Below are positions 1-33,669 of a stretch of DNA of 33,669 bases, one piece after another. The stretch comes from a bacterium (GTDB lineage: Bacteria > Blakebacterota > Blakebacteria > Blakebacterales > Blakebacteraceae). A program made the translations under genes and the position numbers. Below the pieces are notes generated by a model. That model was not told where the DNA came from. It saw only the letters and a program-made list of their open reading frames with translations, and ran no database searches. The first letter of the stretch is position 1, and every line of letters starts with the position of its first letter. Location: contig JALGVQ010000032.1 of assembly GCA_025774615.1 (NCBI GenBank), positions 1 to 33,669 on the forward strand, given 5' to 3'.

Positions 1-1
1 C

Positions 2-319
2 GTCTTCGGGCTGGTCTCAACCGCCTTCTGCGTCGCCAGTTCGATGCTGGTTCCGGTGCGTGATGTTTTCAGGGGGATCGAGAGCCAGATGTTCTTCGAC
101 ATCTTCAATCCCGCCACATTGCTGCTCGCTCTGTTCACCGGATTCTATTTCGCTGTCAGAAAGAAGTCGGGAACCACGCGATCGGCCGCGATCGCCACAT
201 TCTGCGCGTTCATCATAGCCTTTATCCTGCTGACCTACATCGGGACCGCGCTGCGCGGTCCGAACTGGGATTTCTACTGGCCCTGGCAGGCCTGGCCAAT
301 ACACCCCATCACCTACTGA
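2..319 (+). CDS. Cytochrome b-like membrane protein, C-terminal part (partial, 5' end outside window)
   Basis: The open frame runs in from the window edge and gives the last 105 residues of a membrane protein. Two hydrophobic segments are visible, one just before and one after a short basic stretch (AVRKKSGTTR). The tail after the last segment reads GTALRGPNWDFYWPWQAW, which resembles the C-termini of cytochrome b / quinol-oxidising membrane subunits, where an RGPxW...WPW pattern follows the last helix. The next gene is a multiheme cytochrome c and then nosZ, so a role as the quinol-side subunit of an electron chain to N2O reductase is the sensible inference. No heme ligands can be assessed because most of the protein lies upstream. 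It could instead be another small quinone-interacting membrane subunit. Confidence 0.6.
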   Translation, partial: VFGLVSTAFCVASSMLVPVRDVFRGIESQMFFDIFNPATLLLALFTGFYFAVRKKSGTTRSAAIATFCAFIIAFILLTYIGTALRGPNWDFYWPWQAWPIHPITY

Positions 320-340
320 GGATCGAGGGGCGAGGAAGCG

Positions 341-1549
341 ATGATGAGGAAAATCGGTCAAAGAGAGATCGTTTCGTTACTGACAGTCGCCGGCCTGATC
401 CTGGTCGGGGGAATCGTGGCCATAGCCGTGGACACCACTCCCGAATGGAAATACTACCAGTCTGAATTCCGCTGGCTCGTGGCTGAAGAGATGGGGGATG
501 TCGACCGTTCGCAGATCCCGCGAGGGATCCAGCAGATATACGTTGAGGATCTCGATCGGGTGGATCGCTGTACGAGCTGTCACCTGGGTATCGAGTGGAA
601 GGGCTTCGAGTCTGTCGAGCAGCCATGGACCACACATCCCCGTCCCGATCTCTTCAAGTCTCATCCGATCGGTGAGTATGGGTGCACCGTCTGCCACGGG
701 GGACAGGGACTCGCCCTGACCTATGCGGATGCCCACGGATTCGTCGAGCACTGGGAGGAACCGGTGCTCGGTGAGATTATCGGGAGCGAGTACGATCCCA
801 GAACACCACCTCCACTCCACGAAATCAGATGCAATTACTGCCATCGATATGAACGTACGACTCCCGGCATGTCCCGTATCAATCACGCCAAACAACTGGT
901 CCGTGACAAGGGATGCAAGATCTGCCACATCATCAACGGGTCGGGTGGTTCGCTGGGACCAGACCTGACGTTTGAAGGGGATAAGCACGCCGAGGGCTTC
1001 GATTTCAGTAACCTGGTGTCGAACCAGCAGACGGTCTTCAACTGGCATATCAAGCACTTCCAGTCTCCCCCGACGATCGTCCCGAACTCGATCATGCCGG
1101 AGATGAATTTTCAGTCAAGAGATACCCAGGCCCTGGCGATGCTGGCGATGAGCTGGCAGGATAACCGCGATCTGCCGTGGTCGTATTTTCCGGGGATCGA
1201 ACTCAGCGATGAGATGACTCCTGAAGAGATCGACAGGGACCGGAATATGCGCTCGGGTGACGGTGCATTCTTCGTTGAGAAGAGCTGCTTCGTCTGTCAT
1301 AGCATCAAGGCGTTCGATATCCAGTCACCGACCGACAAGGGTCCCGACCTCTCCCTCGCGCCTGATGATGTCCGGGCCCGGTTCAACAAGACCGTCGAGG
1401 AATTCCTGTTCGATCCCACCGGCACGATGAAGATCATTCTCGAGAGCCAGATCGTACTGACCGACGAGGAGAAGTGGGACGCGATCAACAGGATCATGAG
1501 AGCTTACGATATCGTGAAGAATCGAACTGAGGGTATACCACCCCGGTGA
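341..1549 (+). CDS. Five-heme cytochrome c, putative electron donor of the nos system
   Basis: This 402-residue protein has an N-terminal hydrophobic segment (residues 11-30) that is probably an uncleaved anchor, placing the rest in the periplasm. Five CXXCH heme-binding motifs are visible at residues 77 (CTSCH), 115 (CTVCH), 164 (CNYCH), 192 (CKICH) and 316 (CFVCH). The last two lie in segments that look like mono-heme cytochrome c modules, each with a downstream GPDL loop and, after heme 4, a MPEM that may provide a Met ligand. A GAGGAAG ribosome binding site precedes ATG 341/344. The stop abuts the nosZ ATG, and a cytochrome b-like gene lies just upstream. Clade II nos clusters commonly include b- and c-type cytochromes, so it probably carries electrons from quinol to NosZ. 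The specific partner is inferred. Confidence 0.85.
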   Translation: MMRKIGQREIVSLLTVAGLILVGGIVAIAVDTTPEWKYYQSEFRWLVAEEMGDVDRSQIPRGIQQIYVEDLDRVDRCTSCHLGIEWKGFESVEQPWTTHPRPDLFKSHPIGEYGCTVCHGGQGLALTYADAHGFVEHWEEPVLGEIIGSEYDPRTPPPLHEIRCNYCHRYERTTPGMSRINHAKQLVRDKGCKICHIINGSGGSLGPDLTFEGDKHAEGFDFSNLVSNQQTVFNWHIKHFQSPPTIVPNSIMPEMNFQSRDTQALAMLAMSWQDNRDLPWSYFPGIELSDEMTPEEIDRDRNMRSGDGAFFVEKSCFVCHSIKAFDIQSPTDKGPDLSLAPDDVRARFNKTVEEFLFDPTGTMKIILESQIVLTDEEKWDAINRIMRAYDIVKNRTEGIPPR

Positions 1550-3445
1550 ATGAGGGGTGTCCTGGTCGCCCTGCCGATGATCGCTCTGCTGGTGAGCGGA
1601 TTCGTTGGTTGCGGCAAGGCCCCGCCCCGGGGTGGAGCGAGGGGTGGTGGCACGCGGGGGACCGGTTCAGAGATCACCGACGCGGCGCTTGCCACCTATG
1701 TGGCTCCCGGAGACCTGGATGAGTACTACCTCTTCTATTCCGGTGGTCACAGCGGGCAGATATTCGTGGCGGGAGTGCCCTCGATGCGCCACATAGCCAC
1801 AATCCCCGTTTTCACTCCCTATCCGGGTACCGGGTACGGATTCGATGACGAGACACGTGAGATGCTCGGCGAGTACAGCTGGGGAGATTCTCACCACCCC
1901 GGACTGTCGGAGACTGACGGCGAATATGACGGCCGCTGGCTCTTCATCAACGACAATGCCAACGGTCGACTCGCCCGTATCGATCTGAGGGATTTCAAGA
2001 CAAAGCAGATTCTGAAGGTCCCGAACATCTCGGCGAACCATGGAAGTTCCTTTTTGAGTCCCAACTCCGAGTACGTCACAATGGCCACGCGGATGTCGGT
2101 GCCGTTCCCGCAGGGTACCTATGCGGATGTCACTGATTACGGCACGACCTACAAGGGTATCGTCGCCGGGATCAAGATCGATCCCGACTCGGGTGAGATG
2201 TCACTCGGGTGGGAGATCGTCGTTCCCCCCTTCAACTACGATCTGGGTGACGCCGGCAAGGGTCCGAGTGACGGGTATTTTTTCTGGACCTGTTACAATT
2301 CAGAGCGCGAGTTCATCGAGGGCGGTAAGCTGGAAGTGACAGCCTCACAGCGCGATCGGGACTACATTCTCATGGTCGACTGGAGAGCCGCCCAGCAGGC
2401 GGTCGACGCGGGTCGCGCACGGACGTATGCCGGCGCACCGGTCCTTGATCCGGATACTGTTTCAGGTCTCGCCTGGTACATCCCCCTGGCCAAGTCGCCT
2501 CACGGTGTGGATGTGAGTCCCGACGGGCGATGGATCGTCGGGTCGGGTAAACTGTCTCCGACCACCACGGTCTTCGATATCGAGAAGATCAAACAGGCGA
2601 TCCAGGACGGGGATTTCGAAGAGACTATCGACGGTATTCCGGTCCTGACCTACAACTCGGTGCGTGAGGCGGAGATCCCGGTCGGACTCGGCCCACTGCA
2701 CACCCAGTTCGACGGCAAGGGATATGCCTACACGTCCCTGTTCGTCGAGAGTGCGGTCGCGAAATGGAAACTGCCTCCCTACGAAGCCGGCGCCGACATG
2801 AACCAGTACGTGGTGGACAAGATCCCTGTGGCTTACAACATAGGTCACCTGGTGACTGCCGAGGGTGATTCCCGCTCACCGGATGGCAACTACCTCATAG
2901 CTCTCAACAAGCTGTCGAAGGGACGTCACCTCAGTGTAGGGCCGTCGATCCCCGAGTCGGCTCAGTTGATCGATATATCAGGCGACCGGATGAACCTGCT
3001 TTACGACGCTTTCACCGAACCGGAACCGCATTACGCATTGATGATCCGCGCCGACAAGATCGATCCGATCGAGGTCTACAGGCGGGACGATCCCGAATGG
3101 CCGCAGAATCCGGACGCGACCTGGGCAGTGGAGGACACCAGGGTAGAGCGCCGGGGCAGGACGGTGGAGGTGTGGATGCTTGCGGTGCGGTCGTTCTTCT
3201 CACCCGACGTGATCCGGGTGAACCAGGGTGACCGGGTGATCATCCATGTGACCAACATCGAACAGACACGTGACGAACTCCACGGTCTGGCGATCAATGA
3301 TTACAACATCAACATCGTCATCGATCCGGGTGAGACGAAAACGGTGACGTTCACTGCTGACAAGAGTGGAGTGTTCGCTTTCTACTGCACCAATTTCTGC
3401 AGTGCGCTCCATCAGGAGATGCAGGGATATCTGCTTGTCAGATAA
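1550..3445 (+). CDS. nosZ: Nitrous oxide reductase NosZ, clade II, putative lipoprotein
   Basis: NosZ reduces N2O to N2 in the periplasm. This 631-residue protein shows the seven-bladed propeller followed by a cupredoxin domain. The CuZ histidines are recognisable: H115 and H116 (DSHHPG), H164 (NHGSS), H318 (SPHGVD), H384 (PLHTQF), H433 (IGHL) and H494 (PHYA). The SKGRH segment near 456-460 carries the conserved lysine region. The CuA ligands are H578 and the cluster C613, C617, H621, M624 (FYCTNFCSALHQEM). There is no twin-arginine signal. Instead a Sec-type N-terminus ends in VGC with Cys21, a plausible lipobox, which suggests membrane tethering. The Sec-type export and the NosB neighbour place it in clade II. 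ATG 1550 directly follows the stop of the cytochrome c gene, so translation is likely coupled. Confidence 0.97.
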   Translation: MRGVLVALPMIALLVSGFVGCGKAPPRGGARGGGTRGTGSEITDAALATYVAPGDLDEYYLFYSGGHSGQIFVAGVPSMRHIATIPVFTPYPGTGYGFDDETREMLGEYSWGDSHHPGLSETDGEYDGRWLFINDNANGRLARIDLRDFKTKQILKVPNISANHGSSFLSPNSEYVTMATRMSVPFPQGTYADVTDYGTTYKGIVAGIKIDPDSGEMSLGWEIVVPPFNYDLGDAGKGPSDGYFFWTCYNSEREFIEGGKLEVTASQRDRDYILMVDWRAAQQAVDAGRARTYAGAPVLDPDTVSGLAWYIPLAKSPHGVDVSPDGRWIVGSGKLSPTTTVFDIEKIKQAIQDGDFEETIDGIPVLTYNSVREAEIPVGLGPLHTQFDGKGYAYTSLFVESAVAKWKLPPYEAGADMNQYVVDKIPVAYNIGHLVTAEGDSRSPDGNYLIALNKLSKGRHLSVGPSIPESAQLIDISGDRMNLLYDAFTEPEPHYALMIRADKIDPIEVYRRDDPEWPQNPDATWAVEDTRVERRGRTVEVWMLAVRSFFSPDVIRVNQGDRVIIHVTNIEQTRDELHGLAINDYNINIVIDPGETKTVTFTADKSGVFAFYCTNFCSALHQEMQGYLLVR

Positions 3446-3502
3446 CCGTCGATACCGGTCGGATAGCGCAGGCTGTCCGGCCGGTTGTCATGAATCGAGG
3501 CA

Positions 3503-4168
3503 ATGATGTCCGAAAAGTACAAGCGGATCATAGCCATACTGGACAGGCCGTTGACGACCAGAAGCAGAATCCTGGTAGCCACCGCAGCGCTGATCCTGAT
3601 TCCGACCTTCTTCGCTCCGCTGTGGCGCATGAGCTTCATGGCACAGCAGTATCCAGAGGGACTGGATCTCTACATATACAGCCACAGTCTGGTCGGTGGG
3701 GATCAAGGCAATGACCTCGTCGAGATCAATGTCCTGAATCACTACATCGGTATGGCTGAGCTCAGTGAGGAAGACTTCTCTGAACTGAAGTGGATCCCGC
3801 TCGTGATCGGTCTGATCGGTGTCCTCACACTCAGGGCGGCGGCGATCGGGTCGCTCAAATCGATACTCGATACCATGGTGATCTGTATCTACTTCGCCGG
3901 GTTCTCCCTGTGGAGTTTCTGGTACAAACTGAACTACTACGGGAAACATCTCGATCCTCGTGCGGCGGTGGAGGTCGCTCCATTCACACCGCCGGTCTTC
4001 GGATACAGGATGGTCGGTCAGTTCGAAGTGTGGTCTTATCCCGCCCTGGCCACATATCTTTTCGTCGCCTTCGGACTACTGCTCCTGGGCGGCTTCTGGT
4101 TCACCTGGCATCGGCCGGGTGAGAAAATGCTCGATCCGATACGGACGGGCAGTGGAGGTGAACAATGA
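3503..4168 (+). CDS. nosB: NosB-type integral membrane protein of clade II nos clusters
   Basis: This 221-residue membrane protein sits directly after nosZ, the position typical of NosB in clade II clusters. Hydrophobic segments lie near residues 23-41, 97-116, 121-140 and 180-200. The loop after the first helix carries the characteristic pattern PLWRMSFMAQQYPEGLDL followed by YSHSLVGG, then DLVEINVLNHYIGM, which I recognise from nosZ-linked membrane proteins. The His and Met residues in this loop make a metal-linked role conceivable, but its biochemical function is not established. ATG 3503 and ATG 3506 are both possible starts, and the GAGG at 3497-3500 favours the second. The 3' end overlaps the next gene by four bases (ATGA), so the two are translationally coupled. 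Confidence 0.85.
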   Translation: MMSEKYKRIIAILDRPLTTRSRILVATAALILIPTFFAPLWRMSFMAQQYPEGLDLYIYSHSLVGGDQGNDLVEINVLNHYIGMAELSEEDFSELKWIPLVIGLIGVLTLRAAAIGSLKSILDTMVICIYFAGFSLWSFWYKLNYYGKHLDPRAAVEVAPFTPPVFGYRMVGQFEVWSYPALATYLFVAFGLLLLGGFWFTWHRPGEKMLDPIRTGSGGEQ

Positions 4169-4665
4169 GTAAAGTGATAATCCCCGCCATGGCCTTCTGC
4201 CTGCTTGCCGGTTGTGGCGGCGGCAGCAACTCCTCAGGTGGATCAGCTCCAGCGGAGGACGCTCCCCTTCTTTCGGTCGAGGCACCGGAACCTCTCGCGG
4301 TACCTGAACCGAAGACGGTCCAGTCAGAGACGGACTGGGAAGCAAGGGTGCACAACAAGGAGATCGAGATCCTCCAGCTCATCAACATCATCAATCCCAT
4401 AGCGGTGTACATCACCGAGGGATTCAATCAGTATGGTGACCGGTTCAGTGAGGTGCTCCAGGAAGAGTGGGCGGATACCCAGGTGCAGTTGACGAAAGCG
4501 CTGACACTGTTCGATTCCTGCAAGGAACGCAAGGAAGCAGGATCGTTCGAGAAGCAGCTCTTCCTCGACATGGAGGAGGTATGGCAACTCCTGGTTAAAA
4601 CGGGAGTGGCCGGTGTCCGGTCAAAGACGATGGTGGATGCCGAGTTGAAGAGACTCATCGGTTAG
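4165..4665 (+). CDS. Small lipoprotein of the nos operon, unknown function
   Basis: This 166-residue product has a lipoprotein signal with the lipobox LLAGC (Cys17), followed by a Gly/Ser-rich and Pro/Glu-rich linker to about residue 55. The rest is a predominantly helical domain rich in Glu, Leu and Lys. I recognise no family. A strong GGAGGTG ribosome binding site precedes the ATG, which overlaps the nosB stop by four bases, so it is a true member of the operon. Location at the periplasmic face of a membrane is expected from the lipobox. A helper role in NosZ maturation or electron transfer is possible from context only. No CXXCH and no obvious copper motif are present. Confidence 0.8.
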   Translation: MSKVIIPAMAFCLLAGCGGGSNSSGGSAPAEDAPLLSVEAPEPLAVPEPKTVQSETDWEARVHNKEIEILQLINIINPIAVYITEGFNQYGDRFSEVLQEEWADTQVQLTKALTLFDSCKERKEAGSFEKQLFLDMEEVWQLLVKTGVAGVRSKTMVDAELKRLIG

Positions 4666-4673
4666 CTACGCAT

Positions 4674-4705
4674 TGCGGGGAGGGGAGATACTCCTGCTCC
4701 CCGCA
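4674..4705 (+). other. GC-rich RNA hairpin between lipoprotein gene and nosD
   Basis: A 9-bp perfect stem is formed by TGCGGGGAG (4674-4682) and CTCCCCGCA (4697-4705). An inner GGAG/CTCC pairing (4684-4687 with 4691-4694) gives a long imperfect hairpin. No T-run follows, so it is not a standard intrinsic terminator. It could be an mRNA processing or stability element that sets different expression for the upstream nosZ part and the downstream nosDFLY part. This function is inference. Confidence 0.55.
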
Positions 4706-4726
4706 TGACAGTTCAGAGGAAACACC

Positions 4727-6157
4727 ATGCCGATCACGGCACTTCTCGCGCTGCTTCTGGTCAATCAGACACCCTCAACGGATGTGCCTCGAGCAGTACA
4801 TGTTGTGAAGGCAGGGCAATCGATTGCGCTGGCTCTGCAGAAGGCCGCTCCCGGTGATACCATCCGCGTGACCACAGGAGAATACTATGAGAACCTGGTG
4901 ATCGATGTGCCAGTAGTTCTGACCGGTCCGGTGAACCGGACCGTACCGGTCGATCCTTCCGATCCATCTCCCCATTCCCGACCGATCATCCGTGGTGGAT
5001 ATGAAGGCAATGTCATCCACATCATCGCCCCGGGAACAGTCGTCGATGGGCTACAGGTGAGTGAAGCCGGACCACAGCTCACAAAGGATTACGCCTGCAT
5101 CCTCGTCGAGGCCGATTCAGTGAAGATACGGAATTGCGTCATAACCGAGCCGCTGCATGGGATATACGTCAAAGCGGGCATTCACGCCGTGATAGAGGAT
5201 AACGTCATCAGGGGGCGACTCGATCTGATCGAGTCAGATCGCGGCAACGGTATCCATCTCTGGAACACGAAGAGGAACTTCGTGCTCCGGAACGAGATCG
5301 TCGATGTCCGGGACGGCATATATTTCTCATTTGCTGATTCGACACTGATCGAAGGCAACCATATACACCAGGTCAGATATGGCCTTCACTATATGTATTC
5401 GAACTACAACTCGTTCCGGGACAACCTGTTCGAACGGAATGTGGCCGGTGCCGCCCTCATGTATTCACATGATATCGAGTTCACCCGGAACACCTTCGCC
5501 CGCTGTCGTGGGTTCCGAGCCTATGGTATCCTCTATCAGTCGATGGACCACGTTACAGCGCGCGATAATCTGGTCCTCGACAACAGTCGCGGTATATTCA
5601 TGAACAACGCCGGCAACAATCTGATCGAAGGAAATGATGTGGTGGATAACGACCTGGCGATCCAGCTCAACGGTGGCTGCGATGGCAACATATTCGTCGG
5701 GAACAACTTCATCAATAATCTGAGTTCCCTGCTGCTCGATGTCAGTGACCGGGAAACAGCCTGGTCGGACAGAGGGAGAGGGAATTACTGGAGTGATTAT
5801 GATGGCTACGATCTGGATCGGGATGGGATAGGAGATATTCCGTACAGCATCCAGAATGTCTTCCAGATCCTGGAATCACGGGTTCCCGAAGTCAGGTTCT
5901 ACCTGCTGAGCCCGGCGGCCCGGATACTCGAACTTGCTGAGAAATCCCTGCCGATCCTGAATCTCGGTGATGCCCGGGATCCTCTACCCGTCATGAGACC
6001 GATCGTCAACAATGAAGTGCCGTGGCAGATGGTGGCCGGCAGCAACGCTCAGGGGAGCGTGATCTGGGCAACTGTCTATTTGATTCTTACCATTGCCCTG
6101 TTCGCCCTGTTGATGTTCTGGAGCCGCAGACAAGTTTCTGTGGGGAGCGCTCCGTGA
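4727..6157 (+). CDS. nosD: NosD, periplasmic right-handed beta-helix protein for CuZ assembly
   Basis: NosD works with the NosFY ABC transporter in maturation of the CuZ centre of NosZ. This 476-residue protein starts with a short signal sequence (MPITALLALLLVNQ). It then shows many beta-helix turns with the repeated N-x-I/L pattern of carbohydrate-binding / copper-binding NosD repeats (for example IRNCVITEP, IEDNVIRG, IEGNHIHQV, IEGNDVVDN). The ending NYWSDYDGYDLDRDGIGD followed by PY is typical of NosD. A C-terminal transmembrane segment lies at about residues 445-465 with a short basic tail, so it is anchored to the inner membrane. The AGAGGA ahead of ATG 4727 serves as ribosome binding site. 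Its stop overlaps the GTG start of nosF. Confidence 0.94.
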   Translation: MPITALLALLLVNQTPSTDVPRAVHVVKAGQSIALALQKAAPGDTIRVTTGEYYENLVIDVPVVLTGPVNRTVPVDPSDPSPHSRPIIRGGYEGNVIHIIAPGTVVDGLQVSEAGPQLTKDYACILVEADSVKIRNCVITEPLHGIYVKAGIHAVIEDNVIRGRLDLIESDRGNGIHLWNTKRNFVLRNEIVDVRDGIYFSFADSTLIEGNHIHQVRYGLHYMYSNYNSFRDNLFERNVAGAALMYSHDIEFTRNTFARCRGFRAYGILYQSMDHVTARDNLVLDNSRGIFMNNAGNNLIEGNDVVDNDLAIQLNGGCDGNIFVGNNFINNLSSLLLDVSDRETAWSDRGRGNYWSDYDGYDLDRDGIGDIPYSIQNVFQILESRVPEVRFYLLSPAARILELAEKSLPILNLGDARDPLPVMRPIVNNEVPWQMVAGSNAQGSVIWATVYLILTIALFALLMFWSRRQVSVGSAP

Positions 6158-7074
6158 ATCCCTTGATCACTCTTTCGGGATTCGAAAAGCGGTTTGGAGA
6201 GGTGCGCGCCGTTCATCCACTCGATCTGGAGATCGTTGCGGGCGAGTCGTTTGCCCTGCTCGGGCCGAACGGTGGTGGCAAAACAACCATTCTCCGGGCC
6301 CTCGTGGGTCTTCACACTCCCACTGCAGGCAGGGTGATCATCGACGGGCACGACATCGTCGCGGAACCCGATTCGGTCAGGGATCTCATCTCCTACGTAC
6401 CCCAGAGGGTCGGTATGCCCGGTCTGCTCACCGGCAGGGAAGTGGTGACGTTCTTCTCTCAATTGAAGGGAACTGCTGATGAGAGGATAGGTGAGGTTCT
6501 CGATCTCTTCGCGCTGACCGAGAGCGCTGACCGATATACCCGGGAGTTCTCCGGCGGGATGATGCAGCGGCTCGGGCTTGCAGTTGCGTTCCTTCAGGAC
6601 GTCCCTCTCTACATCTTCGATGAACCGACCCTTAATCTTGACGCGCTCGGTATCGAGTGTCTTCAAAATCTCCTGAAGGCGAAACAACAGAACGGAACGA
6701 CAGTGGTGTTCGCCTCGCACAGTCTCCACTATGCCATGCAGCTTGCGGATCGGGTGGCTCTGCTTGTTGAAGGACGTCTGGTGAGGGTGGAAGAGGTTCC
6801 GCTCTTCAGGGATACGATCATCCGGGAGATGCGCGTGCGTGTGGTGCTCGATCATTCCACCGATGAGATGATCGTAGCCGCCCGCTTGGCAGGGGCTGAG
6901 TCTCTCGACCAGAACGGGAAACAGATCTGGTTCCGGGCGATTCCCGAAAAACGGCTCGATGTGTTCCGGGCCATCGAGGGGGCAGGGGGGAATATCAGGG
7001 AGATCCACACGGAAACCCCTGATTGGGAAGCACTGATCAGGGATTATCTCGACTCTGAAGAGGAGAGTGGATGA
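6154..7074 (+). CDS. nosF: NosF, ABC transporter ATPase of the NosFY system
   Basis: This 306-residue ATPase energises the NosFY transporter needed for copper-sulfur centre assembly in NosZ. Numbering from GTG 6154, the Walker A is GPNGGGKT (37-44), the Q-loop Gln is near 84, the signature is FSGGM (132-136), the Walker B is LYIFDEPT (152-159) and the H-loop His is near 189. About 100 extra C-terminal residues follow the ABC fold, as is usual for this subfamily. An in-frame ATG lies upstream at 6022, inside nosD. I prefer GTG 6154 because it forms a GTGA overlap with the nosD stop, has GGGGAG 6-7 bases upstream, and gives the usual family N-terminus (ITLSGFEKRFG). Confidence 0.93.
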   Translation: MNPLITLSGFEKRFGEVRAVHPLDLEIVAGESFALLGPNGGGKTTILRALVGLHTPTAGRVIIDGHDIVAEPDSVRDLISYVPQRVGMPGLLTGREVVTFFSQLKGTADERIGEVLDLFALTESADRYTREFSGGMMQRLGLAVAFLQDVPLYIFDEPTLNLDALGIECLQNLLKAKQQNGTTVVFASHSLHYAMQLADRVALLVEGRLVRVEEVPLFRDTIIREMRVRVVLDHSTDEMIVAARLAGAESLDQNGKQIWFRAIPEKRLDVFRAIEGAGGNIREIHTETPDWEALIRDYLDSEEESG

Positions 7075-7829
7075 TGACCGGCGTCAACAAGGGCAGCAGA
7101 ATCACGGTGGCCGGGATCCTCTGTATCCTGGTGTCATGCGCGGGTGAAGTCCAGCCACGGGTAGAAGCAGGGTTGGATTCCTGTGATTACTGCGGGATGA
7201 TCATCGACCAGGTGAATCAGGCATGTGGTTATGTGCTCGATCGACAGTTCGTGACGTTCGATTCACCTGTCTGTCTGCTCTACAGTCTTGAGTCGCTTGA
7301 AAAAGAGGGCTCCTCACTCCCTTCAGCGATCTGGTTTGCTGACTACGGGGACGGCACCTTTCACCCTGCCGAGACCACATCGTTCCTGCTGACCAGCCAT
7401 ATACCAACGGTCATGGGCATGGAGGTCGTGTGTTTCGGCAATCAGGAAGCCGTCGTCAACGTGAGCGAACATGAAGATGAGATCATCACCGACTGGCTGG
7501 GATTCCGGACCCTGCGTGGAACGCCTGATGTGATCGTGGAACTGCAGGTCGGTCCGGATGGGATGGTACCTCAGGTGGTCGAAGTGAAGAAGAGTGAGCT
7601 GATCCTCTTCAGGGTGACAGGTACTGCATCGGGAGAGGAACGTACCTTCACCATCACCGGATACCCTGAGATCGGGCCGATCACGATTCCTGCAGATGGT
7701 ACCACAATTGAATTCCGGCTGATGGCGACCAGGCCGGGAGCTGGTTTTCCGATTACGATTGGAGAGGGTGAACCACTCGGTATGATGAAAGTGGAAGGTC
7801 CCCACACAGAGGATGAAGCAGCGCGGTGA
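7071..7829 (+). CDS. nosL: NosL-like copper-binding lipoprotein with an added C-terminal beta domain
   Basis: NosL is a periplasmic lipoprotein that supplies Cu(I) to NosZ. The N-terminal half has a lipobox ending at Cys23 (ILVSC), then the NosL hallmark CDYCGMII with C38, C41 and M43, followed by FVTFDSPVCLL and FHPAETTSFL, both typical of the NosL core. The core ends near residue 147. Residues 153-245 form an extra, beta-rich domain (VIVELQVGPDG..., VVEVKKSEL, RTFTITG) that resembles a cupredoxin or Ig-like fold but has no visible His or Cys copper ligands. At 252 residues it is clearly longer than common NosL proteins. ATG 7071 overlaps the nosF stop (ATGATGA, a second ATG at 7074), and its own stop overlaps the next GTG. 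Confidence 0.9.
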   Translation: MMTGVNKGSRITVAGILCILVSCAGEVQPRVEAGLDSCDYCGMIIDQVNQACGYVLDRQFVTFDSPVCLLYSLESLEKEGSSLPSAIWFADYGDGTFHPAETTSFLLTSHIPTVMGMEVVCFGNQEAVVNVSEHEDEIITDWLGFRTLRGTPDVIVELQVGPDGMVPQVVEVKKSELILFRVTGTASGEERTFTITGYPEIGPITIPADGTTIEFRLMATRPGAGFPITIGEGEPLGMMKVEGPHTEDEAAR

Positions 7830-8653
7830 ATCAGAACATCTGGGTGATCAGCAGGCAGGAGTTCACTCTCAACCGGAGAAATCGGTGGGTAGTCTCCTTT
7901 GCGGTACTCTTTGCCATCCTGACCCTGCTCATCGCCTGGTTCGGCATGATCACATCCGGCTACACCGGATTTCAGGATTTCATCAGAACATCGGCCAGTA
8001 TCATCAACCTGGGGGGATTCCTGATCCCCCTGTTCGCGCTCCTGCTCGGGGTATTCAGTTTTCTGACGAACCCGGAATACCTCGAACTGCTGACGACTCA
8101 GCCAGTACCGAGGTCCCAGGTGTTGCTCGGGAGATATCTCGGACTGGTGATGACCGTGCTGGGAGCTTCGATCCTCGGTTTCGGTCTTCCCGGTATTGTG
8201 ATCGCCCTGGTGATCGGGGTCGAGGGCGCACTCAGTTACCTTCTGGTGATCTGCTATTCATTCCTGCTTGCGATAGCATTCACTGGTCTTTCGGTTCTCA
8301 TCTCGCTCCTCTCAGGACGCCGACAGATTGCCCTCGGTATTGCCCTCGCGGTATGGATCTTCTACGAATTGCTCTATGGCATCCTGATACTCGGTACGAC
8401 GCTCTACCTTTCACCCGCTACCCTGAAAGTGGTCCTGTCGCTCGGCCTGCTCGGTAATCCGATCGATATCGCACGGGTACTCTCTCTGCTCCAGGTGGGA
8501 GGACCGCATCTCTTTGGCCCTGCGGGAGCTACTCTGATCAAGATGACCGGCTCCTCCTTCCTTGCCTCGGTGATCGGGCTGGCGGGTCTCCTGATCTGGG
8601 TGGTGGTGCCGGTACTCATCTCCATCAGGGTATTCAATAAACAGGATCTCTGA
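7826..8653 (+). CDS. nosY: NosY, ABC-2 type permease of the NosFY system
   Basis: This 275-residue protein has about six hydrophobic segments and the ABC-2 permease layout. A cytoplasmic N-terminus (ISRQEFTLNRRNRW) precedes the first helix, and a paired set of helices surrounds the segment GVFSFLTNPEYLELLTTQPV, which matches the NosY motif where P-R-x-x-LLGRYLG follows. It pairs with NosF as the membrane channel, presumably exporting a sulfur species needed for CuZ. The GTG at 7826 overlaps the nosL stop (GTGA). It ends the recognisable nos cluster, and no nosR or nosX is seen downstream, which is usual for clade II. Confidence 0.93.
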   Translation: MNQNIWVISRQEFTLNRRNRWVVSFAVLFAILTLLIAWFGMITSGYTGFQDFIRTSASIINLGGFLIPLFALLLGVFSFLTNPEYLELLTTQPVPRSQVLLGRYLGLVMTVLGASILGFGLPGIVIALVIGVEGALSYLLVICYSFLLAIAFTGLSVLISLLSGRRQIALGIALAVWIFYELLYGILILGTTLYLSPATLKVVLSLGLLGNPIDIARVLSLLQVGGPHLFGPAGATLIKMTGSSFLASVIGLAGLLIWVVVPVLISIRVFNKQDL

Positions 8654-8659
8654 TCGGTT

Positions 8660-8703
8660 CGACTTTTAAGGCTCTGAATACTATCGTTAAAGTCGCCGAT
8701 AGT
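8660..8703 (+). promoter_or_regulatory. Two mutually exclusive hairpins in the leader of the deiodinase-like gene
   Basis: CGACTTT (8660-8666) can pair with AAAGTCG (8689-8695), and ACTATCG (8680-8686) can pair with CGATAGT (8697-8703). The two 7-bp stems interlock, so only one can form at a time. This is the design expected for an RNA switch or attenuator, or the sites may be overlapping protein operators. No T-run follows the second stem. The region lies between the end of nosY and the start of the selenoprotein gene. Confidence 0.4.
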
Positions 8704-8730
8704 TACTATCAACACGAGGTATGCAACTGC

Positions 8731-9498
8731 ATGAAGTTATTGGCAACGAATCTGCTGCTTCTTGGATTTCTTGCAGTTTCGGTTCCTGGATGCGGTGAGA
8801 AGACCACCAGTCCCGACGAGATGGAAGATCCGCAGGGAACAACCCTGACCCTTTTGCCCGAATCCTCTCTGACTCCGGGATGTGTCAACTGGCCTGCTGA
8901 GAACTTTTCATTGAGCAACAGGGCGGGCCAGCTGTCAACAGGTGTGGAGACGGGTGACACAGCAATCGAATTCACACTAAAGGATATCGAGGGCACAAGC
9001 TATTCCCTCTCCTCCCTGCTTGAGACAAAACCTGTTTTACTGGTGTTCGGGTCTTATACGTGACCGCCATACAGGTTCAGGGTTCCTGAGCTTCTCGATC
9101 TGGCAAGCAAGGCTTTCGACGACACCAGTACGTTCGCTGATAACGTTCACTTCGTACACATATACATTTTAGAGCCGCACCCGAAGAGCCCCGATCTGAG
9201 TCCGTACAGCGCTACTGTTTCTGAAAGCGGCTACAGCACAAAGTACCAGCCGGTGACGTATGAAAACCGCGTCACTCATGCCACGGATATGGCCGGGTAT
9301 CTGAACAATACGCAACTTATGCTGGTCGATGACATGGATCCTCTCGAGCGGAACAATCCGATGTGGTGCACGTACGGACCCGCTCCCAACAGCGGCTACC
9401 TGTTAAGCATGACGGGGAAAGTGATAGTATCGCAGAAATGGCTGGACGTATCTGCTATGGAGAATGCCATCAACGAACTCATTGCCGGAACCCGTTGA
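8731..9498 (+). CDS. Deiodinase-like thioredoxin-fold selenoprotein, lipoprotein (UGA at 9061-9063 read as selenocysteine)
   Basis: The frame from ATG 8731 meets TGA at 9061, but the same frame continues open to TGA 9496-9498. Read through, it gives 255 residues with Sec at position 111. The N-terminus is a lipoprotein signal (VPGC, Cys21). Residues 81-110 are a thioredoxin-like strand-loop (FTLKDIEGTSYSLSSLL, PVLLVFGSYT), and the Sec motif reads FGSYTUPPYR. Iodothyronine deiodinases have FGSxTUPP at their catalytic Sec, and the following YILEPHP (145-151) matches the family's conserved E-x-HP segment. Established deiodinases remove iodine from aromatic substrates. In bacteria the substrate is unknown, and a peroxiredoxin-like or dehalogenating reductase role is possible. 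A SECIS-like hairpin follows the UGA. A premature stop or sequencing error is the alternative, made unlikely by motif and hairpin. Confidence 0.87.
9073..9093 (+). promoter_or_regulatory. Bacterial SECIS-like hairpin of the deiodinase-like gene
   Basis: AGGTTCAGG (9073-9081) pairs with CCTGAGCTT (9085-9093) as a 9-bp stem with two G-U wobbles, closing a GUU loop (9082-9084). The loop G lies 19 nt after the UGA, inside the 16-37 nt range and with a G at the loop start, as known for bacterial SECIS elements bound by SelB. It lies within the coding region, as bacterial SECIS elements do. Confidence 0.8.
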
Positions 9499-9567
9499 AG
9501 TACGTTGTATATGAGCTACTGACCTGATCAGAGCTTGTTATTCTAAGGGCGACCAGCCCGCCATTTT

Positions 9568-10917
9568 CTAACGCAGCTCCAGGTCTTTCAAGAGCCGATT
9601 CAGCGAGGAACGATGCATGCCGAGCATGTCGGCCGCGCGGGTCTGATTTCCGTCACATGCCTCGAGTGTCTGTCCGACCATCCATTTCTTGTAGAGTTCC
9701 AATGCTTCGGTCAGCGGTGTTCCGAGCGGGATCCCGCCGCTGCCCGTCATGTCATCCGATCGAGATCCGACAGGGATATCGGATGGCCGGATCACTCCGT
9801 CGGGGGAGAGGACGAGCGCGCGTTCCAGGACGTTCCGCACCTCGCGGATGTTTCCGGGCCAGTCGTATCCGTGGATCCGGTCCCAGACCTCTGCGGGCAG
9901 ATCCTGGAACGGTCGACCGAGTTCGGTGCAGAGGCGCTGAAGGTGATGATCGACGATTGCGTGAATATCATCCGTCCGATCTCTGAGTGGCGGGAGATGG
10001 AGGGTCACCACATTGAGACGATGGAAGAGGTCGGAGCGGAACCTGCCTTCCGATACCTCCTCCTCGAGGTCCCGGTTGGTAGCGGTGATGGTCCTGACAT
10101 CGCTTGTCCGAGTGACCGTTGAACCGACCCGCTGGAATTCCCCGTATTCCATGACCCTCAGGAGTTTTGCCTGGATAGACACAGGGAGCTCTCCCACTTC
10201 ATCGAGGAAGAGCGTAGCGCCGTCGGCCTCTTCGATCATCCCCCGCTTGGCTGAGAAGGCACCAGTGAAGGCGCCCTTCTCATGTCCGAAGAGGTCCGAT
10301 TCGAGCAGGGTCTCGCTGAGCGTAGCGCAGTTGACAACGATGAACGGCTTCTGAGCGCGATCCCCACCGTTCCAGATCGCTCTGGCAGCCAGTTCCTTTC
10401 CTGTCCCGGTCTCTCCTGTCAGAAGCACGGTTGCACTGGTCGCGGACACCCGTTCCAGATTCTCCATGAATGCCATCATGGTCGGAGCTTCGCCTCCCAC
10501 GATCGTGAACTCCGCTATCTGTCTGCTCCGATTTCGGCTGACCTCCTGTTCCAGAACCTTCTTTTCGACAACACGATCCAGGAGCAGCAGAAGATGGTCG
10601 GGATCGGGGGGCTTGGTGAGAAAGTCGCTCGCGCCGGCCTTCATCGCCCGGACCGCGGCATCGATATCGCCCTGTCCGGAGAGGATAACTACCGGGAGGT
10701 CCGGTTCCAGGAACCGGGCTTCCTCGAGGACTTCCTGCCCACTCTTCCCGGGCATCATGAGGTCAAGAAGCGCCACGCGGGGGGGGCGTTCCTCGATCGC
10801 GCGGATCGCCGCGACACCATCTCCGACCTCTTCGACCTCCCATCCAGCGGATGAAAGGAGTGAGGCGAGCAGTTCCCGCATCTCCGCGTCGTCTTCAGCT
10901 ATCAGTATCTTTTTCAT
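9568..10917 (-). CDS. Sigma-54-dependent response regulator, NtrC family
   Basis: This 449-residue regulator has a receiver domain (1-120) with acidic residues D9/D10, phospho-acceptor D52 and K102. The AAA+ domain carries Walker A GETGTGKE (168-175), the sigma-54 contact motif GAFTGA (215-220) and Walker B LFLDE (236-240). The C-terminal Fis-type helix-turn-helix is at about 415-447 (NQTRAADMLGMHRSSLNRLL). It therefore activates sigma-54 promoters after phosphorylation. It overlaps the 3' end of the upstream sensor kinase gene by 23 bases, so the kinase is its expected partner. Its target genes are not evident: I saw no convincing GG-N10-GC promoter in the intergenic regions here. Confidence 0.95.
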   Translation of the reverse strand: MKKILIAEDDAEMRELLASLLSSAGWEVEEVGDGVAAIRAIEERPPRVALLDLMMPGKSGQEVLEEARFLEPDLPVVILSGQGDIDAAVRAMKAGASDFLTKPPDPDHLLLLLDRVVEKKVLEQEVSRNRSRQIAEFTIVGGEAPTMMAFMENLERVSATSATVLLTGETGTGKELAARAIWNGGDRAQKPFIVVNCATLSETLLESDLFGHEKGAFTGAFSAKRGMIEEADGATLFLDEVGELPVSIQAKLLRVMEYGEFQRVGSTVTRTSDVRTITATNRDLEEEVSEGRFRSDLFHRLNVVTLHLPPLRDRTDDIHAIVDHHLQRLCTELGRPFQDLPAEVWDRIHGYDWPGNIREVRNVLERALVLSPDGVIRPSDIPVGSRSDDMTGSGGIPLGTPLTEALELYKKWMVGQTLEACDGNQTRAADMLGMHRSSLNRLLKDLELR

Positions 10918-13303
10918 CAGCAGTCCATGGCTGGAGAAGGATGGCGAAGGTTGTTCCCTGCGAAGAAGTCTCCCTCATTTCGATGGTCCCGTTCAGCAGG
11001 CGAACAAGCTGGTCAACCAGGTAGAGACCGAGCCCGAATCCGGAGGTTCTCTGCATGGTTCCCGATATCGTACCACGATCGAAGAGGTTATCCAATTTCT
11101 CATCGGGGATCCCCGGACCGTGGTCAGTGACCGTTACTATCCACCCGTCCTCATCCCTTTCGGCACCGATCCGGATGCTCATTCCCTGATCCGAGACCTT
11201 CAGCGCATTATCGACGAGGTTGCTGACAGCCTCCTGCAGAAGGATAGCGTCGGTGACTGCCACCGCGTCTTCCGGGACCGCGTTGTCGAGCACGACGTCG
11301 GCGTTGTCGGCCAGTAATGCATGTCTATCCAGGACGGTGGCCGCAAGTTCATGGAGCCGGCAGGGACTGATCTCGAGTTCAACCCTTCCAGCCTCGACGC
11401 GGGCGGCATGGAGGAGTCGCTCCACCATCTGTACCAGACGCTGTACGTTCCGTTTGATCCGTATAGCGTCTGTTCTGCTCTGCGTATCATCGACGCTCTC
11501 ACTCCGTTTCACCATCAGATCGGCACTCAACATGATCGCCGACAGGGGAGAACGAAGATCGTGACTCACCAGCGAGAGGAAATCATCCTTGAGCTGGTTG
11601 AGCGCCACAAGACGCTCGGTTTCGATTTTTTCTTCCAGAAGACTCCTTTGGAGCAGTTCCCTCTGCAGTGACGTTGAAGCGAGTCCGGCCAGTGAGTTGA
11701 GCAGTGCCCGATCGTAATCGTGGTATGCCATTCCCGATTTCTTGGGCCCGATCCACAATTCGAGACCATCGAGTTCGGGGAAGGGTATACTCATTTCCGG
11801 TACGGAATCCTCATCCGGTTCCTGCAGGTTCTCCCAGGAAGCGCCCCATATTCCACACGTGTCAACGATCCTGACCCAGAGCGGACTGAATGTTCGAAGA
11901 GTCACCTCGTGGAACAGGTGGATCACCGATTCACCGGTCAGCATCTCCCCGAGTTTCTCGTTGAATTCCCTGACCGTGCGACCGTAGCTGTATTTTGTAC
12001 GGAAAAAACGCCGGTCGATGAAACGCCAGTACCGCTTACGAAGTGGTTCATAGACCAGGCTGAACAACAGCGCGCAGATGGCTAATGCAGCGAAAGTCCC
12101 GGAAGTGACCGGGATGTTCGCGTCACGTTGAAGCGTATTCATCAAGTAGAGGAGAAGAGGAAGGAAGATGAGTCCAAACAGGAGGGACACGCCGAGAGTG
12201 GCGGGACCGTACATCAGTCCCTGCCTGATCGCCACGGAGATGTCCAGCAGCTGATGCCGGACCACCGCGACCACGAAGCAGACGATCATCAGCAGCATGA
12301 ATGAGACCGCCAGCCAGTTCGGTTGTGCCTCCTGCGAGCCGATCAACCGCGGCAGGTAGACAAGGATGAGCGGTGGAACGGCACCGAGAGAGATCCCGAT
12401 CAGTACCCACCGCACCCTGTTCCTGATGGCCCAGTCATTCGATGCGCGGTATACACTGATCAATCCGAACAAAAGGATCACGATACTGGCGGTGAGCGCC
12501 CACCAGAGCACATGCTGGCATGTTTTGACAAGCGTGAGTCCGGCCTGTGAATCACGATATATGTAGAGCAGGCTCCCTGCGGCGGTACCGGTGCCGATCA
12601 GACCGGCGATGTACCAGGCCGCGGTGCGAATCCATGACCGCTTCTTCCAGAATACCGACTCTGTGGGAAATCGTGATCCGAATGAGAGTATGGCTGGTGA
12701 GAGCAGTGGGAAAATGAAAGACCAGAGCAGACCGGGAACCAGGACTCCGATACCAGCGGGCAGGGGAGCGCCGAATTCATCAAGTGCGATCGATGCTCCA
12801 ACTACAGCGAGTCCAACAGCAAGTGGTATCGCAGCAGGGTGCTGACCGCGTTCGCGGATCAGGAGACCGGCCAGAGCGAGAGCGAAAATGGCAATGAGTG
12901 AATAGACGACCATGCCGCCGGTGTCCGACCCCGATATGAGCGTTACCTGCTGGATGGCGGGATGTCCCGTAAGTGGTCCCTCGATCCCTTCGATCCGCAA
13001 CTCCACTGTGTGTTCTTTTCCACTGCCCGCCAGTGCCAGTCTGACCTCCCAGGGATTGTCGGCCGGGAATCCATTGACCTCTGTAAGAACAAGCCGTTCT
13101 GCGGTATCGGGCCAGGTGGCGGGGAGATGACTGCGGTTTTCTTGCTCGATCTCTTCGATCAGGAATAATGAGCCGGTACACTTCGCCTCAAATGGGAGGT
13201 CTGCCCGATAAAGAAACCGCACGAGTCCCAGAAGAGTGACGAGGACCATGACGGTCCAGGCGGACCAGAGAAAACGCCGGGAAAACGATCGGGTGAGATC
13301 CAC
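10895..13303 (-). CDS. Membrane sensor histidine kinase with PDZ-like periplasmic region and multi-TM module
   Basis: This 802-residue kinase starts at GTG 13303. After a first transmembrane helix (13-32), residues 40-120 form a periplasmic region resembling a PDZ fold (LTEVNGFPADNPWEVRLA, then HTVELRI). About eight further helices follow between 131 and 415, then a GAF-like region (about 440-550), a HisKA domain with phospho-acceptor H581 (SLVSHDLRSPLSAI), and a HATPase domain with N box NLVDNALKVS, G1 DHGPGIP and G2 GFGLGLYL. It phosphorylates the response regulator whose gene overlaps its 3' end. The large integral membrane sensor suggests a lipophilic or membrane-state signal, but the ligand is unknown. 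The gene pair converges on the deiodinase-like selenoprotein gene. Confidence 0.93.
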   Translation of the reverse strand: MDLTRSFSRRFLWSAWTVMVLVTLLGLVRFLYRADLPFEAKCTGSLFLIEEIEQENRSHLPATWPDTAERLVLTEVNGFPADNPWEVRLALAGSGKEHTVELRIEGIEGPLTGHPAIQQVTLISGSDTGGMVVYSLIAIFALALAGLLIRERGQHPAAIPLAVGLAVVGASIALDEFGAPLPAGIGVLVPGLLWSFIFPLLSPAILSFGSRFPTESVFWKKRSWIRTAAWYIAGLIGTGTAAGSLLYIYRDSQAGLTLVKTCQHVLWWALTASIVILLFGLISVYRASNDWAIRNRVRWVLIGISLGAVPPLILVYLPRLIGSQEAQPNWLAVSFMLLMIVCFVVAVVRHQLLDISVAIRQGLMYGPATLGVSLLFGLIFLPLLLYLMNTLQRDANIPVTSGTFAALAICALLFSLVYEPLRKRYWRFIDRRFFRTKYSYGRTVREFNEKLGEMLTGESVIHLFHEVTLRTFSPLWVRIVDTCGIWGASWENLQEPDEDSVPEMSIPFPELDGLELWIGPKKSGMAYHDYDRALLNSLAGLASTSLQRELLQRSLLEEKIETERLVALNQLKDDFLSLVSHDLRSPLSAIMLSADLMVKRSESVDDTQSRTDAIRIKRNVQRLVQMVERLLHAARVEAGRVELEISPCRLHELAATVLDRHALLADNADVVLDNAVPEDAVAVTDAILLQEAVSNLVDNALKVSDQGMSIRIGAERDEDGWIVTVTDHGPGIPDEKLDNLFDRGTISGTMQRTSGFGLGLYLVDQLVRLLNGTIEMRETSSQGTTFAILLQPWTADEKDTDS

Positions 13304-13508
13304 GATACCGTTCCCTGTCTTCAGGTGTTCTGTGCCTGCTCGAGTAGAATATCAGAGGTGATAGTACAGAGTGATATCATCCCTGCGGGTTCCCGCGCAA
13401 CCTGCTCGTGTGGGAGGGTGGATACCATAGCCTTCCACGTGACCTGATGGTACACTTGGCACTTCCTCGGACCACGCCAGGAGAATCTGACCCGCGATCG
13501 GAGACACC

Positions 13509-16160
13509 ATGATTGTTTGCGCAAGAATCCTTCGTCTGCTTGCCGTAACCATGATCCTCACACTTTGTGGGTCTCTCTCGGGAGTTCGAGCACAGGTCAC
13601 CCCGCCTGAGGAGTTCCTCGGTTATCCCGTCGGGGCCGATTACCGGCTCACTACCTATGAGACCGCGATCTCATATTTCGAGCTGATCGCCGGGCAATCT
13701 GTCCGGATGGTGATCCGGGAGATGGGGCCGACCGAGATGGGACGGACGATGAAGTACGCCCTCATCTCCTCGGAGGAGAATATTGCCGATCTCGATCGAT
13801 TCCGTGAGATCGCCGAGCGGTTGAGCCTGGGCAGGGGAGTGTCTCCGGAAGAGGCCGGCCGTCTCGCCGATGAGGGAAGGGCGATCGGCTGGATCGATGT
13901 GGGGCTCCACGCGAGTGAGTGCGCGCCTACCGAACACGCGATACAGCTCGCCTACGACCTCATAACCGACGAGGATCGGATGACACGTCGAATCCGCGAA
14001 AATGTCATCACCCTGCTGATCTTCGCCAATCCTGACGGTATGACCATGCTGGCGGAGTGGTACATGGAACACCAGGGAGAGCAGTGGGAGGGCCGTATGC
14101 CGTGGCTCTACAGCAAGTATGTCGGTCACGACAACAACCGCGATTCCTACAACGTCACCCAGGAGGAGACCCGGAATATATCCCGACTCCAGAACCACGA
14201 GTGGTTCCCGAACGTCGTATACAACCACCACCAGACCGCGCCCTTCCCGACCCGCATCTGGATCCCGCCCTATGGTGAACCGACCAACCCGAACAAGCCT
14301 GCCCAGGTGATCAGGTGGGAAAACCTGATCGGGGCTGCCATGGGGATGGCGTTCGAGGTCAACGATCAGCCGGGGGCGATCTCACGCATCTCTTTCGATG
14401 CCTGGTATCCGGGGTATATGACCCAGATCGCCACCACTCACAACATCCCATCCATCCTGACCGAGACCGCGCTCTACCGGCTGGCCACTCCCCACGAATA
14501 TTCAGAGGATGATGTGACAAGGGCCTCGCGTGGGGGAGGTGGATATGCTGGATTCACCAGTTCAGCCTTCTACACTTCACCCTGGAAGGGCGGCTGGTGG
14601 CGGATAGGGGACGCGGTCCAGTACTGTCTCACCGCATCCAAAGCGGTGCTCGATGTCTGCTCCCGCTACAGTCGGGAGATGCTGTTGAGCAAGTACTCCA
14701 TGGCTGTCGGCAACATCGACCGGTTTGCCGCCGAGGCTCCCTTTGGCTGGATCATCCCTCGCGAACAGCGTGATCCGACAACAACCGCCCGGATGCTCGA
14801 CAAGCTGATGCTGCTCGGCGTGGAAGTGTATGAATCCGATCAGGTGATACGCGCAGCCGGTGTGGAATATCCGGCCGGGAGTATCGTCATCCCCACCAGC
14901 CAACCCTTCGGTGCATTCGTCAAGACGATGATGGAACGGCAGGAATATCCCGATCTGCGACAGAAGACCCACCTCTGGCAGGGGCTCCCCGGCAGAGTGG
15001 ATGTGAGTGAGGCCGATCCGCTCCGGCCGTACGATGTGGCCGGCTGGACCCTCCCGCTGCAGATGGGGATCTCGTGTGTCGAACTGGACACACCTCCCTC
15101 AACCGGCATGACGAGAGTGACCGAAGTGCCCTGGCCTGAAGGGATCGTGACCGGCAGGCGGGGGGATTACATCTTCCCCGCATCAGACAACAACAGCTTC
15201 ATTGCGGTGAACCGGATACTGGCAGCCGGCGGCAGGGTGGAACGAGCGACCGGACCGTTCGAACTCGATGGAGGGATCTGGCCCGCCGGTACCTTCGTGG
15301 CCTCAGGTGTCGGATCCGACGTGATGCTTGAGATATCGACGGGCACACATGTGGCGATGGTCAGAGCAAATACCTCGACTGAGACCGTTCGTCTGGAACC
15401 GCTGAGACTGGGACATTACGCGCCCTGGTCGGGCAGCATGGATGAAGGGTGGATGCGGTGGATCCTGGATGAGTACGAGTTCCCCTATGAACGGTTGCGG
15501 AACGCTGACATCCTGGCTGGAGATCTCATCAAGCGGTTCAACGTCATCTCCTTTGCCGCGATCGGAGGCAGGACGATCCTGCAGGGGAACCGGGAGGGTT
15601 CGACACTGCCGGAGTACGTGGGAGGCATCGGTGAAGAGGGGATCGAACATCTGCGGGAATTCGTCCGCAGGGGCGGGACGATCATCTGCAACGGGAGTTC
15701 ATCCACCTTCATCATCGACCAGTTCGATCTCCCCATCAGGAACATCAACCGCGAACTGTCAGAGGCGGGTTTCTACTCTGCCGGCTCCCTCATGGAGATG
15801 TCCTATCCAGAGGGTCCTGTTCCGATAACCAGGGGCATGGAGGATCATGGTGTCGCCTTCTGGTCACGCGGTCAGATCTTCGAACTCGATGCTGAGCGAG
15901 CCGGTGATCCTCTTTTCAGCCGGACGCGTCCTGTCGCGTGGTTCACGACCGCTGAGAGCAGGTCTCCCTATGGCACGGAATCTTTGTTGAGCGGGTACGC
16001 GGAGAACGTGGATCAGGCCCGGGGGAAAGCGACCGTCATGCATGTCGAATACGGGGAGGGTGATATCGTCCTCTTCGGGTTCAATTTCCACAACCGGGCG
16101 CAGTCGTACTCGACTTTCAAACTCTATTTCAACTCACTCTACCTTGAGTACAACAGATAG
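13509..16160 (+). CDS. Secreted M14-family zinc carboxypeptidase-like protein
   Basis: This 883-residue protein has a Sec signal peptide ending near GVRAQ (residue 29). The M14 fold occupies about residues 40-340. Zinc ligands are H134 and E137 (LHASE) and a histidine in YNHHQT (240/241). The substrate Arg/Asn region is NNRD (209-212), and the catalytic Glu is E319 (SILTETAL). The remaining 500 residues hold a mostly beta region with a class-I-glutamine-amidotransferase-like segment near the C-terminus (RRGGTIICNGSSSTF), a layout I know from large bacterial M14 proteins. It would trim peptides outside the inner membrane. GGAG at 13500-13503 supports ATG 13509. A divergent kinase gene starts 205 bases upstream, and an ATP-grasp-like gene follows after 15 bases. 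Confidence 0.9.
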   Translation: MIVCARILRLLAVTMILTLCGSLSGVRAQVTPPEEFLGYPVGADYRLTTYETAISYFELIAGQSVRMVIREMGPTEMGRTMKYALISSEENIADLDRFREIAERLSLGRGVSPEEAGRLADEGRAIGWIDVGLHASECAPTEHAIQLAYDLITDEDRMTRRIRENVITLLIFANPDGMTMLAEWYMEHQGEQWEGRMPWLYSKYVGHDNNRDSYNVTQEETRNISRLQNHEWFPNVVYNHHQTAPFPTRIWIPPYGEPTNPNKPAQVIRWENLIGAAMGMAFEVNDQPGAISRISFDAWYPGYMTQIATTHNIPSILTETALYRLATPHEYSEDDVTRASRGGGGYAGFTSSAFYTSPWKGGWWRIGDAVQYCLTASKAVLDVCSRYSREMLLSKYSMAVGNIDRFAAEAPFGWIIPREQRDPTTTARMLDKLMLLGVEVYESDQVIRAAGVEYPAGSIVIPTSQPFGAFVKTMMERQEYPDLRQKTHLWQGLPGRVDVSEADPLRPYDVAGWTLPLQMGISCVELDTPPSTGMTRVTEVPWPEGIVTGRRGDYIFPASDNNSFIAVNRILAAGGRVERATGPFELDGGIWPAGTFVASGVGSDVMLEISTGTHVAMVRANTSTETVRLEPLRLGHYAPWSGSMDEGWMRWILDEYEFPYERLRNADILAGDLIKRFNVISFAAIGGRTILQGNREGSTLPEYVGGIGEEGIEHLREFVRRGGTIICNGSSSTFIIDQFDLPIRNINRELSEAGFYSAGSLMEMSYPEGPVPITRGMEDHGVAFWSRGQIFELDAERAGDPLFSRTRPVAWFTTAESRSPYGTESLLSGYAENVDQARGKATVMHVEYGEGDIVLFGFNFHNRAQSYSTFKLYFNSLYLEYNR

Positions 16161-16175
16161 AAGGATCGTGAGCCC

Positions 16176-17051
16176 TTGAGCCTGTTCCGAACACGCGTTC
16201 CCCTGAAGGCCCTTATCGGGTATCGGTCGAGGTTCATCCTGCTCTGGATCAGGAACGGATTCCGGGCCAGGACGATCCTCTTCTATCCCGAGTACCCCCA
16301 TAAAAAAACCGTGCTGTTCAAGATCTGTCGGGAGCGCGGCTTCCACATCACCACGGATCCGGACCATTCCTTCGATCTGGCGATCGCCTGGGAGAATACC
16401 ACCTGGCGTGAGGAGAATACCACCTGGCGTGACGAACACCCTCTGTTGACCGATATCGGAAAGGATGGAAAGGTCCTCAACCTCCATTGCCGGGATATAA
16501 GCAAGTCATACATGGGCGAGGTATTCGACCGTGTCTTCGGCTACCCGTTGAGTGTCGATCCGACAACGTTTCAGGGAGAATGCGCGAAAAAGAACGACCG
16601 CAACGCAAGCAAGAGCGGTGAGATCGTTCTCTGTCCGATCGGGGAACGGGAGGAGGGATTCGCCTATCACCGGCTCGTTCGCAGTGATTGCGGTGATGGT
16701 CTCCTGGAAGAGGTGAGGGTACCGGTGTTTGACGGCGGAATCCCGATGGTATTCGTGAAGCATAAGTCCTCTGAATACCGTTTCCAGACCAGCTGGCTCG
16801 ATGTCACCGAGAAGGCAGCGGATGAGGTCTTTTCAGATGAGGAAATCGGGAAGATCGGCGAGTTCTGCAGAGAGTTCGCTCTAGATTACGGCGAGATCGA
16901 CGTCCTGCGGGATGCAGATGACGGCCGGATCTACATCGTGGATGCCAACAACACTCCCTGGGGACCGCCGCGTGATCTGCACGATCGACACCGGCGGGAT
17001 ATCGTGCGCCGACAGTCGGACCTCTTCACACGATCGTTCATGGGGACATGA
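16176..17051 (+). CDS. ATP-grasp-like protein of unknown substrate
   Basis: This 291-residue product has no signal peptide. The C-terminal part DYGEIDVLRDADDGR followed by IYIVDANNTPWGPP matches the metal/ATP-binding end of ATP-grasp enzymes, where an acidic residue and Asn bind magnesium. Such enzymes form amide or ester bonds between a carboxylate and a nucleophile. No canonical start is available after the upstream stop at 16158-16160 except TTG 16176 (with AAGGA at 16161-16165), so I chose TTG. Residues 73-86 contain a perfect heptad duplication (ENTTWRE then ENTTWRD) caused by a 21-bp tandem repeat. It probably shares a transcript with the M14 gene 15 bases upstream. The product is not identified. 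Confidence 0.75.
   Translation: MSLFRTRVPLKALIGYRSRFILLWIRNGFRARTILFYPEYPHKKTVLFKICRERGFHITTDPDHSFDLAIAWENTTWREENTTWRDEHPLLTDIGKDGKVLNLHCRDISKSYMGEVFDRVFGYPLSVDPTTFQGECAKKNDRNASKSGEIVLCPIGEREEGFAYHRLVRSDCGDGLLEEVRVPVFDGGIPMVFVKHKSSEYRFQTSWLDVTEKAADEVFSDEEIGKIGEFCREFALDYGEIDVLRDADDGRIYIVDANNTPWGPPRDLHDRHRRDIVRRQSDLFTRSFMGT
16391..16432 (+). repeat. Perfect 21-bp tandem duplication inside the ATP-grasp-like gene
   Basis: Two identical 21-bp units, each starting GGAGAATACC, lie at 16391-16411 and 16412-16432. The length is a multiple of three, so the frame is kept and seven residues are duplicated. This looks like a recent slippage or duplication event and may vary between strains. Confidence 0.9.
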
Positions 17052-17075
17052 TTTTCTGATCCGCTCATCCAGGTA

Positions 17076-18620
17076 TCAGTGACGCTCCTCCTCACCGAAC
17101 ACCTGTGCCGAAAAGTGATAGATCTCGGTCTGAGGATCCTTCCAGGCATCAGGAGGAAGGCCTGCCTTCAGGCAGGTGTGGGTCAGGAACTCCTTCCGGT
17201 CCCATTCCTGTTCTATCGGGACCTGGGGCAGGAGAAGCCCCTGATTCTGCCCCTGTATCATGACGAGCCCATCCCTTCCGACTTCCACTTTACGGGGCTC
17301 AAGAAGTCTGCGCATCGGTGAGAGGACCGAGACTTCGAACGTTATCCCGGATATCTCTCCCGCTGTCACCGGATCAGCATGGAACCGGGGGTCCCGGGAA
17401 GCCTGCACCGCGTTCCAGGCTACAGATTCATAGAGCGGCACCTGCGCGACCACATGCCCGATACAACCCCGGAGTTCACTCTCGTTACGCAGGGTGACGA
17501 ATGCTGCTCCGGGTGCTTTCAGCCTGGGTGTCAGCTGATAGTCATTCGCATCGATCTTCGGGTCGCCCCCATCCCGCAGCCATGCGGCAGAGATATCACG
17601 GGCGATGGTGAGCAATGTCTGCTGTTCCTCGGCCGTCAATCCGGCGCTCTCCCTCCAGAACACCACCGAAGCGTAGGTGACCGATGTGCTCCAGTCTCCC
17701 GAGCGGTTCCCGCTGGTATCGTATGCGACACGCAATCCCCTGGCGTCTATCCAGGGCTGGAGTATCTCGAGGAGCAGACCGACCGCGTTCCGGCCGCAGA
17801 TCGTGTCCCGGGTCTGTTCGAGATAGGCATCCCAGCCCGGCACATCCACTTCGAGGATCTGCTGGATGGCCAGGTCGTTAAGCGCCTTGAGATTGTCAGG
17901 GATGTTCTCATCGAACGGCTGGTACATGAAGCTGGTACCGAAGTGAGTGAAATCGGTGCTGATGACCAGGAGGGTCTCATCATCGAGCAGGTCGCGAATG
18001 GCATCTGCCAGTCTCGAACGCTGATTGTCAGTCATCTCCCCTACAAGCACCTCGACAAGGCGGAATTCACCGAGGGCACGCTGGAGCATCGGCAGCTGGT
18101 TCCCGGTGGAATGTTCCTCACTGTGCGCTGCGGGATTCTCCGATACGATTCCGCGCTTCAGAAGGGCATCTCGCGCCTTCTCGTCCACCGGGATTCGGCC
18201 GAGCGGCGTCTCCCAGGCGTCGACATTCAGTACGCTTGCTCCCTTCAGGGGAACCCGGTGACTCAACCCGATGAGGATCACCCGCCGGTAGGTGTGCTCC
18301 CTCAGTGTTGTGAAGGCATGGCCGGCGGTTTCGCCTGACCAGGGGTACCCGGCGTGCGGCACGATGATCGCGACCGGTGCTTCAGGGATAGCGAGTGCCT
18401 CTACCATGAGGAATCGGTCGACCATGTTCTGCAGTTCCACCGGATCGGCGGGGAACCACGTGCCGGCGCCACTGCATTGCTTCACACGTTCGTCAGATTG
18501 CATCTCTGGTTCCTGTTCCATGTTCATCATTCCGGTATCCGTTCCTGCAGGGGGATCTGGCAGGGAAACACAGCAGATCGCAAGAGTGACTAACCAGCCT
18601 TTTCCGGTCAAATGATGCAT
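17076..18620 (-). CDS. Fused MEMO1-like and AMMECR1-like protein, probably exported
   Basis: Numbering from ATG 18620 gives 514 residues. The first half is MEMO-type: a metal-site histidine in VPHAGYPWSGET (H89), LSHRVPL (H121), EEHS (H170) and STDFTHFG (D223, H226), homologous to dioxygenase class III folds. The second half is AMMECR1-type: AAFVTLRNESELRGCIGH with LRGCIG at 383-388 and the following ASRDPRF. The two are known as separate parts of the AmmeMemoRadiSam set, whose third member is a radical SAM protein that is absent here. The substrate is not known. A longer start at 18686 exists, but ATG 18620 follows a GGGGAG and gives a signal-like N-terminus (WLVTLAICCVSL), suggesting export. 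The gene lies 19 bases after the aspartoacylase-like gene, in one operon. Confidence 0.88.
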   Translation of the reverse strand: MHHLTGKGWLVTLAICCVSLPDPPAGTDTGMMNMEQEPEMQSDERVKQCSGAGTWFPADPVELQNMVDRFLMVEALAIPEAPVAIIVPHAGYPWSGETAGHAFTTLREHTYRRVILIGLSHRVPLKGASVLNVDAWETPLGRIPVDEKARDALLKRGIVSENPAAHSEEHSTGNQLPMLQRALGEFRLVEVLVGEMTDNQRSRLADAIRDLLDDETLLVISTDFTHFGTSFMYQPFDENIPDNLKALNDLAIQQILEVDVPGWDAYLEQTRDTICGRNAVGLLLEILQPWIDARGLRVAYDTSGNRSGDWSTSVTYASVVFWRESAGLTAEEQQTLLTIARDISAAWLRDGGDPKIDANDYQLTPRLKAPGAAFVTLRNESELRGCIGHVVAQVPLYESVAWNAVQASRDPRFHADPVTAGEISGITFEVSVLSPMRRLLEPRKVEVGRDGLVMIQGQNQGLLLPQVPIEQEWDRKEFLTHTCLKAGLPPDAWKDPQTEIYHFSAQVFGEEERH

Positions 18621-18639
18621 CGGACTCGTTTCTGCTCCC

Positions 18640-19698
18640 CTATTCAGGTTTGATGTGACTGACCATGGCGACCGGTTCACCCTCACTGATAGGGGGAGTG
18701 GCGATCACGTAGTTCACGATCCCGGAAAAGGGTGCGCGCATCTCCCCGACTACGTTTCCGAAGAAATCCAGAAGTGTGCCGAGCAGGGCACCTTCGTTGA
18801 CGGCATATCCGTCCCTCACCGCGGCCTGGAAAATGCCGGTGATCGGACTTCTGACTACCTCATACCTGTCGAGCCACACGATGCCGGTCTGTAAGCGAAC
18901 CGTTCCCGCGACCATCTTCAGATAGCGCATGAGATTCCAGACGCCCTCTTCGGCCATCTGTATGGAGGATGCATCGTTCAGGCCGAGTCCGCCGGTCTCG
19001 GTGGTGATGCCCGGCTTGCCTCTGGTGAGCGCGGTATTCGAGGTGTAGGTGGATTCACCGGGATCGGAGGGACGATCGTCATCGATGACTATGTGGTCGA
19101 GTCCAAAGGCGATCACCATCTCCCGTGTCACAGAATCCAGATCTTCTATACCCGTTCGCATCCAGTAGGAGTAGGGGCGCAGCGCTTCGTTCCCATCACC
19201 GCAGTGCAGGTCCACAACGTAATCTGCCCGATCGATCACTTCGGTTGTGATCGCCAGGGCGATCCGTTCGCTCAGTGTGCCATCGGACCGTCCCGGGTAC
19301 TCACGGTTCAGGTTCTTACCGTCCACCGGACTGTAGTAGATCGTGCGTCCGAGGAAAGAGGGCATGTTCGCCACATGCACGATGATCACCGTCCCGGAGA
19401 GTTCGCGCGGGTCGATTTCCCGCCGGATATTCTGGAGCGCGGTCACGGGCGGGTACTCATACCCGTGAACACCTGCGATGAGTGCCAGGACAGGGCCTGG
19501 TCTCTCTCCATGGATCACAGAGACCGGTATCGTGGTACCTTCATCCACACCCTCCGGGATCATGATATATCCGGAAGCCTTCTCTCCCCGACCCGCCTCG
19601 ACCGGTCCGACTGTGAACACCTGGCTTTGCGCCTGAACAGCGAAGGAAGAGAGCAGTACGCCCACCATGGTCAATCTGGATATCTGAATACGCGGCAC
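18640..19698 (-). CDS. Aspartoacylase/succinylglutamate-desuccinylase-like (M14-type) hydrolase, exported
   Basis: This zinc hydrolase of 352 residues carries GVHGYEYPP (zinc ligands H78 and E81), KNLNREYPG (129-132), DLHCGD (H165) and TTETGG (catalytic E234), the hallmark set of AstE/AspA proteins in the M14 clan. An N-terminal hydrophobic segment ending in AVQAQSQ is a signal peptide, so the enzyme acts outside the cytoplasm. The C-terminal 80 residues form the beta domain usual for this family. An ATG lies 27 bases further upstream at 19725, but I prefer GTG 19698 because AGGAGG (19706-19711) sits seven bases ahead of it. The substrate is an N-acyl or peptide amide and is not identified. 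Confidence 0.88.
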   Translation of the reverse strand: MPRIQISRLTMVGVLLSSFAVQAQSQVFTVGPVEAGRGEKASGYIMIPEGVDEGTTIPVSVIHGERPGPVLALIAGVHGYEYPPVTALQNIRREIDPRELSGTVIIVHVANMPSFLGRTIYYSPVDGKNLNREYPGRSDGTLSERIALAITTEVIDRADYVVDLHCGDGNEALRPYSYWMRTGIEDLDSVTREMVIAFGLDHIVIDDDRPSDPGESTYTSNTALTRGKPGITTETGGLGLNDASSIQMAEEGVWNLMRYLKMVAGTVRLQTGIVWLDRYEVVRSPITGIFQAAVRDGYAVNEGALLGTLLDFFGNVVGEMRAPFSGIVNYVIATPPISEGEPVAMVSHIKPE

Positions 19699-19747
19699 GG
19701 TTACACCTCCTGAACGGTTCTCCATTTCCGACTCATCACCATTCTAC

Positions 19748-19961
19748 CTGACATGGTATGCTAGTGCCCTGTCACGCAACAACCGTGGTATTCGATCGAC
19801 GTCGTATCCCGACCGGCAGCGTTGCGCTTCCTCGCCATAGCCACCGCTATGCCTCGTCGCCGCGCCTTGCAGGCCGGACCCGACATCACTCTCGGTGCCG
19901 ACGTTTGTCACCTGACATGGCACTAGTGCCCTGTCACGCAACAACCGTGGTATTCGATCGA
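19748..19961 (+). repeat. Intergenic repeat with 162-bp period and palindromic core
   Basis: An identical 39-bp segment beginning CTAGTGCCCTGTCACG occurs at 19761-19799 and again at 19923-19961. Each copy is preceded by ACCTGACATGG, so a 162-bp unit is present about 1.3 times. At the second copy TGACATGGCAC / TAGTGCCCTGTCA (19913-19936) is a near-perfect palindrome with the 12-bp core GGCACTAGTGCC. Between copies CATAGC-CACC-GCTATG is another small inverted repeat. It looks like a dispersed, REP-like intergenic element, not a gene. Confidence 0.8.
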
Positions 19962-19979
19962 AAAAGAGAAGGGAGCAGC

Positions 19980-21017
19980 ATGACGGGTGCCATGAAGGAA
20001 TGGACACCACCGCAGGAGTGGGACAGGATCACCACGATCGATGTCCACACAGCAGGTGAGCCTCTGCGCATCATCACCGGCGGTATGCCGAAACTCGAGG
20101 GCGAATCGATCCTGGAACTTCGTCGGTATCTGAAGAAGAACTTCGATCATATCAGGACGACCCTCATGTGGGAACCGAGAGGTCACCGGGAGATGTATGG
20201 CTGTGTCATTACCCCGCCCTTCGAACGAGGTTCCGACTTCGGCATCCTCTTCATGCATAACGAGGGGTACAGCACCATGTGCGGACACGGGATCATCGGC
20301 ATCGGCACGGTTGCTCCAGAGACAGGGCTCGTCCCCCTGGAAGAGCCGGAGACGGTGATGGTGATCGATACCCCGGCAGGACAGGTGACCGCGTACGCCC
20401 AGGTCGTCGAGGGACACGTGAGGAGCGTACATTTTCACAACGTACCTTCCTTTGTCTCCGGGCTGGATGAGAGGGTGAAGGTGCAGGGGATAGGTTGGGT
20501 GACCTATGATCTGGCATTCGGCGGAGCGTTCTATGCGTTTGTCCGGGCAGAGGACTTCGGGTTCAGTTGTATCGTGGAAGAACAGAACGACCTGATCGCC
20601 GCAGGGATGGCCATCAAGGAGGCAGTCACCGGGAAGGGGGGGATAGAGCATCCTGCCGAAGAAGACCTCAACTTTTTGTACGGAACGATCTTCATCGCTC
20701 CACCCCGGTCAGAAAATGCCGATAGCCGGAACGTCTGCATTTTCGCCGATGGTCAGGTCGACCGATCGCCTACCGGGACCGGCGTGAGCGGTCGGATGGC
20801 GATTCACTATGCCCGGGGTGAGATCAGTATCGGAGAACCACTCATCATCGAAAGTATCGTAGATACCACCTTCACCGGAACGGTTGTGGAACCGGTGAAT
20901 TTCGGCGGTTATTCTGCGGTCATCCCCGATGTGCGGGGTAGCGCCAGCATCACTGGCCGCCACGAGTTCCTCATCGATCCCGATGACCCGCTGCGTGAGG
21001 GTTTCTTCCTGGGATGA
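19980..21017 (+). CDS. Trans-3-hydroxy-L-proline dehydratase (proline racemase superfamily)
   Basis: This 345-residue enzyme belongs to the proline racemase superfamily: TIDVHTAGEPLR at the N-terminus, catalytic C101 in STMCGHGI, and a second active-site segment DRSPTGTGVSGR. Racemases and 4-hydroxyproline epimerases have Cys at the second site (DRSPCGTGT). Here it is T265, the established signature of trans-3-hydroxy-L-proline dehydratase, which makes pyrroline-2-carboxylate. It is cytoplasmic, with no signal peptide. The frame is open upstream through the repeat, but ATG 19980 with GGGAG nine bases upstream gives the family N-terminus. The promoter must lie within or next to the repeated element. 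Its task is probably collagen-type hydroxyproline catabolism, in line with the nearby secreted peptidases. Confidence 0.9.
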   Translation: MTGAMKEWTPPQEWDRITTIDVHTAGEPLRIITGGMPKLEGESILELRRYLKKNFDHIRTTLMWEPRGHREMYGCVITPPFERGSDFGILFMHNEGYSTMCGHGIIGIGTVAPETGLVPLEEPETVMVIDTPAGQVTAYAQVVEGHVRSVHFHNVPSFVSGLDERVKVQGIGWVTYDLAFGGAFYAFVRAEDFGFSCIVEEQNDLIAAGMAIKEAVTGKGGIEHPAEEDLNFLYGTIFIAPPRSENADSRNVCIFADGQVDRSPTGTGVSGRMAIHYARGEISIGEPLIIESIVDTTFTGTVVEPVNFGGYSAVIPDVRGSASITGRHEFLIDPDDPLREGFFLG

Positions 21018-21044
21018 GTCCACTGACAGAATTGATGAGCGATT

Positions 21045-21076
21045 AAAAAAAGGCGGAGGGGTGACCCTCCGCCTTT
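21045..21076. terminator. Bidirectional intrinsic terminator between convergent genes
   Basis: AAAGGCGGAGGG (21049-21060) pairs perfectly with CCCTCCGCCTTT (21065-21076) around a GTGA loop. On the minus strand the stem is followed by seven U residues, a strong terminator for the rhodanese operon. On the plus strand only UUU follows, giving weaker termination for the dehydratase gene. Confidence 0.93.
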
Positions 21077-21121
21077 ACATCTCTCCCCACCCGCATGAGC
21101 GAGTGAGTGCATGCACTCCAA

Positions 21122-22132
21122 CTAGTTGTTACCACCACCTGTCGCTACGGTGGGGTAACCGGCCGCGCCACTGAATACTGTGGTGTTCAGCACGGTTGCA
21201 TTGGTTGTCCAGCCCATCATCCCGAACTTCATGTTCTTGGCATCGTAGCCGAGTGTGTTCAGGATAGCGGTGGCAACACCGCCGGTGTGACCGGTGTAGC
21301 AGTAGACTACGATATCAGCGTCAGGGTCGAGCATGACCAGCTTGTCAAGATCACCGATCTCCGAAAGGGAGATGTTGATCGCGCCGGGCAGGTGACCGAG
21401 AGCGTAGTGATCAGCCGAACGGACACTGATGATCACCGGATCGTTGCTGGTGTCACCGTCGTTCAGGTTGTCGAAGACAGCCTGCGCCGTGATGAGCGGT
21501 GTCCAGGAGGTGTTAGTGATCCAGCGGGCGATGGCGGCGGCGGTGACCGTCATCGGATCGTCACTCGTGGAGACCTCGAGGTCGGGTGCATCGTAGATCT
21601 CGGTGATGGTGTTGACCGTGGTCTCAGTAGCGGCCTGCAGAGAGGCGGCTTCCGTCCAGATCGTGGTCGCCACGACGGTCGGGTCATCCGACCAGTTCAT
21701 CATGCCCCACTTCATGTTCTGGACATTCCAGCCAAGCAGGCTGAGAGAGGTGGCGGCGAGACCACCCGTGTGGCCGGTGTAGCAGTAAGCCACCATCGGG
21801 GTCGCCGTCGAGGGCAACAGAGCCAGGTTCGTGGCACTGGTGACGTCCCGCCACGGGATGTTGATGGCCCCTTCCACGTGACCGAGGTCGTAGGCGCTTG
21901 CTGCGCGCACGCTGACGATGGTCTTGGTCTTGGCGCCGGTCACGTCGTCGTAGACAGCAGACGGAGCGATCACGGGCGATGGGTCACCAGCCAGGTAGTC
22001 GGAGACGACCTGCTGAACGATCTCCCAATCGGACAGTCCGGCTGCAACCGGGTCATCATCACAAGCTGTCAGTGAGAACATGAGCAGGGCTGTGGGCAAC
22101 AGCACCAGCATTCTCTTCCAGTTGAACTTCAT
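21122..22132 (-). CDS. Double-rhodanese lipoprotein, partner of the multiheme selenocytochrome
   Basis: This 336-residue product has a lipobox SLTAC (Cys24) and two rhodanese domains. Each has a catalytic Cys in the unusual loop YCYTGHTGG (C117 and C278), the first domain with VSVRAASAYDLGHVEGAINIP and the second with ISVRSADHYALGHLPGAINI. The duplicated GHVEGA/GHLPGA and NMKWGMM/NMKFGMM segments show internal duplication. Rhodaneses carry sulfur (or selenium) as a Cys persulfide. Location is at the periplasmic or outer membrane face. Its ATG overlaps the stop of the upstream multiheme cytochrome gene by four bases. From memory, such rhodanese lipoproteins accompany multiheme cytochromes in Geobacter extracellular electron-transfer clusters (ExtH with ExtKL). 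A strong terminator follows. Confidence 0.9.
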   Translation of the reverse strand: MKFNWKRMLVLLPTALLMFSLTACDDDPVAAGLSDWEIVQQVVSDYLAGDPSPVIAPSAVYDDVTGAKTKTIVSVRAASAYDLGHVEGAINIPWRDVTSATNLALLPSTATPMVAYCYTGHTGGLAATSLSLLGWNVQNMKWGMMNWSDDPTVVATTIWTEAASLQAATETTVNTITEIYDAPDLEVSTSDDPMTVTAAAIARWITNTSWTPLITAQAVFDNLNDGDTSNDPVIISVRSADHYALGHLPGAINISLSEIGDLDKLVMLDPDADIVVYCYTGHTGGVATAILNTLGYDAKNMKFGMMGWTTNATVLNTTVFSGAAGYPTVATGGGNN

Positions 22133-23490
22133 TTACCTTTTCCTCCTTGTGTACTTGTTACCGGCGCTGCCGGGGGGTCTACCAATAAAGAAGTGTTGGC
22201 TGTGATCTCCTCCGCGACAGCCTTGCCGTCGGCGATCAGACTGTCGAGATAGGCCGAGGTCAGGAAGAGACCCGGCTCATCATGACAGTTGGTGCACGAT
22301 TCGGTCTGGGGCGTGTTGCGGCGGATATTGTGCGGTGTCGCGTAGGTCCACGAGGGCAGAGCACTGTAGTTGGACAGTGTGATATCGTATGCCTCGTACA
22401 TCTCCGGATACACCGGCACGTGTCGCAGGAGTACGTAATCCCACGGACGGTCTGAAGATTTGATCGGGTTTCCACCGATCCGGAAGTCGATCTCCGACGG
22501 GAACTGGAGACCATGTGACTTCCCGTCACTGGCACCCACATGACACTGGTAGCAGTTCTTGTACGGCTGTGAGTGACAGACGGGGCAATCGACGGTCTGC
22601 GCGTGCAGGGCGTGGTGACTGATGCCGTCATCGCCGGCGGCTGGACCGGGGTGACAGTCATCACAGGCCGGGCGCCCGAAGGCATCCCGGCGATGATCGG
22701 GGGTGACTCCTCCACCGTGCAGTTCCAGACCGGTATGGCAGTCCATACAGTTCATGCCGGCGAGGTAGTGTTTGTCGGGGGAGAGGCCGGGGTGAACACC
22801 CTTGTACTCGTCATTGATGCGGCTGCCGTGGCAGGCGGTGCACTGACCGTTCTGATTCGGTGTCGAAAGGTATTCGTGCTCGTTCATCAGGCCGCCGTTC
22901 ACACTCGTGGGGCGGCTGATATGACACTGGCCGCAGGTGGCGTGACAACCGGAACAGTGGTCTCCGAATGCGGTCATCCACCCTGATCCCTCAGCAGTCA
23001 GCCCACTGCGTGTCTCAAAGGTGCTGATATATCCCTGCATGGTATAGTGAAGGCTGTTCTCGAACTCCGTCGCCTTGTTCCGGTGACAAGAGGCGCAGAC
23101 GTTCTGATCGACCGGTCCGTCTGATGGATCGGCGATGAGCGTCGCGTGGGCAGCTTCCTTGCTGTTCGTACCCGCGACTCCCTCGTGACAGTCGTAGCAG
23201 GTCAGGCCGGAGTGGCTGTCACCGACGAATTCCTCACTCAGCATGAACTTCTCGTACACCTCCAACGGAGGCGCAGCACCACCTCAGCCTTCGCCCGAAT
23301 TCTCACCGCCCGAGTCATCATCAGATGCGGCGGTAGCCACGAGCTGGTCCTGATTCAGATGACATGAGGTGCAGTTGTTGAGTGCGAGAGTGGATTCCGT
23401 CGGGCTCTCATCGTCACAATATGTCAGCATCGACACGCACGCCATGGCGAGCACCGCGAGCGGTAGGTACAAAGGCCGCTTTCGAAGCAT
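22129..23490 (-). CDS. Multiheme cytochrome c selenoprotein (11 CXXCH; UGA at 23284-23286 read as selenocysteine)
   Basis: From ATG 23490 the frame meets TGA at 23286-23284 and then continues open to 22129. Read through, it is 453 residues with Sec at position 69 in GEGUGGAAPPLE. The part before the UGA has the signal sequence (LAMACVSMLTYC, possible lipoprotein) and the first heme motif CTSCH. The part after it has ten more (CYDCH, CASCH, CSGCH, CGQCH, CTACH, CMDCH, CDDCH, CPVCH, CYQCH, CTNCH) but no signal of its own, so the two halves make sense only as one protein. A SECIS-like hairpin follows the UGA. It should act in periplasmic or outer-membrane electron transfer, and Sec could bind a heme or metal or form a redox pair; this is inference. 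It is operonic with the rhodanese lipoprotein. Confidence 0.87.
23255..23275 (-). promoter_or_regulatory. Bacterial SECIS-like hairpin of the multiheme selenocytochrome gene
   Basis: On the minus strand TGCGCCTCC (23275-23267) pairs with GGAGGTGTA (23263-23255) as a 9-bp stem with two G-U wobbles and a GUU loop (23266-23264). The loop G is 18 nt after the UGA. Stem length, wobble positions (6 and 8 from the loop) and loop sequence equal those of the hairpin in the deiodinase-like gene. Confidence 0.8.
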
Positions 23491-23570
23491 ACCTCGGACT
23501 CCAGGGCAGATCAGATAATACCGGAAATATGAGACCTGCGAGGGGTGGGCAGAGCCACAGGTCGAATGAG

Positions 23571-23598
23571 AATTTAGGACCTTTAACTATTAAGTCAA
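23571..23598 (-). promoter_or_regulatory. Candidate sigma-70-type promoter of the selenocytochrome-rhodanese operon
   Basis: On the minus strand TTGACT (23598-23593) and TAAATT (23576-23571) are separated by 16 bases and lie in an AT-rich stretch unlike the rest of the window. Transcription would start near 23564, giving a leader of about 75 nt. Confidence 0.45.
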
Positions 23599-23611
23599 GG
23601 CTGAAATTTCG

Positions 23612-23633
23612 TATTTTAGAAGATACTAAAATA
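23612..23633. other. AT-rich inverted repeat upstream of the selenocytochrome promoter
   Basis: TATTTTAG (23612-23619) and CTAAAATA (23626-23633) form a perfect 8-bp inverted repeat around AAGATA. It lies five bases past the stop of the S51 gene and just upstream of the candidate promoter. It could be a weak terminator or a regulator binding site; no clean T-run follows. Confidence 0.45.
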
Positions 23634-23637
23634 TATA

Positions 23638-24498
23638 CTAATATTCAGGCATCTCGATTTTCTGGCGGCTGACGATATCGAACCAGTCCCCCGGCTCGAG
23701 TACGGAATAATGAACAGTGTCGCCGTACGCAAACGTACGTCGGGCGTCGTGTATAGCTACCTTGCCGGGACCGATTACTTCAAAGAGATCGCCCATGACT
23801 ACAACAGCCGTGCCCTCTGATATCCCGATACCGAGAAGTTCCGGATAGGTCGTAATAACCTCATACAGATCGGTCCACCGTCCGCGGGTGTCGATATGCT
23901 GGTCGATGGCGCTGTTCTTCAGGAATCCAAAGCTTTCTTCATGCCCGGGAGATATCATGATCTGGTTTCCCTCCGGCGCTCCGCGGGCAAGGTATGATCC
24001 CTGGATGGTTGCTCCGGCCGATGACCCGCCGATAACGCCATCCCGGGAGAGGACATTGTGGAACTCCTGATAGGTCAGGGTGTTCAGGTACGCGTCGGTC
24101 AGTCGCCACTGGCGACCACCATTAAACCAGACGCCGGTGGCCTCTCTCAGATCTTTTACGAACTCCTCGGTGTTTGCCACTGTCGGATCTATGGTATGGA
24201 GCATCTTCACCTGTTCCACCCCGCGCTCGCGCCAGGTTGAAACGACCCGTTCCTCATCGTATTCCTCTCTGCCACCCGCCGTGGGAACGACGATCAATCT
24301 GGCCTCTGATGCACCCCCTGCCAGTTCAAGGAAACGACCCCAGACATCTTCTCCGACGCGGCCGCCACCGACGATGACAAGCGCGCCGTTCTGCGGCCCA
24401 TACTGAGGCACAGTAGTGCAGGATGAGACGACCACCGATATGAGGACGATCGCGATCGGGAGAAAGAGGGGGCGAAGTGTACGGCGTGACTCGCGCAT
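23638..24498 (-). CDS. Cyanophycinase-like / peptidase S51 family lipoprotein
   Basis: Starting at ATG 24498 the product has 286 residues. It opens with a lipoprotein signal (LISVVVSSC), then ALVIVGGGRVGEDV typical of cyanophycinase-type S51 proteins. The nucleophile serine lies in GGSSAGATIQG, and further conserved pieces are FNGGRQWRLTDAYLNT and IDQHIDTRGRW. The family comprises serine exopeptidases acting on Asp-containing dipeptides or cyanophycin. The lipobox implies extracytoplasmic action. Longer starts up to 24672 exist, but GGAG six bases ahead of ATG 24498 and the lipobox position decide for the short one. It is divergent from the fucosidase gene. Confidence 0.88.
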   Translation of the reverse strand: MRESRRTLRPLFLPIAIVLISVVVSSCTTVPQYGPQNGALVIVGGGRVGEDVWGRFLELAGGASEARLIVVPTAGGREEYDEERVVSTWRERGVEQVKMLHTIDPTVANTEEFVKDLREATGVWFNGGRQWRLTDAYLNTLTYQEFHNVLSRDGVIGGSSAGATIQGSYLARGAPEGNQIMISPGHEESFGFLKNSAIDQHIDTRGRWTDLYEVITTYPELLGIGISEGTAVVVMGDLFEVIGPGKVAIHDARRTFAYGDTVHYSVLEPGDWFDIVSRQKIEMPEY

Positions 24499-24670
24499 GA
24501 AGATCTCCATGTTCGGTTCCACATCGTGAACGATCCGGAATGGGAAGATTCTATTACCATCATGTTTGTAATATGATTGTCCCATGTTGTGAAGGGGCTT
24601 TTCAGAATAGTGAGTCCCCTTGCGGTCAGGAGCAGACAGAGCAGGGAGGATCCTTGTGGGTATCCATACC

Positions 24671-26113
24671 ATGATCAGGGTGATGAGGAACGGTCTTGTA
24701 ATCTGTATTGCCGGTATCGGGCTGACTCTTTCAGTCTCAGCACAGCAGTACGACCCGGGGGAACGGGAGTCCGATCCACTTGTTCTCGAGAAACTGGAGT
24801 GGTTCCAGGACCAGAAGTTCGGGTTGATGATGCACTGGGGACCATACAGTCAGTGGGGGGTTGTCGAGTCATGGTCGATCTGCTCGGAGGATGAGCCGTG
24901 GTGTCGTCGCTCGATGAGCAATTACGTCGACTATGTCCGTGCCTATCACGCGCTTCAGAAGACGTTCGATCCGGTGGAGTTCGATCCGGAGACCTGGGCG
25001 GAGGCCGCCCGATTCGCCGGGATGCGCTACGTGGTGTTCACCACCAAGCATCACGACGGATTCTCCATGTTCGATACCGCCCTGACTGACTATGCGATCA
25101 CCGATCCGGCCACCCCCTTCAGTTCTGATCCCCGGGCGAATATAACGAAGGAGATATTCGACGCCTTCCGGGCTGAGGGATTCGGGACCGGAGTCTATTT
25201 CTCAAAGGCCGACTGGCACTCGAACGACTACTGGGCCGAGGAGTGGGCGACACCCGATCGGAATGTCAACTACAGCATCGAGAAGTATCCTGAACGGTGG
25301 CAGCGCTTTGTCGATTTCACCTTCGACCAGCTCGAGGAACTGATGACCGGATACGGGCCGGTCGATATTCTCTGGTTCGATGGGGGATGGGTCAGACCGA
25401 TCGAGACACTCACCGATGAGAGCCGTCCGTGGGGTGGTCCACGCCCGCAGGATCAGGACATCGACATGCCCCGTATCGCGGAGATGGCTCGCTCACATCA
25501 GCCCGGCCTGATCATGGTCGATCGCACGGTCCACGGGCGCTACGAGAACTACCGCACCCCTGAACAGCGGGTACCCGACAGGCCTCCTGATTTTATCTGG
25601 GAGACCTGTATGACCATGGCCGGCTCCTGGTCGTACAACGAGAACGACACCTATAAACCGACCAGACAGCTCATTCACCTGCTGGTGGATATCGTCGCCA
25701 AGGGCGGTAATCTCCTGCTGAATGTCGGGCCGAGTCCGGAAGGTGCATTCCACCCGGAGGCGCTGAACAGACTGAGTGAGATAGGTGAATGGATGGAGAT
25801 CAACTCCACGGCTATTTACAATACCCGGGCGATCGCTCCTTATAAGGAAAAGAACATCTGCTTCACGGTTCTCCCCGACGGAACCGTACATGCCGTCTAT
25901 CTGGCCGGGGAGAACGAGACTGCGCCACCGGCTGAGATCCATCTGACATTGTTCCGGCCGCGACGGGGCAGCCGGGTCATGATGCTCGGGGTCGATGAGC
26001 CGCTGCAGTGGGATGAGACACCTGGCGGGATCGTGATCCGGGTTCCGGATGGAGTGAGAGAGAATCCTCCGTGCGAACACGCCTGGACCTTCGTTATTTC
26101 GGTCGGGGAGTGA
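24671..26113 (+). CDS. GH29 alpha-L-fucosidase, secreted
   Basis: This glycoside hydrolase family 29 enzyme of 480 residues removes alpha-L-fucose from glycans. It has a signal peptide (LVICIAGIGLTLSVSAQQ). Conserved pieces include WFQDQKFGLMMHWGPYSQWG, YVVFTTKHHDGFSMFD, and the catalytic nucleophile region DILWFDGGW with D237 from this start. GNLLLNVGPSPEG is also a strong family signature. The C-terminal 90 residues form the beta-sandwich domain. ATG 24671 and ATG 24683 are both plausible; the second has CAGGGTG just ahead and would shorten the signal by four residues. The gene converges with the esterase-sialidase gene, and the two together suggest deglycosylation of host-like or algal glycans. 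Confidence 0.93.
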   Translation: MIRVMRNGLVICIAGIGLTLSVSAQQYDPGERESDPLVLEKLEWFQDQKFGLMMHWGPYSQWGVVESWSICSEDEPWCRRSMSNYVDYVRAYHALQKTFDPVEFDPETWAEAARFAGMRYVVFTTKHHDGFSMFDTALTDYAITDPATPFSSDPRANITKEIFDAFRAEGFGTGVYFSKADWHSNDYWAEEWATPDRNVNYSIEKYPERWQRFVDFTFDQLEELMTGYGPVDILWFDGGWVRPIETLTDESRPWGGPRPQDQDIDMPRIAEMARSHQPGLIMVDRTVHGRYENYRTPEQRVPDRPPDFIWETCMTMAGSWSYNENDTYKPTRQLIHLLVDIVAKGGNLLLNVGPSPEGAFHPEALNRLSEIGEWMEINSTAIYNTRAIAPYKEKNICFTVLPDGTVHAVYLAGENETAPPAEIHLTLFRPRRGSRVMMLGVDEPLQWDETPGGIVIRVPDGVRENPPCEHAWTFVISVGE

Positions 26114-26123
26114 GATACCGGTC

Positions 26124-27944
26124 TCAGCGACCGGAGCCAGCCGCCTTCGCGTCGAGTTCCTCCAGGGTGAATCTTACGCTCACGATGTATGGCGATGCCC
26201 CTTCGGTCCAGTGGCCGTAGGTTGTGGTCACAATGGTTCCATCGGGAAGTATCTCGACTGCCGGATAGGCGCAGTCGGCGCTCTGGTGGTTGTCCATCAG
26301 GCGCACCCGGTACTGGCCCTCGCGATTCCCCATGATGTCATCCCAGGTGCCGACCCAACCGACCCAGTCTCCCCAGGTCTGGCTGTCGAGCGTGCGATCC
26401 CTGAAAGAGATGAAGAGCCTGCCGTCAGGAGTGTATACGCCAGTGTGTCGGTCTCCGGTGAGAGCGCCGGGAACCTCACGCGGTTCCGACCAGGTCTCGC
26501 CCTCGTCGATGGAAAAGATCACGAAAGAGTTCATCCGCCGGCTGTTCTCCCGCAGGAGGAGAGCGATGGTTTTCCCGTCGGGCGATCGGATGAACCCCGG
26601 CTCGCAGAGATGGGCGACCGGGTGACTGGTCACGACCTCCGGTTCACCCCAGGTGAGACCACCATCTTTCGAATGTGTGCTGTAGACATGGAAGCGGGGA
26701 ATCTCCGTACGCACACTTCCCCCGTTCCTGAAGAATCGGCCGTCGTCGTGGAAGAAGGTGATGTAGTCGCCGTTCTTCAGCCGTCCCAGGCAGGCCATAG
26801 CCACTATACCGCCGAAATCGCCGATCGGTTCAAGTGGTGACCAGGCCACTCCATCGTCTTCCGAAACCGCCATACGGATCGGGTAGAGGCCGGAAAACAT
26901 GATGAGCCTGCTCGTCTCCTGCTGGTCGATGACCCGGTAGATGGTCGGTACTTCCTGCGAGGTCGCCCAGTTCTCCGGGGTCGGAAGGCGCTCACTCCAG
27001 GTGAGGCCGGCATCCTCACTCCGTTTCATGACGACCGGTCCGCGCCCGTGGCCCTTCGGATAGACACAGATCATCGTCCGGCCGTCTTCGAGCAGGACCG
27101 TAGTCGGATGCCCCAGGTACTGGCCTTCCTCCCGGTCCACGACAACCTGCCGATGCCTCTCATCGGCCAGGTCGATCAGCGGGACCGAGTAGCCGCGGTC
27201 GACAACAGGGGGTAGGTCGAGTTCCCCGATCGCACTGGCCAGCAGATCGGCCACGATCTGATGACCTGCAGAGTTCGGGTGCAGACCATCCAGCAGGAGG
27301 TCATCGGCCGACTGATCAGATACGGTGTCGTACTCCTCGTAACAGCGGTAGATATCAACCACCGGGACGTCATGCCGGCGGCCGACCTGCCGGACCGATT
27401 CGGCATACAGGGTATTCAGTTGGTTAAAACCCCATGGATCGGTGATGTCGTACGGTTCCCGTCCGTACCGATCGAGTATTTCCTCTGACCACCGACCCGG
27501 ATTGGGTGTCATGAGGATGACCTGACACCCGCGTTCCCCGAGAACCGTTACGATGTACGTGAGGTTCGCCTCGTACTCATCCCGGGAGACCCGCGGTTCG
27601 GTCGCATCGTCGGCGACATCTATCGCCGAGTCGTTCAGACCGAACTGGATGATGACCAGGTCGGGATCCAGCGCAACGATATCCCGCTCGAACCGATCGC
27701 GTGCGTCAGCTGTGGTGTGACCGCTGGCGCCTGCATTTATCACAGCAGCAGGGATACCCCGATCGATCAGTCTCTGCTGCAGGACTCCGGGCCAGACCGT
27801 CAGGGCCTGCCCATCGACCTGGCGCGGAGCAGTGGTCGAATCACCGAACGCCACGATGATGGTGGTTTTCGGTACCTGCTGAGAACAGCCGACCGTGATG
27901 CAGAGAGATGAAGTAAGAAGTACTCGTCTGGTAATGCGTTTCAT
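26124..27944 (-). CDS. SGNH esterase fused to a sialidase-like beta-propeller, lipoprotein
   Basis: The 606-residue product has a lipobox (TVGC, Cys20). Residues 28-240 form an SGNH hydrolase: AFGDSTT with nucleophile S36, NAGASGHTT (G74), FGLND (N104) and DGLHPN (D219, H222). Residues 260-600 form a sialidase/BNR-type propeller with four Asp boxes (SEDAGLTW 309, SEDDGVAW 361, SKDGGLTW 425, SIDEGETW 478). The pairing suggests removal of an O-acyl group and then hydrolysis of a sugar, such as an O-acetylated sialic acid, but the substrate is not proven. The Arg triad and Tyr nucleophile of sialidases cannot be assigned by eye. The SDR gene lies 30 bases upstream in the same direction, probably in one operon. 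Confidence 0.87.
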   Translation of the reverse strand: MKRITRRVLLTSSLCITVGCSQQVPKTTIIVAFGDSTTAPRQVDGQALTVWPGVLQQRLIDRGIPAAVINAGASGHTTADARDRFERDIVALDPDLVIIQFGLNDSAIDVADDATEPRVSRDEYEANLTYIVTVLGERGCQVILMTPNPGRWSEEILDRYGREPYDITDPWGFNQLNTLYAESVRQVGRRHDVPVVDIYRCYEEYDTVSDQSADDLLLDGLHPNSAGHQIVADLLASAIGELDLPPVVDRGYSVPLIDLADERHRQVVVDREEGQYLGHPTTVLLEDGRTMICVYPKGHGRGPVVMKRSEDAGLTWSERLPTPENWATSQEVPTIYRVIDQQETSRLIMFSGLYPIRMAVSEDDGVAWSPLEPIGDFGGIVAMACLGRLKNGDYITFFHDDGRFFRNGGSVRTEIPRFHVYSTHSKDGGLTWGEPEVVTSHPVAHLCEPGFIRSPDGKTIALLLRENSRRMNSFVIFSIDEGETWSEPREVPGALTGDRHTGVYTPDGRLFISFRDRTLDSQTWGDWVGWVGTWDDIMGNREGQYRVRLMDNHQSADCAYPAVEILPDGTIVTTTYGHWTEGASPYIVSVRFTLEELDAKAAGSGR

Positions 27945-27974
27945 GTCAGCATTTCTCCCCGGTATGTGATGCCG

Positions 27975-28739
27975 TCAGCCCGCGAGTCCGCCGCCATCGA
28001 CCACCAGGGTCGTACCGGTGACATAGGACGAGGCGTCACTGGCGAGGTAGAGGACGGAGTGGGCGATCTCCTCAGGTGTTCCCACACGACCGAGAGGTCG
28101 CTCAAGGGCCTCTTCGAGGAGGTGATCGGGGCGGACGTCGAGCTGACGGGCCTCCTCGATGAGCATGCCGGTACTGGTGTCTCCGGGACAGATACAGTTC
28201 ACGCGGATATTGTCTCCACCATGATCGATCGCCATGGCTTTCGTCAGCAGGACGACAGCTCCTTTCGAAGCACAGTATGAAGCTGCCTTCGCGCCTCCGA
28301 CGAGCCCCCATCCCGATCCGGTATTGATGATGACGCCGCCTCCTTCCTGTGTCATCCAGGGGATCGCATACCGGCACATGAGGTAGACACCCTTGACATT
28401 CACCTCCATGGCCCGGTCCCACTCCTCTTCGGTGATCTCCACCACCGTAGCTCGCCTGATGATCCCGGCGTTGTTGAAGAGGATATCGAGGCCCCCGAGG
28501 TGACGGATCGTCTGTTCGATGGCGGTCTTGCAGTTCTCGGCGCTGGAGACATCGCACGGGATGGCTATCGCCCTGCCGCCCTCATCGGTGATGGCCACAG
28601 CCGCCTTCTCGGCGGCTTCTCTGTCGATATCGGCAATCGCGACTGCGGCGCCCTCCATGGCGAAGAGGCGCGTGGTTGCCCAGCCGATCCCCGAGGCTCC
28701 ACCGGTGATCAGGGCCGATTTTCCCTGTAAGACATCCAT
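27975..28739 (-). CDS. Short-chain dehydrogenase/reductase (SDR), NAD-type
   Basis: This classical 254-residue SDR has the Rossmann motif TGGASGIG (12-19), an acidic residue D37 after the second strand (ADIDR) that favours NAD(H), NNAG (89-92), and the catalytic S142, Y155 and K159 (SYCASKG). It is cytoplasmic and oxidises a sugar or secondary alcohol. The substrate cannot be read from the sequence. Being co-directional with and just upstream of the esterase-sialidase gene, and near a GH29 fucosidase, a role in a sugar (for example fucose) pathway is an attractive inference. Confidence 0.92.
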   Translation of the reverse strand: MDVLQGKSALITGGASGIGWATTRLFAMEGAAVAIADIDREAAEKAAVAITDEGGRAIAIPCDVSSAENCKTAIEQTIRHLGGLDILFNNAGIIRRATVVEITEEEWDRAMEVNVKGVYLMCRYAIPWMTQEGGGVIINTGSGWGLVGGAKAASYCASKGAVVLLTKAMAIDHGGDNIRVNCICPGDTSTGMLIEEARQLDVRPDHLLEEALERPLGRVGTPEEIAHSVLYLASDASSYVTGTTLVVDGGGLAG

Positions 28740-28924
28740 TCTGTTCTCCCTGTTCCTGATTACCTGTCTGTACCGGGAGCGTCCCGGTTGTGCCGCCCGT
28801 ACAGCTCATGTAGCATTCTAGTCATCTCGGGTGCCCGTTCAAGGCGCTCGTATCGAGTACCTGCTCAGGACTAATATCCCGGGTGTCCCGATCAGGTGTT
28901 CATCGGTAAGAGAGGGGATTGGCG

Positions 28925-29299
28925 ATGCCGATCTCAGTTCAGATTGACAAAAAGCAGGGAGTCGTATTCAGAGTTATTGAAGGTTCAATAACCACAGAGG
29001 AGCTTATTGAGAGTTTTACGGCTGTATTAGAGAGTGATGATTATCATCCAGGGATGAAAACGCTTACCGATATGCGGGATGTCATTCATTCAGCTACTCC
29101 CCAGGACGTCAGGCGTATCGCAGGTTTCATCCTTGATCAGATGAGCACGATCGAAGCGTTGAAGGCAGCTATCGTCGTGTCTTCCGATGTCTCTTTCGGT
29201 ATGACCCAGATGCTGAAGGCACTCGTGGATAGAGGATCCACCGATATCAGGGTATTCAGGGAGTTGGAGGAAGCGACGCTCTGGCTGTTGGAGGAGTGA
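28925..29299 (+). CDS. SpoIIAA/STAS-like small protein
   Basis: This 124-residue cytoplasmic protein has the pattern of SpoIIAA-like (STAS/SEC14-type) domains: an N-terminal strand with FRVIEGSITTEEL, a middle segment LTDMRDVIHS, and a late segment FGMTQMLKALVDRGSTDIRVF preceding ELEEATLWL. Its function is not known; relatives are thought to bind lipids or act as regulatory partners. ATG 28925 follows AGAGGGGA, so I prefer it to the in-frame TTG at 28919. The first half of the gene is clearly more AT-rich than its neighbours, which may indicate different ancestry. It stands alone between the divergent SDR gene and the TonB receptor gene. Confidence 0.75.
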   Translation: MPISVQIDKKQGVVFRVIEGSITTEELIESFTAVLESDDYHPGMKTLTDMRDVIHSATPQDVRRIAGFILDQMSTIEALKAAIVVSSDVSFGMTQMLKALVDRGSTDIRVFRELEEATLWLLEE

Positions 29300-29580
29300 C
29301 GATCACTCCGGATCGAAGATGGTCTGATGTTCTCCTGTGCTCCATGACACGATATTTCCGCGTAAGCATTTTTTCCCGAAAGCCCGAACGGTTGACGATA
29401 CGCATGGTGTCAGATAGTTGGGAGTGAGGGTCCTGATAGAGAGTGTGTGATACAACCTGGAAGGGACTCTTGCGTGCATTCGCGACGAAATCGAAAACAT
29501 CTTCAATCTCAGGTTATCACTTTCCTCCAGAAATGGGATCGGAACATCCGGATTCAGACCCTTCTGGCGGAGCCGCCGAG

Positions 29581-32073
29581 ATGAGCGCCCTCATGAGGAG
29601 GCCTCAGCTGCGGCCGGCGGTTCTGCCGGTTATTCTGGTCCTGATACTGGCGGTGAGTACCTCCGCTTATGCCCAGCAGCAGGAGCGGACCGGTAACATC
29701 CGTGGCTATGTCCACGATGCCGAGAGTGGTGAAGCCCTGCCGTTCGCCAATGTGGTCATCAGGGGTACGACCATCGGCGCGATGACCGCGACGAACGGCT
29801 ATTTTGTTATCGTCAACGCGCCCACCAGGGTCTGCTCCCTCCAGGTGACCTACATCGGATACGAATCGTGGGAAACGGTAGTCGATAACCGTCTCAGGGA
29901 CCACGAACCGCTGCAGGTCAGGATGAACCCGCAGGTGCTGGAGTTCGAGGGTGTCACCGTCACCGCCTATCGGGAGGAGATCCTGCAGACGAATGATGAG
30001 GTGAGTCAGGTCGTTCTGGCGCCCTCCCAGCTGGCAACGCTGCCCAATATCGGTGAGGTGGACATCTTCCGTTCACTCCAGCTCCTGCCGGGGATCAGCG
30101 CTGCAAATGACGGCTCTGCCGGACTCTACATCCGTGGAGGGACGCCCGACCAGAACCTGGTTCTCTTCGACGGGATGACGATCTATCACGTCGACCACTT
30201 CTTTGGATTCTTCAGCGCCTTCAATGCGGACGCGGTGAAGAACGTCCAGGTCTGGAAGGGGGGATTCCCGGCGAAATACGGCGGTCGGCTGTCGAGCGTG
30301 GTGAACCTGACGGGCAATACCGGGGACAGGAATCGTATGCAGTTCGGGATGGGTGCCAATCTACTGAGTGCCCATACCTCATTCGAGTACCCGATCTCCG
30401 ACAGGGTGACCTTTCTGGTGGCTGCCCGTCGATCGTATTCCGATTTCATCGGGAGTTCGATCTACGACAGGATCTACGACACATTGACCGGGGACGATTC
30501 GGGCGGCAGCACCGGAGGGCCGGTGCAGGGTGGCAGGGGAGGGCGTCAGGGCGGCGGGGGTGGACAGGATATTTTCTCGGGAGAATTCCGGCCCGATTTC
30601 TACTTCTACGACCTCAACAGCAAGTTGACATGGCATCCAGGGGAGCGGGATATCCTGAGTGTCAGTTTCTACAACGGCGCCGACCACCTGGATAAATCAC
30701 AGGATTTCGGCGACTTCTCCTTCCAGCGTCCCGGAGGAGAGTCAGGAGAGGACCTGACCCTGCAGACGGGGGACATCACAAAGTGGGGGAATCTGGGGGT
30801 AAGTGGACAATGGTCCCGCCAGTGGCAGGATCGCCTTAGAACCGAAGTGCTCATTGCCGGATCCCGCTACTTCAGTGAATACGATCGGAACTCCACCCTG
30901 CAGTCCTCTTTCGGATCACAACAGGACAGCATCGGTATTTCCCGTGGTTTCGCGACAGCCACCGAAGAGGATAATGAGGTCAATGACATAACCCTCCGGA
31001 TGGATACCAGCTGGCAATTGTCCCGGGCTCACCAGGTCGAGTTCGGAGCGGGACTCTCACGATTCGATGCCCGGTATCTGTCGACGCTGAATGACACCAT
31101 CTCCATCATCGACCGGTCAGAAGATGCCAATCTCTACATGGCGTATCTACAGGACACCTGGCGGGCCGGCCTGTGGAAGATCACCTTCGGTCTGAGAGGG
31201 TCTGATTATCAGCTGAGCGGGGGCCTGCACATCGAACCACGGGCTTCCTTCACCTATCACCTCAGCAATCGTCTCCAGGTCAAGGGCGCCTGGGGTCGTT
31301 ACACCCAGTTCGTCAACAGGATCGTGAATGAGAACGTGCTCGAGGGAAGCAGGGATTTCTGGGTTCTGGCCGATAATGAACTCGAACCCGGCACCTCAGA
31401 GCATTACATCGCAGGGTTGAGTTACGAGACTGACAGGTGGCTCTTCAGTGCCGAGGCCTACCGGAAGGACATGGATAACCTTGTGGAGTTCTCGCGGCGT
31501 GTCCGCCGGCTCGATGATCCGGGTAATTACTTTTTCCTCGGCAGTGGCAGGGCGGAGGGGATCGAATTCCTCGCACAGAAGAAGAGGGGGTTCATGACCG
31601 GATGGGTCGGCTACACACTCGGGAAGGTGGAACACCAGTTTCCTGACCTGAACAACGGGCTGGCTTTTCCCGCCGACCACGATCGCCGGCATGAGATCAA
31701 TGCCGTCGTCAGACGCACGGTCGGCGAGTGGACTTTCGCGGCGACCTGGACCTATGCAACCGGAAGGGCGTATACGGCACCCGAGAGTCAATATGCCATA
31801 CGCCTTCTGAATGATGAGTACCTGAGCTACATCCATGTGAGCGGGAAGAACGAGAATCGTCTGCCCGATTACCATCGCCTTGATCTGAGCGCTTCACGGC
31901 GGTACGAAGTCAAGAACTGGATCTATGAGGTCGGCGTCAGCCTCTTCAACGCGTACAACCACCGTAATGTCTGGTACCGGGAATATCAGCTCGATACCAC
32001 TCCGATCACCGTGACCGATGCCCTCATGCTGGGTTTCACACCAACGGTCTATATCCAGCTCAACTTCAAGTGA
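29581..32073 (+). CDS. TonB-dependent outer membrane receptor with carboxypeptidase-regulatory-like N-domain
   Basis: The 830-residue product starts at ATG 29581 (GGCGGAG upstream) with a signal peptide ending in STSAYAQQQ. It continues with a CarboxypepD_reg-like domain (GNIRGYVHDAESGEALPFAN, then NGYFVIVN). A plug follows (IFRSLQLLPGIS, GLYIRGGTPDQNLVLFDGM), then a beta-barrel ending in NAYNHRNVWYREYQL and the C-terminal aromatic-end strand VYIQLNFK. It imports a large substrate across the outer membrane using TonB energy. A Gly/Gln-rich insertion of about 20 residues lies near nucleotides 30500-30570. An upstream ATG/TTG extension is possible but would place the signal peptide inside. The next gene encodes a DUF4249-like lipoprotein five to ten bases later, so they form an operon. 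Confidence 0.93.
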   Translation: MSALMRRPQLRPAVLPVILVLILAVSTSAYAQQQERTGNIRGYVHDAESGEALPFANVVIRGTTIGAMTATNGYFVIVNAPTRVCSLQVTYIGYESWETVVDNRLRDHEPLQVRMNPQVLEFEGVTVTAYREEILQTNDEVSQVVLAPSQLATLPNIGEVDIFRSLQLLPGISAANDGSAGLYIRGGTPDQNLVLFDGMTIYHVDHFFGFFSAFNADAVKNVQVWKGGFPAKYGGRLSSVVNLTGNTGDRNRMQFGMGANLLSAHTSFEYPISDRVTFLVAARRSYSDFIGSSIYDRIYDTLTGDDSGGSTGGPVQGGRGGRQGGGGGQDIFSGEFRPDFYFYDLNSKLTWHPGERDILSVSFYNGADHLDKSQDFGDFSFQRPGGESGEDLTLQTGDITKWGNLGVSGQWSRQWQDRLRTEVLIAGSRYFSEYDRNSTLQSSFGSQQDSIGISRGFATATEEDNEVNDITLRMDTSWQLSRAHQVEFGAGLSRFDARYLSTLNDTISIIDRSEDANLYMAYLQDTWRAGLWKITFGLRGSDYQLSGGLHIEPRASFTYHLSNRLQVKGAWGRYTQFVNRIVNENVLEGSRDFWVLADNELEPGTSEHYIAGLSYETDRWLFSAEAYRKDMDNLVEFSRRVRRLDDPGNYFFLGSGRAEGIEFLAQKKRGFMTGWVGYTLGKVEHQFPDLNNGLAFPADHDRRHEINAVVRRTVGEWTFAATWTYATGRAYTAPESQYAIRLLNDEYLSYIHVSGKNENRLPDYHRLDLSASRRYEVKNWIYEVGVSLFNAYNHRNVWYREYQLDTTPITVTDALMLGFTPTVYIQLNFK

Positions 32074-32083
32074 GGGTATGGAG

Positions 32084-32914
32084 ATGAAACTGAGAAGAAC
32101 AGTACAGAATTCGCTGGTGATCGGCCTGATCTTCTATGGGATCTCAGCCTGCTCTTCAACCTCACCTGTCGGTCCGGAGAGCGATCTTGTGGTGATCCGG
32201 GCATACCTCTACGCGGGAGAGCCGATAACAGACATCCAGATCACCGGTACCCTGCCGCTTGGAGTCGATTCGATGGCGGCTCCGTCGATCAACGATGCCG
32301 AGGTATATCTGCTCAAGAGTGGCACGCGGTTCGATCTGGTTCCGAGTCCCGGCGACAGCGGCTACTATCATTACGATGGAACCGATCTGACAGTAGAGGA
32401 AGGAGATCACTTCGAGATCGGTGTGGTCCACTTCGGCCGGACCGCAACCGGTGCCACCGATGTGCCTGTCGCACCGGAGAATGTTGCCAGTTCCTCCGAT
32501 ACCCTGGTGATCCTGGTAGATTATTTTTCCAGCGGAGATGATGTTGTCACCTTGATCGAACTCACCTGGGACGAGGTCGAATCGGCTCTCTGGTATGTCA
32601 CGGTCGAGAACATCGAGGCCGATCCGGAACCGGTCACAGGGGGCAGGGGAGGGTTCTCAAGCGGTAAGGGAATGCTGCTCATATCACCCCCCAGACCGAT
32701 GAATGAGTATTCGATACGGGGACAGATGCTTACCCACTACGGAGTGCACCGGGTCAGGGTGTACCGGATCAACCAGGAATACGCCGACCTCTACGGCTCG
32801 CGGCAGCAGGATACCCGCGACCTGAATGAACCGCTCACCAATATCAGCAACGGGCTGGGAGTGTTCAGTGCGTTCAGCAGTGTTAAGTTCACCTTCACCG
32901 CCATCCCTGAGTGA
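32084..32914 (+). CDS. DUF4249-like lipoprotein, partner of the TonB receptor
   Basis: This 276-residue lipoprotein starts with the signal LVIGLIFYGISAC followed by SSTSPVGPE. The body resembles DUF4249-type proteins: VVIRAYLYAGEPITDIQIT, an INDAEVYLLKSG strand and YYHYDGTDLTVEEGDHFEI, and a late QEYADLYGSRQQD. These lipoproteins are typically encoded right after TonB receptors and are thought to help with substrate binding at the outer membrane. ATG 32084 has GAGGG at 32072-32076, and an alternative ATG lies six bases upstream at 32078. Confidence 0.82.
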   Translation: MKLRRTVQNSLVIGLIFYGISACSSTSPVGPESDLVVIRAYLYAGEPITDIQITGTLPLGVDSMAAPSINDAEVYLLKSGTRFDLVPSPGDSGYYHYDGTDLTVEEGDHFEIGVVHFGRTATGATDVPVAPENVASSSDTLVILVDYFSSGDDVVTLIELTWDEVESALWYVTVENIEADPEPVTGGRGGFSSGKGMLLISPPRPMNEYSIRGQMLTHYGVHRVRVYRINQEYADLYGSRQQDTRDLNEPLTNISNGLGVFSAFSSVKFTFTAIPE

Positions 32915-32972
32915 GCCGGAAATTTCTGGAGTATAGCTGGACTCCTCTCAGTACACGCTGAGAAAAGCCTCT

Positions 32973-33245
32973 CTACTTCTTTCCATGCTTCTTCATTGCC
33001 GAATTTACCGAACGACCTTTAACCTTCACGTTGGCAACAGAACGACGATACTTATCCCTTGCTTTTGTATCGATCGTCACCGTTTCACCCTGGATAAGGT
33101 CAGTCAACGCCTGTTTGGCTTTCTGATAACCTGGCTGACGTTTTTCCGGGGTATCCACATTCGCAAGACGCACCGGGTTCTTCCGGCTTGCGGTCATGAA
33201 GGTATCACCATCTATCACCTTGGTTACACGTTCCCGTCTTGGCAT
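32973..33245 (-). CDS. Minimal SNase-like (thermonuclease) nuclease
   Basis: The 90-residue product has the core of the staphylococcal-nuclease fold: VTKVIDGDTF (calcium-ligand Asp), VRLANVDTPE (catalytic Arg region) and DKYRRSVANV (second Arg region). It ends soon after the OB-fold, so the C-terminal helix region is missing or reduced (SVNSAMKKHGKK). No signal peptide is visible from ATG 33245, so it would be cytoplasmic. GGAG seven bases upstream and a promoter whose -10 covers the alternative ATG 33287 support this start. It is divergent from the XRE-HsdM gene and so may belong to the same defence or mobile segment. Whether it still cleaves DNA is uncertain. Confidence 0.75.
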   Translation of the reverse strand: MPRRERVTKVIDGDTFMTASRKNPVRLANVDTPEKRQPGYQKAKQALTDLIQGETVTIDTKARDKYRRSVANVKVKGRSVNSAMKKHGKK

Positions 33246-33286
33246 ATCCAATCTCCGATCAATGTCTGTTCCGACTGCTTCAAGCA

Positions 33287-33315
33287 AGTATAAACCAGAG
33301 GGAAAGAAAAATCAA
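33287..33315 (-). promoter_or_regulatory. Sigma-70-type promoter of the SNase-like gene
   Basis: On the minus strand TTGATT (33315-33310) and TATACT (33292-33287) are separated by exactly 17 bases. The expected start point near 33280 leaves a 35-nt leader to ATG 33245. Confidence 0.6.
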
Positions 33316-33317
33316 GC

Positions 33318-33345
33318 TTGACAAATGCGATATACGCTATAGCAT
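33318..33345 (+). promoter_or_regulatory. Promoter and putative operator of the XRE-HsdM gene
   Basis: A consensus -35 TTGACA (33318-33323) is followed after 16 bases by TAGCAT (33340-33345). An imperfect palindrome, ATGC-g-ATA...TAT-a-GCAT (33325-33345), overlaps the promoter and is a likely operator for the HTH domain of the encoded protein. GGAGG at 33361-33365 is the ribosome binding site. Confidence 0.5.
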
Positions 33346-33372
33346 TATAGTTAGTTGATAGGAGGAATTTCC

Positions 33373-33669
33373 ATGGATAATAGAGAGATACCAGAGATTC
33401 TGAAGCAGCTCAGGATGAAACTCAACCTGAGTCAGGAGGATCTTGCCGCAAAACTGGGCGTCGCATTCTCGACCCTGAATCGCTGGGAGAATGGTCGCAG
33501 TGTTCCGCAAAGCAAGGCGAAACAGGCAATCTCGGCACTGATGATCGAGGTCGGTTACGACGATTTGGACGCCACAAGCAATGGACGCAAGCGAAGGCGG
33601 GCATCGAAAAATGATGTGCTCACGACAACGTCAATGGAACAGATGTTGTGGAGTGCGGCCTGCTCGATC
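33373..33669 (+). CDS. XRE-type HTH fused to type I restriction-modification HsdM N-terminus (partial, 3' end outside window)
   Basis: The open frame from ATG 33373 reaches the window end (99 residues seen). Residues 5-60 are an XRE/Cro helix-turn-helix (LRMKLNLSQEDLAAKLGV, then FSTLNRWENGRSVP). After a basic linker (GRKRRRASKN), the sequence MEQMLWSAACSI matches the start of HsdM, the DNA-methylase subunit of type I restriction systems. The gene is therefore probably a methylase with its own regulator domain at the front, and the specificity and restriction subunits would lie to the right. The strong ribosome binding site and palindromic promoter fit autorepression. Only the first dozen HsdM residues are visible, so the fusion call rests on a short match. 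Confidence 0.72.
   Translation, partial: MDNREIPEILKQLRMKLNLSQEDLAAKLGVAFSTLNRWENGRSVPQSKAKQAISALMIEVGYDDLDATSNGRKRRRASKNDVLTTTSMEQMLWSAACSI

Follow-up and report, generated by a model that had tools for sequence, protein, structure and literature searches.

Very few cytochromes have been proposed to be selenoproteins. An earlier proposal concerned ExtKL of Geobacter, a multiheme cytochrome with a selenocysteine (Sec) residue (PMC5877670, PMC6148476, PMC13188914). ExtKL belongs to the extHIJKL operon, which encodes a rhodanese lipoprotein, the Sec cytochrome and a beta-barrel porin, and loss of extI impairs the reduction of selenite and tellurite (PMC5877670). A database-annotated Sec member of TIGR04315 was listed in a 2026 review (PMC13188914). 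In SoxY, a Cys arm with the sequence GGCGG carries covalently bound sulfur intermediates (PMC6067878, PMC5336275). The gene analysed here lies on a bacterial DNA stretch of 33,669 nucleotides, referred to as the window, and encodes a multiheme cytochrome c that is predicted to contain Sec. A preliminary description of this gene regarded Sec in a multiheme cytochrome as unusual, which holds in that few cytochromes have been proposed to carry it, but ExtKL is a proposed precedent.

The cytochrome gene was located at positions 22129 to 23490 of the window, on the minus strand; the preliminary description had given the same coordinates without a strand. Read from 23490 to 22129, the frame comprises 453 codons (453 amino acids with Sec69, stop TGA at 22131-22129) and contains a single in-frame TGA, codon 69, at 23286-23284 (minus strand) in the sequence GEG-U-GG. 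Counting in the translation reproduced the eleven CXXCH motifs reported before: one follows the signal peptide and precedes the TGA (residues 40 to 44, positions 23359 to 23373, minus strand), and ten lie beyond it. These motifs, together with an N-terminal signal-like stretch and a Pfam Cytochrome_C7 match above the cut-off, are the features of an exported multiheme c-type cytochrome. As had also been described, the C-terminal part has no good start of its own. The start listed for the open frame downstream of the TGA was a TTG at 23265, which is not a credible internal start because it sits in the loop of a predicted SECIS element and no signal sequence was found behind it. Just upstream of the cytochrome gene, a cyanophycinase-like protein is encoded at 23638-24672 (minus strand); its match was below the curated cut-off, and it was not in the clusters common to the homologous loci.

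Homologs of the cytochrome were found in several phyla. Outside the window, 60 assorted genomes yielded three homologs with one interrupting TGA each. A scan of the GTDB contig collection added four MAGs, three of Phycisphaerae and one titled Deltaproteobacteria (labelled Myxococcota in the tree), and in each of these the TGA is at the same site. With profile searches, which covered whole phyla and 386 assorted genomes, the set grew to 44 Sec-form genes, i.e., that of the window and 43 homologs. The gene was present in 5 of 5 genomes searched from the phylum of genome G053, in 10 of 39 from that of G009, and in 16 of 40 from that of G384 (15 with Sec forms and one with a Cys form). No homolog was found in a search of plasmids. 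One genome, G435, carried two different Sec-form copies (L084 and L097), which fell in different branches of the tree.

The TGA occupied the identical column in 44 of 44 Sec-form genes, which is far beyond chance. The consensus around the site was G-[E/G]-G-U-G-G. In an alignment of 43 Sec forms plus the Cys form (44 rows), Gly was found at -3 in 40, at -1 in 43, at +1 in 41 and at +2 in 43; position -2 was Glu in 26 or Gly in 15, and position +4 was Val in 37. The first CXXCH, which precedes the Sec, was invariant in the 45-row family alignment. Since this N-terminal region, first heme included, is shared by the homologs, none of them starts after the TGA, and the homologs beginning past the UGA with a signal peptide of their own that had been raised as an objection were not found. 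Under the standard code the frame ends at codon 69, so that the TGA could be a real stop, either separating a short secreted monoheme lipoprotein from a downstream cytochrome or marking a broken gene. This is highly improbable, as the TGA column is shared by 44 genes with the frame and the heme motifs conserved on both sides, one homolog has Cys instead, a covarying hairpin and the decoding machinery are present, and the downstream part has no start followed by a signal peptide. Real stop, pseudogene and downstream restart were all rejected by this conservation. Gene calling with the standard code would split such genes at the UGA, and the family would thus be hidden.

Directly behind the UGA, a SECIS-like hairpin of 9 bp was predicted at positions 23255 to 23275 (minus strand) by folding, covariation and synonymous-codon tests. 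In the window's gene it begins nine bases after the UGA, and its GUU loop starts at +18. Among the first 29 genes, the hairpin could be drawn in 20 with a G-first three-base loop (GUU, GGU, GGC or GUC) at +18; in seven, the loop is GGA and lies at +21. In 14 distinct sequences, 97.6% of the cells were paired vs. 33-58% for slid partners, and all six pairs had changed on both sides, with 24 double-change cells compared with 6.8 after shuffling. The stability relative to synonymous-codon shuffles that keep the protein gave a mean z of -1.83 for the 29 genes (combined p of 4e-13, not corrected for relatedness), whereas 346 control stretches taken from these genes averaged -0.10. The hairpin tests ignore relatedness in general, and the set of sequences spans deep branches of the tree. 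Because the stability exceeds that of the synonymous-codon shuffles, selection appears to act on the RNA hairpin itself. The statistics were weak in some members (e.g., L023, z of -0.33), and single sequences alone are therefore insufficient to prove a SECIS element.

The distribution of the Sec decoding machinery was compared with the forms of the cytochrome. The window's own genome contains a tRNA-Sec (66.2 bits on contig C184, confirmed by ARAGORN) and a SelB (321 bits on C262), both above the cut-offs. tRNA-Sec or SelB was present in 38 of the 39 Sec-form genomes tested, of which 25 were searched for both and 14 for SelB only; the SelB of G093, split over two contigs, was counted as present. 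No SelB above the cut-off was found in the Sec-form genome G433 (89% complete, 320 contigs). One homolog, L091 from genome G442, has Cys exactly at the Sec column (ESGG-C-GGDA) and no in-frame stop, and SelB above the curated cut-off was not found in G442 (98% complete, about 30 contigs). Two related genomes, G346 and G022, encode a cytochrome that lacks the whole Gly arm (in G022 the gene is split over two contigs), and neither tRNA-Sec nor SelB was found above the cut-offs in G346 (95% complete) or G022 (99% complete). Components tested for were thus above the cut-off in 0 of 3 genomes with a Cys or arm-less form. The association of the machinery with the Sec form gave a Fisher p of 3.5e-4, ignoring relatedness.

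The UGA might instead be read through as another residue, e.g., Trp, by readthrough or a reassigned code. We consider this barely credible, since the cytochrome gene itself ends in TGA, the substitute found in a homolog is Cys and not Trp, and both a SECIS-like hairpin and tRNA-Sec are present. We estimate a probability of roughly 97% that UGA codon 69 is decoded as Sec by way of the putative SECIS hairpin directly behind it, judging from the comparative sequence evidence. The proposal of the preliminary description that the UGA stands for Sec was thus borne out by the shared TGA column, the Cys homolog, the covarying hairpin and the machinery; alignment at position 69, which it had suggested as a check, gave Sec or Cys flanked by conserved Gly, and the lack of Sec machinery in the genomes of close relatives that it had raised as an objection was not observed.

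The N-terminus of the cytochrome is a signal peptide that runs up to a likely lipid-attachment residue, Cys18 (positions 23437 to 23490, minus strand). The window's own lipobox is weak. The cytochrome is probably a lipoprotein, because the Cys18 column holds a non-heme Cys in 39 of 45 members and lipobox-like sequences are found in many of them. The Sec is carried by a Gly-rich arm of about residues 63 to 75 (positions 23266 to 23304, minus strand), delimited by the position frequencies and missing as a whole from the homologs in machinery-free genomes. In the family alignment, the Sec was the only broadly conserved Cys or Sec besides the heme cysteines and the lipid-attachment Cys. With no other broadly conserved free cysteine, the Sec should pair with a heme or metal, or with something outside the protein. 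At reference residues 398-402 of alignment A3, what reads as CX3CH (e.g., CYDNCH) replaces the last CXXCH in 32 of 45 members, which have Cys outside any CXXCH in both column 398 and column 402. Heme counts based on CXXCH are therefore probably underestimates there. A structure model built from 45 sequences, without hemes, reached a pLDDT of 81 and a pTM of 0.80, and one built from 8 sequences was poor (pLDDT 42). In the 45-sequence model the confidence of the arm was about 57 (residues 61 to 70), below most of the heme-binding core, and Foldseek found no fold match for the model in the PDB.

The Sec could be an axial heme ligand or a metal ligand that tunes a redox potential, with the rhodanese encoded next to the cytochrome being a functional neighbour only. 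The arm lies near hemes 1 and 2 in the sequence, and a metal partner is possible because no intramolecular thiol partner is broadly conserved. On the other hand, flexible Gly flanks would be unusual for a fixed ligand, the modelled arm is less confidently placed than most of the heme-binding core, and homologs without a neighbouring rhodanese have lost the whole arm and kept the hemes. We regard the ligand role as quite unlikely.

The rhodanese gene lies directly downstream of the cytochrome gene, at positions 21122 to 22132 on the minus strand, and its ATG overlaps the stop of the cytochrome (ATGA). It encodes a two-domain protein (Pfam PF00581) with two CYTGHTG active-site loops and a lipoprotein-like signal. 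A rhodanese gene on the same strand adjoined the cytochrome in all 37 Sec or Cys loci examined, mostly within about 250 bp; it was usually downstream and was upstream in three loci. In L021, L022, L074 and L109, the merged match coordinates of cytochrome and rhodanese interleave, and the gene map placed the two directly adjacent in three of them. A second type of rhodanese was found in four loci, in one of these (G355) by a weak match only. For the arm-less forms, no rhodanese was found next to the gene in G346 or within the part of G022 that was read.

Five to seven loci have a longer cluster, which adds a possible outer-membrane beta-barrel, cytochromes with 7-12 hemes and a very large cytochrome whose membrane domain is of the b561 type. 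The possible beta-barrel (c4, a weak OmpA_membrane match) was found in five homologous loci. To judge by their sequences, the extended clusters look like an outer-membrane electron conduit. L061 (G384:C1:365000-384000) encodes at 774-8959, beside the Sec cytochrome, a possible beta-barrel, a 12-heme and a 4-heme cytochrome, as well as proteins of 19 and 11 hemes that have b561-type domains; this cluster is a candidate conduit of this kind. In L060, a small cytochrome c554-type protein is encoded at 8220-8768, not far from the Sec cytochrome; it gave a match to the model for a UshA-like (seleno)protein, in the C-terminal part of that model.

Next to the window's own cytochrome gene there was no beta-barrel and there were no further cytochromes, and no Sox-like or sulfur-respiration gene was seen beside its operon. 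A proline racemase or hydroxyproline epimerase-like frame is predicted from its sequence at 19758-21017 (plus strand), between the rhodanese gene and a desuccinylase-like gene. Elsewhere in the window, at 341-8653 (plus strand), there is a cluster of the nitrous oxide reductase (nos) type, with a cytochrome c and a NosZ-like protein with propeller and cupredoxin domains (Pfam), followed by putative NosD-, NosF-, NosL- and NosY-like genes.

We tentatively favour, at somewhat less than even odds, a relay in which sulfane sulfur or selenium passes from the rhodanese to the Sec on a swinging arm, linked to the redox chemistry of the hemes. The cytochrome would be exported and probably lipid-anchored, with the Sec on a flexible Gly-rich arm that follows the first heme motif and precedes the other hemes. 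The co-encoded rhodanese lipoprotein would load sulfane sulfur (or selenium) on its own Cys and hand it to the Sec, giving a selenosulfide-type intermediate. The hemes would then reduce and release the Sec-bound species, which is more likely, or oxidise it, with electrons passing between them and either the respiratory chain or a conduit in the outer membrane. Delivery of sulfur or selenium by the rhodanese to the Sec, the nature of the substrate and the direction in which electrons flow are inferred. An intermolecular relay is suggested because a Gly-flanked Sec without an internal thiol adjoins an invariant rhodanese. Of the two roles first suggested for the Sec, the invariant gene pairing favours that of a partner of the rhodanese Cys, with the heme or metal ligand as a rival. 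The rhodanese could also serve another step, e.g., the delivery of reduced selenium.

Reduction is considered somewhat likelier than oxidation for two reasons: the b561-type membrane parts of the extended clusters could take electrons from the quinol pool, and the ext cluster, an analogous system, has been linked to the reduction of selenite and tellurite (PMC5877670). The system could be a selenite or tellurite reductase module like Geobacter ExtHIJKL, in which Sec and hemes would reduce selenite and the rhodanese would handle selenodiglutathione-like or elemental Se. It shares parts with the ext cluster, namely the rhodanese lipoprotein, the Sec multiheme cytochrome and, in some loci, a possible beta-barrel and further cytochromes; a weak similarity to ExtM was seen in 7 of 8 members, and the extI phenotype (PMC5877670) points the same way. 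However, the family gave no match to the ExtKL model, the window's gene has no adjoining beta-barrel or other cytochromes, and retention of the cytochrome across many phyla argues for a substrate commoner than selenite. This reading seems rather unlikely.

The association of a Sec-bearing arm with a rhodanese, seen at all the Sec or Cys loci examined, leads from the relay to a testable hypothesis, the handling of sulfane sulfur or selenium by a multiheme cytochrome, and the pairing suggests a new coupling of sulfur or selenium chemistry to bacterial electron transport. A broader proposal, put forward with more reserve, is that these proteins form a multi-phylum class of respiratory cytochromes in which Sec on a SoxY-like glycine arm would take sulfane sulfur or selenium from the rhodanese, as part of an unrecognised module of sulfur or selenium respiration or oxidation at the outer membrane.

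The SoxY arm may be the closest functional analogue of the Sec arm. Both have a Gly-flanked chalcogen residue (GGCGG in SoxY, G-E/G-G-U-G-G in the family and SGGCGG in the Cys homolog), but the SoxY motif is C-terminal, whereas the family has a Sec-bearing arm within the N-terminal third of a cytochrome. A Pfam search found no SoxY domain in the window's cytochrome. The likeness is one of analogy only, between non-homologous proteins that share a five-residue motif at different places.

Among solved structures, the best profile match of the cytochrome was PDB 1sp3, which we take to be octaheme tetrathionate reductase (OTR), with an E value of 7e-10. This partial match spans about 150 columns and is largely due to the spacing of the CXXCH motifs, and the number of hemes and the N-terminus differ. 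Weak profile similarity was found to ExtM and ExtN (best 8e-13, for ExtM, which was seen in 7 of 8 members), but the window's protein scored 36.6 bits vs. a curated cut-off of 800. To our knowledge, no Sec has been described for ExtM or ExtN. TIGR04315, the curated model for octaheme tetrathionate reductase, was not matched by any of 8 family members (NCBIfam, E <= 1), and no curated family model was found for the new family.

A literature search, with preprints and most subscription papers outside its scope, gave no description of the family, nor was it found in the 2026 inventory of prokaryotic selenoproteins (PMC13188914). The NF040886 model of ExtKL (cut-off 250 bits) had no match on the window's gene or on 8 family members at E <= 1, and membership in ExtKL was rejected on this ground and on that of the differing architecture. 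ExtKL and the new cytochrome are alike in being multiheme c-type cytochromes with a predicted Sec at an in-frame UGA and a rhodanese lipoprotein nearby (PMC5877670, PMC6148476). They differ in that ExtKL has five CXXCH motifs, compared with 8-11 in the new family, and in that its Sec follows the pentaheme part, whereas here the Sec follows the first heme motif and precedes most of the hemes. The new family is also mostly found in other lineages, and in the window it shares with the extHIJKL operon the rhodanese but not the beta-barrel beside the gene. It looks to be an undescribed family and an addition to the small set of Sec cytochromes.
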